Shown: piece by piece, positions 1-64,000 of the stretch | Numbering within the stretch: position 1 is the stretch's first letter | Layout: each line of letters begins with the position of its first letter | Assembly (NCBI GenBank): GCA_021299375.1 | Contig: JAJTGR010000036.1 | Coordinates: forward strand, 1-64,000 | Source: Gemmatimonadota bacterium | GTDB taxonomy: Bacteria > Gemmatimonadota > Gemmatimonadetes > Gemmatimonadales > Gemmatimonadaceae | Reading direction: 5' to 3' | Length of the DNA stretch: 64,000 bases | Notes under the pieces: generated by a model | Told to the model about the DNA's origin: nothing | The model's input: only the letters and a program-made list of their open reading frames with translations | Database searches by the model: none | Made by a program: the position numbers and the translations under genes

Positions 1-26
1 GACGCGAGCGGGCCACGACGCGTTCC

Positions 27-96
27 CTGGCTCGCGCCGTCTGGCTCGCGCCGTCTGGCTCGCGCCGTCTGGCTCGCGCCGTCTGGCTCGCGCCGC
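27..96. repeat. Five tandem copies of a 14-bp unit
   Basis: The unit CTGGCTCGCGCCGT is repeated head to tail at 27-40, 41-54, 55-68, 69-82 and 83-96. The first four copies are identical and the last differs only in its final base. The array lies directly after the stop codon of the minus-strand thiolase gene. A 14-bp period is not a multiple of three, and no protein is supported across it. It may be a variable-number repeat or part of the 3' untranslated region; no function can be read from it. Confidence 0.95.
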
Positions 97-113
97 GCCG
101 CCGTTACCAGAAC

Positions 114-1280
114 TCAGCCAAACACTTCGAACACACCCGCCGCCCCCATCCCGCCCCCGATGCACATGGTCACCATGCCGTAGCCCCCGCCCCGCCGCCG
201 CAGTTCGTGTACCAGCTGCGTGGTGAGCTTGGCACCGGTGGCGCCGAGCGGGTGGCCGAGGGCGATGGCACCACCGTTCACGTTGATGATGTCAGTGGGC
301 ATGCCGAGCGCCTTGATCACGGCCAGCGCTTGTGCGGCGAACGCCTCGTTGAACTCGATGAGCTTGAGGTCGGCGAGTGTGAGGCCGGCGCGCGCGAGTG
401 CCTTGGGCACGGCCTTGATGGGCCCCACCCCCATGATGGTCGGGTCGACACCGCCCACGGCGAAGCTCACGAAGCGGGCGAGCGGGGTGAGCCCCAAGGC
501 CTTGGCCGTGTCGGCGCGCATGAGCAGCACGGCGGCGGCACCATCGGAGTACGGGCTCGCATTGCCGGCGGTTACCGTCCCGGTGGGCACGAAGGCCGGC
601 CGCAGCTTGGCCAGCCCGTCGGCGGTGGTGTCGGCGCGCGGGCACTCATCGGTGTCGAACACCACGTCGGCCACCGTCTTCTTCGCGCCGTGCCACGTGA
701 CCTGCCGTGTGTGAATGGGCACGATCTCCGAGCGGAATACGCCAGTGCCGATGGCGGCCACCGCCTTCTGCTGACTGGCCAGCGCGAACGCGTCCTGCTG
801 GTCGCGCGAGATTTCCCACTGCCTGGCCACCCGCTCGGCGGTGAACCCCATGCCGATGTACGACTCGGTGAGGTCGGGCGAGAGGCGGGTGTTGTAGCCA
901 CTCATCGGCACCTGCGACATCATCTCGATGCCACCGGCCAGCACAGCCTCGCCCTGACCGGCCATGATGGCTTGCGCGGCGTACGCCACCGACTGCAGCC
1001 CGGACGAGCAGAAGCGGTTGATGGTGGCGGCGGCGGTCTCCACGGGCAGCCCACCACGCAGCCAGGCGAGGCGGGCGTGGTTGAGCCCCTGTGATGCTTC
1101 CGGCATCGCGCACCCCCACTGCACATCCTCGATGAGCGAGGGGTCCACCCCCACGCGCTCGATGGCGGCTTTCATCACCGCCGACGACAGGTCCACCGGG
1201 TGCACACCGGCCAGTGCCCCATCGGCCTTGCCGCGGGCCACGGCACTGCGCGCACAACTGACGATCACGACTTCGGTCAT
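114..1280 (-). CDS. fadA: Acetyl-CoA C-acyltransferase (thiolase)
   Basis: A 388-residue thiolase, which cleaves 3-ketoacyl-CoA with CoA in the last step of fatty-acid beta-oxidation in the cytoplasm. The family's catalytic residues are visible: Cys91 in NRFCSSGLQS, His343 in GHPLGATGA, and the C-terminal Cys373 in MCIGGGMGA. Length is typical for FadA-type thiolases. An AGGAGA ribosome site lies just upstream of the ATG. The gene starts 22 bp after the stop of the multifunctional hydratase/dehydrogenase gene upstream, so the two form a beta-oxidation operon like fadN-fadA or fadBA. An acetoacetyl-CoA-forming role is possible but less likely beside the FadN-like partner. Confidence 0.95.
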   Translation of the reverse strand: MTEVVIVSCARSAVARGKADGALAGVHPVDLSSAVMKAAIERVGVDPSLIEDVQWGCAMPEASQGLNHARLAWLRGGLPVETAAATINRFCSSGLQSVAYAAQAIMAGQGEAVLAGGIEMMSQVPMSGYNTRLSPDLTESYIGMGFTAERVARQWEISRDQQDAFALASQQKAVAAIGTGVFRSEIVPIHTRQVTWHGAKKTVADVVFDTDECPRADTTADGLAKLRPAFVPTGTVTAGNASPYSDGAAAVLLMRADTAKALGLTPLARFVSFAVGGVDPTIMGVGPIKAVPKALARAGLTLADLKLIEFNEAFAAQALAVIKALGMPTDIINVNGGAIALGHPLGATGAKLTTQLVHELRRRGGGYGMVTMCIGGGMGAAGVFEVFG

Positions 1281-1302
1281 CTGCAGATCTCCTGTCGCGC
1301 GC

Positions 1303-3615
1303 TCAGTTGCGCAGCGGCTTGCCGGTCTTGAGGGTGTAGGCGATGCGCTCCTGCGTTTCCCTGGTGCCCAGCAGCATCAGGAACTGCTCGCGCTCGAGAT
1401 CGAGCAGGTCCTGCTCGGTCACGTCGCGCGCCGGGCCATCACCGCCGCACAGCACGTACGCCACCGCACGGCCCACCCGCACGTCATGCGCGCTGGCCTG
1501 GCCGGCTTCCTTCGCGGCCCAGAGCGCATAGTCGAGGTTGCCGATGCCTTCGCGGCCGATGGCGCGCACGGTGCGTTCCGCTGGCGGCAGGTAGCCCGGC
1601 GCCAAGTCCAGCACACGTTGCTTGGCGTCGGCAATCTGATGGTCGCGGTTCATGCTGATGCGGTCGCGGTCGCGCAGGTAGCCGAACGCACGCGCCTCGA
1701 ACGCGGAGGTGCTGGTGGTGGCGAAGGCAATGAGCTTGAAGGCGCGCCGCACCGCCGCGAACAGGTCGGTGTCCTCGTACTGCTGCAGCTCGCTCGTGAA
1801 GCGCATGAGCATTTCCTTGGTGCCGCCGCCACCGGGCAACAGTCCGACGCCCACTTCCACGAGCCCCATGTACGTCTCGGCATGCGCCTGCACCGCATCG
1901 GCATGCAGCGTGAACTCGGCGCCGCCGCCCAAGGTCATGCCGGCGGGCGCCACGACCACCGGGAACGGGGCGCGGCGCGTGGACATCACGCTGTCCTGAA
2001 AGGCCTTGATCGACGCGTCGATGTCGTCCCAGGCGCCGGCAGCCACCGCGAACGACACCAGGGAGAGGTCGGCGCCCACACTGAAGGCGCGCGGGTCCTC
2101 GTTGCCGATCACGAGCCCGTTGAAGCCGAGCGTCTCGACCTTGCGGAGCGCCTTCTCGAGCCCTTCGAGTACGCCCTGGCCAAGGCTGTTCATCTTGGAG
2201 CGGAACTCGAAGCAGGCCACGCCATCGCCGAGGTCGATGAGGCGCGAGAGGCCCGTGTCTTCGAGTACACGGCCGCTCCGGGCCAGCCCGGCCAGCGACA
2301 CGCGGCCGGGGATGCCGGGAATGGGCTCGTACGTGCCGCTGAAGGTGAGGTACTCGCCGTCCCGGTAAAACGCCCCCTGGGCGTGGTCGAGCAGGGCGGG
2401 GATGTCCTTCCCTGCGGCGATGAATTGCGCCCGCAGCCAGTCGAGGCCGAGCGCATCCATCACCTGGAACGGACCGGCCTCCCATCCATAGCCCCACTCC
2501 ATGGCCCGGTCGATGGCGACGAGGTCGTAGGCGAGCGTGGGCGCCAGTGTGAGCGTGTAATGCGCGACGTCCACCACATGCTGGCGAATGAACGCCCCCT
2601 GGGCACCAGGCAATGTCTTGATGGCCGGCAGGCGCTGCGCGATGGGAAGGCGAATGGCCTGGCCGATCTCGCCGCCCTCGAGCCGCTGCTGCGGCACATA
2701 CTGTCTCGTTTTCCAGTCGAACGTGAGCGTGCCGACCTTGGTCTTGCTGTAGAAGCCGCCGCCCGTCTTGTCGCCGAGCTTACCCTTGCCCACGAGCTCC
2801 TCGTGCACCCAGGCGGGCAGCGCGAAGTCCTCACCGGTGGCGGCGCCGATGCCCTGCGTGACATGCGCGAGCACGTCGAGCCCCGACAGGTCGCCGGTGC
2901 GGAAGGTGGCGCTCCGGGCGCGGCCCACGAGTGAGCCGGTCAGACCGTCCACCTCGTCGATGGTGAGGCCGTGCTGCTCCATGCCGCGCATGGTCGCCAC
3001 CATGCCGTACACGCCGAGCCGGTTCGCCACGAAACCCGGCACATCCTTTGCCATGACGATGCCCTTGCCCAGGATACGCTCGGCGAAGGCGCGCACCGCC
3101 CCAATGACAGCCGGGTCGGTCTCCGCCGTGGGGATGACCTCCAGCAGGTGCATGTACCGCGGCGGATTGAAGAAGTGCGTGCCGAGGAAGCGGCGGCGGA
3201 ACCTCTCGCTGCGGCCGGTGAGGAGCACGGCCATGGGGATACCCGACGTATTCGACGAGACGATCGCCGTGGGCTTCAGGAGTGGCTCGATCCTCGCGAA
3301 CAGCTGCTGCTTGGGCTCCGGCCGCTCGATGATCGCTTCGCAGATCCAGTCGCACTCGGCGAGCCAGGCCAGGTGATCCTCGGTGTTGCCGGTGCGCACG
3401 CGTCCCGCGGCGGCCGACTCCATGAACGAAGCGGGCTTGCTCTTGATGGCCCGCTGCAGGCCGTTCCTGGCGGGGGCACTGCGATTGGGTGAGGCGGGGT
3501 CGGCATCACCGGGAACATCCAGCAGCACGACGCGGCAGCCCGCCGACGCCGCGAGGGCGGCGATGCCGCTCCCCATGGCGCCGGCGCCCACCACGCCGAC
3601 GGTCGTCACGCGCAT
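1303..3615 (-). CDS. fadN: 3-hydroxyacyl-CoA dehydrogenase / enoyl-CoA hydratase
   Basis: A 770-residue bifunctional enzyme for the hydration and NAD-dependent oxidation steps of beta-oxidation. The dehydrogenase comes first: its Rossmann loop GAGAMGSGIAA starts at about residue 9. The enoyl-CoA hydratase domain follows near the C-terminus, with AFSVGADLS and the active-site region MGLVEVGVGLLPGGGGT. This order matches Bacillus FadN rather than Escherichia FadB. The open frame continues about 900 bases upstream, but homology begins at the ATG chosen here, which has GGAGAG six bases before it; the upstream part is antisense or out of frame to the acyltransferase region. It is first in an operon with the thiolase. 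The symbol rests on domain order only. Confidence 0.92.
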   Translation of the reverse strand: MRVTTVGVVGAGAMGSGIAALAASAGCRVVLLDVPGDADPASPNRSAPARNGLQRAIKSKPASFMESAAAGRVRTGNTEDHLAWLAECDWICEAIIERPEPKQQLFARIEPLLKPTAIVSSNTSGIPMAVLLTGRSERFRRRFLGTHFFNPPRYMHLLEVIPTAETDPAVIGAVRAFAERILGKGIVMAKDVPGFVANRLGVYGMVATMRGMEQHGLTIDEVDGLTGSLVGRARSATFRTGDLSGLDVLAHVTQGIGAATGEDFALPAWVHEELVGKGKLGDKTGGGFYSKTKVGTLTFDWKTRQYVPQQRLEGGEIGQAIRLPIAQRLPAIKTLPGAQGAFIRQHVVDVAHYTLTLAPTLAYDLVAIDRAMEWGYGWEAGPFQVMDALGLDWLRAQFIAAGKDIPALLDHAQGAFYRDGEYLTFSGTYEPIPGIPGRVSLAGLARSGRVLEDTGLSRLIDLGDGVACFEFRSKMNSLGQGVLEGLEKALRKVETLGFNGLVIGNEDPRAFSVGADLSLVSFAVAAGAWDDIDASIKAFQDSVMSTRRAPFPVVVAPAGMTLGGGAEFTLHADAVQAHAETYMGLVEVGVGLLPGGGGTKEMLMRFTSELQQYEDTDLFAAVRRAFKLIAFATTSTSAFEARAFGYLRDRDRISMNRDHQIADAKQRVLDLAPGYLPPAERTVRAIGREGIGNLDYALWAAKEAGQASAHDVRVGRAVAYVLCGGDGPARDVTEQDLLDLEREQFLMLLGTRETQERIAYTLKTGKPLRN

Positions 3616-3734
3616 GCAAAGCTCTCCGTGAGGGATGGCAGGAACATCCCGTCCGGAACGCCGGGGCGGAAGGGGTTCGGATGAGGAATGCGACGACGGC
3701 GTCATGTTCCGGCCCTCGCCACCGCCGGCGGGGG

Positions 3735-4352
3735 TCAGGCTCGCTGGGTCGGGTCGTAGCCGCGGATGTCGGCGAACAGCCCCCGGAGCCGCGCAATACC
3801 GGCGTCGGCGGTATCCTCGTCGGCTCTGACGGTGGGGCCGAGACGGACGACCTTGCGCCCCCAGTCGAGCGCCACGCAGCAGATCGGCACGTTGGCGCCC
3901 TTGGCGACATGCCAGAATCCCGTACGCCAGGCCTCGACCTTCTTGCGCGTCCCTTCGGGTGACAGGGCGAGGGCGAACCGCTCGTTGGTCCTGAAGGCGT
4001 CGATGGTCCGGTCCACCACGTTGCTCTTGTGGTGCCGGTCCACCGGGATGCCGCCGTTGGCGCGCATGAACCAGCCCAAGGGCCCGCGGAACAGGGTGTC
4101 CTTGCCCCACCAATGGGCGTCGAACCCCAGGGCCCACTTGGCGGCAAGGCCCACAGGGAAGTCCCAGTTGGACGTGTGCGGCGCCACGATGACCACGAAC
4201 TTCGGGATGTCGGGCATCTGCCCTTCGAAGCGCCAGCCAGCGCGCTGGAGTAGCCACCAGCCGATCGCGCGCAACCATGGGCGACGGGACTGGGGGATGG
4301 CGGGCCCGAGGTGCCATGCCGTGCTGGCGAGCGGTTGTGTCATGTCGTTCAT
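3735..4352 (-). CDS. Lysophospholipid acyltransferase family protein
   Basis: A PlsC-like acyltransferase of about 205 residues, likely acylating a lysophospholipid or glycerolipid at the membrane. The family's HX4D catalytic motif reads HTSNWD, and the later glycerolipid-binding motif appears as SPEGTRKK. The precise acceptor cannot be told. Three in-frame ATGs lie close together (4361, 4352, 4343), none with a strong ribosome site; the middle one is used. The earliest ATG overlaps, on the opposite strand, the start codon of the divergent beta-barrel gene. The longer frame back to 4553 is antisense to that gene and is not accepted. It is not clearly in an operon with fadN, which starts 119 bp downstream. 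Confidence 0.85.
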   Translation of the reverse strand: MNDMTQPLASTAWHLGPAIPQSRRPWLRAIGWWLLQRAGWRFEGQMPDIPKFVVIVAPHTSNWDFPVGLAAKWALGFDAHWWGKDTLFRGPLGWFMRANGGIPVDRHHKSNVVDRTIDAFRTNERFALALSPEGTRKKVEAWRTGFWHVAKGANVPICCVALDWGRKVVRLGPTVRADEDTADAGIARLRGLFADIRGYDPTQRA

Positions 4353-4359
4353 TTGACCC

Positions 4360-5304
4360 ATGACTCGATCGCTTGGCAAGATGCTGGCTGTCCACATGGT
4401 GTTGGCCGCCACCACGCTGGTCCCCCTGAGGCCCACGGGAGCGCAGCCGCGCGGTGAAGGCCCCCTCGTGCTGCGGCTCCCGGTGAGCGCACGCACGCTG
4501 GCGCTCGGCAATGCGCACCTCGTGTCGAACGACGCGGACGCCCTCTTCGGCAATCCGGCGCTCCTGACCGTGGCACGTGGTCTGTCGGCGTCACTGCAGT
4601 CGTATGGTGCGCCGGCCGCCGGGGGGGCCGTAGCGAACGTGGCCGCGATCGGCGCCCTGTTCGTCGGGGTGGGTATGCAGCACCTGACGTGGCACGCACC
4701 GACCGCGGCCTACGACGACGCGGTGCGCTTCGGTGCGACCACGCTGTCGGATGGCGGGGCGGTGTCCGCGTCGAGCAGTGCCTTCACCGTGGGCCTCGCG
4801 CGCAGCATCAAGGGGCTGCAGCTTGGCGCCAGCGTGAAGTTCGCCGAAGACCGCCTTGGCCCGACTGGGGACGGGACCGTGGCGATCGACGTCGGGGCGG
4901 TGCGGTCGATGGGGCGGACGCTGCTGAGCGTGTCGGCGCAGAACCTCGGCGTGGGCCCGCGTCTCGGTGGCGTGTCGGGCACGTTGCCACGCCGTCTCGG
5001 TGTCGGCATCGGCAGCGTCCCCTTCGCGTTCGCCGAGCACTGGGATGTGGCGGCGCAGGCGCAACTCACGCTCGAGGGGGAGTGGTTCGTCCGGCCCGCC
5101 GGCGGCATGGAAGTGCTGTACGTACCGGTGGATGGCGTGGCCTTCGCTTGCCGCTATGGCGTCCGCCTGCCGCGCGAGCGCGACGAGTCACTCGTCACGG
5201 CAGGGCTGGGTTTCACCGTCGATCGGGTGTCGCTGGACTATGCCCTGGAACCGATGCGCGGGGGACGGCCGCTGTCACACCGGGTGGGGATGCGCATCCG
5301 GTAA
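4360..5304 (+). CDS. PorV/PorQ-like outer-membrane beta-barrel protein
   Basis: A protein of 314 residues with an N-terminal signal sequence ending near GAQP, then the pattern seen in PorV/PorQ-type barrels: LALGNAHLVSNDADALFGNPA, followed by many alternating, glycine-rich beta-strands such as GLQLGASVKFAEDRLG. PorV proteins serve as shuttle or docking barrels of type IX secretion in the FCB superphylum; no other type IX component is visible here, so the role is unproven. The start may instead be the ATG eight codons in (4381), which would give a tighter signal peptide. No clear ribosome site precedes either. It is divergent from the acyltransferase gene with essentially no spacer. Confidence 0.75.
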   Translation: MTRSLGKMLAVHMVLAATTLVPLRPTGAQPRGEGPLVLRLPVSARTLALGNAHLVSNDADALFGNPALLTVARGLSASLQSYGAPAAGGAVANVAAIGALFVGVGMQHLTWHAPTAAYDDAVRFGATTLSDGGAVSASSSAFTVGLARSIKGLQLGASVKFAEDRLGPTGDGTVAIDVGAVRSMGRTLLSVSAQNLGVGPRLGGVSGTLPRRLGVGIGSVPFAFAEHWDVAAQAQLTLEGEWFVRPAGGMEVLYVPVDGVAFACRYGVRLPRERDESLVTAGLGFTVDRVSLDYALEPMRGGRPLSHRVGMRIR

Positions 5305-5313
5305 CGCCCTGCC

Positions 5314-6261
5314 TCATCCGCAGCTGGGGCGGCCGCGTGGCAGCGCGATGGTGCAGTTCTTCGTGGTGCCATTCTCGGTGATGATCACCTTGGCCGTCGC
5401 CGAGCCGTCGTAGGTGATGACTTCCCTTCGGTTGTTGGTGGTGGGCGTGCCACCGTCGATCGTGGTCTGCACCGACATCACACGGACCACGCGGCCCGCG
5501 GTCGGGTAGCTGGGTGACGTGCCCGACGAAACGGGCACCACCAGACCGGTCGTCGTGTCGGTCGACGTGCGCACGGCGGTGAACTTCTGTCCCTCACGGT
5601 TGGTGCCGCTGGCGGTCTCGCTGCCCTTCGCCCAGCCGTTCACCGTGCGCTGGGTGCTGCTGGGCGCGAGGCCGGTCACGGTGCGGTCGCTGCTGTTGTT
5701 CACCGTGGCGGTCACGCTGCCGTCGCGGCTGCGGCTGACGGTGCCAGTGGCGGTGGTGCGGGAGCGCACGGTGTTGGTGGTGAGGGTGTCGATCTTCGTT
5801 TGCGCGGCGCCGGTAACGGACGTAATGGTGTAGATCGTCGTCACCGTGAGCCCGGACCGTGTGGCCGCACAGGTCACGTCGGTGCCGGCGATCGTGCAGC
5901 TGGAGTCGATCCGCGCCGCGAACGCGCCGCGGTGCGGACCGCTGCCCGGCTGGCCGGCGCCGACGAAGTCCGCACCCAGGCCGCCGCCCATCATGCCGCC
6001 CATCCCGGGGCCCCCGCGCATGCCGGGCCCCCCCATACCCATCATCATCCCGCGCCCGAACTCGGGGCCGCCCCACGGGAGCCCTGAGCCGTCGCCGCTG
6101 TAGCTCGAGGCCGTCATCTCCATGCCGGCGGGCAACGTGTTGAAGGCGCTGCCGAACGCCAGGTCGCGCCCACCGGCGCCGTTCATCGCATCGAAGTTGC
6201 ACGCCGTCGCGCCAAGCAGGGTGGTCGTCGCGGCAAGCATGCGGAAGCGGATGTATCGCAT
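5314..6261 (-). CDS. Met/Gly-rich putative lipoprotein, function unknown
   Basis: A protein of about 315 residues that I do not recognise. The start chosen (MRYIRFRML) has GAGG nine bases upstream. A hydrophobic segment leads to LLGATACNF, a possible lipobox, so it is probably an envelope lipoprotein. Around residues 75-105 lies a stretch with repeated GGPGMRGG and GMGGMMGGG units, rich in Met and Gly. The remainder is Thr/Ser-rich and looks like extended beta-structure, with two Cys pairs (SSCTIAGTDVTCAA and NCTIALPRGRPSC) that could form disulphides. It is convergent with the barrel gene, nine bases away. Methionine clusters can bind copper or silver, but nothing nearby supports that role. 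Confidence 0.7.
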   Translation of the reverse strand: MRYIRFRMLAATTTLLGATACNFDAMNGAGGRDLAFGSAFNTLPAGMEMTASSYSGDGSGLPWGGPEFGRGMMMGMGGPGMRGGPGMGGMMGGGLGADFVGAGQPGSGPHRGAFAARIDSSCTIAGTDVTCAATRSGLTVTTIYTITSVTGAAQTKIDTLTTNTVRSRTTATGTVSRSRDGSVTATVNNSSDRTVTGLAPSSTQRTVNGWAKGSETASGTNREGQKFTAVRTSTDTTTGLVVPVSSGTSPSYPTAGRVVRVMSVQTTIDGGTPTTNNRREVITYDGSATAKVIITENGTTKNCTIALPRGRPSCG

Positions 6262-6394
6262 CGAGTGCATCCTCAGGTCGGGCTCGCGATCGCTCACGAT
6301 TTTCGTGCGCAGCACCAGCGAGCATCTGCATCAGGAGACACCGTGGTGTCCCTGCACCCTATGTGCCCGGCGTCGCGAACGCCCGCGGGGGGCG

Positions 6395-6943
6395 TTACTC
6401 CGGCGCGCCTCCGAGAAAGGGGGCGAGTCTCTCGCGGAGCTGCTTCAGGGCCCGGGTCATGTTCGCTTCCACGGCTTTGACGCTCACGCCCAGTTGCTCG
6501 GCGATTTCCGCGTAGCGCAGGTGGCGCTCGCGGCTCAGCAGAAACACCTCGCGCGTCCGTGGCGGCAAGCTGCCGATGGCGTCCTGCACCGCCCTTTCCA
6601 GTTCGCGGGCTTCGGCGCCCACATCGGCATGTTCTGCGGGGTCGTGCAGCGCCTCGACGACGCTCTGCGACTTCTTCTGAACCTGGAGGTGGCGCAGGTG
6701 ATTGAGGGCGCGATTGCGGGCCGCCTGCAGCAGGTAGCCGGGAACACTGCTCCCCTCGGGCAACTGCGCGCGGCGCCGCCAGAGTTCGAGCAGCACCTCC
6801 TGCGCCACCTCTTCGGCGACGCCGGGATCGTGCACGATGCGGTTGGCCGTGCGCACGAGGGGTTCGTACCACTGCCGGAAGATCGCGTCGAACGCCGAGT
6901 GGTCGCCGCTGCGGAGGCGGTGCAGCACGTCGGCGTCGGTCAC
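6395..6943 (-). CDS. ECF-type RNA polymerase sigma-70 factor
   Basis: A sigma factor of 182 residues. Region 2 appears as AFDAIFRQWYEPLVRTANRI followed by AEEVAQEVLLELW. Region 4 appears as PPRTREVFLLSRERHLRYAE followed by a helix-turn-helix containing LGVSVKAVEANMTRAL. This sequence class commonly works with FecR anti-sigma factors, and a FecR gene starts 145 bp away on the other strand. The start is a GTG at 6943; no nearby ATG is in frame, and the long upstream frame is antisense to FecR and the receptor. The divergent arrangement of sigma and FecR is less common than the co-directional one. It probably controls the adjacent receptor gene. Confidence 0.9.
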   Translation of the reverse strand: MTDADVLHRLRSGDHSAFDAIFRQWYEPLVRTANRIVHDPGVAEEVAQEVLLELWRRRAQLPEGSSVPGYLLQAARNRALNHLRHLQVQKKSQSVVEALHDPAEHADVGAEARELERAVQDAIGSLPPRTREVFLLSRERHLRYAEIAEQLGVSVKAVEANMTRALKQLRERLAPFLGGAPE

Positions 6944-7088
6944 GAGGGGGGCGGAAGTGGTGGCATGCCGGTGACGAAGGGGGGGAGCCGGCGGGTACCG
7001 TGCCCGTCGCGGGATTGCTGATATACTACACCCGCGCCCCCGATTTCCACCGAGGTAGGGTCGCTTCCCGCTGCCGTGTCTTCCGGGT

Positions 7089-8171
7089 ATGCCCCACGAT
7101 CTTCCCTTGCCCTCGCCCGACGCGTCCGACGCCGAATGGGCGGCGTTCGCCCGGTATGTCACGGAGGAAAGTCCGCCGGCCGAGGTGGCGGCGGTCGAGG
7201 CCTGGCTGGCCGCTCGTCCGCTGGACGCCCGGCTGGCGGCGTTCATGAAGGCGCGCGCACGGCGCATCGAAGCCGTGGCGGCTGTGCCGGTGAACACCGA
7301 GTCGGCGCTGGCGGCTGTTCGGCGGCGGATCGCCGACGATGCCGCGCCGTCGCTTCGCGTGATTCCCGGCGGGGCCGTGTCATCGCCGGCGGCCACGACG
7401 GCCGCGCCATGGCGTCGGCCCTGGCGTTTGGTGGGATTCGCGGCCGCGGCAGGTCTGGCGGCCGTGATCGGCCTGTCGCAGTTCGGCCGGTCCGGCGGAT
7501 CGGCCGCGTCGCGCGCGTATCGCACGGCGGTGGGCCAGCGCGACTCGGTGCGCCTGCCCGACGGCAGCACGGTCGTGCTGGCGCCCGGGAGTATCCTGAC
7601 CGTGGCGTCGGGCTTTGGTGAGGTGGCCCGCGACGTCACGCTCGAGGGCGCCGCGTACTTCGACGTCGCCCACGACGAGGGGCGCCCGTTCACGGTGCGC
7701 ACGGCAACCGCCGACATTCGCGACATCGGCACGGCCTTCTCGGTGAAGACGGTCGCCGACGGGGGCGTGGCGGTGGCGGTGACCCATGGCATCGTCGCGT
7801 TGGGCGCACGCGCATCCGCGGCGACGCCCGTCGAACTGCAGGCGGGCGATCGCGGCATCGTGCACGCGGGGGCGGTGGCAGTGACGCGCGGCGTGGTGAC
7901 GAGCGACGACATGGCGTGGACGCAGGGGGCGCTGCGGTATCGCGATGCCTCGCTGGCCGAAGTGCGCGCCGACGTGCGGCGCTGGTATGGCATCGACCTG
8001 CGCGTCCTCGATAGCGCACTGGCGCGTCGCACCATCACCGCATCGTTCGATGGGGCGTCCGTGGCGCAGGTCATCGAGACCCTGGCGCTCACGCTGGGGG
8101 CGTCGGTCGAGCAACGGGGAGATACCGTGCTGTTGCAGTTGCGCGGAGCCGGCGCCGCCACCGTGCGGTGA
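7089..8171 (+). CDS. FecR-family anti-sigma / signal transducer
   Basis: A 360-residue inner-membrane regulator. The N-terminal cytoplasmic part (about residues 1-115) resembles the FecR N-terminal domain. One membrane segment follows (about 118-135, LVGFAAAAGLAAVIGL). The periplasmic FecR domain is recognisable by RTAVGQRDSVRLPDGSTVVL, EGAAYFDVAHD and RPFTVRT. The C-terminal STN-like domain (DASLAEVRADVRRWYGIDLR onward) is usual for this class. The family relays a signal from a TonB receptor to a sigma factor. It overlaps the following receptor region in GTGA and faces the divergent sigma gene, so the three genes make one transport-signalling circuit. Confidence 0.9.
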   Translation: MPHDLPLPSPDASDAEWAAFARYVTEESPPAEVAAVEAWLAARPLDARLAAFMKARARRIEAVAAVPVNTESALAAVRRRIADDAAPSLRVIPGGAVSSPAATTAAPWRRPWRLVGFAAAAGLAAVIGLSQFGRSGGSAASRAYRTAVGQRDSVRLPDGSTVVLAPGSILTVASGFGEVARDVTLEGAAYFDVAHDEGRPFTVRTATADIRDIGTAFSVKTVADGGVAVAVTHGIVALGARASAATPVELQAGDRGIVHAGAVAVTRGVVTSDDMAWTQGALRYRDASLAEVRADVRRWYGIDLRVLDSALARRTITASFDGASVAQVIETLALTLGASVEQRGDTVLLQLRGAGAATVR

Positions 8172-8179
8172 GGCCGGCC

Positions 8180-10795
8180 ATGGGAGCGCACGGACGCGTG
8201 GGGACTGCCGCGCTCGGCACAGTCGTGCGCGGCGCGGCTGTGCGCGTGGCGCTGGTGCTCGCGGCGCTGGTGCTCGCGGGGCGGGCGGCAGGCGCCCAGT
8301 CGTGTGTCGTGCGCGTGACCGCCAGCGACCGGGCATCGCAGTGGGCGCCACCGCTCGACCGGATCGTCTCGCTGCGGCTCCCCGAGATGTCGATCCGCGA
8401 CGCGCTGGACCGGCTGGTGGCCGAGGCGCGCGTGGAACTCTCGTACAGCGCCGAGCTGCTGCCGCTCGAACGCCAGGTGTGTCTGGTGCTCGATCGCGTG
8501 CCGGTGGGGGCCGCCCTCGAGTCGTTGCTGCGGGGGTCGACACTGCGGCCGATCGTGCTGGGGACGATGCACGTCGTGCTCGCGCCGACGGGTGCTCCGG
8601 TGGTATCGGCACCGGTGACGCACGGCATGTCGCGGCGTGCCGGTGTGCTCGACCGCGTGGTGGTGACCGGTTCACCCGACGGGGCGCCGCAGCGCGGGTC
8701 GCCCTTCGCCCTCGACGTCCTCGATGGCGCCACGCTCGCCGAACACGGTGTCAGCACACTCGGGGAGGCGCTCGACCTCTCGGTGCCCGGCGTGTGGACG
8801 TGGAGTGCTGCGGCGGGGGCCGTGACGGGTCGGTATGGCAGCATCCGCGGCGCCAGCTCGTTCGGCGTGAGTGCACCCAAGGTGTACCTCGACGGCATCG
8901 AGGTCGCCAATCCCCTGCTCGTGACCCAGCTCGACCCGGCGCGCATCGCCCGCGTCGAAGTCATTCGTGGGCCGCAGGGCGCGGCGCTCTATGGGGCCGA
9001 TGCCATCAGCGGCGTGGTGAACATCCTGACGCGTTACGACGGTGCGAACGATGCGCGAACCCAGCTGCACGTCAGCGCTGCGGCCGGCGTGACGAACACG
9101 GCGTTCGCCCCGCGTGACCCGCTGGTGCAGGACCATGCTGTGTCGCTGCGCCGAGGGTCGCCGTCGCGCAGTCTCGGGCTGGGGCTCACACTTGGCACGG
9201 TGGGGGCGTTTGTCCCCGGGGCGTCCGAACGCCGAGTGCTGGCCGATGCCAATGGCCGGGTCACACGCGACCACGCCGTCCTGAGTGGAACCGTGCGCCT
9301 GTCGCTGCAGCGGGCAAACGCGACGACGGGCCTGATGCTCGATGGTGGTGGCAACGGCGCTGCGACCGGCTCGCTTCGCCCCCGCCTGCCGGGCGACACT
9401 GCGCGGGGCCTCGCTGGTGGTGACAGTGCGAGCGGGCAGGACGTTGCCCACTACACCGTCGGTGGCACGGTGGCGATGATGCCGTCATTGCGCTGGACGC
9501 ACACCGTCATTGCCGGCGTCGATGGGTACCGTCTGCGCGGGTTGTCGGCGGCGGCGCTGCCGGGGCCCCTTGCCGCCAGTGGTGGTGCGCTGCTCGGCGA
9601 TTCCAACGGCGCCGCCGATCGTGGCAGCATTCGCTTTCGATCGGTCGGGCGTTACGACGTGGCGCCAGCCACGTTGCTTACGCTCACGCTGGGCGCGGAG
9701 CAGGCCATGTCCCGCGAGGTGCTCGATCGGGCGCCCGTCACCGCGCCGCCAGTGACCACTGGTGGGGCGGGCGCCCTCGGACCGTGGACGGTGGGACGCC
9801 TGAGGTCGGTGACGAGTCAGGAGGTGACCACGTACGCCAACAGCGGCCTGCTGGCACAGGGCGTGATGGCCTGGCAGGACCGATGGTACGTCTCGGCTGG
9901 CGCGCGGCTCGAGCGCACCACGGGCGCTACGCCGCTACCCCAGCAGTCGTTCCTGCCCATGTTGGGGGTGGCCCATGTCCGCGACGTCGGCACCGCGGTG
10001 GTCAAGCTGCGCGGAGCCTATGGCGCCGGGATCCGTCCGGCCCGTACGCTGGTGCGCAACACGACGTGGATGGGGGTCGGGACCTGGGCGTCGTCGGCGA
10101 ACCTCGACGCTGAGCGGCAAAGTGGCACCGAGTTCGGCGCCGACCTGCTGCTTGGCTCCCGACTCGCCCTGCACATGACGCGCTTCGATCAGCGGGCCTC
10201 CGGGCTAATCCAGCCAGTGGCGTCCCTCATCACCACGGTGACCACGACCGGTCGCCTCGGGCGCAGCATGGCATACACGCTCCAGAACGTCGGCGCGATC
10301 GCCAATCGCGGCTGGGAGCTCGACGCCAGCACCCGCCTGTCGCGCCTGTCGCTGTCCGGCGCACTGTCGCTGGTGGATAGCCGGGTGGCACAGCTGGCAC
10401 CAGGGTACCGCGGCGACCTGCGCATCGGCGACCGCATGCTCGACGTGCCGTCCAGTACGATGAGCCTGTCGGCCGCCTGGGCCGCCGGCCGATGGACGTT
10501 CACCAGTTCGGCCATCCGGGCGTCTGACTGGGTAGGCTACGACCGGGCGGCCATCGCGGAGGCGGTCGCCGCCGCGGCCGCACCGCGGGAACTCGAAGGC
10601 CCTCAGCTGCGCCGGTATTGGCTGGCGTACGGTGCCGTGACGCGGTGGCGTGCCGGTGTCTCGTACCGAGTACGCGATGGCCTCTCGATGCTGGCCGGCG
10701 GCGATAACCTGCTCAATGTGCAGACCGGGGCCCCGGACAACACGACGGTGATTGTGGGGCGGACCATGACGCTCGGGGTGCGGACGCAGTTCTGA
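8180..10795 (+). CDS. TonB-dependent receptor with N-terminal STN domain
   Basis: An outer-membrane transporter of about 871 residues. After the signal peptide (cleavage near GAQS) comes an STN signalling domain (LRLPEMSIRDALDRLVAEA). A plug domain follows, with a TonB-box-like stretch before GVSTLGEALDLSVPGVWTWS, then the barrel ending in MTLGVRTQF, with the C-terminal phenylalanine typical of barrels. A GTG at 8168 overlaps the FecR stop, but the ATG at 8180 has TGAGG six bases upstream and is preferred. The STN domain and the adjacent FecR and sigma genes mark it as a transducer-type receptor. The ligand is unknown; a siderophore, a polymer or an oligosaccharide are all possible. Confidence 0.9.
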   Translation: MGAHGRVGTAALGTVVRGAAVRVALVLAALVLAGRAAGAQSCVVRVTASDRASQWAPPLDRIVSLRLPEMSIRDALDRLVAEARVELSYSAELLPLERQVCLVLDRVPVGAALESLLRGSTLRPIVLGTMHVVLAPTGAPVVSAPVTHGMSRRAGVLDRVVVTGSPDGAPQRGSPFALDVLDGATLAEHGVSTLGEALDLSVPGVWTWSAAAGAVTGRYGSIRGASSFGVSAPKVYLDGIEVANPLLVTQLDPARIARVEVIRGPQGAALYGADAISGVVNILTRYDGANDARTQLHVSAAAGVTNTAFAPRDPLVQDHAVSLRRGSPSRSLGLGLTLGTVGAFVPGASERRVLADANGRVTRDHAVLSGTVRLSLQRANATTGLMLDGGGNGAATGSLRPRLPGDTARGLAGGDSASGQDVAHYTVGGTVAMMPSLRWTHTVIAGVDGYRLRGLSAAALPGPLAASGGALLGDSNGAADRGSIRFRSVGRYDVAPATLLTLTLGAEQAMSREVLDRAPVTAPPVTTGGAGALGPWTVGRLRSVTSQEVTTYANSGLLAQGVMAWQDRWYVSAGARLERTTGATPLPQQSFLPMLGVAHVRDVGTAVVKLRGAYGAGIRPARTLVRNTTWMGVGTWASSANLDAERQSGTEFGADLLLGSRLALHMTRFDQRASGLIQPVASLITTVTTTGRLGRSMAYTLQNVGAIANRGWELDASTRLSRLSLSGALSLVDSRVAQLAPGYRGDLRIGDRMLDVPSSTMSLSAAWAAGRWTFTSSAIRASDWVGYDRAAIAEAVAAAAAPRELEGPQLRRYWLAYGAVTRWRAGVSYRVRDGLSMLAGGDNLLNVQTGAPDNTTVIVGRTMTLGVRTQF

Positions 10796-10808
10796 GCGAC
10801 CGTGTTGG

Positions 10809-12743
10809 CTACCGAGCGCCCGTCACCCCGATGTCGTCGAGCAGGATCGCGCCCACCCGCTTGCGGTCGAACACGAGTCGAATGGTGCGAACGGCGGCCG
10901 GATCGAACGCGGCCGTTCGGCCGACGAACGCCGACATGGGCGCGAGGTACGTCTGCATCACCGGCTCGGCCAGCGTTGGGAACTGCGCCTTGTCGCGGCC
11001 GCGTCGCCGGTAGATGTAGCTCTCGATTGGCGTACGTACGGCGCCGAACGCGCTGAGCGGCAGCCGCGCCACATGCCCGCCGTCATCTTCCACCTCGATG
11101 GTGAAGTCGGGGGGGACCGTGTCCCTGGCCGACGTGCCAGCCGGGCGCCGCGCTGCCGAACGGGTTGGCGCACCGCCCCGGCCGGTCGTGTCGCGCTGGG
11201 TGCTGTCGCGTCGGGCGGAGTCCCGCGCCGCGCGCCGCGGGCCGGGCTTCTGGTCGGTGCTGCCGACGGTCAACAGCAGCGTGCTTGACCGTCCGATCCC
11301 AACCGCCCGCCGTACCGAGTCGCTGAGCGTCACCGTCAGGCGCGCCGGCCACCGCGGTGTGGCCGTGTCGGTACCCGCGGGCATGTTGTTCCACCCCAGC
11401 GTGACGGCGTTGCTGCGGAATGTGGCCGAGCGAGAGCGGGCCGGCACGTCGCCTTCCTTCCACGTACTCAGGGAGTCGCCGCTGATGCGCACCCCGGGCA
11501 TGGTGCCGGTGGATACGTCGACATCCTCCTCGAACGTGGCAAGCCACTGCGTGCCGGCATCGGCGTAGCGCGTGAGATACATGCTGGGTGGCAGCCAGTC
11601 GCCCGCGCTCCGATGATCTCGGAACAAGGCGCGATACTCGTCGCGGCCGTTGAGCGTGGCCTCGAGGAAGCCGCCGATGACGACCCGCCCGAACCGCCGC
11701 TGCTCCTCGCCGTCGATGAGCGCCCCGAGCTGCAGGCGACGGGCCGACGTGCGGCCGTTGTCCTTGTCGTTCCAGACGGTGTTCCACTGGCCGTGGTTTG
11801 CCCGGTGCATCCAGATGGCGCTCTTGAAGTCGGGGCCTGGCCGTGTGTAGCGCAGGCGGTTGTATTGCGTCAGCCCCGAGAAGCTCGAGACATCGCCGTC
11901 ATGCGACCCGTGGATGACGAGGTAGCTGTAGTCGCTCACCGGCGTCGGGCGATCGGCTGGTGTGTACTGGCCGTCCACCGGGGCGATCGCCACCAGCGCC
12001 CTGATGGCGAAGTTGAAGTCGAAGCGTTGCGTCGCGTCGTCGGGGTAGGCGGGGAGCCGGTTGAAGGCGCCGGCAATCGCCACGGCCTCACCGCCCCGCG
12101 AGTGTCCCATGAGCGCGATGCGCGACAGGTCCACCTTGGCGTGCAGCGGCTTCCCCGTCGAGTCGTTGAGGGCGCGGAACACCTCCAGATGCTTGAGCAG
12201 CATCCAGCCGCGCGCATCGTTCTCGCCGCGCAGGGCGCCGTTGAGGAAGTTCTCGTCGATCGAGGCGAGGATGAACCCACGCGAGGCAAGGAGCTCACCC
12301 AGCCACTGGTAACCCGGGTCCGAGTACTCCTCCATGCTGTGGTTGCCGTGCACCACGAGCACCAGCGGGAACGGGCCAGCTCCCTCGGGATACCAGACCC
12401 GCGCGTTGAGCGGAAACGCGGTGTTGTCGTAGCCCCAGTACTTCTTGCGGCTCCTCGCCAGGGCCGGTTCGGTGCGCGCATACGGGGCGGCGTTCACGGT
12501 CGCGGTCCGATAGGTGATCGAATCGCGGAACTCGGGACGGCGCTTGTCCTTCCCGCTGCCGTAGTAGAGTCGCTTGACACCGAACGGCCCGGGCAGCCCC
12601 GGATTGGGCGCCGTGATGGTGCGACGCGCGAGCACCGTCGCGGCGTCACTCGGCGTCACGGTGAGGGGTTGCAGGCAGGCGGACATGGCTGCGGGGAGCA
12701 GCGCGGCGCAGGCGAGGGCGGGGAGACACCGGGAGCGAGGCAT
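10809..12743 (-). CDS. Alpha/beta hydrolase with lipoprotein-like signal
   Basis: A 644-residue secreted hydrolase. The N-terminus has a signal with MSACLQP, a possible lipobox. The hydrolase fold begins near residue 120. The oxyanion motif VVHGNH is at about 130, the nucleophile elbow GHSRGG at about 212, an Asp in HGSHDGD at about 282 and the likely catalytic His in RANHGQW near 316. The second half (about 330-644) is a beta-rich extension with a charged, low-complexity Arg/Asp/Thr stretch near 500-550 and an unrecognised C-terminal region. The substrate is unknown; an ester or lipid is likely from the family. It is convergent with the receptor gene, 13 bp apart. Confidence 0.85.
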   Translation of the reverse strand: MPRSRCLPALACAALLPAAMSACLQPLTVTPSDAATVLARRTITAPNPGLPGPFGVKRLYYGSGKDKRRPEFRDSITYRTATVNAAPYARTEPALARSRKKYWGYDNTAFPLNARVWYPEGAGPFPLVLVVHGNHSMEEYSDPGYQWLGELLASRGFILASIDENFLNGALRGENDARGWMLLKHLEVFRALNDSTGKPLHAKVDLSRIALMGHSRGGEAVAIAGAFNRLPAYPDDATQRFDFNFAIRALVAIAPVDGQYTPADRPTPVSDYSYLVIHGSHDGDVSSFSGLTQYNRLRYTRPGPDFKSAIWMHRANHGQWNTVWNDKDNGRTSARRLQLGALIDGEEQRRFGRVVIGGFLEATLNGRDEYRALFRDHRSAGDWLPPSMYLTRYADAGTQWLATFEEDVDVSTGTMPGVRISGDSLSTWKEGDVPARSRSATFRSNAVTLGWNNMPAGTDTATPRWPARLTVTLSDSVRRAVGIGRSSTLLLTVGSTDQKPGPRRAARDSARRDSTQRDTTGRGGAPTRSAARRPAGTSARDTVPPDFTIEVEDDGGHVARLPLSAFGAVRTPIESYIYRRRGRDKAQFPTLAEPVMQTYLAPMSAFVGRTAAFDPAAVRTIRLVFDRKRVGAILLDDIGVTGAR

Positions 12744-12846
12744 CGGGGGACGTTAGAGCCGCGCCACGGGGGCCGCCACCGTGCCGAGTCGGCGATGGCC
12801 CCCGGCGCCCCCTCGCCATGTCGCCACGAGCGCCGCAATTTCTCTC

Positions 12847-14199
12847 ATGGACCGTCGCCTCTTTGTCGCCGCGCTCGCCGGGACCTCCGCTCTTCCGGCT
12901 CTTTCGCCCCGCTTCGCGCCCGGGGCCGTCCGTCGCCTGCTCGATGCGGCCGAGGTCGCCCGCAGCCGCGGGGGGACCGTCACCGACGCCGGGGCCGTCC
13001 CGTGGCGCGGCTCGGCGGCGGCCGACGCGGCCTTCGCCGGCGATGAGGACTTCTGGGAACCGGTGCAGCGGGCGTTCGACCTCGATCGTACGTGGATCAA
13101 CCTGAACAATGGGGGCTGCTCCCCGGCGCCCTCGCACGTGATGGCGCAGCTCGAGCGCGACTTGCGCTTCTCCAACGAGTTGCCGGTCATCCACATGTGG
13201 CAGACGCTCGAACCGCGCATCGAAGTGGTGCGCCGCGAACTGGCCCGGGAGTTCGGGTGCGACCCCGAGGAGATGGCAATCACGCGCAACGCGTCGGAGG
13301 CGCTCGAGACCCTGATCTTCGGCCTCGACCTCACGGCCGGCGACGAAGTCGTGATCAGCAACCAGAATTACGGGCGCATGATCAGTGCCTGGAAGCAGCG
13401 CGTGAAGCGCAATGGCATCGTGCTCAAGGAAGTTGCTTTTCCGGTCCCGTGCACCTCGCCGCAGCAGATCGTCGATGCCTTCGCCGCCGCGATCACGCCG
13501 CGCACCCGGGTCATGGAGATCACGCACATCACGAACCTCACGGGCCAGATCCTGCCGGTGAAAGAGCTGGTCGCCATGGCGCGGGCCCGGAACGTGGAGA
13601 CCTTCGTGGACGGCGCCCATGCGTTCGCGCAGTTCCCGTTCACGCGCGACGAGCTGGGGTGCGACTACTATGGCACGAGTCTCCACAAGTGGCTGCTGGC
13701 TCCCATCGGCACGGGGTTCCTGTATGTCCGCCGGAACAAGATCCCGGCGCTGTGGCCGCTCATGGCCGGCAACCCGGGGCAGGAGAACGACATCCGGAAG
13801 TACGAGGAGATCGGCACCCACCCGGCGGCCAACCACAATGCGATCTCGGTGGCGCTCACGTTCCATCGCGCGCTCGGGGCCGGCCGCAAGCAGGCCCGCC
13901 TCGCCTACCTGCGCGACCGGTGGGCCAAGCGCCTGCTGGCCGAAGGGCAGGGACGGGTGAAGATCCTCACACCGCTGGACTCTCCGTGGGGAGCCGGCCT
14001 CGGGTTCTTCGCCGTCGACGGGCTCGATCCGCACAAGCTCGGGGCGTGGCTTGTCGGCCAGCACCGCGTCGTGCAGACCCCCATCACGCACCCCGAGTTC
14101 AGCGGGATCCGGGTGACCCCGAACGTGTATACCACGCTGGACGAGGTCGATCGTTTCAGTGAGCTGGTGCTCACGGCCATTCGCAAGGGAATCGCGTGA
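12847..14199 (+). CDS. Class V aminotransferase with Tat-type signal
   Basis: A PLP-dependent enzyme of 450 residues, similar to the isopenicillin-N-epimerase / cysteine desulfurase-like group. The PLP lysine is in TSLHKWLLAPIGTG, and the aspartate that contacts the pyridine nitrogen is in TFVDGAHAFAQ. The chosen ATG gives MDRRLFVAALAG, a twin-arginine signal, so the enzyme is probably exported folded with its cofactor. An ATG 66 bases upstream exists but would bury the Tat motif. The substrate cannot be assigned. The following gene starts in the GTGA overlap, so the two are translationally coupled. Confidence 0.88.
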   Translation: MDRRLFVAALAGTSALPALSPRFAPGAVRRLLDAAEVARSRGGTVTDAGAVPWRGSAAADAAFAGDEDFWEPVQRAFDLDRTWINLNNGGCSPAPSHVMAQLERDLRFSNELPVIHMWQTLEPRIEVVRRELAREFGCDPEEMAITRNASEALETLIFGLDLTAGDEVVISNQNYGRMISAWKQRVKRNGIVLKEVAFPVPCTSPQQIVDAFAAAITPRTRVMEITHITNLTGQILPVKELVAMARARNVETFVDGAHAFAQFPFTRDELGCDYYGTSLHKWLLAPIGTGFLYVRRNKIPALWPLMAGNPGQENDIRKYEEIGTHPAANHNAISVALTFHRALGAGRKQARLAYLRDRWAKRLLAEGQGRVKILTPLDSPWGAGLGFFAVDGLDPHKLGAWLVGQHRVVQTPITHPEFSGIRVTPNVYTTLDEVDRFSELVLTAIRKGIA

Positions 14200-14846
14200 A
14201 CCATCGGTGGGGACGTGGTGTGGTGGCGGGTGTCGCGTTGCTGGTGCGCGTGCCGAGTGTGCAGGCTCAGGGGGACTTCGAGGGGAGTGTCAGTCTGCGG
14301 CTCATGGCTCGTGCGCCACAGGGCCTCACGATGCAGCCTGTCGAGTATCTCGTGCGCGCCGGCAAGGTCCGCGTGAACATCGTGGGGCCGATGGGCGGCA
14401 TGGCCATGCTGGCGGTGCCGCGCGAGCAGAAGCTCTATCTCCTCATGGCCGCGCAGAACGCCTACAGCGAAATCCCGATCACGGCGGCGGCCGGCACCGC
14501 GGTCACCGAAGCGTCAGGTGACGTGAAGGTCGTACGCACCGGTCGCCGCGAGACGATCGCCGGGTACACGTGCGAGCATGTGCAGATCACCTCGGCCGCG
14601 CAGACGACGGACGTCTGCCTGTCGAAGGACCTGGGGCGCTACGTGAACCCGCTCGAGGCGATGCAGGGCAATGCGTCGCCGGCGTGGCAGCGCGCCGTCG
14701 GAACCGACGGCTTCCCACTCAAGGTCACGCTGCCTGACGGCACGGTGGCGCTCGAGGTCACCAGGATCGAGCCGAAGCGGCTGGCCAACGACCTGTTCTC
14801 CGTCCCGCTCTCGTACACCAGGATGGAGATGCCGCGCCGACGCTGA
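14196..14846 (+). CDS. DUF4412-like secreted protein
   Basis: A protein of 216 residues with a signal peptide ending near VQAQGDFEG. The start is a GTG overlapping the aminotransferase stop (GTGA), with AAGGGA five bases upstream. The mature part resembles DUF4412-type periplasmic proteins: a beta-rich fold with FEGSVSLRL near the start, a central ETIAGYTCEHVQI, and a C-terminal ALEVTRIEPKRL. Two Cys residues (YTCEHV and TDVCLS) could form a disulphide. Function is not known. Coupling with a Tat aminotransferase suggests that both act in the periplasm. Confidence 0.78.
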   Translation: MNHRWGRGVVAGVALLVRVPSVQAQGDFEGSVSLRLMARAPQGLTMQPVEYLVRAGKVRVNIVGPMGGMAMLAVPREQKLYLLMAAQNAYSEIPITAAAGTAVTEASGDVKVVRTGRRETIAGYTCEHVQITSAAQTTDVCLSKDLGRYVNPLEAMQGNASPAWQRAVGTDGFPLKVTLPDGTVALEVTRIEPKRLANDLFSVPLSYTRMEMPRRR

Positions 14847-14897
14847 GGTTGGGTGACGGAGAGCGATGCAGAGTGGCGGAGAGTGATGGAACGACAT

Positions 14898-14928
14898 GGC
14901 GGGGCGGGGATGAAACCTCTGCCCCGCC
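14898..14928 (+). terminator. Possible hairpin terminator after the DUF4412 gene
   Basis: Arms GGCGGGGC (14898-14905) and GCCCCGCC (14921-14928) can form an eight-pair GC stem 51 bases after the stop codon. There is no clear T-run after it, so an intrinsic terminator is only possible. The 50 bases before it also carry two imperfect copies of GGAGAGYGATG. Confidence 0.35.
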
Positions 14929-15005
14929 GCCTCGTTAGGTGAACAGGAGTGGCACGGCGCGGAGGGGCCGCGCGGCGCACGCTGGTCTGGAACTTCGGAG
15001 GAATC

Positions 15006-15299
15006 ATGTTCGCCCTGCTGTTGTCGTTCGCGATCGCGAGCATCGTGGCCATCGTGCTGCACGGCACCACGCGCAAGTTCGTGCGCGACCGCCTGCGCTA
15101 CGTCGATGCCGTGCAGAAATCGCTGGCGCCGTGGCTGGCAGGTGGCGCGGCGTTCCTCGTGGGCAGTGTGCTGGTACCGTTCCTGCCACTGGTCGGTGTG
15201 GGCACCGCGCTCACGGCGGGGCTCGCGGTCGGGTCGGGGGTCGCGGCTGGCGCGCGCGACATCCGGCAGGGCACCTCGCCGATCGTCTACGGGCCCTGA
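15006..15299 (+). CDS. Small two-helix membrane protein, function unknown
   Basis: A 97-residue protein with two hydrophobic segments. The first is residues 1-20 (LLLSFAIASIVAIVL). A basic stretch (TTRKFVRDRLRYVDAVQK) comes next, then a longer Gly/Val/Ala-rich hydrophobic region that may form one or two helices. The ATG has a good GGAGG site six bases upstream, which decides the start over an earlier in-frame ATG at 14949. I do not recognise the family. It precedes the CPBP-like gene in the same orientation and may share a transcript with it. Confidence 0.7.
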   Translation: MFALLLSFAIASIVAIVLHGTTRKFVRDRLRYVDAVQKSLAPWLAGGAAFLVGSVLVPFLPLVGVGTALTAGLAVGSGVAAGARDIRQGTSPIVYGP

Positions 15300-15357
15300 G
15301 GTCCCATTCCCCGCACCGGGGCATGCGCAATCCGGGCCGGTGCCAGTAGAATTCGGC

Positions 15358-16044
15358 GTGACCGCGCCCGCCCTCGCCGCCCGCCCGACCGCCCTGCCGT
15401 GGGTCGCTCCGTTCGCGGTGTTCATGGTGTGGCTGGCCGTGGGGCCCTCGCTGCAGATCCCGCAGCCGTGGGAGTCGGTGGCGCGGGTGAGCGTCCCCGC
15501 GCTGGTCCTGCTCACCGTCTCGCGCGACCTCGTGTTCGGGCTGCGGGTCCGGCGTGTCGGGCTCAGCGTCCTCCTCGGGTTGGCGGTGTTCCTGCTGTGG
15601 ATCGCGCCCGACCAGCTTGTGCCGGGATGGCGGAGCCACTGGCTCTTTCAGAATCGTCTCACCGGCACCGTCACCACGTCGATCCCGCCGACGGAACTGG
15701 CCGATCCCCTCGTGGCCACCCTGCGCGTGGTGCGGGCGGCGCTCCTGGTCCCCATCCTCGAGGAACTGTTCTGGCGCGGCTGGTTGCCCCGGTGGATCGC
15801 CAACACCGCGTGGGCGCAGGTTCCCCTCGGCACGTACACGCCCTTCGCCTTTCTGGCTACCGCGGCGCTCTTTGCGGTCGAGCACGGGCCGTACTGGGAG
15901 GTCGGGCTTCTCTGCGGTGTGATCTACAATGCCTGGATGTGGAAGACCCGCTCGCTCGGCGACCTGGTGCTGACGCACGCCGTGACCAACGCGGCGCTCT
16001 CGGCGTTCGTACTGGTCACGGGGCAGTATGGCTACTGGATGTGA
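15358..16044 (+). CDS. CPBP-family (CAAX prenyl protease-related) membrane protein
   Basis: An integral membrane protein of about 228 residues with the metalloprotease motifs of the CPBP/Abi family: EELFWRGWL (the EExxxR-type site), VEHGPYWE with its histidine, and the final HAVTNAALS. Its pattern best recalls the subgroup called CAAX prenyl protease-related proteins, which often accompany exosortases; none is visible in this window. A GTG at 15358 is the best start. The longer frame upstream runs over the preceding gene out of frame. The 3' end overlaps the convergent small gene by 13 bp. Confidence 0.8.
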   Translation: MTAPALAARPTALPWVAPFAVFMVWLAVGPSLQIPQPWESVARVSVPALVLLTVSRDLVFGLRVRRVGLSVLLGLAVFLLWIAPDQLVPGWRSHWLFQNRLTGTVTTSIPPTELADPLVATLRVVRAALLVPILEELFWRGWLPRWIANTAWAQVPLGTYTPFAFLATAALFAVEHGPYWEVGLLCGVIYNAWMWKTRSLGDLVLTHAVTNAALSAFVLVTGQYGYWM

Positions 16045-16349
16045 GCGCGCGCCGGGGGGACCTCGCGGATGAGCAGCGCCTGCGGGCCGGCGAAGTCCAG
16101 CAGCAGCACATCGCCGTGGCCGTGCGCGATGTGGACCGACATCGAGTGCGGGGCGGCGGGATTGTCGGTGTGCAGCATGTCGCCGTCCACCCGATACACC
16201 AGCGAGATCACCTGGTCCTTGCCGCCGACATCCACATGGTATCGCAACTCGCCGCCCGCACGGAACTCCATGCGGACGCCAGGCGCAAAATCGAGCTGGG
16301 GATCGGCGCGCATCAGGCGCCAGGTGCCGAGCAGCCAATCGGTCGTCAT
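16032..16349 (-). CDS. Small lipocalin-like protein
   Basis: A 105-residue protein beginning MTTDWLLGTWRLM, the usual opening of small lipocalin-like or beta-barrel proteins (LxGTWxL). The rest is alternating beta-strand (FRAGGELRYHVDVGGKDQVI). No signal peptide is seen, so it is probably cytoplasmic. The start lies only 12 bases from the start of the divergent DUF547 gene, and the latter's ribosome site overlaps this start region. Function is unknown; binding of a small hydrophobic ligand is an inference from fold only. Confidence 0.7.
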   Translation of the reverse strand: MTTDWLLGTWRLMRADPQLDFAPGVRMEFRAGGELRYHVDVGGKDQVISLVYRVDGDMLHTDNPAAPHSMSVHIAHGHGDVLLLDFAGPQALLIREVPPARAHIQ

Positions 16350-16361
16350 GGGAGAACGATA

Positions 16362-17150
16362 ATGCGCACGATGCAACGTTGGGGACGGGGGCTGCGCGTC
16401 CTGCTCGTCGCGATGCTCGCGCCCCTCGGTGCTTTGCGCGCCCAGTCGGTCGTCGACCACTCGGCGTACGACGCGCTGCTGCGCCAGCACGTGGTGAATG
16501 GACTCGTCGACTACGATGCCTTCGCCAGGGCGCCGTCGTTCGCCCGCTACCTGTCGACGCTGGCCACGGCCGACCTGGCACCGCTCGACGACGCCGAGCG
16601 CCTCGCCTTCTGGATCAACGTGTTCAACGCCTACACGATTCAGCTGATCGTGACGCACGGGGAGCGGGAGTCGATCCGCAATATCAACCGGTCGTTGGGG
16701 GTGCTCCGACTCAAGGGGCCGTGGAATGAGCCCCTCGTGAAGGCCGCGGGGCGCACGCTCACGCTCGACCAGGTGTTCCATCGTATCCTGCGGCGCGACT
16801 TCCACGAGCCACGCATTCACTTTGCGGCGGTGCCGGCCGCGCTGGGGGCGCCGCCGCTACGCCACGAGGCGTACACGGGGGCGCGCCTTGACGCGCAACT
16901 GGAGGACCAGACGCGTCGTGTCCTCTCCGACACCGCGAGGACCTGGTATCGGAATGGCGTCCTGGGGCTCAGCCGCGGGTTGCTCGCCTACCAGGAGGAC
17001 TTCGGGAGCACCCAAAAGGACCTCGTGGCCTTCGTGGCACCCTACGTCACGCTGCGCCCCACCGAACCGCAGCGTGACCGCCTCACCAAGGGCCGGCCAC
17101 TCGTGCGGGAACGCAGCTACGACTGGACGCTGAACAGCCAGCGCCGGTGA
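16362..17150 (+). CDS. DUF547-family secreted protein lacking the usual cysteines
   Basis: A protein of 262 residues with a signal peptide ending near ALRAQS. The DUF547 domain is shown by LVDYDAFARAPSFARYLSTL, AFWINVFNAYTIQLIV and PPLRHEAYTGARLDAQLE. In most family members the segment before PPLR reads roughly N-C-A-S-x-S-C; here it is AAVPAALGAPPLR with neither cysteine. If those cysteines are functional in relatives, this copy has lost that role. The start has GGGAGA about six bases upstream and is 12 bases from the divergent lipocalin-like gene. Family function is not established. Confidence 0.82.
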   Translation: MRTMQRWGRGLRVLLVAMLAPLGALRAQSVVDHSAYDALLRQHVVNGLVDYDAFARAPSFARYLSTLATADLAPLDDAERLAFWINVFNAYTIQLIVTHGERESIRNINRSLGVLRLKGPWNEPLVKAAGRTLTLDQVFHRILRRDFHEPRIHFAAVPAALGAPPLRHEAYTGARLDAQLEDQTRRVLSDTARTWYRNGVLGLSRGLLAYQEDFGSTQKDLVAFVAPYVTLRPTEPQRDRLTKGRPLVRERSYDWTLNSQRR

Positions 17151-17208
17151 CCTCAGACGCGCATCGTGCGTCTACCGGGACGTCCCTGTCCCTCATCAGG
17201 AGTCCCCG

Positions 17209-17331
17209 ATGCCCCGTTCCCCACGTCGTCCGGCTGCCCATGCCATTCGTCTGGATACCCCCTCGGTCGTCCAGGGCGGGCTGGCGTTTCTTCTGGCCTA
17301 CCTGATTGCCTGGGCCTTCACCGCCCTCTGA
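17209..17331 (+). CDS. 40-residue single-span membrane peptide
   Basis: A short frame beginning MPRSPRRPAAHAIRLDTPS, followed by one hydrophobic helix (GGLAFLLAYLIAWAFTAL) that runs to the stop. An excellent AGGAG site lies six bases before the ATG, stronger than most ribosome sites in this window. The basic N-terminus would stay in the cytoplasm. It stands alone between the DUF547 gene and the convergent HerA-like gene. No homologue is recognised; the ribosome site and the hydrophobic design are the support for coding. Confidence 0.65.
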   Translation: MPRSPRRPAAHAIRLDTPSVVQGGLAFLLAYLIAWAFTAL

Positions 17332-17343
17332 CGGACGGGCGCT

Positions 17344-19794
17344 TCACCGCCAAGCGGCCGTCATGAGTCCGGCGGCATCCTTGGTGTAGGGCACCCAAAG
17401 CAGCGCGACGAGCTGCACGTGCACGTCGCTGCTCTTCGGCTTGATCACCACCGTTTCCAGCGTCTCCTGCTGGGCATCGTAGGTGCTGCCCAGCGTGTCC
17501 ACCTCGGCCTGCAACGCGGTTTCGAGGTCGGTGAACTGCGTGTGCAACGCCTCGAGGCTTTCCATTGCCCGGGCGACATCGCCGGCCTGTTGCGAGGCGC
17601 GCCCCGCCCCCCGCGCCGCCGTACCCACCTTGCTCAGGGTGCCGACTCCCACCTTGCCACGCCCGAAGATCGCACCGAGGATCGCACCGCCCACGGAAAT
17701 GGCCGTGTCCATCTTCGCCTGCGACGCCTGCTGCTGCTCCCGCTGCACCGCCTGTTCGGCGCGCCGGATGCGCTCCCGCAACGCGAACAGCTTGGTGGCG
17801 TACTTGCCGCGCAGCGTCTCGATCTTGGCATCGCGCGCCTCGTGGGCCAGCAGCTGCAGGCGGATGCGAAAGTCCCGCTCCGATTCGCCGGGGTTCGACG
17901 TGGCCTTGCATGCGGCGCTCTTGTACAGCGTCACCTGCTCATTGGCGATGATCCACTTGGGCAGCGTCTTGCTCCACGCGGTGTAGCTCTTGGGGTTGGC
18001 GGCTGAGGGCGGCACCGTACCGAAGCTGGCCCCATCGCGCGGCCCGCGCTCGAGCACGGACGGGTCGAGCTCCACCCGCTCGGCGCTGTTCCACTCGAGC
18101 GCGATCGGGCCATCATCGATGGAGGCCATCAGTGCGATACGCCGCTGCTCCGCGACCCCGAGCTTGGCGTTGGCGAAGCGGACATCGGCGAGGCCGAGCA
18201 CCATCGGATGGTAGGTGAAGCTGCCGCTTTCGCGGGCTGGCGGCAGGAAGAACTGCGGGATGTCGTGCGGCAGCACCGGCGCGTGCGACGCCGGCCGGGC
18301 ATCGAGCGCGCCCACGCTTCCGCCCGTGCTGCCGGTGGCGCCGATGCCCGGCGCTCTCGACGCGGCAGCGGGTGGCGGCGGTACACTCGGCCGCTGGCCG
18401 CTGATGCTGCGGATCTGCTCGCGCGTCATCGGGCCGGCGAGATACGACATCGTCCAGCGCGTCTCGAAGGTGATGGGCGCCGGCTCGTGCACACTGTGCA
18501 GCAGGAACACACGCTTGCCGAGGCCGGCGATGGTCTGCTCCATGGCGGCCTTGTCGAAGGGCTGGCCGCCGGAGACGCCCTCCAGGCCCTCCATGACGCG
18601 CATCTTGTCGCGCTCCGTCTGCAGGCGCCCGATGAACCACGTGCCCGTGTTCGACAGGCCTCGGTAGTCGAGGTCTACCGGATTCTGCGTGGCGAGCACC
18701 ACGCCGAGGCCATAGGCGCGCGCCTGCTTGAGCAGGGTGAGCAGCAGCACCTTGCTGGGCGGATTCGCGACCGGCGGCATGTAGCCGAACAGCTCGTCGA
18801 TGTAGAGAATCGCGCGCAGCGACCCCGTGCCCGGCTGCGTGCGCACCCACGCGAGAATGTCGGCCAGCAGCAGCGTCATGAAGAACATGCGCTCGGCGTC
18901 GCCGAGGTGGGCGATGGAAATCACCGACCCGCGCGGCTTGCCGTGCGCGTCGTAGAGCAGACTCGCCGTGTCGAGGGGCTCGCCGTGCATCCACGTCTGG
19001 AAGCCGGGCGCCGCGAGCAGGTTGTTGAGCTGCATCGCCAGGGTCATGCGGTCTTTGGGCGGGAACACCGTGTCCAGCGGCATGACGCCCACCGAGGTGA
19101 ACGGCGGATGCTGGATGCCGCCGATGACGCCCGCGAGATCGAGGCTGCGGCCTTCGGCCCACGCATGATGCAGCAGGTTGGCGAGCAGGATGTGCTCGCG
19201 ACTCGAGATCGGATCGGCGTCGATGCCCAGCAGCGCGAGCAGGCTGGTGGCGGTGGCGTTCACGCGCTCCTGCAAGGCTTCGGCGTCGTCGCGAATGGCG
19301 GCCGGCGGCGCATCGAAGGCCTTGAGCAGCGAGAGCGGCCGTCCGGCCGTACTCCCCGGCGTGAAGATCGTCACGTCGGCGGCGTCCGACAGGCGCTGAA
19401 TGCGCGCACCATCCTGCCCCCATCCGGCGAGGCCGCTCTTCCAGAGCGCGGCCTGCTGCTCGGCAAACGCGTCCGGCGTCAGGCCGGCATTCGTCGCCTG
19501 CTGGGGGTCGACCCATGGACGGAAGTCCGAGGGCACCAACGCCGGAAACCGCAGGGCGAGGTTGCCCAGATCACCTTTGGGGTCGACGGCAATCACGGGT
19601 ACGCGATCGATGAGCGCCTCTTCGATGAGCCCCACGCCGAGGCCGGTCTTGCCGCTGCCGGTCATGCCGATGATGACGGCGTGCGTGGTGAGGTCCTTCG
19701 CGTCGTACAGGACGAAGTCGTCCTGCCGCGTGCGCGAGGGAATGTCGTAGCGTTTGCCGAGGTAGAACGCGCCGAGCGTCTCGAAGTCAGTCAC
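17344..19794 (-). CDS. HerA-like ATPase / DUF853 family
   Basis: An 816-residue P-loop ATPase. Walker A is GMTGSGKT at residues 43-50. A Walker B region reads ILYIDELFGY near 320, followed by the sensor-like VVLATQNPVDLDYRGLSN and an arginine-finger region IGRLQTERDK. This is the pattern of DUF853 / HerA-FtsK-like ATP-binding proteins. The C-terminal third has a proline-rich linker near 470-500 and a long coiled coil (about 660-760) with a Gly-rich stretch inside it. The substrate, DNA or protein, is unknown. The gene starts three bases after the stop of the lipoprotein gene, and a Ser/Thr kinase is upstream, so all three are probably one operon. Confidence 0.85.
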   Translation of the reverse strand: MTDFETLGAFYLGKRYDIPSRTRQDDFVLYDAKDLTTHAVIIGMTGSGKTGLGVGLIEEALIDRVPVIAVDPKGDLGNLALRFPALVPSDFRPWVDPQQATNAGLTPDAFAEQQAALWKSGLAGWGQDGARIQRLSDAADVTIFTPGSTAGRPLSLLKAFDAPPAAIRDDAEALQERVNATATSLLALLGIDADPISSREHILLANLLHHAWAEGRSLDLAGVIGGIQHPPFTSVGVMPLDTVFPPKDRMTLAMQLNNLLAAPGFQTWMHGEPLDTASLLYDAHGKPRGSVISIAHLGDAERMFFMTLLLADILAWVRTQPGTGSLRAILYIDELFGYMPPVANPPSKVLLLTLLKQARAYGLGVVLATQNPVDLDYRGLSNTGTWFIGRLQTERDKMRVMEGLEGVSGGQPFDKAAMEQTIAGLGKRVFLLHSVHEPAPITFETRWTMSYLAGPMTREQIRSISGQRPSVPPPPAAASRAPGIGATGSTGGSVGALDARPASHAPVLPHDIPQFFLPPARESGSFTYHPMVLGLADVRFANAKLGVAEQRRIALMASIDDGPIALEWNSAERVELDPSVLERGPRDGASFGTVPPSAANPKSYTAWSKTLPKWIIANEQVTLYKSAACKATSNPGESERDFRIRLQLLAHEARDAKIETLRGKYATKLFALRERIRRAEQAVQREQQQASQAKMDTAISVGGAILGAIFGRGKVGVGTLSKVGTAARGAGRASQQAGDVARAMESLEALHTQFTDLETALQAEVDTLGSTYDAQQETLETVVIKPKSSDVHVQLVALLWVPYTKDAAGLMTAAWR

Positions 19795-19797
19795 GAA

Positions 19798-20313
19798 TCA
19801 GTTCCGGGAAGGCGTCGGCTGGCGGAGGTGCGTGTAGATGGCGGCCGCATGCCGCTTGATGGTGTCGATTTCGTACGGCTGCAACGGCGTGTCGGCGCCA
19901 TCGACCGTCTTGCTGCTGCTCGTGAGCGAATCGCCAGCGAAGGCGAGGCGCACCTGGACGGTCAGGGGGGCTGGCGTGCGGTCTGGCGATTGCGCGGTTT
20001 GCGTGCGCGTCTCGGTGTACTGCGTGAGCACGCCCTCGGGCGTGAAGCGCAGCACGCGTTCGGCGCGACCGTCGGTGCCGAAGGTCACCTGTTCGGTGAT
20101 CTCGGTGATGGCGCCGTCGACGATGTCGCTGGACCAGGCGATGCGTTCGTCGCCGTCGACCCAGTCGCCGGTGTCGGCCATCACGGCGGTGGCGGCGGTC
20201 GTGCCCGAGTCCGCGGACGCATGACGTTCGGCGGTGCTGCAGGCCAGCAGCGAGAGGGCCGCCACGCCGGACAGCATCAGGCGGCGGCAGAGGACGGACG
20301 GAAAGTCGGACAT
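19798..20313 (-). CDS. Putative lipoprotein, function unknown
   Basis: A protein of 171 residues starting MSDFPSVLCRRLML. The signal ends in the lipobox SLLAC, so it should be a lipid-anchored periplasmic protein. The mature part has a Thr/Ala linker, then beta-strands (GAITEITEQVTFGTDGRAE) and a short C-terminal helix (DTIKRHAAAIYTHL). I do not recognise a family. An earlier in-frame ATG would place extra residues before the signal and is not used. It sits between the kinase and the ATPase genes in a tight minus-strand cluster. Confidence 0.72.
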   Translation of the reverse strand: MSDFPSVLCRRLMLSGVAALSLLACSTAERHASADSGTTAATAVMADTGDWVDGDERIAWSSDIVDGAITEITEQVTFGTDGRAERVLRFTPEGVLTQYTETRTQTAQSPDRTPAPLTVQVRLAFAGDSLTSSSKTVDGADTPLQPYEIDTIKRHAAAIYTHLRQPTPSRN

Positions 20314-20370
20314 GACACCGGGGGCGGGAGTGGCGGATGACCGCGACGACCCGCTCAAGTTACACCACGC

Positions 20371-22236
20371 TCAGACGGGTGTCGGCTCGGGTGGGACGCG
20401 GCCGAGCAGCCGTCGCACATCGGCTGCCGCGTCGATGCGGCGCTGCAGGTCGCGCACTACGTCGAGCTGCTCGGTGAGCGCGCCGGGCTGGGTCTGCCCG
20501 GCCTCGATGCGCAGGAGGTCGAGGCGCACGTTCTCGAGGGCGGCGATAGTGGTGCCCAGCCGCTGCTGGACGGCGGCGCGCTCGGCCTCGAGCGACTCCG
20601 CACGGCCGGCATGCGGGCGGGCCTCGGCGCGCAGGCGGCGCTGTTCGCCGGAGAGCTCGAGGACACGGGCACGCAGCGCGATGGCTTCGGCGGCGAGCGC
20701 GGCGGCGGCGCCCGGCACGGCCTGCAGTTCGCGTTGCACGGCCTGCGGCAGTCGCGCGAAGATGGCGTCGGCGGCATCACCGAGCATGATCTCGGTGGCC
20801 GCACTGTCGGGCACCGGGCGGGGCGCGGTGCCCGGACCACCGCCGAGCCACCCGACGATCCGGCGAGCGAGCGGACGCCGCACGACGCTGTAGTACCACG
20901 CACTCAGGCCGTTGGTACGGCGCAGGCCGGTGCTGGCGCGATGCACCATGACTGGCGGCAGGATCCACGTGGCCACGTTGCCGAGCAGTTCGAGCGCGGT
21001 GGGCAACGCCAACTGGTCCACCTGGGCCTGGGCCAGCGCGAGCCCGAAGCCGCCCCACAGTAACCCGAGCCCCATGAAGAGCCCCATGGGCCGCTCGGCA
21101 GCGGTGGGGCCCGGCGCCAGCGCCTCTTCGACGTCGGCGGGCGTCACGCCGCTTCGCAGGGCACGGCGCGCGGCGAGCAGCGTTTCGCCGCCGCGGAGCG
21201 CGGTGCCGAACACCGCCAAGGTCAGCACGCTTTGTACGATCCCGACCATGATCGCGCGGCCAATCGTTCGTGACTCCTCGCCGGCCACGAGAAAGACCCC
21301 CGCGAGGGCGATCGACACGGTCCAGTCGGCGAGATGCATCGTAGCCAGCACCCCCTGGCGCGCTTCACGGGCTTCGGCGGGCAGTTCGCCGCCCTCGGGG
21401 GTGCGCTCGATGGCCGCCACGAAGTGCGCCGCGGTGTCGAACCGCTCGTGCGGCTGCGAGGCGAGGCACTGGTCGATGGCATCGGCAAGCGCTACCGGCA
21501 GGCGCGGCGCGAGCGTGCGCACGGCGGGCGCCTGACTCGCGACCTGCTGCGCGACGAGCGCCATCGAGGTGCGGCCATCGAAGGGGTAGCGCCCGGTGGC
21601 CGCGAGATAGAGTGTCACGCCAAGCGCGTACAGGTCGGCGCGGCCGTCCACCGCCTCGCCGGCGGCTTGTTCGGGCGCCATGAAGCGGGCGGTGCCGGCG
21701 ACCTCACCGGCGTGCTGCACGGAGGCATCGGGGAGGGCGATGCCGAAGTCGGCGATCAGCGCCCGGTCGGTGCCGTGCTCGAGGAGAATATTCTCCGGCT
21801 TCACGTCGCGATGGACGACGCCGCGTTCGTGCGCATAGGCGAGCGCCCACCCGATGTCCCGCCCGATGCGGCGAATGGCGACGGCGGGCAGGGTGCCGAC
21901 GCGACGCAGCCGGTCGGCGAGGGTTTCGCCCGGCACGTAGCCCATCACGAACCACGCCAGCGCTCCCGATTCCGCGACCTCGTGGATGGGCACGATGTGC
22001 GGATGAAAACACTGGGCCGCGATGCGCGCTTCGCGAAGGAAGCGGCGGCGCATGTCGTCACGTCGGCCATAGGCCGGGGCGAGCAGTTTGATGGCGACCG
22101 GACGTTCGAGCAGGACGTCGCGCGCGAGGTACACGATGCCCATGCCGCCGCGCCCCAACTCACCCTGGAGCGAGAAGCGGCCGGCGAGGCTGGCCTGGAG
22201 GGCGAGGAACGCGGGGTCCGTGACGTCGTACGGCAT
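20371..22236 (-). CDS. Transmembrane Ser/Thr protein kinase (Pkn2/PknB type)
   Basis: A protein of about 621 residues. The kinase domain (about 20-280) is complete: glycine loop GRGGMG near residue 29, VAIKLL lysine, catalytic HRDVKPEN near 142, the DFG motif in ADFGIALPD, and the APE-like MAPEQ. After the kinase come about four hydrophobic segments (about 300-470), then a coiled-coil tail (about 510-610) with EQRRLRAEARPHAGRAESLE. The membrane-embedded region lying C-terminal to the kinase, with no PASTA sensor, is typical of FCB-type kinases. A GTG eight codons upstream is an alternative start. The targets are unknown; the adjacent lipoprotein and ATPase are candidates. Confidence 0.9.
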   Translation of the reverse strand: MPYDVTDPAFLALQASLAGRFSLQGELGRGGMGIVYLARDVLLERPVAIKLLAPAYGRRDDMRRRFLREARIAAQCFHPHIVPIHEVAESGALAWFVMGYVPGETLADRLRRVGTLPAVAIRRIGRDIGWALAYAHERGVVHRDVKPENILLEHGTDRALIADFGIALPDASVQHAGEVAGTARFMAPEQAAGEAVDGRADLYALGVTLYLAATGRYPFDGRTSMALVAQQVASQAPAVRTLAPRLPVALADAIDQCLASQPHERFDTAAHFVAAIERTPEGGELPAEAREARQGVLATMHLADWTVSIALAGVFLVAGEESRTIGRAIMVGIVQSVLTLAVFGTALRGGETLLAARRALRSGVTPADVEEALAPGPTAAERPMGLFMGLGLLWGGFGLALAQAQVDQLALPTALELLGNVATWILPPVMVHRASTGLRRTNGLSAWYYSVVRRPLARRIVGWLGGGPGTAPRPVPDSAATEIMLGDAADAIFARLPQAVQRELQAVPGAAAALAAEAIALRARVLELSGEQRRLRAEARPHAGRAESLEAERAAVQQRLGTTIAALENVRLDLLRIEAGQTQPGALTEQLDVVRDLQRRIDAAADVRRLLGRVPPEPTPV

Positions 22237-22282
22237 GGAGCCATTCAGTACGGCGCCCACCGCTCGCCGGGTTTCGCCGTTG

Positions 22283-22459
22283 TCAGAACTCGCGGCGCTT
22301 CATTTCCTTGAAGATTTCCTTGGCATCGGAATCGTCGGCTTCGACCTTGCTCTTCGTGGCTTCGAGCGTCGGGTCGTATGCCTGCTTCGCGGGCTTCTTG
22401 ACCTGCGAGGCCTTGGCCTGCGTCTTCTTGAGCAGCGCCTTGAGCTGTGCGTCCTTCAT
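22283..22459 (-). CDS. Small lysine-rich protein, function unknown
   Basis: A 58-residue soluble protein with 15 lysines, reading MKDAQLKALLKKTQAKA at its start and ending EIFKEMKRREF. It looks helical and highly charged, and may bind nucleic acid or a partner protein. It has a GGAG five bases before the ATG, and it fills the space between the kinase gene and the hydrolase fusion. No family is recognised. Confidence 0.62.
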   Translation of the reverse strand: MKDAQLKALLKKTQAKASQVKKPAKQAYDPTLEATKSKVEADDSDAKEIFKEMKRREF

Positions 22460-22530
22460 GAGGGCTCCGTGTGGGGTCCGGGTCGCGTGAGGAGACGTTG
22501 CCGCGTGGACGCGGCGAAGTAAAGAGCGGA

Positions 22531-24183
22531 CTATCGTCCGGCGGCCGCCATGCCCAGTCGTGCAAGGATGAGCTGCACGACACGGGCTCCCGCGTCGGTT
22601 CGGGGGGCGATGGCCTCGAAGTGGCCGCCGGACACCGTGACCGCATCGGCGGTATCGCCGGCGCGCCGGGCGGCCTCGGCAAACGCCTCGCGCACGGCGA
22701 GCGGTGCGATGCGGTCGCGGTCGCCGGCGACATGCACCGACGGGACACCGAGGGGCAGGCGCTCGATGGGGGACGCGGCCTGCACACGGGCCGGCACGCT
22801 GTCGGGAACGCCGCCCAACAACGATTCGACAGCGGGGTTGCCGCAGGTGGCGCGCTCGCGCGGGTAGAACTCGCGCAGGTCGGCGATCCCGCCAATGGCC
22901 ACGACGGCGGCAATCGGCAGGGGCGTGCCGCCGGCGAGCGGGCTGTCCGGCGGCAGGCCGCGCCGGGTCGCCAGCCACAAGACGAGGTGGGCGCCGGCCG
23001 AATGGCCCGCCAGCACGATGCGGGTGGTGTCGATCGGGTGCAAACGGGCCAACGTGCGCACGTAATCGGCCGCGTCCGCCACATCGCGAAACGTGCCCGG
23101 CCAGCCGCCGCCGGGGTGGTCGTAGCGGCGGTACTCGACGTTCCACGTGGCCACCCCGGCGTCGGTGAGAGCATCGGCAAGCGGCGCCGTGTTTCGCACC
23201 GTGGCATACGGCGAATACCAGCAGCCGCCGTGCACGAACACCACGAGCGGCACCCGCCTCCCCGGTGTCTCAGGCAGGCGAAGCTCGCCGAACTGGAGGG
23301 AATCGGTGCCGTACGCGATGCGAAGGCCCGGGCGACGCACCGGCAGCGTATCGACGTCACCGGCGCGGAGCAGCCGTGGCTGCGTCGGCGGCACCAATGC
23401 TGCCACGGCTGCGGGCACCGATGCGGGCGCCGATGCAGGTACCGGCGACTGCGCCGCCACGATGCGCGCGCTACCCAACGAAACGGCGGTGGCGGCGAGG
23501 CCTACCGCGAGGGTCCGCCCCACACGACGCTGCACGCTGCGGGCCATACACCAGAGTGCAAACCAGTAGGTGCCGAGGACGGCGAGATCGCGCAGGGGCA
23601 GGTCCACGCGGAAGCGATCGATGGCCAGCGTGGCATCGGAGACCACGAACCAGGCGGCACCCGTGGCGGCGAGGCGCGATGCCGGGGAGCCGTCCTCCAG
23701 CATCCAGGAGGCGGCTTGTGCCGCCATGGCCGTCAGCACCACCACGTACCCCACGACCGGAAGCCGAAGCGCCGGCGGCAGGGCGGGAAAGAGTTGGAGC
23801 AGCAGGGTCCCGGCCAGGGCAGCGTAGCCCGCATAGGCCACTGGCCGCCCGCAAAACCGGCTTTCGCAAAGGAACGCGGCCAGGAAACAGCCGTGGGCGA
23901 TGAGGAACGCCATCAGCCCGCCGACGAACAGATTGCCGGGGAGCATCAGCAGGACGTCACCCACGAGCGACCAGGCGAGCCCGGTGACGATGAAGAGACG
24001 GAAACGGGCTGGCGGGCCAGGCGAGAGCGTCGCCGCCAGCCAGAGGAGCACGGCGGTGCTGGCTGGCTTGGCCACGTAATGCACGGGGCGCCACGCCTCC
24101 CCCAGGCTGGCGCTGACGATGGCGGCGAGTGCGCCGGTGACTACCAGGGCGGCCGCAACAGGCAGGGTCATCGGTCGAAGCAT
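22531..24183 (-). CDS. Fusion: YhhN-family lysoplasmalogenase + alpha/beta hydrolase
   Basis: A single open frame of about 550 residues joins two enzymes. Residues about 1-220 are a polytopic YhhN/TMEM86 domain: SLVGDVLLM, FLIAHGCFLAAF and WFVVSDATLAIDRF match its conserved GD and SD motifs. This family cleaves the vinyl-ether bond of lysoplasmalogens. Residues about 280-550 are an esterase-like hydrolase with HGGCWY (about 314), the GHSAGAH elbow (about 394), GDRD (about 489) and GGHFEA (about 520). The junction, with Met213 followed by RTLAVGLAATAVSLG and ending VAAQ, looks like a complete signal peptide. So the hydrolase was probably once separate and exported, and now sits in the periplasm. 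No stop or frameshift separates the halves. Confidence 0.88.
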   Translation of the reverse strand: MLRPMTLPVAAALVVTGALAAIVSASLGEAWRPVHYVAKPASTAVLLWLAATLSPGPPARFRLFIVTGLAWSLVGDVLLMLPGNLFVGGLMAFLIAHGCFLAAFLCESRFCGRPVAYAGYAALAGTLLLQLFPALPPALRLPVVGYVVVLTAMAAQAASWMLEDGSPASRLAATGAAWFVVSDATLAIDRFRVDLPLRDLAVLGTYWFALWCMARSVQRRVGRTLAVGLAATAVSLGSARIVAAQSPVPASAPASVPAAVAALVPPTQPRLLRAGDVDTLPVRRPGLRIAYGTDSLQFGELRLPETPGRRVPLVVFVHGGCWYSPYATVRNTAPLADALTDAGVATWNVEYRRYDHPGGGWPGTFRDVADAADYVRTLARLHPIDTTRIVLAGHSAGAHLVLWLATRRGLPPDSPLAGGTPLPIAAVVAIGGIADLREFYPRERATCGNPAVESLLGGVPDSVPARVQAASPIERLPLGVPSVHVAGDRDRIAPLAVREAFAEAARRAGDTADAVTVSGGHFEAIAPRTDAGARVVQLILARLGMAAAGR

Positions 24184-24260
24184 GGCCGCTAAAGTACGCG
24201 CCGGACGGCTCGGACGGCGGGCCGTAGGCCGATCGACCCACCCCGGCGCAAAAGCCAGTG

Positions 24261-24289
24261 TTGACACATGTCACGGGCGGCTATACCGT
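24261..24289 (+). promoter_or_regulatory. Sigma70-like promoter for the cold-shock gene
   Basis: A perfect TTGACA at 24261-24266 is followed by TATACC (24282-24287, 15-bp spacer) or TACCGT (24284-24289, 17-bp spacer). Transcription from here would leave a leader of about 230 bases before the cold-shock ATG. Long leaders are typical of csp genes and can act as RNA thermometers. This is the best housekeeping-type promoter I see in the window. The rest of the roughly 340-base non-coding stretch (24184-24523) holds only this leader. Confidence 0.65.
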
Positions 24290-24523
24290 CTAGCAGCACT
24301 CAGATCTGGGGGCGCGCCTCGGCGCGGGAAACGTGACGGCGGGCGACTTCGGGGACCTGGCTCACAGCGGGTCCCTTTTTCGTGGCCGTAACTCGGTGAT
24401 GAGCGTCTGCTGGCGTTGCTCGACGTCAGCAACCCGCGCGGGGGATTGGTCCGCGAACCAACTCGAGTGCTCGGTGCGTACGGCAGGGCCGGACTCCGAA
24501 CACCCAGCAACAGGAGTAGTGCC

Positions 24524-24736
24524 ATGCGTACGACCGGCAAGGTGAAGTGGTTCAACGATGCGAAGGGCTTTGGCTTCATCACGCCCGACGACGGCTCGAA
24601 GGATTGCTTCGTCCACCACTCGGCCATTCAGGGCGGCGGCTTCCGCACCCTGGCCGAGGGCGAGCGTGTCGAGTTCGACATCGTGCAGGGCCAGAAGGGC
24701 CCCGCCGCCGAGCAGGTCGTGAAGATCCGCGGCTGA
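24524..24736 (+). CDS. csp: Cold-shock domain protein
   Basis: A 70-residue single cold-shock domain. RNP1 is seen as KGFGFI and RNP2 as CFVHHSAI; the protein opens [17 protein letters not shown]. Such proteins bind single-stranded RNA or DNA and act as RNA chaperones. An AGGAG seven bases upstream decides the ATG over an earlier in-frame start at 24416. The gene is monocistronic, between a strong promoter and a strong terminator. Confidence 0.97.
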
Positions 24737-24757
24737 GCCGCGTCTTCAGCGAACTGA

Positions 24758-24799
24758 CCAAAGGGCCACCAGTCGATAGACTGGTGGCCCTTTGGTTTT
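24758..24799 (+). terminator. Intrinsic terminator of the cold-shock gene
   Basis: A perfect 17-bp stem (24758-24774 with 24779-24795) closes on a GATA loop and is followed by TTTT. The left arm opens CCAAAGGGCCACCAG. It begins 21 bases after the stop codon. It is the clearest terminator in the window. Nothing is recognised in the 118 bases between it and the vapC remnant. Confidence 0.95.
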
Positions 24800-24917
24800 G
24801 CGGTCGGCGGTCGCGCCAACGTGGCTGTCATCCGAGCGGCCCGCCGCGCAGAGAGCGGGTCGCGAGGTAGATCGCGTGCAGGAAACTCAGGCGTTCAACG
24901 ATGGCGGCGCGCCGCCA

Positions 24918-25309
24918 CTACCATACGGTCGGCGGACAGCGGCGCGCGATCGCCGTGTCGGACGTCACCAGCGGCAGCGCGTGCCGGTCGGCTGTGGCGA
25001 CGATGACGCGGTCGGCAGGGTCTCGATGAAGCCCATCGAGTTCCACCGTCCGGCGCCACACGCGCAATCGACCGGGGCAAGCATCAGGCCGTCCACGAGG
25101 TCCAGCCGTTGCCCGTACTCGGCGAACGAGACGCCACGCGAAGGCTGCCCGCGCTGCCCCTCGAGCCCGATTTCCCACAGGGAAATGGCGCTGGCCATCC
25201 ACCCGAATGCCGTCGCGTCATCGATGGTGGACCTGGCCGCCGTGGAGAGGCGATGCGGGGCGAGCGTCCAGAACAGCAACGCCGAGGTGTCGAGGACGAC
25301 TCGACTCAT
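24918..25309 (-). pseudogene. vapC: vapC-type PIN-domain toxin, frameshifted
   Basis: The 5' part encodes MSRVVLDTSALLFWTL with the first PIN aspartate and later AISLWEIGL with the conserved glutamate. Near 25059-25066 the reading frame changes. The expected C-terminal half, LDGLHRDPADRVIVATADRH and VTSDTAIARR, continues in another frame to a TAG at 24918. All PIN acidic residues are thus present, but not in one frame. The start overlaps the antitoxin stop as ATGA, the normal vapBC arrangement. Either the toxin is inactivated, or one base is missing in the assembly. PIN toxins of this class are site-specific RNases. Confidence 0.85.
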
Positions 25310-25542
25310 GCGTCCAGCCATTCCTCTGCGGTCGGCGCGTCGATATCGCCGGTCCACGTCAGGGCGCCACGCCGGTCGCTGAACGCGTCGTCGACCGAAC
25401 GCTGCTGCGCGAACGGCACGACCTTGAGGACCGGGATCCCATCACTGGTGACGATGCGTTCTTCGCCAGTCTGTTCGACCTGTCGGCAGTACTCGAGCAG
25501 CCGGGCCTTGAGGGCGCGCTTCGATACGGTGACCGTGGTCAC
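25306..25542 (-). CDS. vapB: Phd/YefM-type antitoxin (VapB)
   Basis: A 78-residue protein. The N-terminal part (TVTVSKRALKARLLEYCRQV) is the DNA-binding fold of Phd/YefM antitoxins. The middle reads ERIVTSDGIPVLKVVPF, and the acidic C-terminal tail (DIDAPTAEEWLDA) would wrap the toxin. The start is a GTG. Its stop overlaps the vapC start (ATGA). It should repress its own operon. The antitoxin is intact while its partner is frameshifted. Confidence 0.88.
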   Translation of the reverse strand: MTTVTVSKRALKARLLEYCRQVEQTGEERIVTSDGIPVLKVVPFAQQRSVDDAFSDRRGALTWTGDIDAPTAEEWLDA

Positions 25543-25577
25543 CGCGGTCTGATGTCGCGAGCCCTGGCCGGGAATGA

Positions 25578-25609
25578 ACAGCGGGGGCGTCGTCTGACGC
25601 CCCCGCTGT
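25578..25609 (-). terminator. Intrinsic terminator of the S9 peptidase gene
   Basis: A perfect 14-bp stem (25578-25591 with 25596-25609) closes on a four-base loop. The left arm reads ACAGCGGGGGCGTC. It lies seven bases past the peptidase stop. On the minus strand it is followed by TTCATTCC, a weak T-rich tail. It also separates the peptidase from the vapBC operon. Confidence 0.85.
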
Positions 25610-25615
25610 CGTGGC

Positions 25616-28240
25616 TTACTTGATCTCCGCGTTGCCGCGGTAGTAGTCGCCGAGCAGGTGCTCCGCGAAGTACTCCATCAGCATGCGCTGATTGTACGTG
25701 CCGACCGCGCCGCGGTAGCCATGCGGCTCGCCCGGGTACACGTAGTAGTCGAAGCGCTTGTTGGCCTTGATCAGCGCGTTGGCGAGGCGGATGGTCCCGC
25801 CTGGGTGCACGTTGTTGTCCAGGTCCCCAGTCGTCAGGGCGAGCCGCCCCTTGAGGTTCGCGGCCAATTCGTCGTTGGTGGGGACGCGGATCTCGAAGCG
25901 CACGTTGTCGTGGTTTGTCGAGTCCTGCACCACCTCGCGGGCGCCGCCGTTGCCGGCACCCGGCCCACCGCGACGTTGGGTCGCGGCCGCCCCGCCGCGC
26001 GCGCCGCCGCGTGCCGTGTCCGTCTTGGCGACCACACGCACCCCGTGATTCCACTCGCTCCAGTTCTGGTTGTAGATGTTGTTGTCGTGGTTGCCCGACT
26101 CCGACCAGCCCACCTTGAAGAAGTCGTTGTACGGCGGCAGCAGCATCGCCGCGGCGGTCAGGAAGCCGCCGCCCGAGTGGCCGTAGATGCCGAGCTTCTC
26201 GAGGTCCATGTAGCTGTGGCGCGCCGCCAGCTGCTCGAGTGCGGCCTTCTTGTCGGCGAGCGCGTAGTCGCGGAGGTTGCCGTACCCGAACCGGTGATAC
26301 GCGAGGGAACGGAGCGGCGACCCACCGCGATGGCCCACCTGCACGACGATGAAGCCGAGCTGCGCCAGCTGCATCTGCCCGCCACCCACGCTGAAGCCGG
26401 TGGTGACGGCTTCGGTCTGCGGCCCCGGATAGACGTAGTGCACCACCGGGTACCTCTTCGTGCTGTCGAAGTCGAACGGCTTGATGATGTTGCCGTACAG
26501 CTCCGTGACGCCGTCGGCGGCCTTCACCGAGAAGGGTTCGGCAGGCTTCCAGCCAAGCTCCTTGAGCTTCGAGAGGTCCATTTCCTCGAGCGTCGTCAGT
26601 ACCCGACCCGTTGCGCCGTCACGCACCACCGACTTGGGCGCCAGGTCGATGCGCGAATAGGTGTCGTAGATGTAGCGCTTGGTGGGGGAGACGATGCTCG
26701 GCGTGCCGTTCTCGCCGAGGGTGAGCGCGTGGTGTGCGTTGCCGGGGTCGAGCAGGGTGAGGCCGGTGCCATCACCGTTCACGCGATAGAGGTGCATCTG
26801 GTAGGGCTGCTCGCCCGGCTCGCGGCCATGACCGGCGAACCAGACCTGCTGCGTGGTCGAGTCGATCTTGACGATGGTGTGCGTGTTCCACTGGCCCGTG
26901 GTGAGCGGGCGCTTCTCGCCGCCGTCAAAGCCGTACACGTAGTACATGCCCCAGCCCGTCTTCTGGGACCACCAGAGGAAGTCGCCGCCCTTCCTGAGGT
27001 AGCGGATGGGTTTCGGCTCGAGCGCGGCGCCTTCGATGGCGTCGGTGAGCAGCGTCCTGATGGCGCCGCTCGGCACGTCGACCTCGATGAAGTCAATGGC
27101 GCGCTGCGGGCGGTCGCGGCGCACGAGGCGCACCTTGTCGCCGTTGAGCGGCCAGTGCACGTCCTGCAGCGATTGGTCCTTCCACCTGCGCACGCTGACC
27201 TGCTTGATGGCCGGCTCACCGCGGCGATACACCCACAGCTCGTTCTGGGTGACGTTCTCCTCGCCCGGCATGGTGTACTTGTAGTGCAGCAGCACGGGCC
27301 GCGGATTGGCCAGCACGTTCACGAGGAAGAGGTCCTTCACCTTGCGCTGGTCGCGGCGCACCACGGCGAAGCTCCTCGAGTCCGGGGACCACACCACGTT
27401 GGCGCGCACACGCATGTCGGTGCCGGCGTCGCCCTCGTTCTCTCCATCCTCCTGCTGCTGGCCACCACCGCCACCGAGCGCATTGAGCTGGCGCCGGTTC
27501 TCGGTGGTATCGCGGGCTCCGAACGAATAGTCCTCCACGCCGTCCGTGCTGATCTTGACGGTGTCCTTCTTCAGCGTGTCCACCAGGAACAGGTTGTGGT
27601 CGCGCGCGAAGACGAACACGGTGCTGTCGGGCGAGAAGTTGCGGAACTCGCGGCTGTTGCCGCCGCCGAAGCCGCCGCCGCCTCCCCCGCCCCCGCCGCC
27701 ACCCTGCGTGTCACGCTCTTCGTCGGCCGGCGGCGGGCCACCGCGCGGCGGACGGCCAAGGGACTTGAGCGTTTCCGTGGCCAGCGTCCACTCGTAGCGC
27801 ACGGTGTCGACCGTGAAGCGGAACGCCTTGTGGTTCTTGAGGAACGTGATGGTCTGAAAGGGCAGATTCGTTGCGTCGTACGGCTTCCGGCTGAGCATGG
27901 TGAGCTGCTCGGCCATCTTGTTCGGGTCGAACAGGGGCCGTTTGGTCCCGCCTGTGGGCGACGGCACGTACAGCATGAAGCGCGTCCCGTTCCGGTCACG
28001 CCAGCTGTAGTACAGGCTGTCCGTCTGTCCGAGGAAGCGCGGCTGCACCCCGAAGGTGTAGGTGATGGCGCGCAAGGCGTTGCCCGAGAAGCGGTTCGCC
28101 AGCTCCCAGTTGGCCTTGTTCGGGCGATTCGCGTTGGTTGGTGCGGCCTGAGGGCCGGTCTGGGCGGGGAGAGCGGCGGCGCTGCCCGCCAGCAAGACGG
28201 CGGCGGTCCAGCGTCCCAAGGGACGCACGAGGTGCGGCAT
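25616..28240 (-). CDS. S9-family prolyl oligopeptidase-type (DPP IV-like) peptidase
   Basis: A secreted serine peptidase of 874 residues with a signal peptide ending near LPAQTG. The N-terminal part is a beta-propeller (for example DSTVFVFARDHNLFLVD). The C-terminal alpha/beta domain has Ser in GHSGGG (about 687), Asp in TGDLDNNVHP (about 807) and His in GEPHGY (about 838). Members clip dipeptides or oligopeptides from the N-terminus, often after proline. Low-complexity inserts stand out: a run of 11 glycines near residue 180, a Gln/Glu/Gly stretch near 255, and an Arg/Gly-rich loop near 730-750. A GGAG nine bases before the ATG supports the start. Confidence 0.93.
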   Translation of the reverse strand: MPHLVRPLGRWTAAVLLAGSAAALPAQTGPQAAPTNANRPNKANWELANRFSGNALRAITYTFGVQPRFLGQTDSLYYSWRDRNGTRFMLYVPSPTGGTKRPLFDPNKMAEQLTMLSRKPYDATNLPFQTITFLKNHKAFRFTVDTVRYEWTLATETLKSLGRPPRGGPPPADEERDTQGGGGGGGGGGGFGGGNSREFRNFSPDSTVFVFARDHNLFLVDTLKKDTVKISTDGVEDYSFGARDTTENRRQLNALGGGGGQQQEDGENEGDAGTDMRVRANVVWSPDSRSFAVVRRDQRKVKDLFLVNVLANPRPVLLHYKYTMPGEENVTQNELWVYRRGEPAIKQVSVRRWKDQSLQDVHWPLNGDKVRLVRRDRPQRAIDFIEVDVPSGAIRTLLTDAIEGAALEPKPIRYLRKGGDFLWWSQKTGWGMYYVYGFDGGEKRPLTTGQWNTHTIVKIDSTTQQVWFAGHGREPGEQPYQMHLYRVNGDGTGLTLLDPGNAHHALTLGENGTPSIVSPTKRYIYDTYSRIDLAPKSVVRDGATGRVLTTLEEMDLSKLKELGWKPAEPFSVKAADGVTELYGNIIKPFDFDSTKRYPVVHYVYPGPQTEAVTTGFSVGGGQMQLAQLGFIVVQVGHRGGSPLRSLAYHRFGYGNLRDYALADKKAALEQLAARHSYMDLEKLGIYGHSGGGFLTAAAMLLPPYNDFFKVGWSESGNHDNNIYNQNWSEWNHGVRVVAKTDTARGGARGGAAATQRRGGPGAGNGGAREVVQDSTNHDNVRFEIRVPTNDELAANLKGRLALTTGDLDNNVHPGGTIRLANALIKANKRFDYYVYPGEPHGYRGAVGTYNQRMLMEYFAEHLLGDYYRGNAEIK

Positions 28241-28323
28241 GAGGGTGATCTCCAGGAGGGTCCGTCGGTTTACTCGCCAGCGGAGGGCGGCGTTGAACGC
28301 GGGTGGTCGAGGTCGTTCGGGCG

Positions 28324-29367
28324 TCAGGGCGGCCGATCGATATACCGGGTGGTGAAGGCCGGTTGCACCCAGGCCACGCGCCCGCCGGAGTCGACGACGC
28401 GGGCCCGCACGTAGGGCTCATCGCCGGTGAGGCTGTATGAGGGCGTCAGGGAACGGTCGACGGCGAGGACGCGACCGTTCGCCCCGATGAAGGTGGTGGT
28501 GTAGCGGAAGTCGCCGTTGCGGCCGATGTGCAGTGACATCGTGGACTCGGTGACGGTGATGTCGTCGAGGATCGGCCCGCTACTGGCATAGAAGTGGCCG
28601 GCCTCCAGCGCCTCGACGATGGCGCGCCCGTCGAGGGCCGGCGTCCGGACCACCACCCAGCCACGCCCGGGGTTGGCACGGTCCGCCGCGAACTCCCCCT
28701 GGAAATGGTGTGCATCATCGACGGCGATGCCGTAGAGACGCTTGCCGCGAGTGAGCAACGCATCCCATGCCTCCTCCATCCCCGGCCATTCACCGCCGCC
28801 GATGTTGTGCACCGTGGGGTGGCCGTTGTGAATCTCCAGCAGGCGGTCGTGCCGTACGCGCCAGAGCACCGCCGTGTCGAGACTCCAGCGAAAGTTCGGA
28901 TGGTTGATGTGCGGCACGGCACGCTCGGCGCGAATGACGTCGATGGTGCGCTGCAGCGTCTCGAGGAGGGTGGCGCCCGTGGGGGCCGGGATCACTCGCG
29001 TGATGTCGAGCGCATTGACGTGCACCGGGGCCCGTTGGTACGCCGTAGTGACCTCCTCACCGGGGATGAGGAGGAAGGTGGAATCCATGAGCGAGGCCAG
29101 CGTCTTCGGATCGGTGAAGACGTTGTGGTCGGAGAGGACGAGGAACTGATACCCGTGGGCCTTGTACCAGCGCGCCACCTGCTCCGGCGGCGTATCGCCG
29201 TCGGAGTTGGTGGTGTGCGTGTGGGTGTTGCCCTTGAGCCAGCGGGCGCCGGCCGCTGGCGGATTGGGCACGAAGCGGGCCGGTTGCGCGGCGAGTTCCT
29301 GGCCGGCCCCGAGGAGCCACGCCGCCAGCCATGGCAGGCGGCGCGCGGACCGCGTACGTGGAGGCAT
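28324..29367 (-). CDS. Secreted PHP-domain phosphoesterase
   Basis: A 347-residue protein with a signal peptide ending near ELAAQPA. The PHP metal motifs are present: GNTHTHTTNSDGD, LVLSDHN, HINHPN and DDAHHF. The family hydrolyses phosphoester bonds using two or three metals. Export to the periplasm is suggested by the signal. The ATG directly follows the TAG of the upstream gene with no spacer, so its translation is probably coupled to it. The substrate is unknown. Confidence 0.88.
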   Translation of the reverse strand: MPPRTRSARRLPWLAAWLLGAGQELAAQPARFVPNPPAAGARWLKGNTHTHTTNSDGDTPPEQVARWYKAHGYQFLVLSDHNVFTDPKTLASLMDSTFLLIPGEEVTTAYQRAPVHVNALDITRVIPAPTGATLLETLQRTIDVIRAERAVPHINHPNFRWSLDTAVLWRVRHDRLLEIHNGHPTVHNIGGGEWPGMEEAWDALLTRGKRLYGIAVDDAHHFQGEFAADRANPGRGWVVVRTPALDGRAIVEALEAGHFYASSGPILDDITVTESTMSLHIGRNGDFRYTTTFIGANGRVLAVDRSLTPSYSLTGDEPYVRARVVDSGGRVAWVQPAFTTRYIDRPP

Positions 29368-30288
29368 CTAGCGGATGGACGTGAGGACGGAACTCAGCGA
29401 CCCGCCGCGCGCACGTTCGGCGATGCGGCGTTCGACGCGCGGATAGATCGTGTCGGCGTCGCTGCGGAAGCGGGCGAAGAGCGCCTTGAGATCCTGCCCG
29501 GACAGTTGTCGGTCCTGCGCGTAATAGCGTTCGGCCGCGTGACCGAGGGCATAGGTGGCGGCAAAGGTCACCGCGGCACCGGAGGCGAGTCCGGCCGCCT
29601 GGCTCGCGGCGCCACCGAGGAGCCCTCCGAGCGCGCCACCGAACAGGCCTCCGGCGAGCCCCCCGAAGGTGCGACGCACGACCTTCTCGAGCACCTGGGC
29701 CGCCGCACCAAGGCCAAGCGTGGCGATGAGGTCGCGCACCTGGGTCGCGTCCAGCTCCTGGCCGTGCTGCTGCCCGATGCGGTACACGAGCCGCATCTGC
29801 AGCGGGAGGATGCCGAGGTTCGCCAGCCGGTCAGGCAGGAGCTCGAGCGCCGCCGTGATGATGGCCTGGTCCAGGATGTGGGCGTCCATCGCCGAGGGCG
29901 GCGGCTGGGTGGCGGCGGCATGGTCGGCCGTGCCCCGGTTGATTTCGCCGACGGCGTTTTCGATGGCGGTCGGATCGGCCCCAAGCAGCGTGGACAGCTC
30001 GCGCAGGAAGGCGCCTTCGCTGGGGTTGAGCCAGCCATCGGCGTGGCACACCGCTGCTGCCGTGTCGTACGCCAGCTGCCGTGCCTCCGGGCTGGAGAGC
30101 GCCGCGACGTGTGCGGTCAGGGTCTGCGGGCCATCCTCGGCCTGTCGTACGATGGTGTCGGCGTCGGCAAGGCCCAGCGCGGCCGCTGCCGCCGCGATGC
30201 GGGCGCGTTCGGCGTCGTCCTGTTCCCCGTCTGCCAGGGCGGCCAGGGTGGCAATGGCGAGGATCGTGGTGGCGTCGCGATTTGTCAT
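29368..30288 (-). CDS. TerB-like and DUF697-like protein
   Basis: A protein of about 306 residues. Residues 1-105 resemble TerB, with two half-sites, ALADGEQDDAERARI and CHADGWLNPSEGAFLREL, that recall its acidic metal-binding helices. The second half resembles DUF697/YcjF: a helical part (AALELLPDRLANLGILPLQ), then a Gly/Ala-rich hydrophobic stretch (FGGLAGGLFGGALGGLLGG) that may insert in the membrane. It abuts the PHP gene (TAG then ATG). TerB domains occur in stress and tellurite-type systems, but no ter genes are near. No good ribosome site is seen. Confidence 0.72.
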   Translation of the reverse strand: MTNRDATTILAIATLAALADGEQDDAERARIAAAAAALGLADADTIVRQAEDGPQTLTAHVAALSSPEARQLAYDTAAAVCHADGWLNPSEGAFLRELSTLLGADPTAIENAVGEINRGTADHAAATQPPPSAMDAHILDQAIITAALELLPDRLANLGILPLQMRLVYRIGQQHGQELDATQVRDLIATLGLGAAAQVLEKVVRRTFGGLAGGLFGGALGGLLGGAASQAAGLASGAAVTFAATYALGHAAERYYAQDRQLSGQDLKALFARFRSDADTIYPRVERRIAERARGGSLSSVLTSIR

Positions 30289-30989
30289 GGGGAGCACCGG
30301 AGGGAGGATGGGTGCCACCCGAAGCTACACCGTGCGCGCGTCTTCGCTGGTCCGGCCGTTCGGGACGGTCCGGGAGGGGACACGGCGCCGATCAGTCCAT
30401 TCCGGCTCTTCGGGGTTTCGCGTGGGGTGGCGTTCGGTTGGGCGGCGGCCAGGATCGCGCGCCCTCCGGCGGTCGGGGGCGTGCCACCCCGCATCGCGCG
30501 CCGTGCGAATAGCGCCTGGTCGTGCGTACCCGGCGCGATGGCGTCCTTCCCCCCCGCGGGGGGCGATCCACGACGCGAGGCCCCACCGGATCACCCCGGG
30601 TGCGCCACCTGCGGAGTGCGCGTGGGTGGCCTGCTGCGCAGGGTGATCCCGCTGTTCTCCCGTTGTTGATCGCGACGCCGAATGCGGCGCGTGCCTCGCG
30701 GCGCGTGCCTCGCGGCGCCTGCCTGGCCAGATTCCGGGGGACCGCGATGTGGCCAGGTCAACCCACGCCGAACCTGTGAAGAGCCACCATGCCCAACAGG
30801 CTCCCGCGGGCGCGTGGGCAACAGGCCCGTTGGCTGATGCGTGCCGGGCCATCCAGCTCGCTCGATGCCGACGGGACAGGCGGGTGGCAGCGCCGCGGGG
30901 GTGGCGACGCCCTCGGCGCCCCCGCCCCGTCGTTCCTGGCCGGCACCGTGGACGAGGTGCCGGCCCGTGCTCGTGAGTGACGGTGTCGG
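30289..30989. other. About 700-bp region with no supported gene
   Basis: No frame on either strand looks like a real protein here. A short plus-strand frame at 30789-30980 (MPNRLPRARG...) lacks recognisable features and meets the receptor gene head-on. The region contains a perfect C6-GC-G6 palindrome near 30550, the 14-bp repeats listed separately, and a hairpin (GCCGGCAC at 30939 with GTGCCGGC at 30957) close to the receptor stop that may help end its transcript. A degraded gene or an unlisted RNA cannot be excluded. Confidence 0.6.
30684..30725. repeat. Three tandem copies of a 14-bp unit
   Basis: GCGGCGCGTGCCTC occurs at 30684-30697 and 30698-30711, and a third copy at 30712-30725 has two changes. 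Like the array at 27-96 the period is 14 bp, and the unit resembles the reverse complement of that one (about 10 of 14 positions). It lies in a gene-free spacer. Confidence 0.85.
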
Positions 30990-33434
30990 TCAGAACGTCG
31001 TGCTGACGGTGAAGAACAGCTGGCGCGGCGCGCCGGTGAGGAACGTCGGGAGATCGCCGCGGGCCACGAAGCCACCGCTGCCCATGGTGGCGATGTAGCG
31101 CTCGTCGAGCAGGTTGTTGGCGTTCAGCTGCAGCTCGAGCGACTTGACGGCGCCGATGGCGCCGAGGCGATAGCGCGCTGAGACGTCGGACACGACGTAG
31201 CCCGGCACCTTGCCGGCGCCGTCGCCGGCGGTCGCCAGATCGTTGGTGTACGTGAAGTAACGCTCGCCCACATATCGGCCACCCAGCGACAGACTGAGCT
31301 TGCGGCGCGTATACGCCAGTGACGCATGCAGCATCTGCTGCGGGGCATCCTGCACGAACTTGTCCTTCGTGTTCACGAGCGAGTTCGGATTGGTCGGGTT
31401 CGAGAGGTAGTCCTCGCCGAACTTGGAGCTGTTGAACGTGGCCGATGCCTGCGCGCGGAAGCCGCGGCCAAGGTCGGCGTTGAAAACACCCTCGAGGCCC
31501 ATCGTGTTCACCGACCCCACGTTGCCGAAACCCGAGGCGCATGTGACCGTCTGCGGGCAGAGGGCGACACCGAGCAGGCGATTGCGGTAGTCGATGGTGT
31601 AGGCGGTGAGACCGGCTTCGACGGCGCCGCGGCGCGTGCGGGCGCCCACTTCGAGGGTGGTGGCGCGCTCCGGCTTGGCCGTATTCTTGAAGAAGTCGAA
31701 CGTGCTCACCGCGGTGTTGTACACACCGCCGGCCGGGTTGAGCGGGAACTGGTTCACGTTTTCCGACCAGTTGGCGAACAGCTCGTTGTTGCTGTTCACC
31801 TTGAAGACGGCGCCGACCTGCGGCAGCAGGCCCCCGTCCATCTCGAGGCTGAGCGATGGACGTCCCTGATCGGCGAAGATGGGGGCCACCTTGCCGTTGG
31901 TGGGCGTGTTGCCGTTGTTGCGGAAGTCAGCGTTGACCAGCAGGTACTTGGCGCCGTATGTCAGCGTCAACCGCTGGTCCAGCAGGCGGCTGGTGTTCTG
32001 CACGTAGGCCATGGAGGTCGTCACATCGGCCGTGCGGTCGTAGTCCAATCGCAACACGCGATCGTAGTTCACCTCCGGACCCTGCTGATAGTTCACCAGC
32101 CCCCAGCGCGGACGCCGGTTGCTCGACTCGTTCATTTCGTACCAGCCGCCCACTTCGAGCTGGTTGGAGACCGAGCCGAGGTCGAACGTCGCCGTGCCCT
32201 TGGCCATCACGCCGGAGCGGTTGGCGTTGTACTGCGTCTGGCGGAACATGATCGGGTCGGGGCTGTAGGCGGCGCCGTAGCTGGGCGCATGCCAGTCACC
32301 GCCGCCACGATTCAGATGCAGATACGGCTGCACCTCGAGCCGCGTCGTGGCTGTCGGCTTGAATTCGCCCTTGAGATACGCGAGGTGGTCCATGCGGGCC
32401 CCCTGCGCCGAGTTGAAGTACGCGGCGTCCGTCAGTTCCGTGTACGTCGGGATGCTCGCCTCGGCGAACTGCTTGGCCGTGTTCCAGCTCGTGAAGTAGT
32501 CGAACATCGGGCCGAAGCCGTAGGTGCTCGACCCCGGCGCGGTGCTGTTGAACACGGAGAGCGACAGGTCCATGTAGTCGCTTTCCTTGCGGTTCGCGTA
32601 GTTGTAGAACGCCGTGAACTTGCTCGAACCGAGGAACAGGTTCGCCTTGAGGTTGAGCTGTTCGTGCCAGGTCTCGCCGGCGCCGCCGAGGAAGCCCCCC
32701 TGCCCGAAGAGCAGGTTCTGTTCACCGGGGAAGTTCGAGAAACGATTGCCGCCGCCCTTCCACTTGTCGCCATCGAAGCGCGACAGCGAGGCGAAGGCGG
32801 AGACGCCATTGCTGCCGCCGAACGTCGTGAGCCCGAGGTCGTAGCGCATCATGGTGCGCCGTGCGGCGTACTGGCCGCCCATCTGCTGCAGCGTGAACTG
32901 CCGCTTGCCGGCGGGTTCGGCGGTGGCGTACTGCACCACGCCACCGAGGTTGTTGGCCGAGGCGGTGCCCAGCGCGCCCGTGCCCTGTGTGACGGCCGCC
33001 GATTCGAGGTTTGCCGCGTCGACGGCGCGGCCGATGCCGAGGCCGTTCCAGTTGCCGTAGGACATGTCACCCAGCGGAATGCCATCCATGGTCTGCCCGA
33101 TCTGGCCGGTCTGGAAGCCGCGCATGGTGATGCGGTTGGACCACTCGTACATACCGAACCCATCGACCGACTGCATGTTCACACCGGGGACGCGCTCGAT
33201 GACCTTGAGGGCGCTGGTGCCCGGCGCATTCTGCTTGAGGATGCTGCTGTCCACGGCCGACGCGGCGCGGGCGCTGCCGCGGCCGGTGACACCAGTGATG
33301 ACGACCTTGCCAAGGGCCTGGGCGGTGTCTCGCTGGCCGGCCTGCTGGGCATTGGCGCGCGTGGCGGACAACAGCAGCAGGGATGACGCGGCCGACAGGA
33401 GCGCGAACTGCGAGGGACGGGAGTCAAATCGCAT
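30990..33434 (-). CDS. TonB-dependent receptor (iron-siderophore-like)
   Basis: An outer-membrane transporter of about 814 residues. It has a signal peptide (cleavage near ANAQQ), no STN domain, a plug with GKVVITGVTGRGS, SALKVIERVPGVNMQS and TMRGFQTGQIGQTMDGIPLG, and a barrel ending RQLFFTVSTTF with terminal Phe. Two Cys in ALCPQTVTCASG may form an extracellular-loop disulphide. Siderophore or metal uptake is the likely role by similarity, not proven. The ATG at 33434 starts a good signal; earlier in-frame starts are not supported. It lies 128 bp downstream of dnaE2, with no terminator visible between. Confidence 0.88.
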   Translation of the reverse strand: MRFDSRPSQFALLSAASSLLLLSATRANAQQAGQRDTAQALGKVVITGVTGRGSARAASAVDSSILKQNAPGTSALKVIERVPGVNMQSVDGFGMYEWSNRITMRGFQTGQIGQTMDGIPLGDMSYGNWNGLGIGRAVDAANLESAAVTQGTGALGTASANNLGGVVQYATAEPAGKRQFTLQQMGGQYAARRTMMRYDLGLTTFGGSNGVSAFASLSRFDGDKWKGGGNRFSNFPGEQNLLFGQGGFLGGAGETWHEQLNLKANLFLGSSKFTAFYNYANRKESDYMDLSLSVFNSTAPGSSTYGFGPMFDYFTSWNTAKQFAEASIPTYTELTDAAYFNSAQGARMDHLAYLKGEFKPTATTRLEVQPYLHLNRGGGDWHAPSYGAAYSPDPIMFRQTQYNANRSGVMAKGTATFDLGSVSNQLEVGGWYEMNESSNRRPRWGLVNYQQGPEVNYDRVLRLDYDRTADVTTSMAYVQNTSRLLDQRLTLTYGAKYLLVNADFRNNGNTPTNGKVAPIFADQGRPSLSLEMDGGLLPQVGAVFKVNSNNELFANWSENVNQFPLNPAGGVYNTAVSTFDFFKNTAKPERATTLEVGARTRRGAVEAGLTAYTIDYRNRLLGVALCPQTVTCASGFGNVGSVNTMGLEGVFNADLGRGFRAQASATFNSSKFGEDYLSNPTNPNSLVNTKDKFVQDAPQQMLHASLAYTRRKLSLSLGGRYVGERYFTYTNDLATAGDGAGKVPGYVVSDVSARYRLGAIGAVKSLELQLNANNLLDERYIATMGSGGFVARGDLPTFLTGAPRQLFFTVSTTF

Positions 33435-33562
33435 AGTCACGAGGGGTTGGGGGTGCTGCATGCCGTCCACGGTGTGGCGGATGAGCGAAGATCCCACTCC
33501 TCTGTGCCAAGGTGATCGCGGACCGGTCCCGGTTCAGCCACGGACGGGTCACGGCTTGTCGG

Positions 33563-36500
33563 TCAGCGATAGTTGTGCCCCTGGATGTGCTGCTCGCCGC
33601 CGCCGAGTTCGAGCGCCTTGAACTGTTTGGCCCGCACGTTCACCACCTGACCTTCCACCTGCAGCGTGCCGCGGATGAGCAGCAGCGGCGAGGTGGAGAT
33701 GAGCAGCGCGTGCTGGTCGAAGCGGTCGGGGGTGATGACGATGTTGATCATCCCGGTTTCATCCTCGAGGGTGAGGAACACGAACCCCTTGGCGGTGCCG
33801 GGGCGCTGCCGGCAGATCACCAGGCCGGCCACGGCGACCGGCTGACCATCCTTGCCCCGCTCGTGGGCTTCCTGCGCGGTGAACACGCCGTTGAGCGCGA
33901 GGTGCGGGCGTACATGTCGCATGGGGTGACCGGCGAGCGAGAGGCCGGTCATGCGGTAGTCGGCTTCGGTAAGCTCCACAGGCGTCGCGGCGGGGATCTG
34001 CGGCGCGGGGGCCGGTGGGGTGCGCGGGGCGAGTGGCAGTTCGGGGCCGCGCGTGGCGGCCATCACTTCCCAGAGCGCCACCCGCCGCCGGCGAGCGGGG
34101 GGCTCATGCGCGAACAGGGTGTCGAATGCCCCCGCTTCGGCGAGGCGGCGCCAGGCGGCCTTGTCGAGTGCCACACGCTGCACGGCATTCTCGACGCTCG
34201 TGAACGGGCCGTCGCGCAGCGCCGCCTCGAGCGCGCGGCGAGCCTTCGCGCCGAGGCCACGTACGAGACGCACACCAAGACGCACGGCGAGGGGTCGGGA
34301 GGCCGGCGGATCATCGGCGGCGGCTGGCGCGGCGGGCCGGCCCCACCGCACGGTGCCGTCGTTGGGTACCAGCGTCCGGCCGTCGGGCAGCTCGAGGCTG
34401 TGGTCCCACATACTCTCCGTGAGATCGATGGGGCGCACCGTCACGCCGTGCCGCCTGGCGTCCTCGATGAGCGTACTCGGCGAGTAGAAGCCCATGGGCT
34501 GCGCGTTGAGCATGGCGCACAAGTATTCGGGCGCGTAGTAGTGCCGCAGCCAAGCGGTGGCATATACGATCAGCGCGAAGCTCGCGGCGTGGCTCTCGGG
34601 AAAGCCGTAGTCGGCGAAGGCGTTGATCTGGTTGTAGATGCGGCGGCCGGTCTCTTCGGGGATGCCGTTGCGCGCCATGCCGGCGATGAGCTCCTCGCAG
34701 ATGGCGGCCATGCGTTCGCGCGAGCGCTTGTGCCCCATGGCGCGGCGCAGCACGTCGGCCTGACCGGGGGTGAAGCCGGCGGCCGCGATCGCCACCTGCA
34801 TCCCCTGCTCCTGAAAGAGCGGTACGCCCAGCGTACGCCGCAGCACGTGCTCCAGCGATGGATGCGGATAGGTGATGGGCTCGAGCCCAGCGCGGCGGCG
34901 CAGGTACGGATGCACCATCTCGCCCTGAATGGGACCCGGCCGGATGAGCGCGACTTCGACGACGAGATCGTAGAAGCAGCGCGGCCTGAGGCGTGGCAGG
35001 GTGTTCATCTGCGCGCGGCTTTCGATCTGGAAGAGCCCCACGGTGTCGGCGCGGCAGATCACGTCGTACACGGCCTGATCGCTCATGTCGAGTTGGCCAA
35101 GATCCACGGTCACGCCGCGCGTATGCCGGATATACAGCAGGCAGTCCTGCACCACGGTGAGCATGCCGAGGCCGAGCAGATCGATCTTCACGAGACCGAC
35201 GGGATCGAGATCATCCTTCTCCCACTGGATGACGGTGCGCCCCGGCATGGAGGCGGGCTCGATGGGCACCACCGAGCCGAGTGGCTCCTCGGTGAGGATG
35301 AAGCCACCCACGTGGATGGAGCGATGGCGCGGCAGCTGATGCAGCCCGTTCACCACGTGCGCGAGCTGCCGCACGCGCGGGTCGTCGGGATCGAGGCCGG
35401 CGCGCTGCAGGAGTTCGCGCCCGCTGCTGGAGTCGCGCGTGGCGGTGCTGCGATTGCGCTCTTCGACGAACTCGCGGGGCGTCTCCTTTGGCTCGTCGAG
35501 GGGGAGGCGGGAAGAGGGGTCGACCTTCTGGCGCACGATGGGGCGCGCGCGACCGCCGGGGCGCACGCCGTCGGCGCCCTTGGCGAGAGGGCCCAGCTGG
35601 GCACGCTCGTCGCTGGCGAGCTTCTGTTCGGCGCGCAGGTCCATGAGTTGCTGCCAGGTGGCATCGCGGAGGATGGCCGGCTCGATGGGCGGTGCGGGAA
35701 CCGCACGCACGGAGGGCACGGAGGATGGTGAGGGCGCGGAGGGGCGCGTGGCAGATGCGGCAACTTTGCGTGATGCCTCACGGACGACGCGGGCTTTTGT
35801 GGTCGCCTCGGTGCCGCCACGCATCTGTTGGCCCAGGCGTGCCGCGTCGCCATGCGCAGACGCCTCATTCACGCGTTGACCGTTCTCCGTACCCTCACTG
35901 TCCTCCGTGCCCTCCGTGTGCGCTGTGTCCGCCGTACTCTCGGCCGCATCGACCCGCAGCGCCGCCGCCGTACTCTTCGCACTGAACCGGTCACTCAGCG
36001 CGGCCAGGGCCTCCGCCTGCTTCGTGCTGAAGCCCAGTACGCGCGCCGCGTCCCGCACGGCGCTGCGGCCACGCCAGCTGATCTGCTCGCACACCATGGC
36101 GGCGTGCTCGCGGCCGTAGCGGTTGTACACGTACTGCAACACGCGCTCACGATCGCGGTGCGCGAAGTCGATGTCGATGTCGGGCGCCTCCTGTCGCTCC
36201 TCGCTCAGGAAGCGCTCGAAGAGCAGCTCCATGCGGATGGGATCGACCGCGGTGATGCCGAGGCAGAAGCAGACGGCAGAGTTGGCGGCCGAGCCGCGTC
36301 CCTGACACAGAATGCCTTCGCGTCGGGCGAACCGTACGATGTCCCATACGATGAGAAAGAACCCGGCCAGGTCGAGCTTGCGGATCATGCCGAGTTCGTG
36401 GGCGAGCTGGCGATCGTGCTTCGGGGTGCGTGTGTTGCCCCACCGCTCGTGCGCCCCCTGCTCGACGAGGCGGGCGAGATACTCGGGTGCGGTGACGCCG

Positions 36501-37354
36501 GGCGGCAACGGAAACGCCGGCATGGTGGGCTTGAGCTGCTGCAGCCGGAACGCGCACCGGTCGGCGATGCGGAGTGTGGCCCGCACGCCCTCCTCGGCCC
36601 CCCGCCAGCGCCGGTAGATGAGCCGCGGGGCCTTGAGCGCCCACTCCGCGTTGGGTCTGAGGCGCGTACCCATGGTGTCGAGCGTGCGTTCGTGGCGCAG
36701 CGTGGTGAGCACGTCATGCACGAGGCGCACTTCGGGGGTGGCATAGTGCACGTTGTTGGTGACGACCCACGGCACACCGAGTCGTGCCGCCAGCGGCTGC
36801 AGCTGCTTCACCAGCACGCGTTCTTCCGGCAGCCGATGGTCCCAGCACTCGATGGCCAGGTGCTCACCGAACACGTCGCGCAGTTCGGTGGCCGCGGTCC
36901 ATGCCTCGTCAGGCTTGCCCTCGGCCAACAGCTGGGGCACCCAGCCACGGGGGCAGCCGGTGAGCGCCGTGACCCCCTGCACATGGCGCGTGACGAGCGC
37001 CCAAGGCACGCTGGGGTGGCCGCGTACGCTGTCCAGGCGGGCCCGGGTGACCAAGGTGGAAATGTTGCGGTACCCCTCGCGCGTCTCGGCGAGCAGGACG
37101 AGGTGTGTGCGGCGCTCGCCCCCGCGATTGCCCAGCTCGGGCATGCGGACCGTAAGCTCGACGCCGAGAATCCCCCCCACGCCAACGGCTTCGCAGGCCG
37201 TGCCGAAGCGCACGACCCCACCCATCTCGTCGTGGTCGGTGAGCGCCAGGGCCGGGTAGCCCAGGGCTGCCGCCTGCTCGGCGAGCGCTTCGGGGAGCGA
37301 GGCGCCGTCGAGCAGGGAGAGGGCGGAGTGGCAGTGGAGTTCGGCGTACGACAT
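33563..37354 (-). CDS. dnaE2: Error-prone DNA polymerase DnaE2 (ImuC)
   Basis: A C-family polymerase of 1263 residues. It has an N-terminal PHP domain (AELHCHSALSLLDGAS), the palm aspartates in PDIDIDFAHRDRERV (about 391), the fingers, the HhH region with VRLVRGLGAKAR, and a C-terminal OB fold ending QHIQGHNYR. DnaE2 performs lesion bypass with ImuA and ImuB after DNA damage. Relatives are about 1050-1090 residues; this one carries an extra 190 or so (about 460-650) that is charged and low in complexity. Part of that insertion is an inverted-repeat element (35706-35922). A TTCGG-N6-TTCGG operator lies 8-23 bases before the ATG. The frame continues upstream to 37852, but that is antisense to the divergent PYP gene. 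Confidence 0.95.
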   Translation of the reverse strand: MSYAELHCHSALSLLDGASLPEALAEQAAALGYPALALTDHDEMGGVVRFGTACEAVGVGGILGVELTVRMPELGNRGGERRTHLVLLAETREGYRNISTLVTRARLDSVRGHPSVPWALVTRHVQGVTALTGCPRGWVPQLLAEGKPDEAWTAATELRDVFGEHLAIECWDHRLPEERVLVKQLQPLAARLGVPWVVTNNVHYATPEVRLVHDVLTTLRHERTLDTMGTRLRPNAEWALKAPRLIYRRWRGAEEGVRATLRIADRCAFRLQQLKPTMPAFPLPPGVTAPEYLARLVEQGAHERWGNTRTPKHDRQLAHELGMIRKLDLAGFFLIVWDIVRFARREGILCQGRGSAANSAVCFCLGITAVDPIRMELLFERFLSEERQEAPDIDIDFAHRDRERVLQYVYNRYGREHAAMVCEQISWRGRSAVRDAARVLGFSTKQAEALAALSDRFSAKSTAAALRVDAAESTADTAHTEGTEDSEGTENGQRVNEASAHGDAARLGQQMRGGTEATTKARVVREASRKVAASATRPSAPSPSSVPSVRAVPAPPIEPAILRDATWQQLMDLRAEQKLASDERAQLGPLAKGADGVRPGGRARPIVRQKVDPSSRLPLDEPKETPREFVEERNRSTATRDSSSGRELLQRAGLDPDDPRVRQLAHVVNGLHQLPRHRSIHVGGFILTEEPLGSVVPIEPASMPGRTVIQWEKDDLDPVGLVKIDLLGLGMLTVVQDCLLYIRHTRGVTVDLGQLDMSDQAVYDVICRADTVGLFQIESRAQMNTLPRLRPRCFYDLVVEVALIRPGPIQGEMVHPYLRRRAGLEPITYPHPSLEHVLRRTLGVPLFQEQGMQVAIAAAGFTPGQADVLRRAMGHKRSRERMAAICEELIAGMARNGIPEETGRRIYNQINAFADYGFPESHAASFALIVYATAWLRHYYAPEYLCAMLNAQPMGFYSPSTLIEDARRHGVTVRPIDLTESMWDHSLELPDGRTLVPNDGTVRWGRPAAPAAADDPPASRPLAVRLGVRLVRGLGAKARRALEAALRDGPFTSVENAVQRVALDKAAWRRLAEAGAFDTLFAHEPPARRRRVALWEVMAATRGPELPLAPRTPPAPAPQIPAATPVELTEADYRMTGLSLAGHPMRHVRPHLALNGVFTAQEAHERGKDGQPVAVAGLVICRQRPGTAKGFVFLTLEDETGMINIVITPDRFDQHALLISTSPLLLIRGTLQVEGQVVNVRAKQFKALELGGGEQHIQGHNYR
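35706..35922. repeat. Inverted-repeat element inside dnaE2 coding sequence
   Basis: The arm at 35706-35741 and the reverse complement of 35885-35922 share GGAGGGCACGGAGGA, then after two mismatches GTGAGGG, and after two more CGGAG (27 of about 32 aligned core bases). The arms are 143 bp apart. The whole 217-bp unit is translated within the extra region of DnaE2 (about residues 478-550). Short repeats rich in CTCCGTG are dispersed in some environmental bacterial genomes, so this may be a miniature mobile element. No clear target-site duplication is seen. Confidence 0.8.
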
Positions 37355-37361
37355 ACGACAG

Positions 37362-37377
37362 CCGAATATATACCGAA
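37362..37377 (-). promoter_or_regulatory. Putative SOS-type operator of dnaE2
   Basis: On the minus strand the site reads TTCGGTATATATTCGG, a direct repeat TTCGG-N6-TTCGG. It lies 8-23 bases upstream of the dnaE2 ATG, so the repressor would cover the start region of the transcript. The same repeat with identical spacing precedes imuA and the radical SAM gene. The 11-bp period is like the GTTC-N7-GTTC LexA box of Alphaproteobacteria. No lexA gene is in the window. Confidence 0.75.
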
Positions 37378-37474
37378 GAAAAGAGCGCTGGGCATCCCCC
37401 ACCCCCCATCCACCGGATCCCGAGCCTCGGGTTATCCTTGCAGTCCCCCACCGGATACCCACTCGCGCGTTTCG

Positions 37475-37903
37475 ATGCTCAACCCGTACACGCAACAGAT
37501 CGACGAGGCCCTGCAGGCCGCCGATCGCATGACCGCCGACGAACTGGATCGCTTGCCGTATGGCATGATCCAGCTCGATGCCACCGGGCGGATTCTCAAC
37601 TACAACGCGCTGGAGTCGAAGCTCGCGTCGCTGCGCAAGGAGGACGCGATCGGCAAGCAGTTCTTCACCGAGATCGCGCCGTGCACGCGGGTGCAGGAGT
37701 TCTACGGGCGCTTCAAGGAAGGGGTGATCCGGGAGTCGCTCGACACCAGCTTCCATTTCCATTTTGCGTTCAAGCAGCATCCCCGGGACGTCACGGTGCG
37801 GCTGCTCTACTCCAGGCGCACGCGCACGGTGTGGGTGCTGATCTCCGACCACGAGGGGAAGCCCCTGGCGGGGCAGGACACCGGGGACGCCCCGACGGGC
37901 TGA
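37475..37903 (+). CDS. pyp: Photoactive yellow protein homologue (PAS fold)
   Basis: A 142-residue PAS protein that aligns with Halorhodospira PYP without gaps through the core, offset by one residue. The chromophore cysteine is Cys70 in IAPCTRVQEFYG. The phenolate-binding Tyr43 and Glu47 are present in NYNALES. The block FYGRFKEGV is almost identical to the classical protein. Thr50 and Arg52 of the classical protein are replaced by Ala and Leu, which should shift colour or kinetics. The C-terminus extends about 15 residues (GKPLAGQDTGDAPTG). PYP binds p-coumarate and senses blue light; no tyrosine ammonia-lyase is in this window. The gene is divergent from dnaE2 across 120 bp and ends six bases from the convergent exchanger fusion. 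Confidence 0.87.
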   Translation: MLNPYTQQIDEALQAADRMTADELDRLPYGMIQLDATGRILNYNALESKLASLRKEDAIGKQFFTEIAPCTRVQEFYGRFKEGVIRESLDTSFHFHFAFKQHPRDVTVRLLYSRRTRTVWVLISDHEGKPLAGQDTGDAPTG

Positions 37904-37909
37904 CCGGCG

Positions 37910-40171
37910 TCAGCGCCGCACGATCGCCAGCGAGTCGGCGCTGCCGTCGTTCGGCGCCGGCACGACGCCGAGCAGCCGCGCCAGCAGCGGGTACACATGC
38001 ACGTTGGCGACGGGCCGCAGCACGCGCCCCTCGTCGATGTCGGGGCCGGCGGCGATGAACAGCGCGCCCATGCTCGGGAGTGCGTTGTCGTAGCCATGGG
38101 TGCCACCGCGTGGCGCGGGCAACCGTTTCGCGCGCTCCCGGCTGGTGATGGTCCATCCTTCACCGGCGAGCAGCACCAGCGGCGTGATGCGCACGTGGTC
38201 CCGATAGTGAAAACGCGCGGGCACACTGTCGCGATGAAACACCTGCAACTGCGGATGGGCATGGCGCAGGGCGTCGTACACGGCGGCGAGCTTGCCCGGC
38301 TTGGGCGTGACGGCGCTCACTGGCATCCAGTCCACCACCTCCACGTCGGTGAGATCGATGTAGTCGTCGAGATAGATGCGACGCTCGGCGCTGACGTCGG
38401 TCATGCCGTGGTCGGAGACGATCACCAGATTGACACGGTCGCCGAGCCCGCGCGCCGCGAGCCCATCGACGAGTGCCCCCACCAGCGAGTCGACATGGGT
38501 GATCGCGGTGTCGACCTGCGCTGACGGCGGCCCGTATGCATGGCCGGCATCGTCGGTGGTGCTGAAGTAGAGTGCCACGAACCGCGGCGCCTGTGCCGGC
38601 GGCATCGCGAGCCAGTCGAGCACCTGTGTGACGCGCGCCGCGTTCGGCATCCGGCCGTCGTAGGGCAGGTAGTAGGTGGGCCGGCGGCCCCCGATCGCGT
38701 AGTCGCCGCCAGGCCAGAACAGCGACGCGGCGCGCACACCCTGCTTCTCGGCGGTCACCCAGATGGGCTCGCCGCCCCACCAGCGCGGATCGCGCGCCAC
38801 CAGCGTGTCGCCGATGGTGAAGGTCGCGGCGATGTTCGGGTCGCGCATCGTATTGGCCACGATGCCGTGGTGCTCGGGGTACAGCCCGGTGACAAGCGTG
38901 TGGTGATTGGGAAAGGTCTTGCTCGGAAAACTGGGCACCAGCCGCTCGGCACGCGCCCCGCGCTCGGCGAGGGCGCGCAGGCGCACCGCTCCGGGACGGT
39001 CGAGATAGTCGGCGCGGAAGCCGTCGAGAGACACGAGCAGCGTCGCATTGGCCAGGGCTTGCGCGGACGCCGGCGCGATACCCGACACACCACCGGCGGC
39101 GTCACGTGCAAGGCGGGGCGTGGCTGCCCCGGCCGTCGACCGCCAGAACACCAGCCCGATCCCCAGCACGTACCCCATCACAAGCAGCAGGCTGCCCGGT
39201 TCGACGGCCCGCTCCACACGCTTGGAGCGCAGGGCGAGGGTGCCGATCGCCACGGCCATGAGGATCACGGCCACCATGGCGGTGAGCACGTGTGCGGGGT
39301 CGGCCACGCTGAGCACCGGCGCTGCCGGATGCGCGAGATCGAGGCCGGCGAAGATGATCATGTTGAGCGCATTGCTGCCGAATAGATTGCCGACGGCGAG
39401 ATCGTAGGCACGCAGCCGAACGGCGGCCAGCGAGGTGACCAGTTCGGGCAGGGACGTGGAGAGCCCCACGAGCCATGTCCCGACGAAGGTGGAGCCGACA
39501 CCGGTGAGGGTGGCAATGCCTTCGGCGGCGTGCGCGAATTGCGGCGCCGCCATCACGATCACGGCGGCGGCGGCGAGAAAGGTGAGCCCGGCGCGCTGCA
39601 GCGTGGGCGTGTTGCCGTCGGCATGCGTGGCACTCGGGACGGCCGCCCCACCGGGCGCGGAGGACATCTCGATCGTCACGCCGGCCTCCTGCGCCACCCG
39701 GCTGTGCCGAAAGGCCGCCCGCGACGCGACGGCGTACACCACCAGGATCACGAGCGACCCGGCACCCATCCCCGCCACCGACGCCGTCGAGCGGATGAGG
39801 ATGGTACCGGCGGCCATCATCGTGAGGATGATGGCGAGGCACGCATACAGCACGTGGTCGAGCGTGGTGCGGCGGAACACGTCGGCCCCGCCCGGCACGA
39901 GACTGACCAGGCTGAGGATGAGCATGTTGGCCATGCTGCTGCCGAAGAGGTCGCCCACGGCGAGGTCGATGGCGCCCAGGCGAACGGCGGCGAGGTCGGT
40001 GACGATCTCCGGCAGCGACGTGGCGAGCGCGAGAAACACCGAGCCTACCCAGACACCGCCCAGGCGCGTGCGGGCGGCAATCACGTCACCACTGCGCGCC
40101 AGGACGGTCCCGGCCACGATGACCACCACGGCCGCGACGACGAAGCGCAGGCCGAGGGTGGCGAGGGTCAC
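37910..40171 (-). CDS. Fusion: CaCA-type cation exchanger + NPP-like phosphodiesterase
   Basis: One frame of 753 residues joins two families. Residues about 1-345 are a membrane exchanger of the calcium/cation antiporter type, with two alpha-repeats: LATSLPEIVTDLAAVRLG...GDLFGSSMAN, and LSTSLPELVTSLAAVRLR...GNLFGSNALN. Residues about 370-753 are a nucleotide pyrophosphatase/phosphodiesterase: metal Asp in SLDGFRADYLD, nucleophile Thr in FPSKTFPNHHTLVTG, then TTDDAGHAYGP, IVSDHGMTDV and GTHGYDN. Its start is a GTG overlapping the UspA stop (GTGA). The phosphodiesterase should lie outside the membrane, tethered to the exchanger. It is the third gene of a run with a calcium ATPase and UspA. Confidence 0.88.
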   Translation of the reverse strand: MTLATLGLRFVVAAVVVIVAGTVLARSGDVIAARTRLGGVWVGSVFLALATSLPEIVTDLAAVRLGAIDLAVGDLFGSSMANMLILSLVSLVPGGADVFRRTTLDHVLYACLAIILTMMAAGTILIRSTASVAGMGAGSLVILVVYAVASRAAFRHSRVAQEAGVTIEMSSAPGGAAVPSATHADGNTPTLQRAGLTFLAAAAVIVMAAPQFAHAAEGIATLTGVGSTFVGTWLVGLSTSLPELVTSLAAVRLRAYDLAVGNLFGSNALNMIIFAGLDLAHPAAPVLSVADPAHVLTAMVAVILMAVAIGTLALRSKRVERAVEPGSLLLVMGYVLGIGLVFWRSTAGAATPRLARDAAGGVSGIAPASAQALANATLLVSLDGFRADYLDRPGAVRLRALAERGARAERLVPSFPSKTFPNHHTLVTGLYPEHHGIVANTMRDPNIAATFTIGDTLVARDPRWWGGEPIWVTAEKQGVRAASLFWPGGDYAIGGRRPTYYLPYDGRMPNAARVTQVLDWLAMPPAQAPRFVALYFSTTDDAGHAYGPPSAQVDTAITHVDSLVGALVDGLAARGLGDRVNLVIVSDHGMTDVSAERRIYLDDYIDLTDVEVVDWMPVSAVTPKPGKLAAVYDALRHAHPQLQVFHRDSVPARFHYRDHVRITPLVLLAGEGWTITSRERAKRLPAPRGGTHGYDNALPSMGALFIAAGPDIDEGRVLRPVANVHVYPLLARLLGVVPAPNDGSADSLAIVRR

Positions 40172-40530
40172 GCGCCGATCTCGCCGGCTTGGCGGTACAG
40201 CAGCACCGGATGATCGGCGGTGCGCACCACCTTGTCGGCCACGCTCCCCAGGAGGACACGACCCAGCGGACCGCGTGCCGCGGTCGCCATGGCGAGGAGA
40301 TCCGCGCGAGACGAGACGGCGGATTCGTTGATGGCGCGCGTCGGTACGAAGTGCGGCGGCGCACAGTGGGTGGCATCGGCACCCGTGGCCCACACCTCAG
40401 CGACGATACGCGTGAGGTACCGGGTCATGAGGTCCAGCGACGTGCCGATCAGGCGCGCCAGGTCCAGCGCCAGAGGAAGCGCCACGTCGGCATACTCGGA
40501 ACCATCAACGGTGACGATTGTCGGCGGCAT
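40168..40530 (-). CDS. Universal stress protein (UspA family), short form
   Basis: A 120-residue protein. The N-terminus IVTVDGSEYADVALPLALDL and the C-terminal GRVLLGSVADKVVRTADHPVLLYR match UspA, including the nucleotide-binding G-x(9)-G(S/T)-type loop near GSVADKVV. The usual length is about 140-150, and the middle appears shortened by about 25 residues. It starts within the end of the ATPase gene (26-bp overlap), and its stop overlaps the start of the exchanger fusion, so all three are tightly coupled. UspA proteins bind ATP or ADP and modulate stress tolerance; a regulatory role for the calcium transporters is an inference. Confidence 0.82.
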   Translation of the reverse strand: MPPTIVTVDGSEYADVALPLALDLARLIGTSLDLMTRYLTRIVAEVWATGADATHCAPPHFVPTRAINESAVSSRADLLAMATAARGPLGRVLLGSVADKVVRTADHPVLLYRQAGEIGA

Positions 40531-43189
40531 ACCATCCTCGACGACGGATCAGGAGTTTCTCGCATTCGACGGCAACATACACGAGCACGGCGACCCCGAA
40601 GCAGAGCGCGAGTTCCGGCCCCGTCAGCGGCACCGTGCGGAAGATCGGCGTCATGGCCGGTACGTACAGCGTCAGCATCTGCAGGCCAATGGTGCCGACG
40701 ACGGCCAGCAGCAGCAAGGGATTGCTGAACACGCCGATCCGCCAGAGCGGCAGACGTTCCGACCGGATGGCCAGGACGTGCGCCAGCTGCGACAGCGTGA
40801 GCACCGTGAATGTCATGGTCTGCCAGTGCGCGTTGCCGGTGCGGATGGCCCAGGCCTGCGTGCCCAGGGCGAGTCCGGCCATGAGCAGCCCCACCCACAC
40901 CGCATGCTGCCACAGGCCGTGCGCGAAGATCCCTTCCTCCGGTGGCCGCGGGGGACGCTGCATCGCATCCGCCTCACCTCGCTCCGCCGACAGCGCCAGC
41001 CCCGGCAGCCCGTCGGTGACGAGGTTCATCCACAGGATGTGAATGGGCAGCAGCGGGAGTGGCAGCCCGAGAAAGGGGGCCAGGAACAGCGTCCAGATCT
41101 CGCCGGAGTTGGTGGACAGCACGAATCGGACGAAGCGCCGGATATTGTCGTAAATGCGGCGCCCTTCGCGCACGGCCGAGACGATGGTGGCGAAGTTGTC
41201 GTCGAGCAGCACCATGTGCGACGCTTCCCGCGCCACGTCGGTGCCGCCGCGGCCCATGGCCACGCCGATGTTCGCGCGCCTGAGGGCCGGCGCGTCGTTC
41301 ACCCCGTCGCCGGTCATCGCCGCGTACTCCCCACGCGCCTGCAGCGCCGACACGATGCGCAGCTTGTCCTCCGGTGCCACCCGCGCATACACGCGCACGG
41401 TGCCGACGCGCGCCGCCATGGCGTCGTCGTCCAGCTGCGCCAGATCGCGGCCGGTGAGCACCTCGTCGCCGGATGCGGCGATGCCCAGCCGTTCGGCGAT
41501 CGCTCGGGCGGTGGCGGGATGGTCGCCGGTGATCATCACCACCCGAATGCCCGCTCCCTGACACGTCCGCACCGCCTCGCCCGCCTCGGCGCGGGGCGGA
41601 TCGAGCAGGCCCACCAGGGCGACGAGCGTGAGGGCGCGTTCCTCGTCCTCCACGCGCTCGGGAATCGTGTCGAGGCGCCGCACGGCGATGGCGAGGACGC
41701 GCAGCCCGTTGGCGGCCATGGTTTCCGCTTCGTGCAGCAGCCCCTCCCGGTCGATCGGCACCACGCCATCCAGCCGCCGCATCTCCGTGCAGCGGGGGAT
41801 GACGCGCTCCGGCGCGCCCTTGGTGCACGCCAGCACCACGTCGTCCTGGGCGTGTACGGTGGTCATGCGCGCGCGCTCGGCGGTGAAGGGTGCCTCAGCC
41901 ACACGTGGCCACTGCCGATCGCACTGCCGCTTGTCCACGCCGGCCTCGCCGGCGGCTCGCACGAGGGCCGTCTCCGTGGGGTCACCGACCAGCCCATCAG
42001 CCTCGGCGTACTGCACATCGGTGCAGAGGGCGAGCGCCTCGGCCACCGTGACGGGGATCGCCGCATCCCGCCCGAGCGGTTCGAGCAGCGATACGTCACC
42101 GTCCACGTGCCGCACCGTGTCGACCCGCATGCGGTTCTCCGTGAGCGTGCCGGTCTTGTCGGTGCAGATGTACGTCACCGACCCCAGCGTCTCGACGGCG
42201 GACAGACGGCGAATGAGCGCCTGCTGTCGCACCATGCGGCGGGCGCCAAGTGCCAGCGCCACCGTGATGACCGCCGGCAGCGCTTCCGGAATGGCGGCTA
42301 CGGCGAGGCTGAGCGCGGTCATGAACATCAGCCCGACCTCTTCGCCACGCCCGAGTCCGGCCACGAAGATCACGACGCACAGCGCGAGGACCAACACGGC
42401 CAGGCGCCGGCCGAAGGCGGCGAGGCGGAGTTGCAGCGGCGAGCGCACGTCGGGGGCGTCGCGCAACATCGCCGCGATCCGTCCCAGTTCGGTACGCATG
42501 CCGGTCGCGATGACCACGCCCAGCCCGCGCCCGCCGCTGACGACGGTGCCCTTGAAGGCCATGCCGCGCTGGTCGCCGAGCGGGAGATCGGCGGACGGCG
42601 CAGCGGCCACGGCCTTCTCCACCGGTTGCGACTCGCCGGTGAGCGCGGCCTCCTCGACGCCAAGGCGCGCCACCTCGACGAGGCGAAGGTCGGCAGGAAC
42701 GATGTTGCCGGCTTCGAGCAGCACGAGGTCGCCCGGCACGAGATCGGCCGACGGGATGGTCTGCTCGCAGCCGTCACGACGCACGCGGGCCGCCGGTGCG
42801 GCGAGCGCCCCGAGCGCGGCCATGGCCTGTTCCGCGCGGTACTCCTGCACGAACCCGAGCAGCGCATTGAGGACGACGATGGCGACAATGGCTGCCACAT
42901 CTTCCGGCTCACCCAGTGCGCCGGCGATGATCGCGGCCGCGAGCAGCACAAGGACGGTGACGTCCGCGAACTGGGCCAGCAGGATGCGCCAGGGACGGCG
43001 GCGGGCGGCGGCCTGCAGCACGTTGGCGCCGTATTCGGCCCGTCGCGACTCGACAGCCGTTGTGGACAGTCCCTGGTCGCGCGACACATCGAGCGCGGCC
43101 AGCGCCTGATCAGGCGTCAGCGTTGACCAGAGCGCCGTGGGGGGCGGGTCTGAACCGATGGACGGCGTCGAGAAGGCAGCGGGCGGCAT
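40505..43189 (-). CDS. P2A-type calcium-transporting ATPase
   Basis: A P-type ATPase of about 894 residues. The phosphorylation site is DKTGTLT (about 344), the hinge TGDGVNDAPAL (about 626) and the actuator loop TGESQPVEKA. The calcium-site residues known from SERCA are preserved: PEALP in TM4, NSGEIW in TM5 and NLVTDGLP in TM6. So it should pump Ca2+ out of the cell using ATP, although Mn2+ pumps share these motifs. The ATG at 43189 (MPPAAFSTPS) is the most likely start; an earlier frame upstream is weakly supported. It is first in a three-gene unit with UspA and the exchanger fusion. Confidence 0.93.
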   Translation of the reverse strand: MPPAAFSTPSIGSDPPPTALWSTLTPDQALAALDVSRDQGLSTTAVESRRAEYGANVLQAAARRRPWRILLAQFADVTVLVLLAAAIIAGALGEPEDVAAIVAIVVLNALLGFVQEYRAEQAMAALGALAAPAARVRRDGCEQTIPSADLVPGDLVLLEAGNIVPADLRLVEVARLGVEEAALTGESQPVEKAVAAAPSADLPLGDQRGMAFKGTVVSGGRGLGVVIATGMRTELGRIAAMLRDAPDVRSPLQLRLAAFGRRLAVLVLALCVVIFVAGLGRGEEVGLMFMTALSLAVAAIPEALPAVITVALALGARRMVRQQALIRRLSAVETLGSVTYICTDKTGTLTENRMRVDTVRHVDGDVSLLEPLGRDAAIPVTVAEALALCTDVQYAEADGLVGDPTETALVRAAGEAGVDKRQCDRQWPRVAEAPFTAERARMTTVHAQDDVVLACTKGAPERVIPRCTEMRRLDGVVPIDREGLLHEAETMAANGLRVLAIAVRRLDTIPERVEDEERALTLVALVGLLDPPRAEAGEAVRTCQGAGIRVVMITGDHPATARAIAERLGIAASGDEVLTGRDLAQLDDDAMAARVGTVRVYARVAPEDKLRIVSALQARGEYAAMTGDGVNDAPALRRANIGVAMGRGGTDVAREASHMVLLDDNFATIVSAVREGRRIYDNIRRFVRFVLSTNSGEIWTLFLAPFLGLPLPLLPIHILWMNLVTDGLPGLALSAERGEADAMQRPPRPPEEGIFAHGLWQHAVWVGLLMAGLALGTQAWAIRTGNAHWQTMTFTVLTLSQLAHVLAIRSERLPLWRIGVFSNPLLLLAVVGTIGLQMLTLYVPAMTPIFRTVPLTGPELALCFGVAVLVYVAVECEKLLIRRRGWYAADNRHR

Positions 43190-43260
43190 CGCAGGACCGT
43201 GACGAGGGCACCATGGCGACGAACCGCCCGTCGAGCGGCGCGCCATGCCACGCCTGCAAC

Positions 43261-43296
43261 ATGGGCGGGGCAGTCGTGATCGACCACCCCGCCCAT
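43261..43296 (-). terminator. Hairpin terminator after susD
   Basis: ATGGGCGGGG (43261-43270) pairs with CCCCGCCCAT (43287-43296); an inner GTCG/CGAC pair extends the stem across a two-base bulge. It lies about 25 bases after the susD stop on the minus strand. The T-run that follows is weak. Confidence 0.6.
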
Positions 43297-43321
43297 CGCC
43301 TTCGTGCCACGCAGATCGTGC

Positions 43322-44710
43322 CTAGTTGCCGGCCACGTTCACGCAGCCGCGCGGGACCGCCGACGATCGCTGGTTGCACTCGTCGACCGGGATGGGGACG
43401 AGCGGAAACACCCGGTGCGTGGGCAGCTGCTTCCGGAGCTCACCAAGCCGGTTGTAACGCCGTGCGTCCACCCAGCGGTGTCCGTACTCGAAGAACAGCG
43501 AGTAGCGGCGGTCATACAGCACTTCCGTGATCAGGTCCCCGCTGAAGTCGGCTGCCAGCGGCGGCAGGCCCCCGGCATTGGTGCGGACGAAGTTGAGGTC
43601 CGCGATCGCCGCCGCACGGTTGCCCAGCCCGATGTTGGCCTCGGCGCGCATGAGAATGAGCTCCTCGTTCCTGATGATCGGTACCGGGGTGACGTTCGTC
43701 GGGTACACCGTCGGTCGCACGTTGGAGCTGATGCCCTGGGTGGCGAGCAGCACCGTGCCGACCACGGCCTTGGACGTCGCGCGCAGGTCGCGTGAGCCGT
43801 CGGCACGCAGCCGGGCCTCGGTGAGGAACTCCGGCACGGCCACGATGGCGCGGGGGGCCGGGTCGAAGAGCGGATTGGTCGCGTCGCCCGAGGCCGTGCT
43901 GTACACATGGAACACGCCGGTGTTGAGCGAGGCCGCCGTGCCCGACGCGGTGCTGAGGAACGACTCGTTGAGCGCCGTCAGGGCGTCGGCCCAACGGCCC
44001 CGGTAAATCTCGAGGCGTGCCTTGAGCGCCCGGTTCACACGCAGGAACGTCGTCGGCGTGTTGAAGCCGGTGAAGCCCGTGGTGAGGGTGAACGGGAACG
44101 CCGTGCCAGCCGCCGCGAGGTCGGTGCGGGCCTCGTCGAAGAGGGCGGCCGTGCGCGTGTAGGCCTCCTCCCGGGTGATGAATGCGCCCTGCTCGGTGGG
44201 GTCCTTGGGCACATCGAAGACGAGGCCGAAGGTGTCACGGACGCGAATCTGGTTGACGTACTCCTGCGCGATAAAGGTCTTCACGAACCCCTTCACCCCG
44301 CTCCGCTGCGCCGCGCTGTAGTTCGGCACCTTGTCGACGACGTCGAGGATCGTGTAGGCGGTGCGCAGGTTGCGATAGGAGTTCGTCCACCCCACATCCA
44401 CACCGAAACCGCCCGGTTCCAGCGGGCCGATGAGCAGCGCCAGCACATTGCGCGGTTCGGCGCCGTCGAGGTTCATGATTTCGCGGCCGAAGATGCCGAG
44501 GGTGCTGGCCCAGGTGCCAGCACCGGCGCGTGCGCCGCCAAGCAAACCAGCGACGGTGGTGTTGACGGTGGACGCTTCGGGTGTGCCCTCGAGCTGCGAG
44601 GTGTTGGGGCTGTTGAAGTTGCCGATGTCGGCGGCGTTGCACGCCGCGGCGGTGGCGCAGACGGCCAGCAGCGTGAGCGCGCGCGTCCGGCGATGACGAA
44701 TGGCGGTCAT
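43322..44710 (-). CDS. susD: SusD/RagB-like lipoprotein
   Basis: A protein of 462 residues with a lipobox-type signal (CATAAACNA) and helical SusD-like repeats. Typical family segments are IIRNEELILMRAEANIGLG, RTNAGGLPPL and ITEVLYDRRYSLFFEYGHRW near the C-terminus. SusD-like lipoproteins sit on the cell surface and cap a SusC channel to capture a large nutrient. It starts two bases after the susC stop, so the pair is one operon. No glycoside hydrolase or peptidase accompanies the pair here, so the nutrient is unknown. Confidence 0.92.
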   Translation of the reverse strand: MTAIRHRRTRALTLLAVCATAAACNAADIGNFNSPNTSQLEGTPEASTVNTTVAGLLGGARAGAGTWASTLGIFGREIMNLDGAEPRNVLALLIGPLEPGGFGVDVGWTNSYRNLRTAYTILDVVDKVPNYSAAQRSGVKGFVKTFIAQEYVNQIRVRDTFGLVFDVPKDPTEQGAFITREEAYTRTAALFDEARTDLAAAGTAFPFTLTTGFTGFNTPTTFLRVNRALKARLEIYRGRWADALTALNESFLSTASGTAASLNTGVFHVYSTASGDATNPLFDPAPRAIVAVPEFLTEARLRADGSRDLRATSKAVVGTVLLATQGISSNVRPTVYPTNVTPVPIIRNEELILMRAEANIGLGNRAAAIADLNFVRTNAGGLPPLAADFSGDLITEVLYDRRYSLFFEYGHRWVDARRYNRLGELRKQLPTHRVFPLVPIPVDECNQRSSAVPRGCVNVAGN

Positions 44711-44712
44711 GG

Positions 44713-47682
44713 TCAGAAGTCCACGCTGAAGTTGAGCCAGTAGCTGCGGCTGGCGGGATAGGCGGCGAGTTCGCGGTTGCGCTGGACCGCGTCGGGGGCT
44801 CCACCCCCGCCGAAGTTCTGCGCCTCGGGGTCGCCGCCGCGGAACTTGGTCCACCAGTAGAGATTGCGGCCGCTCAGCGACAGCTTGGCCCCGCTGGCGC
44901 CGGTCCACACGGCCGTCGCCCACTTCTGCGGCAGTTCCCAGGTGAGCGTGACTTCGCGCAGCTTCACGTACGATGTGTTCTGGTAGTAGATGCGCGTGAC
45001 CTGCAGGTAGCTGGTGCGCCGCACGTCGCCGACCTTGCGGCCGAACTCGTCGACCTCGTCGTAGTCACGAGAATTCTGGCCGAGGTCGTAGTGCCGCCAA
45101 GTGCCGTTGGCGAGCATGCCGCCCTTCTGCTGGTCGAGCAGGGCGTAGAGCGAGAGGCTCTTGAAGCGTACCTCGTTGCCCCAGCCCGCGGTCCAGAGCG
45201 GGTTGCCGTCGCCCATCACCACCGGCACCACGACACGGCCGCCCGCCTGCGGCAGCGTGTCGTTGCCGATGAGCTGGGTGGCGGACTTGCCCTGCTCGAT
45301 GCGTACCGCGCCCACCTGCGGCGCGCCCAGCAGGAACGTCGGCACCGGAAGGCTGGTGACCTTGGAGCGGTTGGTGCCCCAGTTGAGGCGCGACGTCCAG
45401 CCCCAGGTGGGGGTCTGCACCGGGAACGCGTTGATCGACACTTCGGCACCCGTCACCTGCATTTCGGCGCCGTTTGACGTCTCACTGCTGAAGCCCGTGG
45501 TGGGTGCGAGCGTGCGTGTGATGAGCAGGTCCGAGATGTTGCGACGGAAGCCGGTCACGGCGAGCGTGGCCCGGTTGCGCAGGAGGTTGAGATCGGCACC
45601 GGCCTCGAACTCCCGCTGCCGCTCGGGGCGCAGGTCGGACGAGGCCCGCACCGAGCCTACGCGGAACGCTCCGAGTCCACCGACGCTCGAGAGGTCGAGG
45701 TTCGTGAACTTCTGACCGTAGAGCGGCTGGTTGCCGGTTTCCCCGTACGCCACGCGCAGCTTGGCTTCGTCCACCCAGCCCGGCTTGAGGTTGGCGAAGC
45801 GATACGAGCTGGCAGCCTTCGGAAAGAGGAAGAACCGGCCCGGATCGCCGTTGTTGCTGCTGCGGTCGGCGCGGGCGCCCACGGTGAACAGCAGCGTCTC
45901 GTTCCAGAGCGCTTCGGTCTGCATGAAGACACCGAAGTCCTCCACGCGGAGGCGTGATTCATCGATGTCACGCACCGTGCCCGACGTCACGACCTCGAGG
46001 CCGCCGAGCAGATTCTGCGCCGACGCGCGTGTCTGGTTGAAGTCGCGCTCCTCGAACTGCGTACCGACCTGCGAGGTGACCTTGAGCGACGCGCGGGGGG
46101 TCCAGCCGTGCACGACGTTGAGGTTGAGGTTGCGCTGCAGGTTGGTGGTCTTGGAGTTTCCCGATGTCCCGGGTAGCCCATCCACCGGCTCGAACTGCAG
46201 CGTGGGCGGCGAGTAGATCAGGTTGCTCTGGTTGAGCAGGTCCACGCCGCCGAAGGCGACGAACTGGAGCGTCTGCTTCTCACCCGTCAGCACGTCGACC
46301 GTGAGGCGTGAGGTGGTGATGTTGCGCCAGACGTTCTCGTCGTTCTGGAACTGGTCGATGGTCTGTAGCGGGTTGGACGGATAGAAGAGGTTCACCGGCC
46401 ACGAGCCGTCGGCGTTGCGCCGCAGGTCGAGGAAGCTCGGGATCTTGGTGAGCGTGTAGGCGATCGAGTTGCCGGCGTTGTCGTTGCCGAACAGGCCGCG
46501 GTCGCTGGCGTTGTTGAGGATCTCGTTGCCCACCTGGAAGTTGATGCGCGAGGAGATGCGCTGGTCGAGGTTCACGCGCACGTTGGTCTTGCGGGCGAAC
46601 GTGTTGGCGACGATGCCCTCTTCGTTGCGCCGGCTGGCCGAGACGAAGTACCGGGTGTCCTGCGAGCCGCCGCTCACGCTGAGTGACAGGTCCGAGTTCA
46701 CCGGGCGGTTGCCGTAGGCCAGCGACTCGTAGTCGAGGAACCGGTTGGGGTCGTAGAAGGGCGTGATGCCGGCACCGAACACCCGCACGGCATCGTCGAG
46801 GGTCTGGAAGCGCCGGGAGCCGTTGCGGTAGGCGAGTTCCGAGGTGCCGGTCCCCATGCGGAGCGAGAAGCGCGGCTTGCCCGCTTGCCCGCGCTTGGTG
46901 GTGATGATGATGACGCCGCCCGATGCCTTCGAGCCATAGATGGCCGCCGCCGCCGAACCCTTGAGGATGTCGACGTTCTCGATGTCGTTGGGGTTGAGGT
47001 CGGCGATACGGTTGACCGGGGCTTCCTGGTTGCCCACCGAGATGGCAGTCCCGGCGGCGCGCGTGACCTTGTTGGTGCCGGAACCGATGGCGACGTCGGT
47101 GACGATCACGCCGTCGATGACGTAGAGTGGTTGCGCGGAGCCGAGAATGGACGAGATCCCGCGGATGCGGATGCGGTTGCCGCCGCCAGGGGCGCCGGTG
47201 GATTGCGAGATCTGGGCACCGGCGATCTTGCCCTGCATGGCGTTTTCGATGGACTGGGCGGAGACTTTGTTCACGTCGGCGCCGCTCACGCTGGCCACGT
47301 CGTTGGCCAGGTTGCGGCGCGAGATGCCGGTGGCCTGGCCGGTGACGACCACCTGATCGAGGTTGAGCACGTCCTTCTTCAGGACGATCTCCAGTGACGT
47401 GCGCGACGGTTCGACGGTGAGGCGCGTCATCGGGTAGCCGAGCCGGCGTACCACGAGCACGAATTGGGTGGCGGGCGCGCCGACGATGGTGAAGGCGCCG
47501 TCGTCGCGGCTGAGTGTGCCGATGTTGGTGCCCTGCACCTGCAGCTGGGCGGCGGTGATGGGAGCGCGCGACCCTTCTTCGAGCACCTTGCCCGTGATGG
47601 TACGGGTTTGCGCCGCGAGCGTGGTGGCCGACAGCGCGAGCGCGGCCAGCAGGCGCCCTCCGCGCGTGAAGACTCCGGTCAT
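44713..47682 (-). CDS. susC: SusC/RagA-like TonB-dependent transporter
   Basis: An outer-membrane transporter of 989 residues. A signal peptide ends near LAAQTR. A carboxypeptidase-regulatory-like domain (residues about 25-105, TRTITGKVLEEGSRAPITAA) precedes the plug, with LNLDQVVVTGQ and NRIRIRGISSILGSAQPLYV. The barrel ends YWLNFSVDF with terminal Phe. It also contains the SusC phrase DILKGSAAAAIYGSKASGG. GGAG nine bases before the ATG supports the start. It is the channel of the SusCD pair. The 263-bp spacer upstream (47683-47945) presumably holds its promoter, but I cannot identify it. Confidence 0.94.
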   Translation of the reverse strand: MTGVFTRGGRLLAALALSATTLAAQTRTITGKVLEEGSRAPITAAQLQVQGTNIGTLSRDDGAFTIVGAPATQFVLVVRRLGYPMTRLTVEPSRTSLEIVLKKDVLNLDQVVVTGQATGISRRNLANDVASVSGADVNKVSAQSIENAMQGKIAGAQISQSTGAPGGGNRIRIRGISSILGSAQPLYVIDGVIVTDVAIGSGTNKVTRAAGTAISVGNQEAPVNRIADLNPNDIENVDILKGSAAAAIYGSKASGGVIIITTKRGQAGKPRFSLRMGTGTSELAYRNGSRRFQTLDDAVRVFGAGITPFYDPNRFLDYESLAYGNRPVNSDLSLSVSGGSQDTRYFVSASRRNEEGIVANTFARKTNVRVNLDQRISSRINFQVGNEILNNASDRGLFGNDNAGNSIAYTLTKIPSFLDLRRNADGSWPVNLFYPSNPLQTIDQFQNDENVWRNITTSRLTVDVLTGEKQTLQFVAFGGVDLLNQSNLIYSPPTLQFEPVDGLPGTSGNSKTTNLQRNLNLNVVHGWTPRASLKVTSQVGTQFEERDFNQTRASAQNLLGGLEVVTSGTVRDIDESRLRVEDFGVFMQTEALWNETLLFTVGARADRSSNNGDPGRFFLFPKAASSYRFANLKPGWVDEAKLRVAYGETGNQPLYGQKFTNLDLSSVGGLGAFRVGSVRASSDLRPERQREFEAGADLNLLRNRATLAVTGFRRNISDLLITRTLAPTTGFSSETSNGAEMQVTGAEVSINAFPVQTPTWGWTSRLNWGTNRSKVTSLPVPTFLLGAPQVGAVRIEQGKSATQLIGNDTLPQAGGRVVVPVVMGDGNPLWTAGWGNEVRFKSLSLYALLDQQKGGMLANGTWRHYDLGQNSRDYDEVDEFGRKVGDVRRTSYLQVTRIYYQNTSYVKLREVTLTWELPQKWATAVWTGASGAKLSLSGRNLYWWTKFRGGDPEAQNFGGGGAPDAVQRNRELAAYPASRSYWLNFSVDF

Positions 47683-47945
47683 CGGGGGGTTCTCCGGGAG
47701 GGGGTGGGGGAGTGGAGCTGGGTCGCGCACCAGGGGCGTGGGGGCATGGCGGGCTTCAGGGAGTGAGGGGGAGAGGAGCAGGCCACGTAGCGGAACGCGC
47801 GCACCGTCGGGGACGTTGGAGGCGCTCGGCTCGTGGGGTGCGACGTGTCCCGTCGGCACGCGCCTTGTCCTGTGGCCGGTGCAGGTCGTTGCCTGGTCCC
47901 GAGGGCGAAACGCCGGCCCCCGGTGTCCGCCGGCGAGTCACGCCG

Positions 47946-49847
47946 TCAGTCGTACCACCCCTGCACGTACCAGCGCGCATCGGCCTCGTGGTACAGCAGC
48001 ACGTCCCCTTCGCCGTCGGCGAGGGCGCGCCAATAGTCGCGCGCGTAGCCGTCGCCGCGCCACCAGTCGCCGCTGAGGCGCTCGGGCCCATGCACCGACA
48101 CGAATGACAGCCGGCGTCCACGCCACCACACCGCGCCGGGTACCCCGTGCGGGGCTTCCACCTCCACCGCCTCGGGGGGCGTGAGCAAGCGCAGCACGGC
48201 CGGCGTGACGCCAGGGAGCATCGCCGACGCGCCCGGTGGTGCGGGCAACGCCGCCGCCGCGAGCGCCACGGCATCGGCGTTCACCCAGGTACCGGTCTCC
48301 TCCACGCGATGGGTATCGCGTGCTTCGGGGTGTACGATCACATCGCCACGGTTGTCCGGATCAAGCACCGCCCGCAGCCGCGCGAACACGGCTTCGGCGT
48401 TCATGGCGGCATCCCGCCACGACGGCACGAGCAGGTCGCCTTGATCGGCAGCCAGCGGCGCCGTGGCCGGCACGCTGACGGTGACCCCGATGACCGGTGC
48501 GGGGATGCGCCAGCTTTCGAGCAGCGCCCGACACTGATCGAAGAGCGGCTCGAGCCGGGCCAGCGGCCGCGCGGGGCGGACTTCGCGGGTGATGCTGCGC
48601 TGCGGAATGCCGAGCAGGGAGGACGATGGGGACCGCACCCGCTCGGCGGATGGCACCGGTGTCGGGGCGGGGCGGGTCTCCGCCCGCCGGTCACCCGCAC
48701 TCCCATCATCCGATGTCTCCGGCACTTCCGTATGCCCAACCAGCTCCGACCCGATGTCCTCGATGGGGTACTGGCGCCCGGCGTCGAGCACGAGCGTGAT
48801 GGCCACCGCCGCTGCTGCCCGCCCGTCGTGCACACACGCGTGCAGCAACCGCTGCAACTGGGCACGCAGCACGAACAGCACCGGCTCGGCACTCTCCACC
48901 GCCGCTGGCAGCTCCACGCTGGCGCTGCGGGCGGCCTCCACGCGCACGAGCCCCGGCCGCCGCGGGTCGTCGCCGCGCGCCAGCCGCCACGCCGTGAGCC
49001 CCTCGGCGCCCCAGCGGTGCTCGACGTCGCCGGGGTCGAGCACGGCCAAGGCGCCCACGGTGCGCAGCCCCAGCATCTGCAGCGCCTCGCGGACGTCGTC
49101 TGGCATGGGCACGAGCCCCAGCGGTGCTGGCGCGAGATACGGAGCGCAGTGCCCGCGGGGCACCAGGGTGATGGTCGAGGGCAAGGCGGCGGGCGTGGAG
49201 TGGGCGGCGTGGACGGCGGATCCTGGCGCGGTACGGCGCGGCGGCGGCGCCCACGTCGCCGCTCGGGCCGCCACGCAGCTGTCGGCGATGGCTACGCGGG
49301 CGTCGGGATGCCACCGCTGCGCGATGGTGAGCAGGGTGCGCGCCAACTGCTCCTCGCCGCCGAGGGCGTCGAACCCGGTCGCCCCCACCCACCACATGCC
49401 CGGGGTGCCGGCCACCGGTGTGACCTGCGGACTGGCAGCGAGCAACGCCGTGGTGGCCGCGAGCACGGCGTCGGTGATGGCATGCTCGTCCCACGGGCGC
49501 ACTTCGAGGTCGGCACAGCGCGCCTGTGCCTCAGGGATGGTCATCCCGGCGCGCACACCCGCGCGCCCCGCGGCGAGCGACACCACACGCAAGCGTGTGT
49601 CGACCGCGAGGGCGCGCGGGGCGTCATCCCAATGGGGTGGGGGCGCGGTCGCGCCGGCTGCGGCGCCCGAACCCCGACTCGGCGGCGCGCCGTCGCCCGC
49701 GGTACGTCGTCCAGTCGCGGGTGCGCCGGTCGAGATCCCGCTCGTGCCGGTCGCGTCCGGGGCCGGTGAGCCGGTCGCCGGGGGCCTCGTCGAGTCCAGC
49801 AGCAAGTCGAGCTGGATGTCCGGGAACGTCAGTTCCGTACAGGTCAT
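47946..49847 (-). CDS. imuB: ImuB-like Y-family polymerase-related protein
   Basis: A protein of about 633 residues. It opens MTCTELTFPDIQLDLLL, the usual first strand of Y-family proteins; a Pro/Ala/Gly-rich linker comes next, then AVDTRLRVVSLAAGRAGVRAGMTIPEAQARC, typical of ImuB. The family lacks the polymerase catalytic acids and acts as a clamp-bound adaptor for ImuA and DnaE2. The C-terminal half is an extended little-finger-like region ending WYVQGWYD. The chosen ATG lies inside the end of imuA; ATGA formed with a stop in another frame is also present. No canonical QLxLF clamp motif is obvious. It forms the SOS mutasome with imuA and dnaE2. Confidence 0.88.
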   Translation of the reverse strand: MTCTELTFPDIQLDLLLDSTRPPATGSPAPDATGTSGISTGAPATGRRTAGDGAPPSRGSGAAAGATAPPPHWDDAPRALAVDTRLRVVSLAAGRAGVRAGMTIPEAQARCADLEVRPWDEHAITDAVLAATTALLAASPQVTPVAGTPGMWWVGATGFDALGGEEQLARTLLTIAQRWHPDARVAIADSCVAARAATWAPPPRRTAPGSAVHAAHSTPAALPSTITLVPRGHCAPYLAPAPLGLVPMPDDVREALQMLGLRTVGALAVLDPGDVEHRWGAEGLTAWRLARGDDPRRPGLVRVEAARSASVELPAAVESAEPVLFVLRAQLQRLLHACVHDGRAAAAVAITLVLDAGRQYPIEDIGSELVGHTEVPETSDDGSAGDRRAETRPAPTPVPSAERVRSPSSSLLGIPQRSITREVRPARPLARLEPLFDQCRALLESWRIPAPVIGVTVSVPATAPLAADQGDLLVPSWRDAAMNAEAVFARLRAVLDPDNRGDVIVHPEARDTHRVEETGTWVNADAVALAAAALPAPPGASAMLPGVTPAVLRLLTPPEAVEVEAPHGVPGAVWWRGRRLSFVSVHGPERLSGDWWRGDGYARDYWRALADGEGDVLLYHEADARWYVQGWYD

Positions 49848-56328: not shown

Positions 56329-58725
56329 TTAATCGGGCACGAGCAGGAGCACGGCGCGCATGACCATGGAGGAACGACGGCGCTCGGGCCTTCGCCCGCT
56401 GGTGGTGGCCACCTGGTCCAAGTGCCGAGCAGGAATGGTGTCACGCTGCCAGGTCGCGATCCATGCACGGCGGTCGGTGGCGCTGGCCTCGCCCGGAGCC
56501 AGCGCGCACCAGCGTCGGAGGGCCGCGTCGTGTCCGGCGCCGTAGCCCGCCAGGATGCTCTGACGTGCCGTGTCGATCTCGCGCGTGGCCAGATACCGCT
56601 CGGCGGCGGAGAGGCGGCGCACGATGCGCTGCAGGGTACGCAGGCCAGCGCGCTGGTCGGCGGTGAGGGTATCCGGCGACTGCCCGGCGAGGATCGGGAC
56701 CTGCTCACGCTGCCACCAACGGCGGAGGGCACCACGGATGGCGACTCGTGTCCGGTGCCAGGCGTCGATCGCGGTCCGCGTGCCACGTGCGGGTCGGCGT
56801 GGGCCGGCGAGGTCCATCGCCGCCATGAGGGTCAGGAGGGCGCACGGTCCCGTCCGCACGGTCCATCGCCTGCCCCGCGGCGTCACGGCGACGAGTCGCG
56901 GTGGCGCGTTGCCCGTGAGCAACACCAACGCACCGGGGGTGGGGCCGCGCAGCACGGCGAGCTGGCAGGGTGTCGGCGACAGGTGCGGGCGAGCAGCCGT
57001 TGGCTGATCGATGGCCTGCGGGGCGCCGTCGCGGTTCGCGCCGGCACTGGCGGGGGGGCGTGTACCGCCACGATCATGCCACGCCTGCAGGTGGTCGTAC
57101 CACGCCGACGCGCAGTCGGCGGCGCTGCGTGCCCCGCGGCGGTTGTGCGTACTCCCCACGAGCGTTCGGGTGAGGGCATGCTTGCGCGCGAGCCGGGCCT
57201 CCAGTCGCAGCGCGTCTTCGGCGAATCGTGCGGGGGCGAATCGATACACGTGCACACACGGGTGCGGCGAACCGATGCGGACGCAGCGCCCGACGCGCTG
57301 GAGGCGCAAGGCGTGGGTCCACGGCAGGTCGAGATGCACCACGACGCCGGCATCCTGCAGGTTGACGCCTTCGGCAACGAGGTCGGTGGCCAGCAGCAGG
57401 CGGATGCGCTGATGGGGCGGCGGTGGTGGGCGTCCGTGGGCCAGCGGGGCGAAGCTTGCGAGCACCTCAGCCCGCGGTATCGGCCCGCTGGCGATTCGTC
57501 CCGACCGACTGGTGACGACGGCCACCCCGGCGATGTCCGCCAGGGCCCGCTGGAGGGCATCGATCGTCCTGGTGAACTGCGAGAAGGCCACGATTGGCGT
57601 GTCCGGGTATCGCGCCAACCACGTGCGCAGCATGTCCGCCCGAACGGGGTCCGCATGCCCATGGGCCGCGTGGTGCCGATCCAACTCGGCAAGCGCGTCG
57701 AGGTGCCGCTGCAGGAGCACGACCAGCGGGCCACTCTCGACCTCTTGCGCGGCGAGCAGCTCAGGAAACGCGAGTTGTCCCTCGTTGTCGCCGACCACCC
57801 AGCTGTGGAGCTCCTGCTGCGTGGGGTGCCGGCCGGCGCGGAGGGCGTCGCGCAGGGCGGCGCCGCGCAACTGCCGCCGACGCACGGCATGCGCGAGGGC
57901 GGCGTCGCTCGAGCACCAGGCGCGCAGGAGTCCGAGCCGGATCAGGGCACCGGCCACGGCGCCGTCGTGCGCGGGCAGGGGGGCTGGGAGAGCGAGGATG
58001 CGGGTGAGTGTCTCCCGGTCCTGCGGCAGGGTGACCGGGGCATGTGTGCGTACGGTGGGGCGCTGCCCGCTTGGGGCGGCCGCGTCCGGGTGTGGCGCGT
58101 GCCGGGCCGTCGCTGCGACGCCTGCGGCAGTCCGTCGCACGATCAGCGTGGCCAGTTGCCGCGGGTCCAGTGAGTCGGCGCGGGTACCGCGAAAGAGCGC
58201 GAAGAGGGTCTGCAGGTCGCGCGCGTGATTGTGCAGGGGGGTCGCCGACAGGAGCAGCACGTCGCACCCGACCACGGCGTGGGCGACGGCTCGATAGCGG
58301 GCGGTGCCCTTGTGTCGCAGGTGATGCGCCTCGTCGATGATGACCAGGGTCCGATCACGGCTTGCGAGCGGCGTGGGTGTGGAGCGGGAGTAGGCGTGAA
58401 GCGAGTGCACGTGTGCGTGTGCGGGACCGGCGCGGGCGATGGCACGCCGCCACATGTCGCGAAGGCCGGCGGGGGCGATGACGTGCACGTGGGGGTAGCC
58501 ATGGGCAAGCGCGAGGGCCACGAAGGTCTTGCCGAGTCCGACGTCGTCGGCGAGGAGTGCGCCGTGGTGTTCGTCGAGGATACGGCCGAGGCGAGCGACG
58601 GCGGCTTGCTGATGCCGGAGCAGGGCGATGCGGCCGACCGTCGCCGGTGGGAGGGTGGGCAGCAGGGTTCGGGCGACGAGCTGCTGTACACGGCGCAGCG
58701 GGGTCACGCGATAGGTCTCATGCAT
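56329..58725 (-). CDS. SNF2/HepA-like helicase
   Basis: A superfamily 2 helicase of about 798 residues. Motif I is LLADDVGLGKT (about 60), motif II IIDEAHHL (about 131), motif III LLSATPLHNHARDL (about 158). In the second lobe there are VAFSQFTRTIDAL, ATDLVAEGVNLQDAG (about 445) and QRVGRCVRIG (about 478). The order matches RapA/HepA and DISARM-type SNF2 proteins. The last 250 residues are arginine-rich and unrecognised. The chosen ATG overlaps the upstream methylase gene by eight bases; an earlier in-frame ATG at 58821 is antisense-like and not supported. It probably acts with that methylase in DNA restriction. Confidence 0.88.
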   Translation of the reverse strand: MHETYRVTPLRRVQQLVARTLLPTLPPATVGRIALLRHQQAAVARLGRILDEHHGALLADDVGLGKTFVALALAHGYPHVHVIAPAGLRDMWRRAIARAGPAHAHVHSLHAYSRSTPTPLASRDRTLVIIDEAHHLRHKGTARYRAVAHAVVGCDVLLLSATPLHNHARDLQTLFALFRGTRADSLDPRQLATLIVRRTAAGVAATARHAPHPDAAAPSGQRPTVRTHAPVTLPQDRETLTRILALPAPLPAHDGAVAGALIRLGLLRAWCSSDAALAHAVRRRQLRGAALRDALRAGRHPTQQELHSWVVGDNEGQLAFPELLAAQEVESGPLVVLLQRHLDALAELDRHHAAHGHADPVRADMLRTWLARYPDTPIVAFSQFTRTIDALQRALADIAGVAVVTSRSGRIASGPIPRAEVLASFAPLAHGRPPPPPHQRIRLLLATDLVAEGVNLQDAGVVVHLDLPWTHALRLQRVGRCVRIGSPHPCVHVYRFAPARFAEDALRLEARLARKHALTRTLVGSTHNRRGARSAADCASAWYDHLQAWHDRGGTRPPASAGANRDGAPQAIDQPTAARPHLSPTPCQLAVLRGPTPGALVLLTGNAPPRLVAVTPRGRRWTVRTGPCALLTLMAAMDLAGPRRPARGTRTAIDAWHRTRVAIRGALRRWWQREQVPILAGQSPDTLTADQRAGLRTLQRIVRRLSAAERYLATREIDTARQSILAGYGAGHDAALRRWCALAPGEASATDRRAWIATWQRDTIPARHLDQVATTSGRRPERRRSSMVMRAVLLLVPD

Positions 58726-61700
58726 GGTGGTACCAGTCGAGGAGTGGCTGCAGGGTGGACAGGGGCAGTCCGTAGGCGCGGGCGACGGTGGCGTCGAGCG
58801 TGTCGTCGGGTACGAGTTCACCCCGTGCGAGTTGGGTGCCGAGCGGGGCGAGCCGGTGGATGGCGGCGTGCCAGTCGCCGGGAATGGGCAAGGCCGCGAC
58901 GGTCCAGCCGAGGAAGCGGCGGAAGCCGCCGCGTGCTGGTTCGGCGAGTGGGTCGAGCCAGGCGGCGACGATGGTGGATGTCAGGAGAGCAAGCAGGGCG
59001 TACGCCTCGTCGAGCGTTGGCGGGCGCACGACGTAGCAGCTGTTGAGGGGGACGGTGGGATCGCCGGTATGGAGCAGCTGCACGCGCAGTCGCTTGCCGA
59101 TGTCGGCCCAGACCAGTCGTGGCCCGTCGAAGCGGGCGGCTTCGGTGCGATGCAGCGTCCACCACGGCTGGCGGCTGCGGGCGTCGCGTCGGGCCTGGAG
59201 GCGCGGACGCCATTGGGCGAGCCATCGGGTGGTGGCCGGTGGCAGGGTGCGGAGCGGCGCGCCGTCGGGGCCGTGGGTCCAGACGATGCGGGTGTCGGGT
59301 GGTGCGAGGGTGTCGGTGGTCGCGCGGTGGCGACCGGGGCGTACGATGGCTTCGCCGCGCAGGGCTGGTCGCAGGAGGGTACGCTCGATGACGCCCTGAC
59401 GCGGTGTGGGGTCGAGCGAGGTGACCGTCGCGCTGTCGTCGTGGTGCTCGACCGCCTGCACGAGGAAGGCGGCGTTGCAGCCGCACTTGACGCCGAGGAG
59501 GGGGCGGCCGACTGACGAGGCGGCCAGTGCGGGACCAGCGCGGTGGAGGGCATTGAAGGCGGCGCGGGCGTCGGGCGGGAGGAGGATCCAGGGGGCCCCC
59601 GGGTCACTGGCGATTGGGAGGGCGGCGGCGTGGAGGGCCCAGGCGACCGTGTGGCGACGGGTGATGGCGATGCAGGCCGTCTGGCCAGCCGGAATCGCGG
59701 TGTTGGCGCCGTCGCGGCGGCGAGCCACGATGAGGGAGGGGTAGGTGGCGGCCTCGAAGAGGGCGGGGGCATCGCTCCAGTCGTGCAGCGTGTGGAGTTC
59801 GGCGTCATGGAGGAGCAGGCGGCGAATGCCGCCGCCGGAGAGCGTACGCCAGAGCTTGGCGGGTACGAGTACGCCGAGGGTGCCGCCGGGGGCGAGGAGC
59901 TGCAGGCTGCGCTCGACGAACGCGACGGCCAGGTCGGCCTGAGCGGCGAAGCCGGCCCCGGCCCCGGCGCGCGCGGCGCCGAGGCGCCATGCGGCGTGCC
60001 GCATGCTGGCGAACTCCTGACGGAGGGCGAGCCGTTGGGTGTGCGGCATCGCGTGGGGGCGGACCCAGGGCGGGTTGCCGACGACGAGCGAGAAACCACC
60101 CGCCGCCGCGACATCGGCGAACATGGCGGCGAATCGGAACGGGAGGGCGCCTCCCGCGTGCAGGCGGTTCCGTTCGGCGAGGAGGTCACGGTTCATCACG
60201 CGAAGGGCCATCAGGCGGGCCCGGTCGCTGCGGGCGGGGCGGCGCCGTTGGCCGAAGAGATCGTGCCCGCGGAGGACGGTGAGCAGCTGCCGGCGTTCGC
60301 GCCGGATGGCGTCGATGCGGCGCGTGAGTTCGGCGATGGTGCGTGCGCGCTCCTCGCGCTCCAGCGCGCGGGCGGCCGCCTGCTTGCGTGGGCCGGCGGC
60401 GTGGGTGTAGCCATCGCGGAGGCGCGTGAGGACACGGGCGCTGGGGGGGGCGAAGCGGAATGTCCCGCCGGCGAGGGAGTCCCCCACACGGATGTGATGG
60501 TCGAGGTTGGGGAGTGGGGCGATGCGGTCGACGTCGGTCTCGTGGCTGGCGATGGCGACCGACAACCAGAGCCGAAGTTCGCAGAGCCAGACCGCGAGGG
60601 GCTGGCGATCGACCCCGAAGATCGAGCGCGCCAGGACCTGACGTCGGCGCTCGTGTGGCGACCGTGGGTCGCCGGCCTGCCCCCGCAGCCGGTCGAGCGT
60701 CTCGAGCACATGCACGAGAAACGCGCCCGAGCCACAGGCGGGATCGAGAACCCGCAGGGCGTCGAGCTGGGGCAGCGAGGCACGACCTTCGTGAATGCCC
60801 GGGAGCGCGGCGGCCAGGGCCTCGTGCACCGTATGGGCCACGAGGGTGGGGGGCGTGTAGAACGATCCCGAACGTCGCCGTTCGTCGTGCCCCATGAGCC
60901 CCTCGAAGGCGCGCCCCAGCATTTCCGGGTCGATCGCGGCTTCCGACCAGCTGGTCGACTCCTCGTGTGACGTGAAGCGGTAGCGGTCGAGCAGGCCCGT
61001 CACGAGGGCCACGAGTGGGTCATCGCCGAACCGGAGCGCACCGTAGCGCCGTTCGAGCGGGGTGGGCGAGAAGAGGCCCCCGTTCAGAAATGGCACGCGA
61101 CCGAACGCCAGCGCGGCGGCCGCGCGCTGGCGGCGCGGCGTGTTGAGGGTGCCGAAGAACAAGGGACGCAGCAGGCGATCATGGAGTCGTCCGCCGTGCT
61201 CGAGCGCCTGCAGGGTGTGGTGCAGCAGGAAGTCGCGTCGCTCGTCGAGCCACCCCTTGGCTTCGAGAAAGGCGAGGAAGAGACACCGGGACGTGCACAA
61301 CAGGGCGAGCTCCCGGCGCTCGGTGGGAGTCGCGAGCGGTCCGGCGCTGCGGCGGTGGCCGGCGACGGGGGCCAGCGAATGGGCGAGGGTGTCCACTGCC
61401 TGTTCGAGGGCGCGGTAGAAGCGATGCGACAGCGCGTCACGGCGCAGGATGTCGGAGAAACGGGCGTGTCGCAGCACGTCGTCGTGTTCCGTGACGGCTG
61501 CCAGCGCGCGCACGGTGTCGGCATCGGAGTCGAGCACACGCCGCCGGTCTACGCGGAGGGCGGCGATCCGCGGGCCGCCGGGCTCGTCGCTGACGGTGGC
61601 GATGCAGAGGGTGTGCCCGTCGTGATCGAGGGTGCAGAGGCACCAGTGGCGCGTCGGGGCATGGCGCACGAGCGCGGCGGCCACGTGGCGGGTGCGTTCA

Positions 61701-61939
61701 CGGGCGTCTGCGCCGGGGGTCTGGGGCGGCAGCAGGACGGCCGTGAGCAGGCGCAGCGATGCCGGCCCGTCGAAGAGTGCGGCTTTGGCGACGGTGTCAC
61801 CCAGGCCCAGGGCCCGCCGGGCACTGGCCGTGAGCGCGCAGGGTTCGTCGCCGAAGCCCAGGAGGCGGGCGAGCGGATGGAGCGCCGACAGGGAGTCCGC
61901 GCAGGCAAGGAGGGTGGCGACGGCACGAATGGTGAGCAC
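58718..61939 (-). CDS. N6-adenine DNA methyltransferase (Eco57I-like)
   Basis: A 1073-residue protein. The SAM-binding motif is DPACGSGAFLVHVLE (about 398) and the catalytic motif is GNPPW (about 622), the N6-adenine type. About 350 residues lie before the methylase domain, and about 400 after it probably form the target-recognition part. I see no clear PD-(D/E)XK nuclease motif in the N-terminus. The start is a GTG. Large methylases of this form occur in type IIG restriction enzymes, BREX (PglX) and DISARM (DrmMI). It overlaps the helicase gene by eight bases, so the two are co-translated. Confidence 0.9.
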   Translation of the reverse strand: MLTIRAVATLLACADSLSALHPLARLLGFGDEPCALTASARRALGLGDTVAKAALFDGPASLRLLTAVLLPPQTPGADARERTRHVAAALVRHAPTRHWCLCTLDHDGHTLCIATVSDEPGGPRIAALRVDRRRVLDSDADTVRALAAVTEHDDVLRHARFSDILRRDALSHRFYRALEQAVDTLAHSLAPVAGHRRSAGPLATPTERRELALLCTSRCLFLAFLEAKGWLDERRDFLLHHTLQALEHGGRLHDRLLRPLFFGTLNTPRRQRAAAALAFGRVPFLNGGLFSPTPLERRYGALRFGDDPLVALVTGLLDRYRFTSHEESTSWSEAAIDPEMLGRAFEGLMGHDERRRSGSFYTPPTLVAHTVHEALAAALPGIHEGRASLPQLDALRVLDPACGSGAFLVHVLETLDRLRGQAGDPRSPHERRRQVLARSIFGVDRQPLAVWLCELRLWLSVAIASHETDVDRIAPLPNLDHHIRVGDSLAGGTFRFAPPSARVLTRLRDGYTHAAGPRKQAAARALEREERARTIAELTRRIDAIRRERRQLLTVLRGHDLFGQRRRPARSDRARLMALRVMNRDLLAERNRLHAGGALPFRFAAMFADVAAAGGFSLVVGNPPWVRPHAMPHTQRLALRQEFASMRHAAWRLGAARAGAGAGFAAQADLAVAFVERSLQLLAPGGTLGVLVPAKLWRTLSGGGIRRLLLHDAELHTLHDWSDAPALFEAATYPSLIVARRRDGANTAIPAGQTACIAITRRHTVAWALHAAALPIASDPGAPWILLPPDARAAFNALHRAGPALAASSVGRPLLGVKCGCNAAFLVQAVEHHDDSATVTSLDPTPRQGVIERTLLRPALRGEAIVRPGRHRATTDTLAPPDTRIVWTHGPDGAPLRTLPPATTRWLAQWRPRLQARRDARSRQPWWTLHRTEAARFDGPRLVWADIGKRLRVQLLHTGDPTVPLNSCYVVRPPTLDEAYALLALLTSTIVAAWLDPLAEPARGGFRRFLGWTVAALPIPGDWHAAIHRLAPLGTQLARGELVPDDTLDATVARAYGLPLSTLQPLLDWYHHA

Positions 61940-62030
61940 GGCGCCACGATGGGACCGCGGGGCACGGGGTGTGTCACCCGAAAACTGCTGGCAGGGTCGA
62001 AACGACGCGCGTGGCTGCTACCTTGGGCGG

Positions 62031-63179
62031 ATGGCCGCATCGCATTCGCTTCGCGAGGTCGCAAGAGTGTTCCTGACGCTCGGGACCACCGCCTTTGGCG
62101 GCCCGGCGGCTCATGTGGCCGCCATGGAGGACGAGCTCGTGACACGCCGCCGGTGGATCGGCCGAGACGAGTTTGCCGATCTCGTGGGGGCGGCCAACCT
62201 CATCCCGGGCCCCAATTCCACGGAGCTCGCCATTCACCTCGGCTATCGTCGAGCCGGGTGGGCGGGGCTGCTGGTGGCCGGGAGCTGTTTCATCGTGCCG
62301 GCGGTGGTACTCGTGTGGTTGTTCGCTATGGCCTATGTGCAGTTCGGGACGCGCGTCGAGGTCGCGGCGATGTTGCAGGGCATGCAGCCGGCGGTGCTGG
62401 CGGTCGTCGTGCAGGCGATCTGGCGGCTCAAGGGGAGCCTCGTGCGGTCGCGACTTGGCCTGGCGATGGCGATGGTGGCCTTCGGAGGCGCCATGGCCGG
62501 CGTGTCGGAGCTGCTGTTGCTGCTGGTCGCGATCGGTGTGGCGTTGGCGTGGGCCGTGTGGGGCGCATCGGGGGGCAACGCATCAACCCACGGGGGGATG
62601 GCGCCGCCCCTCCTGCTGGCGGCGCCCGGCACGCTGCCGGTCGTCGCGTCGGGTCCCGCGCTCGGGGTGGCCGGCATCTTCACGAGTTTCCTCAAGATCG
62701 GCGGTGTGCTCATCGGCAGCGGCTACGTGCTGCTCGCCTTTCTGCGCGGCGAGTTCGTGGAGCGGCTCGGGGTGCTCTCCGAGGCGCAGCTGCTGGATGC
62801 CATCGCGATCGGTCAGGTGACCCCGGGGCCGGTCTTCTCGGCGGCGACGTTCATCGGGTACATACTGGCCGGGCATGCCGGGGCGGCGGCGGCCACGGCG
62901 GGGATCTTCCTGCCGGCCTTCGTGGCGGTGGCGCTGACCGCCCCACTCGTGCGCCAGCTGCGCCGCTCGACCATCGCGTCCCGGGCCCTCGATGCCGTCA
63001 ACGCCGTGTCGCTGGCGCTCATGGCCGCGGTGGTGGTCCTGATGGCGCGCGGGATCGCCCTCGACGTGCCCTCGCTGGCTATCTTGCTCGGGGCCAGCCT
63101 TCTCCTGTTGCGCACGTCGGTGGGGGCCGGCTGGGTACTGCTGGGCGGCGCCCTCGCGGGCCTCGTACACCTCCTCTAG
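62031..63179 (+). CDS. chrA: Chromate transporter, CHR family
   Basis: An integral membrane protein of 382 residues with two CHR domains. Each has a Phe/Gly-rich opening and a PGP motif: TAFGGPAAH...NLIPGPNST in the first, and LKIGGVLIGSGYV...QVTPGPVFS in the second. The linker is Ala/Gly-rich (GASGGNASTHGGM). The family exports chromate, giving resistance, or takes up sulfate. The ATG follows GGGCGG. It is divergent from the methylase gene (91-bp spacer). No other chromate gene is near. Confidence 0.93.
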   Translation: MAASHSLREVARVFLTLGTTAFGGPAAHVAAMEDELVTRRRWIGRDEFADLVGAANLIPGPNSTELAIHLGYRRAGWAGLLVAGSCFIVPAVVLVWLFAMAYVQFGTRVEVAAMLQGMQPAVLAVVVQAIWRLKGSLVRSRLGLAMAMVAFGGAMAGVSELLLLLVAIGVALAWAVWGASGGNASTHGGMAPPLLLAAPGTLPVVASGPALGVAGIFTSFLKIGGVLIGSGYVLLAFLRGEFVERLGVLSEAQLLDAIAIGQVTPGPVFSAATFIGYILAGHAGAAAATAGIFLPAFVAVALTAPLVRQLRRSTIASRALDAVNAVSLALMAAVVVLMARGIALDVPSLAILLGASLLLLRTSVGAGWVLLGGALAGLVHLL

Positions 63180-63206
63180 CCATTCCCTCCCCGTTCCCGG
63201 TCTGTC

Positions 63207-64000
63207 ATGCGTACTTGCTGGCTCAACGGCACCTTCCTGCCTGAGGATCAGGCGCAGGTGTCGATCTTCGATCGCGGGCTGCTCTTCGGTGACGGGGTGT
63301 ACGAAGTCGCGGCCGTCTTCCAGGGGCGGCTGCTGGACGCCGACCGGCACCTGGTGCGTCTTGCCCGCTCCCAACGGGAGATCGGCATTCCTGCGCCATA
63401 CTCGGCGACCCAGTGGCTCGACGTGATGCAGACGCTGGCCACGCAGAACAGCATCGACGAGGGGCTCGTGTACCTGCAGGTGACGCGCGGGCCGGCCGAG
63501 CGTGATTTCGCCTTTCCTGCGCAGGTGACGCCCACCGCGTTCGCCTATGCGCGTCCCAAGCGGCTGCGCGATGATCCGAACGCGGCCGGCGTGCGCGTGC
63601 ATGTGGTACCGGACCTGCGCTGGGCGCGGTGCGACATCAAGAGCACGGCCATGCTGGCGCAGGTGCTCGCCAAGCAGGCCGCCAAGGCCGCCGGCGCCTT
63701 CGAGGCGATGATGCACGAAGACGGCCTCGTCACCGAAGGCGGCTCGAGCAACGTGTGGATGGTGCGCGACGGTACGATCTACACGCGGCCGCTCTCCCAC
63801 GACATTCTCGCCGGGATCACGCGCGACGTCACCATCGAGGTGGCGCGCGACCTGGGTATCCCGCTGCACGAGCGTGCGTTCACGGTGGAGCAGGTGTGCC
63901 GCGCCGATGAGTGCTTCATGACGAGTGCGACGAGCTTCGTGCTGCCGATCACGCGCGTCGACGAGCGCGTGATCGGCTCGGGCCATCCCGGCCCCATCGC
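63207..64000 (+). CDS. dat: D-amino-acid transaminase (class IV), cut by window end
   Basis: A partial gene of 264 codons that runs off the window edge. It opens MRTCWLNGTFLPEDQAQVSI, a class IV aminotransferase start. The catalytic Lys145 is in RCDIKSTAMLAQVLAKQ. Family members also have LVYLQVTRGPAERDF and EGGSSNVWMV. The pattern best fits D-alanine/D-amino-acid transaminase, which makes D-Glu and D-Ala for peptidoglycan; branched-chain aminotransferase is the alternative. It starts 27 bases after chrA on the same strand. The C-terminus is missing. Confidence 0.9.
   Translation, partial: MRTCWLNGTFLPEDQAQVSIFDRGLLFGDGVYEVAAVFQGRLLDADRHLVRLARSQREIGIPAPYSATQWLDVMQTLATQNSIDEGLVYLQVTRGPAERDFAFPAQVTPTAFAYARPKRLRDDPNAAGVRVHVVPDLRWARCDIKSTAMLAQVLAKQAAKAAGAFEAMMHEDGLVTEGGSSNVWMVRDGTIYTRPLSHDILAGITRDVTIEVARDLGIPLHERAFTVEQVCRADECFMTSATSFVLPITRVDERVIGSGHPGPI

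Follow-up and report, generated by a model that had tools for sequence, protein, structure and literature searches.

Inverted copies of a genome's own interspersed repeat, in frame, within the DnaE2 linker of a Gemmatimonadota bacterium

How does the gene for an ordinary enzyme come to carry a long palindrome within its reading frame? This question is raised by the dnaE2 gene of a Gemmatimonadota bacterium (assembly GCA_021299375.1; G000 below), which lies in a window of 64,000 nucleotides (from contig JAJTGR010000036.1; by the window, we mean the whole stretch of DNA that was analyzed). The gene's product matches the NCBIfam profile PRK05672 (error-prone polymerase) with 1237 bits. An earlier note, made from the sequence alone, had proposed that a miniature REP- or MITE-like element, bounded by inverted arms, had entered the gene in frame and was tolerated on the protein's surface. 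The relevant features are:

33563..37354, (-) strand: dnaE2 coding sequence, error-prone DNA polymerase (MSYAELHCH..., 1263 aa)
35399..35995, (-) strand: hypervariable insertion of 199 codons, from SDRFSA to GLDPDDPRV (coordinates computed by hand from the frame)
35885..35932, (-) strand: 5' arm (in the coding sense), a repeat copy read as ..AHTEGTEDSEGTE.., frame xCR GAG NNC
35742..35884, (-) strand: inter-arm interval of 143 bp, which is DnaE2's conserved linker core RLGQQM.GGTEATTKARVVREA.RKVA and not repeat
35694..35741, (-) strand: 3' arm (in the coding sense), an inverted repeat copy read as ..PSAPSPSSVPSVRAVP.., frame TCY GYG NNC

The inverted arms are indeed there and in frame, although each is 48 nt long rather than the 36 and 38 bp that had been claimed. 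They are 81% complementary, they are 143 bp apart, and they are the top inverted repeat of the entire 64 kb window (considering arms of at least 22 nt that are at most 600 bp apart). Their gapped score is 51, as compared to a maximum of 25 in 60 shuffles, and their ungapped score is 22, as compared to a maximum of 13 in 30 codon shuffles. The coding strand across the arms (271 nt) has a predicted fold of -151.8 kcal/mol (z = -6.5, and none of 200 shuffles equaled it). We found no intrinsic terminator (a stem-loop and then a T tract) in the dnaE2 arms. According to the predicted translation, the frame is open through the arms, both here and in the second enzyme that we discuss below.

The earlier note had also stated that the arms lie in a region of about 190 residues that is missing from the usual DnaE2 proteins, and this region is real. 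At the corresponding site, the alpha subunit of Taq Pol III has about 20 residues instead of 199 codons (DnaE2 residues 454 and 652 align with chain residues 525 and 547 of 2hpi), and the DnaE2 of one congener (L053) has 25 residues as compared to 199. Among the DnaE2 genes of the relatives, the arms are missing from 25 of 30 rows, but the region of about 190 residues is present in nearly the whole genus. It is hypervariable, and the repeat is a minor part of it. Furthermore, the core between the arms (RLGQQM..GTEATTKARVVREA.RKVA) is also present in rows that have no arms. We found no convincing second copy of the inter-arm interval in the genome; the best match was 24 nt on contig C71 (E = 9.5e-4), and the others were weaker. 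The sequences that flank the dnaE2 arms are hypervariable, and no target duplication is legible there or at the strongly diverged intergenic site of the C41 hairpin described below. Nor was a clean empty site found among the relatives' loci that we compared. It is plausible that the linker is exposed on the surface of DnaE2; an AlphaFold model of residues 200-1000 was poor (mean pLDDT of 46.7, pTM of 0.30) and was left unused.

What are the arms, given that the sequence between them belongs to the polymerase? They are full members of a repeat that is dispersed in their own genome. A search of this genome with the arms gave 105 rows at E <= 10. After manual merging, about 45 places were left on 13 contigs, all outside the window, that match one or both arms at E <= 0.01, so the further copies that the earlier note had suggested looking for do exist. 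The copy numbers are probably underestimated because five contigs of this assembly start inside repeat arrays (C115, C20, C106, C22, and C36; loci L009, L012, L015, L019, and L020). The consensus of 17 copies, including both dnaE2 arms, is about GAACAGCCCACACGGAGGGCACGGAGGACGGTGAGGGCACGGAGGA. Both dnaE2 arms fit this consensus over its full length, including the family-specific GAAC.GC side, within which the 5' arm has one mismatch.

Outside of dnaE2, the copies form tandem arrays (with a period of 44-46 bp) or hairpins. For example, the stem of the hairpin on C41 is some 50 bp long (-112 kcal/mol, z = -17), and the copy on C26 is a hairpin with a T tract (TTTTTTT) behind the stem. There were no matches to Rfam above the gathering score in six copy-bearing loci. 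According to our in-house gene caller, which is based on codon usage, 16 of the 17 clusters outside of dnaE2 are at most 80 bp from the stop end of a gene, and three of these 16 overlap the end of a called gene. The genes on the two sides were both called for 11 clusters: they are convergent in 6 cases, tandem in 5, and divergent in 0. Among all 18 clusters, the only ones counted as within a gene are the one in dnaE2 and one at the end of a gene. At 1630-1680 of L020, one copy overlaps with the 3' terminus of a GIY-YIG / UvrC-like gene and seems to provide its last codons. Across 61 relatives, CACGGAGGNCACGGAGG (allowing one mismatch) is frequent in G000, G010, G032, G034, and G058, and in most of the others it is close to the reversed control.

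Do the relatives of this bacterium have arms in the same gene? Of the 61 genomes that we searched, 47 matched DnaE, and from these we took 30 DnaE2 loci: 29 from the genus (including our own) and 1 from the same family. The gapped test for arms skipped the 11 rows without the core motif, and these were then covered by an ungapped test of all 30 rows, with 30 shuffles per row. Long inward-facing arms flank the DnaE2 core in five of the 30 rows (G000, G025, G015, G005, and G010). By eye, L033, L031, and L030 have a single stretch of the arm type on the 3' side, with double units confirmed in L030 and L031. Also by eye, the 3' arm of G025 is displaced downstream by about 37 codons relative to the other rows, and it is read in a different frame. 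The distant rows L032 and L053 have no arms. On a tree that was built without the linker, the presence of arms requires four label changes, of which at least three are forced by well-supported branches.

The arms of each gene resemble the repeats of their own lineage and not the arms of other species. When we compared the ten dnaE2 arms to 28 copy loci, 8 scored highest against a copy from the genome that they belong to; the remaining 2, which are the arms of G005, scored highest against the sister genome G015. Within a gene, one arm matches the other with 47.3, 51.8, 58.1, 62.6, or 46.4 bits, while arms from different species match with at most 34.6 bits outside of the sister group of G003, G005, and G015. 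The arms of G025, and those of G015 and G005, have more copies within those genomes. The repeat of G025 is different from that of G000: of its 20 clusters (from the 30 of 32 matches that were taken as loci), 9 are convergent, 7 are tandem, 0 are divergent, and 4 are inside genes.

DnaE2 is not the only enzyme with such arms. In G025, two more copies are within the linkers of E2 acyltransferases: L173 is the E2 component of pyruvate dehydrogenase (PDH), according to a profile match, and has the repeat between its lipoyl and E3-binding domains, and L172 is, by eye, a second E2 acyltransferase. We then collected 28 PDH E2 loci from the genus, of which 8 lacked anchors and 20 were scorable, and 7 of these 20 beat all of their 30 shuffles. 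If we consider the lipoyl-PSBD linker alone, with 200 shuffles, then none of the shuffles equaled G025, G002, G018, or G008, while G004, G022, and G021 were unremarkable. In L252, L257, L258, and L231, such hairpins were seen in frame in the PDH E2 linker that joins the lipoyl domain to the E3-binding domain. The same place can have different palindromes outside of genes as well. The C41 hairpin lies between convergent genes, and when the orthologous site was compared in 13 relatives, it held an unrelated long palindrome in 7 (G005, G015, G009, G017, G006, G028, and G021) and none in 6. These palindromes differ by species, for example CCCACAAC or repeats of GCAGACG (L218-L230 as compared to L011).

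How could a protein put up with such a sequence? By inspection, the 9-nt unit CRCRGAGNN is free of stop codons in all three forward frames and in two of the three reverse frames, whatever the last two nucleotides are. The peptides encoded by the arms are hydrophilic: TE(G/D) (TEG/TED) and PSV/SA (PSV/PSS). We suggest that dnaE2 tolerates the repeat because the 9-nt units preserve the frame, are stop-free in five of six frames, and encode a hydrophilic peptide. Among arms with two clear units, 7 of 8 of the 5' arms read xCR-GAG-NNC and 9 of 9 of the 3' arms read TCY-GYG-NNC. This bias argues modestly, and not more than modestly, that the peptide is under selection, because the background favors the same frames (34 of 52 single units in dnaE2 genes for the first and 23 of 36 for the second) and because the rows are partly related.

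We infer from its distribution alone that the repeat moves. The earlier note had pointed to a transposase acting in trans, and we looked for the RAYT-type Y1 transposase (PF01797): there were no matches in G000, whose genome is 96% complete. PF01797 was present in 3 of the 11 genomes searched (G005, G015, and G032), and it was also missing from G010, G025, G034, and G058, which have many copies or a pair of arms in dnaE2. We dropped the idea that the repeats derive from RAYTs, as G000 lacks the Y1 transposase. Plasmids or phages are not supported as vehicles either, because relatives of one canonical hairpin were found in just 12 of 72,556 plasmid records and 3 of 50,697 phage records.

The dnaE2 arms also resemble a widespread hairpin that is built from CRCRGAGNN units. 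A strict pattern of three units yielded at least 118 stretches (L054-L171) from many phyla, and among the matches listed, inward-facing hairpins of three units occur outside of genes in Acidobacteria, Planctomycetes, Chloroflexi, Betaproteobacteria, Bacteroidetes, and others. For 125 seed clusters among these matches, the partner was inward-facing in 59 cases, outward-facing in 6, and direct in 10. With self-trained gene calls, which excluded loci that were shorter than 3500 bases or contained N runs and left 20 of 112 clusters at an edge, 79 of the 92 non-edge clusters among these matches are outside of genes, as compared to about 15% of random positions. TT.AC or AAGC often precedes the first unit in the matches listed. 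Within the phylum of our bacterium, 49 of 298 genomes have the strict pattern, with from 1 to over 240 hits each; we excluded G087 as evidence because its reversed control was also high. Three genomes (G112, G306, and G222) have 150 to over 240 strict triple units, and most genomes of the phylum have none. The strict three-unit pattern has no match in G000 itself, so its repeat is tied to the wider family by resemblance, not by proof: with its CACGGAG units and its inward polarity, it appears to be akin to that family.

We are not sure that "hairpin" is the right name for what is maintained in the wider family. Among the matches listed, in 49 pairs of arms from other phyla, the spacers agreed at 63 of 196 positions, as compared to a mean of 67.7 for shuffles. 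Purine agreement in these pairs was equal in register (0.820), off register (0.815), and within one arm (0.823). A selected stem in the wider family is not supported, as these 49 pairs of arms (from other phyla, among the matches listed) show no pairwise co-variation. The 7-mers look to be conserved as sequence and not as pairs, and given the lack of stem co-variation in other phyla, the hairpin may be the wrong functional unit. We found no description of the 9-nt-unit repeats in the open-access literature, a scope that leaves out most subscription journals. A Bacteroides fragilis primer sits within such a repeat (PMC3090145). Also, two large replicons of Gemmatirosa kalamazoonensis (NZ_CP007129.1 and NZ_CP007130.1) contain hairpins that share about 73-74% identity with a hairpin of Bacteroides finegoldii.

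Is this a known kind of element? The closest known kind is the in-frame palindromic elements such as RPE, to which we liken our arms by description and not by sequence. Such palindromes are known from Rickettsia, Wolbachia, and Methanocaldococcus jannaschii, and elements of the RPE/WPE type are described as dyad-symmetric repeats that lie in frame in housekeeping genes, mostly in non-structured segments (PMC2996958; RPE is also mentioned in PMC2635572). As with RPE/WPE, we see a palindromic repeat within the open frame of ordinary genes (dnaE2 and PDH E2). Unlike RPE, the family that we describe is mainly intergenic, behind stop codons, with no substantial share within genes; its arms flank host sequence; and the repeat at the same site differs by species. 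PARCEL is another case of translated palindromic DNA that is patchy across phyla (PMC2996958), and our repeats share both traits. However, PARCEL are coding domains that are often in tandem and in membrane or surface proteins, whereas our repeats are intergenic or in the linkers of cytosolic enzymes; DnaE2 belongs to a family of cytosolic polymerases, and its arms flank a host core.

REPs are defined as short, palindromic, intergenic sequences with many copies, in inverted pairs or tandem arrays (PMC8266576). Our repeat is likewise short, palindromic, multi-copy, mostly intergenic, and arranged in inverted pairs or tandem arrays, but unlike the REPs and BIMEs that go with TnpA-REP, it occurs in a genome (G000) that lacks the Y1 transposase, and its arms are longer and are built on a 9-nt unit. 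REPs have a conserved 5' tetranucleotide, most often GTAG. GTAG is absent from our 17-copy consensus, although it is not universal among REPs. Finally, the arms are reminiscent of a MITE, in that they are inverted and the repeat is non-autonomous, but there is no interior that belongs to an element (the interior is conserved host sequence) and no matching transposase was found.

How did the arms get into dnaE2? We favor, with a probability of roughly 65%, that inward-facing copies of the genome's repeat arrived in the DnaE2 linker repeatedly, by copying, and were kept as linker peptide. The arms of dnaE2 are two inward-facing copies of the genome's own repeat, on either side of the conserved core of a hypervariable linker, while elsewhere the repeat takes the form of hairpins or tandem arrays right behind stop codons. 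The copying process would use trans-acting machinery and would deliver arms again and again, and those arms that can be read as linker peptide would be retained. In favor of this account are the arms' membership in the repeat family, the position of the other copies at gene ends, the presence of DnaE2's own core between the arms, the genome-specific arms around that core in other species, and the similar arms in PDH E2. Against it are the failure to find a clean empty site, a target duplication, or an enzyme, the modest size of the frame bias, the shifted 3' arm of G025, the lack of stem co-variation in other phyla, and the lack of a strict-pattern match in G000. The idea that a single REP- or MITE-like element was inserted once, with the arms as its terminal repeats, fits the inverted arms, the other copies in the genome, and the tolerance in frame. 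It is largely refuted because the interior is the conserved core of DnaE2, which is present in relatives without arms; the interior is also not repeated in the genome, and G000 has no RAYT-type Y1 transposase, so we consider it to be very unlikely. We think just as little of simple-sequence slippage, in which local duplications lengthened low-complexity linkers with many T/E and P/S codons, and shared codon usage made them look alike. There are plain cases of this in neighboring rows, such as (TP)n in L036 and (DTRDI)n in L030. But the match to the dispersed repeat spans about 45 bp and includes the family-specific flank GAAC.GC, the arms of other species also match copies in their own genomes, and slippage does not produce inverted arms.

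A more serious competitor, which we nevertheless rate as unlikely, is that the genus ancestor had one old hairpin in its dnaE2, whose arms have since been overwritten by the current repeat families or, in many lineages, lost; the core would then be the former loop. In both major clades, there is a CTCYGYG-type stretch right after VAA[ST] (at the 3' site of L024, L033, L035, and L037 and of L030, L031, and L051), the palindromes at the C41 intergenic site have turned over in place (7 of 13 relatives with an unrelated one and 6 of 13 with none), and just 3-4 changes are needed on the DnaE2 tree. This account requires one arm to be replaced by another that is nearly unrelated (G025 and G000 arms match with 29.2 bits at best), and the distant rows L032 and L053 are without arms. 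If instead the arms were maintained because they regulate dnaE2 as a hairpin, in RNA or DNA (by pausing, stability, or transcription arrest), then the strong fold of the coding strand (-151.8 kcal/mol, z = -6.5) is what we would expect, but we give this hardly any credence: the hairpin is missing from 25 of 30 relatives, the dnaE2 arms have no terminator-like site, and the arms of the wider family lack pairwise co-variation.

Returning to repeated arrival by copying, we can extend this tentatively: a dispersal system that recognizes inward-facing CRCRGAGNN units, and that is active in many phyla, might repeatedly rewrite palindromes at fixed sites, including the linkers of DnaE2 and PDH E2. 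This is a speculation that we find possible rather than probable. If it is true, then each species would acquire a different palindrome at the same place, and the dispersal system would provide new linker peptide.

In any case, the feature is real and unusual. It is an RPE-like use, in frame, of a repeat that is otherwise found behind genes, and the single-transposon reading is too simple. In a phylum beyond the cases from Rickettsia, Wolbachia, and an archaeon, members of one genus repeatedly have repeats in matching places of ordinary enzymes, and these repeats are unrelated to each other and specific to each genome. These bacteria offer a natural series for studying how a repeat moves without a visible transposase and how protein linkers arise from non-coding DNA. 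The series also bears on what it is that reads the widespread hairpins of 9-nt units that lie behind genes in many phyla.

Follow-up and report, generated by a model that had tools for sequence, protein, structure and literature searches.

A gene for a protein related to photoactive yellow protein (PYP), a blue-light sensor, lies reversed beside or inside the genes for DNA-damage-induced mutagenesis of soil and lake Gemmatimonadaceae. The arrangement points to a connection, so far undescribed, of a light-sensor protein with mutagenesis. The parts are known singly and their combination, a PYP with the SOS mutasome, is undescribed in the literature that we searched: in a search that covered few subscription papers, no paper was found linking PYP with dnaE2, imuB or the SOS response, nor one reporting a PYP in Gemmatimonas. 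PYP is among the best studied photoreceptors. For its single-domain forms, little has been learnt about partner and output (PMC9664959). In Gemmatimonadaceae, gene position ties an entire PYP subgroup to one defined machine, the LexA-controlled ImuA-ImuB-DnaE2 mutasome, and cultured members of the family make it a testable question whether a light-sensor protein controls induced mutagenesis.

The window, that is, the whole stretch of 64,000 nucleotides that was analysed, carries the following features of this locus:

33563..37354, minus strand: dnaE2 (imuC), error-prone DNA polymerase (NF004225, 1237 bits against a cut-off of 939)
37355..37474: divergent intergenic region between dnaE2 and pyp, 120 bp
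37361..37377, minus strand: LexA-type (SOS) box TTCGGTATATATTCGGC, 17 bp, direct repeat TTCGG-N6-TTCGG, at the dnaE2 5′ end
37475..37903, plus strand: pyp, single-domain PYP-family protein of 142 aa with an ATG start (Tyr43, Glu47, Cys70; Ala51, Leu53, Gln101)
47946..49847 (start approximate), minus strand: imuB, Y-family-like mutasome subunit (PF00817 IMS, 24.6 bits against 23.2)
49624..50778, minus strand: imuA, RecA-like mutasome subunit (NF033429 ImuA_translesion, E 2.8e-14, 53 bits, missing the cut-off of 150; PF00154 RecA, 49 bits)
50786..50802, minus strand: LexA-type box TTCGGTCTTTCTTCGGT upstream of imuA
50860..51903, minus strand: radical SAM gene of the SOS cassette, Rv2578c/PA0069 family (NF038135, 208.6 bits, missing the cut-off of 430; PF04055)
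51915..51931, minus strand: LexA-type box TTCGGCGTTTGTTCGGT upstream of the radical SAM gene

The product of 37475-37903 belongs to the PYP family. Its best curated family in profile searches is TIGR02373 photo_yellow (E 8e-31, 106.7 bits, residues 7-123), with PAS PF00989 giving a weaker match (E 6.5e-8). All 33 PDB matches obtained with phmmer are PYP, Ppr or FAST chains, the best at E 1.5e-23, and the fold predicted by AlphaFold2 from a 30-sequence alignment (pLDDT 84.4, pTM 0.80) likewise has only PYP, Ppr and FAST structures as its Foldseek PDB matches 1 to 41. Together, these comparisons rule out a chance likeness to a generic PAS domain. The initial annotation had described a PAS protein with Cys70, Tyr43 and Glu47 placed as in Halorhodospira (Hh) PYP, offset by one, and the alignment confirms it, since the three residues fall on Cys69, Tyr42 and Glu46 of the Hh protein, to which the pyp product is about 40% identical. 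The segment FYGRFKEGV, taken to be nearly unchanged, is indeed one residue apart from FYGKFKEGV of Hh PYP, and Thr50 and Arg52, said not to be conserved, are replaced by Ala51 and Leu53. This loss is no argument against a PYP, because related PYPs in Myxococcota carry Ala/Ile at the same positions and a PYP of the same genus, encoded beside a real tyrosine ammonia-lyase (TAL) gene, has Ala50 and Val52; as the PDB also includes PYP structures with T50V, R52Q and M100Q, we rejected it as a sign of lost function.

The pyp product misses the curated TIGR02373 cut-off of 143 bits. So do a TAL-linked PYP of the same genus (106.1 bits) and a Roseicella PYP (127.5 bits), and according to Xing et al. 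(2022, PMC9664959) the model recovers no more than about 20% of PYPs. For these reasons the cut-off was not treated as defining and was dropped as a membership test. The family has been defined by a kept Cys69, bound as a thioester to p-coumarate (Xing et al. 2022, PMC9664959), and because its equivalent is kept the window protein is a member by that definition.

How widespread are such proteins? TIGR02373 matches at E <= 1e-5 occur in 46 of the 179 Gemmatimonadaceae genomes, at least one of which (G127) owes its match to a generic PAS kinase, and the Gemmatimonadota PYP set is now far larger than the fewer than five genomes reported before (Xing et al. 2022, PMC9664959). The subgroup of the window protein, group 1, is present in 37 genomes, with 65-100% identity to the window protein. 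In the tree, with the outgroups that were included, it forms a monophyletic group (support 99/96) whose branching follows the genera for the most part. Its pocket keeps Cys70 and Glu47 in 37/37, while position 43 is Tyr in 34 and Phe in 3; in Hh numbering, Ala50 is found in 37/37, Leu52 in 36/37 and Gln100 in 34/37. Changes in the Cys and Glu codons are synonymous, and the dN/dS of the genes, 0.05-0.17, corresponds to purifying selection. Among the carriers with a name are Gemmatimonas sp. and a MAG of G. phototrophica, and the cultured G. groenlandica TET16 (G044) and G. phototrophica AP64 (G045) both have the pyp-dnaE2 pair.

At 36 of the 37 group 1 loci dnaE2 lies within 8 kb of pyp, and at 32 it is directly divergent from it; the remaining PYP, in G014, is away from dnaE2. 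None of 22 other PYP-like loci of Gemmatimonadaceae has dnaE2, imuA, imuB or lexA nearby. The same was true of dnaE2 at 17 PYP loci of two other Gemmatimonadota families and at 19 distant ones (Myxococcota, Acidobacteriota, Longimicrobium, Roseicella and others), that is, a spread of the link beyond the family was not seen in 36 PYP loci from elsewhere. The conservation of gene order in at least eight genera argues that the link of PYP to a damage-inducible polymerase, first noticed in the window, is old and not accidental.

The two genes diverge across a gap (37355-37474) of exactly 120 bp, as had been claimed, and the putative damage operator assigned to it finds its counterpart in the LexA-type box TTCGGTATATATTCGGC at 37361-37377, a pattern that genome-wide stands only before SOS genes. 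Indeed, the strict pattern TTCGGYNTNTNTTCGG has five matches in the 4.5 Mb window genome, at dnaE2, imuA, the radical SAM gene and, twice, lexA, and a reversed control pattern has none in the same genome. The strict matches at imuA and the radical SAM gene span 50787-50802 and 51916-51931 of the window, respectively. Because all five matches are at SOS genes against none for the reversed pattern, and because pyp is under purifying selection, we consider the observation to go beyond chance. Across four Gemmatimonas genomes, 16 of the 17 strict matches precede lexA, imuA, the radical SAM gene or dnaE2, the sole match without a recognised SOS gene after it being L253 (G043:C1:3920324-3920339). 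Two LexA-type boxes 37 bp apart precede lexA in the window genome, G043 and G045 (L133, L245/L249, L247/L251). The LexA of the window genome is recognised by TIGR00498 (206 bits against a cut-off of 111). We take the TTCGG-N6-TTCGG box to be that of LexA, and infer that LexA would bind it and repress dnaE2 from it; the pattern gives Gemmatimonas a strict LexA-type motif. A sigma-70 promoter scan of the dnaE2-pyp gap found none.

Two further observations concern the reading frames around the gap. Very long overlapping frames run opposite dnaE2 and pyp (33563-37852 on the minus strand and 35828-37903 on the plus strand), and on the dnaE2 strand the frame continues without a stop across most of pyp, antisense to it. 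This is probably a G+C effect. At 37910-40171 (minus strand), a single frame joins a calcium/sodium antiporter to a phosphodiesterase/phosphatase-like domain, either as a fusion or through an error; in relatives such as L051 and L067 the two are separate frames.

The genes imuA, imuB and dnaE2 are all present in the window genome. ImuA and ImuB score weakly in the profile searches, but their genes show synteny with relatives, where imuB is adjacent to dnaE2; DNA polymerase IV models also match imuB (E 5e-7), and the imuA frame as listed overlaps the imuB frame with its 3′ part. A radical SAM gene of the Rv2578c/PA0069 type with its own LexA-type box belongs to the SOS cassette of many Gemmatimonadaceae. 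In the window, imuAB lies about 10 kb from dnaE2, and the dnaE2 box sits between dnaE2 and pyp.

Comparison across the family revealed that the position of the box goes with that of imuB. In 23 loci without PYP, imuB and dnaE2 are contiguous, and the boxes sit before imuA, imuB or the radical SAM gene and never at dnaE2 (0/23). At nine loci from six genera, including G006/G007 and G093/G094, pyp lies reversed between imuB and dnaE2. Where imuB is not adjacent, dnaE2 has its own box in 32 of 42 loci (ten have none) against 0/23 of the contiguous ones (Fisher p 5e-10), and the sandwiched loci, with a box at dnaE2 in one of nine, resemble the contiguous and not the non-adjacent ones (p 0.0005), these p values overstating independence because the loci are related by descent. 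The sandwiched exception is L073, with pyp in between and a box at dnaE2 as well. In five of the six sandwiched genera the pyp-dnaE2 gap holds no LexA-type box. At L061 and L085, a box that begins 3 bp beyond the stop codon of pyp faces dnaE2 through pyp, and dnaE2 itself has none; a histidine kinase gene adjoins pyp only at these two loci, and no signalling gene is a consistent neighbour. An intrinsic terminator on the dnaE2 strand is absent from eight of the nine sandwiched loci. From the box positions and the missing terminators, SOS transcription probably crosses pyp antisense in the sandwiched genomes.

Genera that bear PYP also have contiguous members without it (G002/G005 in g2, G092 in g18, G043 in g1), and both g2 and g18 contain some genomes in which pyp occupies the imuB-dnaE2 gap and others in which it does not. 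G043, which we take to be probably G. aurantiaca T-27, has no group 1 PYP, and its imuB is next to dnaE2. In the window, with imuAB away, the antisense layout is no longer present. These arrangements bear on the proposal that light and damage responses share a control region, which needs revision: the LexA-type box in the gap is next to dnaE2, at a distance of about 97 bp upstream from pyp, and in other genera the SOS promoters would lie on the far side of pyp and transcribe it antisense. The box as an operator of pyp itself is unsupported, given its place next to dnaE2 and the lack of a box close to pyp at most of the sandwiched loci.

Is the window PYP able to sense light? The initial annotation had pointed to a tyrosine ammonia-lyase and a p-coumarate ligase as enzymes to look for in the genome, and the search recovered neither. 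The sole aromatic ammonia-lyase (PF00221) of the window genome (96% complete) is HutH, with 617.8 bits against a cut-off of 539 and a Ser-His selectivity motif, and none of its nine AMP-binding proteins scores above the cut-off as a coumarate ligase, one being benzoate-CoA-ligase-like. The pCA:CoA ligase model TIGR02372 had no match in the window genome and none in PYP-bearing control genomes either; since no positive control matched, it is uninformative and was dropped as a ligase test. A TAL/pCL cassette was also considered and rejected, as none surrounds the window gene and TAL is nowhere else in the genome. At most one aromatic lyase is present in 34 of the 37 group 1 genomes (the lyase motif was read in the window genome and in a sample of the others), and the few with TAL include two in which it lies beside a different PYP. 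As far as the sequence tells, the genome has no route to p-coumarate, which is one half of what the initial annotation had named as refuting its proposal, although exogenous p-coumarate is possible. The supply of chromophore is therefore doubtful: because neither TAL nor a coumarate ligase was recognised, a light-sensing PYP would depend on imported p-coumarate or on a pathway that the search did not recognise. Light sensing by the window PYP is plausible at most, and the conserved pocket suggests the use of a chromophore or ligand of some kind. If the protein has a photocycle, Gln in place of Met100 would be expected to make its recovery slow. Of six group 1 genomes tested for photolyase, five have it, and it is absent from G043, which lacks a group 1 PYP; G112, the exception, has a group 1 PYP and no photolyase, which makes this co-occurrence imperfect as proof of the light model.

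Other PYP-like proteins of the family fall outside group 1. Group 2 comprises 15 loci in Gemmatimonas (L050, L053, L054, L055, L057, L059, L068, L070, L072, L074, L076, L091, L093, L094 and L048; an example is L050:7893-8318, minus strand). In all 15 Cys69 is replaced by Ser or Gly, in 14 a Cys is found at 98, and sometimes there is one at 42; a sodium:solute symporter gene is divergent from most of them. Because the Cys was lost in this sister group, non-photoactive PYP-like proteins do exist in Gemmatimonas, and group 2 proteins may sense the redox state or some different signal, in a parallel to methylobacterial Ppr. The remaining proteins include those of L052/L194 (G045, G. phototrophica) and L080 (G088), which are classical-looking, with a TAL gene (His-Leu motif) about 3-4 kb off and an HDOD protein gene also near. 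In all, G. phototrophica has three PYP-like proteins that differ from one another. Its TAL gene has a 79% identical counterpart at L129/L195 (G073:C83:9502-10944), where the 20 kb examined hold no PYP gene.

Family membership, residue conservation, purifying selection, linkage, and the LexA-type box with its relocation, all read from sequence, can be joined in one scheme. The reading that we favour, tentatively and with a little less than even confidence, is that the PYP sensor is an accessory gene of the SOS mutasome cassette and that blue light, through a chromophore on Cys70, restrains or tunes error-prone synthesis. A gene for a PYP-family sensor would have joined the cassette of the Rv2578c-type radical SAM gene, imuA, imuB and dnaE2, and the ancestral pyp would have come to rest reversed between imuB and dnaE2. 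In this sandwiched state LexA would control dnaE2 from promoters beyond pyp, and a transcript induced by damage would therefore run through pyp in antisense. As in a noncontiguous operon, more pyp product would mean less mutasome and the reverse. That LexA binds, that the antisense transcript exists and that the two exclude each other is inferred. In most Gemmatimonas, including the window, imuAB would then have moved off and dnaE2 would have gained its own LexA box, while the divergent pair stayed. Light sensing and a protein-level output are more speculative: a p-coumaroyl-type chromophore on Cys70, either acquired from the surroundings or synthesised by a pathway not recognised here, would sense blue light, and PYP would restrain or tune error-prone synthesis by binding a partner, mutagenic bypass being used less when light-driven repair is possible. 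The complete version, with PYP as a blue-light receptor built into the SOS mutasome that sets how much error-prone synthesis is allowed, and with pyp and the operon excluding each other by antisense transcription, we regard as doubtful.

The missing TAL and coumarate ligase, together with a sister group of the same genus that lost the Cys and gained another at 98, would also fit a mutasome accessory that is no photoreceptor, in which a PYP-type PAS domain without p-coumarate serves as a protein-binding scaffold or as a ligand or redox sensor via Cys70. We hold this to be possible, well short of probable, since all 37 linked PYPs keep the residues that define chromophore binding (PMC9664959), with Cys70 and Glu47 invariant and Tyr43 as Tyr or Phe, and exogenous p-coumarate could be used. 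Long-lasting linkage could also arise by inheritance without function. Had a single ancestral insertion placed pyp next to dnaE2, to be inherited with no functional tie to mutagenesis, a monophyletic group 1 that mostly follows the genera would be expected, as is seen. Yet the surroundings vary, with imuB, a P-type ATPase, TonB and further genes present at some loci and not at others, and pyp and dnaE2 are nevertheless divergent in 32/37, the pair is still within 8 kb where the gap has been invaded, and L061 and L085 rebuilt dnaE2 regulation around pyp without losing it, which makes such neutral hitchhiking unlikely. Least probable of all, to the point of being improbable, seems a classical light sensor with an unrelated output, for instance photosynthesis or motility, whose only tie to dnaE2 would be a common divergent promoter region under SOS control. 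The box between the two genes in the window and the presence of pyp in the phototrophic Gemmatimonas G044 and G045 would agree with it, but the pyp-dnaE2 gap is free of a LexA-type box in most sandwiched genera, genera other than Gemmatimonas also carry the pair, and no signalling gene lies beside pyp consistently, a histidine kinase gene adjoining it at L061 and L085 alone.

Among known systems, Hh PYP shares with the window PYP the single-domain PAS architecture, the Tyr/Glu/Cys triad, the Phe-rich pocket, Trp119 and the fold, and differs from it (Hh numbering) by Thr50 in place of Ala50, Arg52 in place of Leu52, Met100 in place of Gln100 and Tyr98 in place of Phe98. Published PYP neighbourhoods contain kinases, GGDEF proteins, chemoreceptors, TAL and pCL, whereas the window PYP sits in an SOS locus with no TAL or pCL nearby. 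The TAL-linked PYPs of G. phototrophica (L052) and G088 (L080) belong to the same protein family, come from the same bacterial family and keep Cys69; unlike the window PYP, they have TAL at about 3-4 kb, keep Met100 and have no mutasome link. The ImuA-ImuB-DnaE2 (ImuC) cassette described elsewhere has in common with the one studied here the LexA-controlled imuA-imuB-dnaE2 genes, often with an Rv2578c-type radical SAM gene, but here pyp either sits in reverse in the imuB-dnaE2 interval or, where imuAB has moved, is still paired divergently with dnaE2. The closest parallel to the sandwiched arrangement is the noncontiguous operon, or excludon, menE-menC-MW1733-ytkD of S. aureus, in which an opposite-strand gene likewise lies inside an operon and sense and antisense transcripts overlap (PMC7154746), whereas the Gemmatimonadaceae case is deduced from LexA box positions and missing terminators. 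In this respect, the sandwiched loci represent a candidate noncontiguous SOS operon.

Follow-up and report, generated by a model that had tools for sequence, protein, structure and literature searches.

How do a cation exchanger and an NPP-type phosphodiesterase come to be encoded by one gene, and what would the joint product do? The window—the whole stretch of 64,000 nucleotides that was analysed—raises this question by a reading frame that carries both. It derives from a 92-kb contig (G000:C62) within a 4.5-Mb draft genome, whose closest named relatives are Gemmatimonas. We consider it probable that a deletion fused two neighbouring genes, that helix 10 of the exchanger exports and anchors the NPP, and that both halves keep their ancestral jobs. 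The features are listed in Table 1.

Table 1. Features of the fused gene and of its operon, in positions of the window
Feature	Positions	Strand	Length, boundaries or basis
Fused CDS	37910..40171	(-)	753 aa + stop; GTG start 40171, TGA 37910-37912
Exchanger half, residues 1-345	39137..40171	(-)	Pfam PF01699 in two stretches; phmmer/hmmsearch to NCX_Mj; hydropathy, loop charge
TM10, residues 325-343	39143..39199	(-)	Exchangers of relatives end a few residues beyond
Linker, residues 346-374 (~29 residues)	39050..39136	(-)	Low model confidence; apparent deletion site relative to the unfused pair
NPP half, residues 375-753	37913..39049	(-)	Pfam, Xac NPP alignment, 30 homologues, model
Universal stress protein (USP), 120 aa, same operon	40168..40530	(-)	Shortened by internal deletion
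P-type Ca2+-type ATPase (IIA-like), first gene of the operon	40505..43246	(-)	

The fused frame consists of 753 codons (37913–40171 on the minus strand) with zero internal stops, and translation of this strand upholds the original prediction of one 753-residue frame with neither a stop nor a shift at the junction. The GC3 amounts to 0.90 and 0.88 in the two halves versus 0.70 in the linker. A frame so long, matched at full length by two families, does not arise by chance. The GTG at 40171 corresponds to the start position of the exchangers of relatives and overlaps the stop of the USP gene (GTGA). The frame can be read further upstream, to a GTG at 40393; this start was rejected because the frame would then cross the USP gene.

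The exchanger half belongs to the YrbG/NCX_Mj branch of the CaCA superfamily, with which it shares the TSLPE and GS..N motifs; the ten TM helices in two inverted repeats that mark this branch are predicted for it as well. Pfam Na_Ca_ex (PF01699) matches the fused protein in two stretches with 105.1 bits against a cut-off of 24.9, and the exchanger half by itself reaches 108.2 bits. The motifs of the α-repeats are TSLPE at residues 51–55 and 239–243, GSSMAN at 77–82, and GSNALN at 265–270. The NCBIfam model for the calcium/sodium antiporter (TIGR00367) scores 81.0 bits and, hence, below its curated cut-off of 179.65, so that the half is not assigned to this equivalog. The nearest solved structure is that of the archaeal NCX_Mj: 10 of its 12 ion ligands are identical in the exchanger half by a residue-by-residue reading of the alignments. 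T51, S52, E55, S78, and N82 of the first repeat and T239, S240, E243, and S266 of the second match these ligands, whereas A206 and D240 of NCX_Mj are replaced by Gly236 and Asn270. The roles and numbering of the ligands follow PMC8366772, according to which eukaryotic NCXs likewise carry Asn at the position of D240 (D240N). A further difference from this branch is the enzyme that the exchanger bears at its C terminus.

The NPP half features a complete catalytic domain. Pfam Phosphodiest (PF01663) spans residues 377–695 and covers profile positions 1–342 of 342 with 323.4 bits against a cut-off of 23. The active-site set D383, T419 (the nucleophile), N440, D540, H544, D587, H588, and H692 aligns to the NPP of Xanthomonas axonopodis (Xac NPP; PDB 2GSN), a member of the alkaline phosphatase superfamily, and is nearly invariant among 30 NPP homologues. 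The two proteins are alike over the whole catalytic domain, with 42% identity and agreement in every active-site residue. In the AlphaFold model, the NPP half is mostly resolved with a pLDDT above 90 and superimposes on Xac NPP with a Z of 55.8 and 1.7 Å over 380 residues. The catalytic residues of NPPs comprise the nucleophile, a phosphate-binding Asn, and six metal ligands (PMC6052110). With the Pfam matches and the alignments, the proposed pair of two CaCA α-repeats and a complete NPP domain with its Thr nucleophile and metal ligands stands, and both domains of the fused protein look intact as judged by their sequences.

Hydropathy yields ten hydrophobic segments in the exchanger half. The loops carry alternating charges: the sums of Lys and Arg are 3, 2, 4, 2, and 4 on the presumed inside and 0, 1, 1, 0, and 0 on the outside, which predicts that both the N terminus and the C terminus of the exchanger lie outside. 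NCX proteins have an intracellular loop between helices 5 and 6, and members of the YrbG family have ten helices (PMC3679957); the predicted topology matches both. Since the C terminus of the exchanger is predicted outside, the NPP half should lie in the periplasm, where signal peptides send the NPPs of relatives. The proposal that the exchanger anchors the phosphodiesterase outside the membrane is thus in line with the ten predicted helices and the loop charges. AlphaFold renders the exchanger half as some ten helices, but with a poor pLDDT (about 60 within the fusion model and 47.7 alone), because only four sequences were available to it. The fold search was run with the whole fusion model, and its matches are NPP chains only—uninformative on the exchanger.

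The product would be an inner-membrane cation exchanger of the YrbG type, probably a Na+/Ca2+ exchanger, with the C terminus outside. Helix 10 would carry the NPP across the membrane and hold it in the periplasm via a flexible linker of ~30 residues, and we infer that this tethered form is the one that the cell uses. Most NPPs of the genus are lipoproteins with a signal peptide; in the fused NPP, the last helix of the exchanger would replace this lost signal. Mammalian ENPP1–3 share the catalytic domain, and ENPP1/3 are membrane-anchored ectoenzymes as well. Their anchor is a single N-terminal helix. In contrast, the fused protein lacks the somatomedin-B and nuclease-like domains of ENPP1–3, and its anchor would be a ten-helix transporter. 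It is possible, if unlikely, that the fusion exists in the gene and not in the mature protein: signal peptidase would cut past TM10 and free a soluble periplasmic NPP, the fusion lending solely an export signal. A-x-A motifs do follow TM10, namely AGA at 347–349 (cut as AGA/A within 347–350) and ASA and AQA near 368–372, the linker has low confidence in the model, and the ancestral NPP was already a secreted lipoprotein. However, an Ala-rich linker yields such motifs by chance, and TM10 serves the exchanger as an ordinary internal helix. The fused gene offers a natural experiment on whether a C-out transporter's final helix can substitute for a signal peptide.

The origin of the fusion can be read from the relatives, in which the exchanger and the NPP are separate genes. 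In G039 (L117) and G338 (L119), the gene order is the same as in the window: Ca2+ ATPase, USP, exchanger, and NPP, followed by the convergent PYP gene and dnaE2. G055 (L118) keeps this order and the neighbours PYP and dnaE2, but an insert of 1.1 kb precedes the NPP. The exchangers of G039, G338, and G055 stop directly past TM10 (FWHTQ, FWHTR, and YWRSVTPT, each followed by the stop), and their NPPs start with a signal peptide and a lipobox Cys (LTAGC, LSAAC, and VLCGC, respectively). In G039 and G338, the NPP lies in a frame other than that of the exchanger. From the equivalent of residue 345 to the start of the NPP, L117 and L119 each have 152 nt, and the frames do not match; the window has 87 nt, and they do. 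At the junction of the window, a signal peptide with a lipobox Cys is found in none of the three frames, and the stop of the exchanger is gone too. A frameshift that conceals a signal peptide was rejected, as the other two frames are without a hydrophobic stretch. It appears that about 65 nt were lost on balance—a size derived from relatives at about 65–77% protein identity—which put the exchanger and the NPP in one frame. This deletion would have fused two adjacent genes of the operon and erased the stop of the exchanger together with the signal peptide that made the NPP a lipoprotein.

An artefact of assembly or sequencing is conceivable, given a draft assembly of 116 contigs and a single occurrence, and we regard it as highly improbable. 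A one-base error does not suffice, because none of the three frames contains the signal peptide. In addition, the flanking synteny matches the relatives on both sides, and the gene is internal to its 92-kb contig.

The fusion is rare. A second fused frame was found in none of the samples from the genus (30 genomes), the family (179), the phylum (395), and Acidobacteriota (347); these samples overlap, and the larger searches scored the best 2–6 candidates per genome, among which any fused copy would come out on top. Nor does one occur among the 80 best loci of a GTDB 220 scan, and a literature search for an exchanger–NPP fusion gave no relevant paper. The original prediction had held that a fusion unique to this contig would refute it. 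It is unique across all samples searched, yet this does not make it unreal, because relatives have the unfused genes side by side. It is a lineage-specific in-frame fusion of clear origin, with ordinary parts and a domain pair that is new among the data searched. Its interest lies in an origin that is legible from relatives: by a deletion, it appears, a lipoprotein became the C-terminal domain of a transporter.

The locus has a clear tendency to deletions. The USP comprises 313 aa with two USP domains in relatives, as opposed to the 120 aa in the window, with ~190 aa lost internally. Across the genus, genes have been gained and lost at this locus: the NPP directly follows the ATPase in G366, G351, and G079, without exchanger or USP, and G268 has the exchanger without the NPP. 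Since each occurs without the other, the exchanger–NPP pair is not an obligate unit. The fused gene may be short-lived, near-neutral or decaying, a by-product of this locus whose fused state has no selected role; we find this rather unlikely. The second deletion in the USP, the PstS–PstB remnant joined in frame at the locus of G055, the gene turnover across the genus, and the occurrence of the fusion in no other genome searched are all consistent with it. On the other side, every catalytic residue is retained, and the terminal branches of both halves are 0.19 each. As these lengths are ordinary, neither half has the look of a gene in decay, and no accelerated evolution that would point to decay was seen in either.

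The most probable function of the tethered protein is that of its parts. The exchanger would export Ca2+ alongside the Ca2+ ATPase, and the NPP would split phosphodiester or pyrophosphate bonds of periplasmic nucleotides, each as its unfused counterpart would do. A more ambitious reading, which we think doubtful, is that the exchanger has become the selected carrier of an ectonucleotidase in a stable bifunctional protein, with helix 10 as export signal and anchor. If so, phosphodiesterase activity would be held where Ca2+ leaves the cell.

A coupling of Ca2+ export to nucleotide cleavage, for example, via local Ca2+ or phosphate, is very unlikely. It would fit the order of Ca2+ ATPase, USP, exchanger, and NPP that is retained in several relatives and the presence of both sets of catalytic residues in one protein. 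Against it stand the separability of exchanger and NPP in the four genomes named above, the single fused copy, and the metal chemistry of the enzyme. NPPs work with a di-zinc centre, and in ENPP1–3 Ca2+ is bound in the nuclease-like domain (PMC6052110). This Ca2+-binding domain is absent from the fused protein by Pfam, and the suggested regulation of the NPP by Ca2+ is, hence, not borne out. The suggested release of phosphate or nucleoside also needs revision. The direct products of NPPs are nucleoside monophosphates.

Several features of the surroundings are of note in their own right. The USP of the window combines the beginning of domain 1 with the latter half of domain 2. A scan for promoters and terminators showed no promoter-like site and one terminator-like match at chance level. 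In L118, an in-frame junction links the N-terminal part of PstS to a truncated PstB (4610–5518, plus strand) between the exchanger and the NPP, a remnant of a collapsed pst operon. In L121, from another relative, genes for a PstS-like protein and a probable PstC (7685–9362) adjoin the Ca2+ ATPase–NPP pair, which weakly suggests that the NPP may work in the context of phosphate acquisition. Beyond the fused gene, the window encodes a PAS protein similar to photoactive yellow protein (PYP; 37475–37903, plus strand), which reaches 106.6 bits to TIGR02373, below the curated cut-off of 143.05, and has the chromophore-site motifs YNALE and APCT. In most of the loci viewed from the genus, this gene separates the NPP locus from dnaE2. 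The error-prone DNA polymerase DnaE2 of the window (33563–37336, minus strand) carries an insertion of some 200 aa that lies between residues ~450 and ~650 and is partly of low complexity (HTEGTEDSEGTENG).
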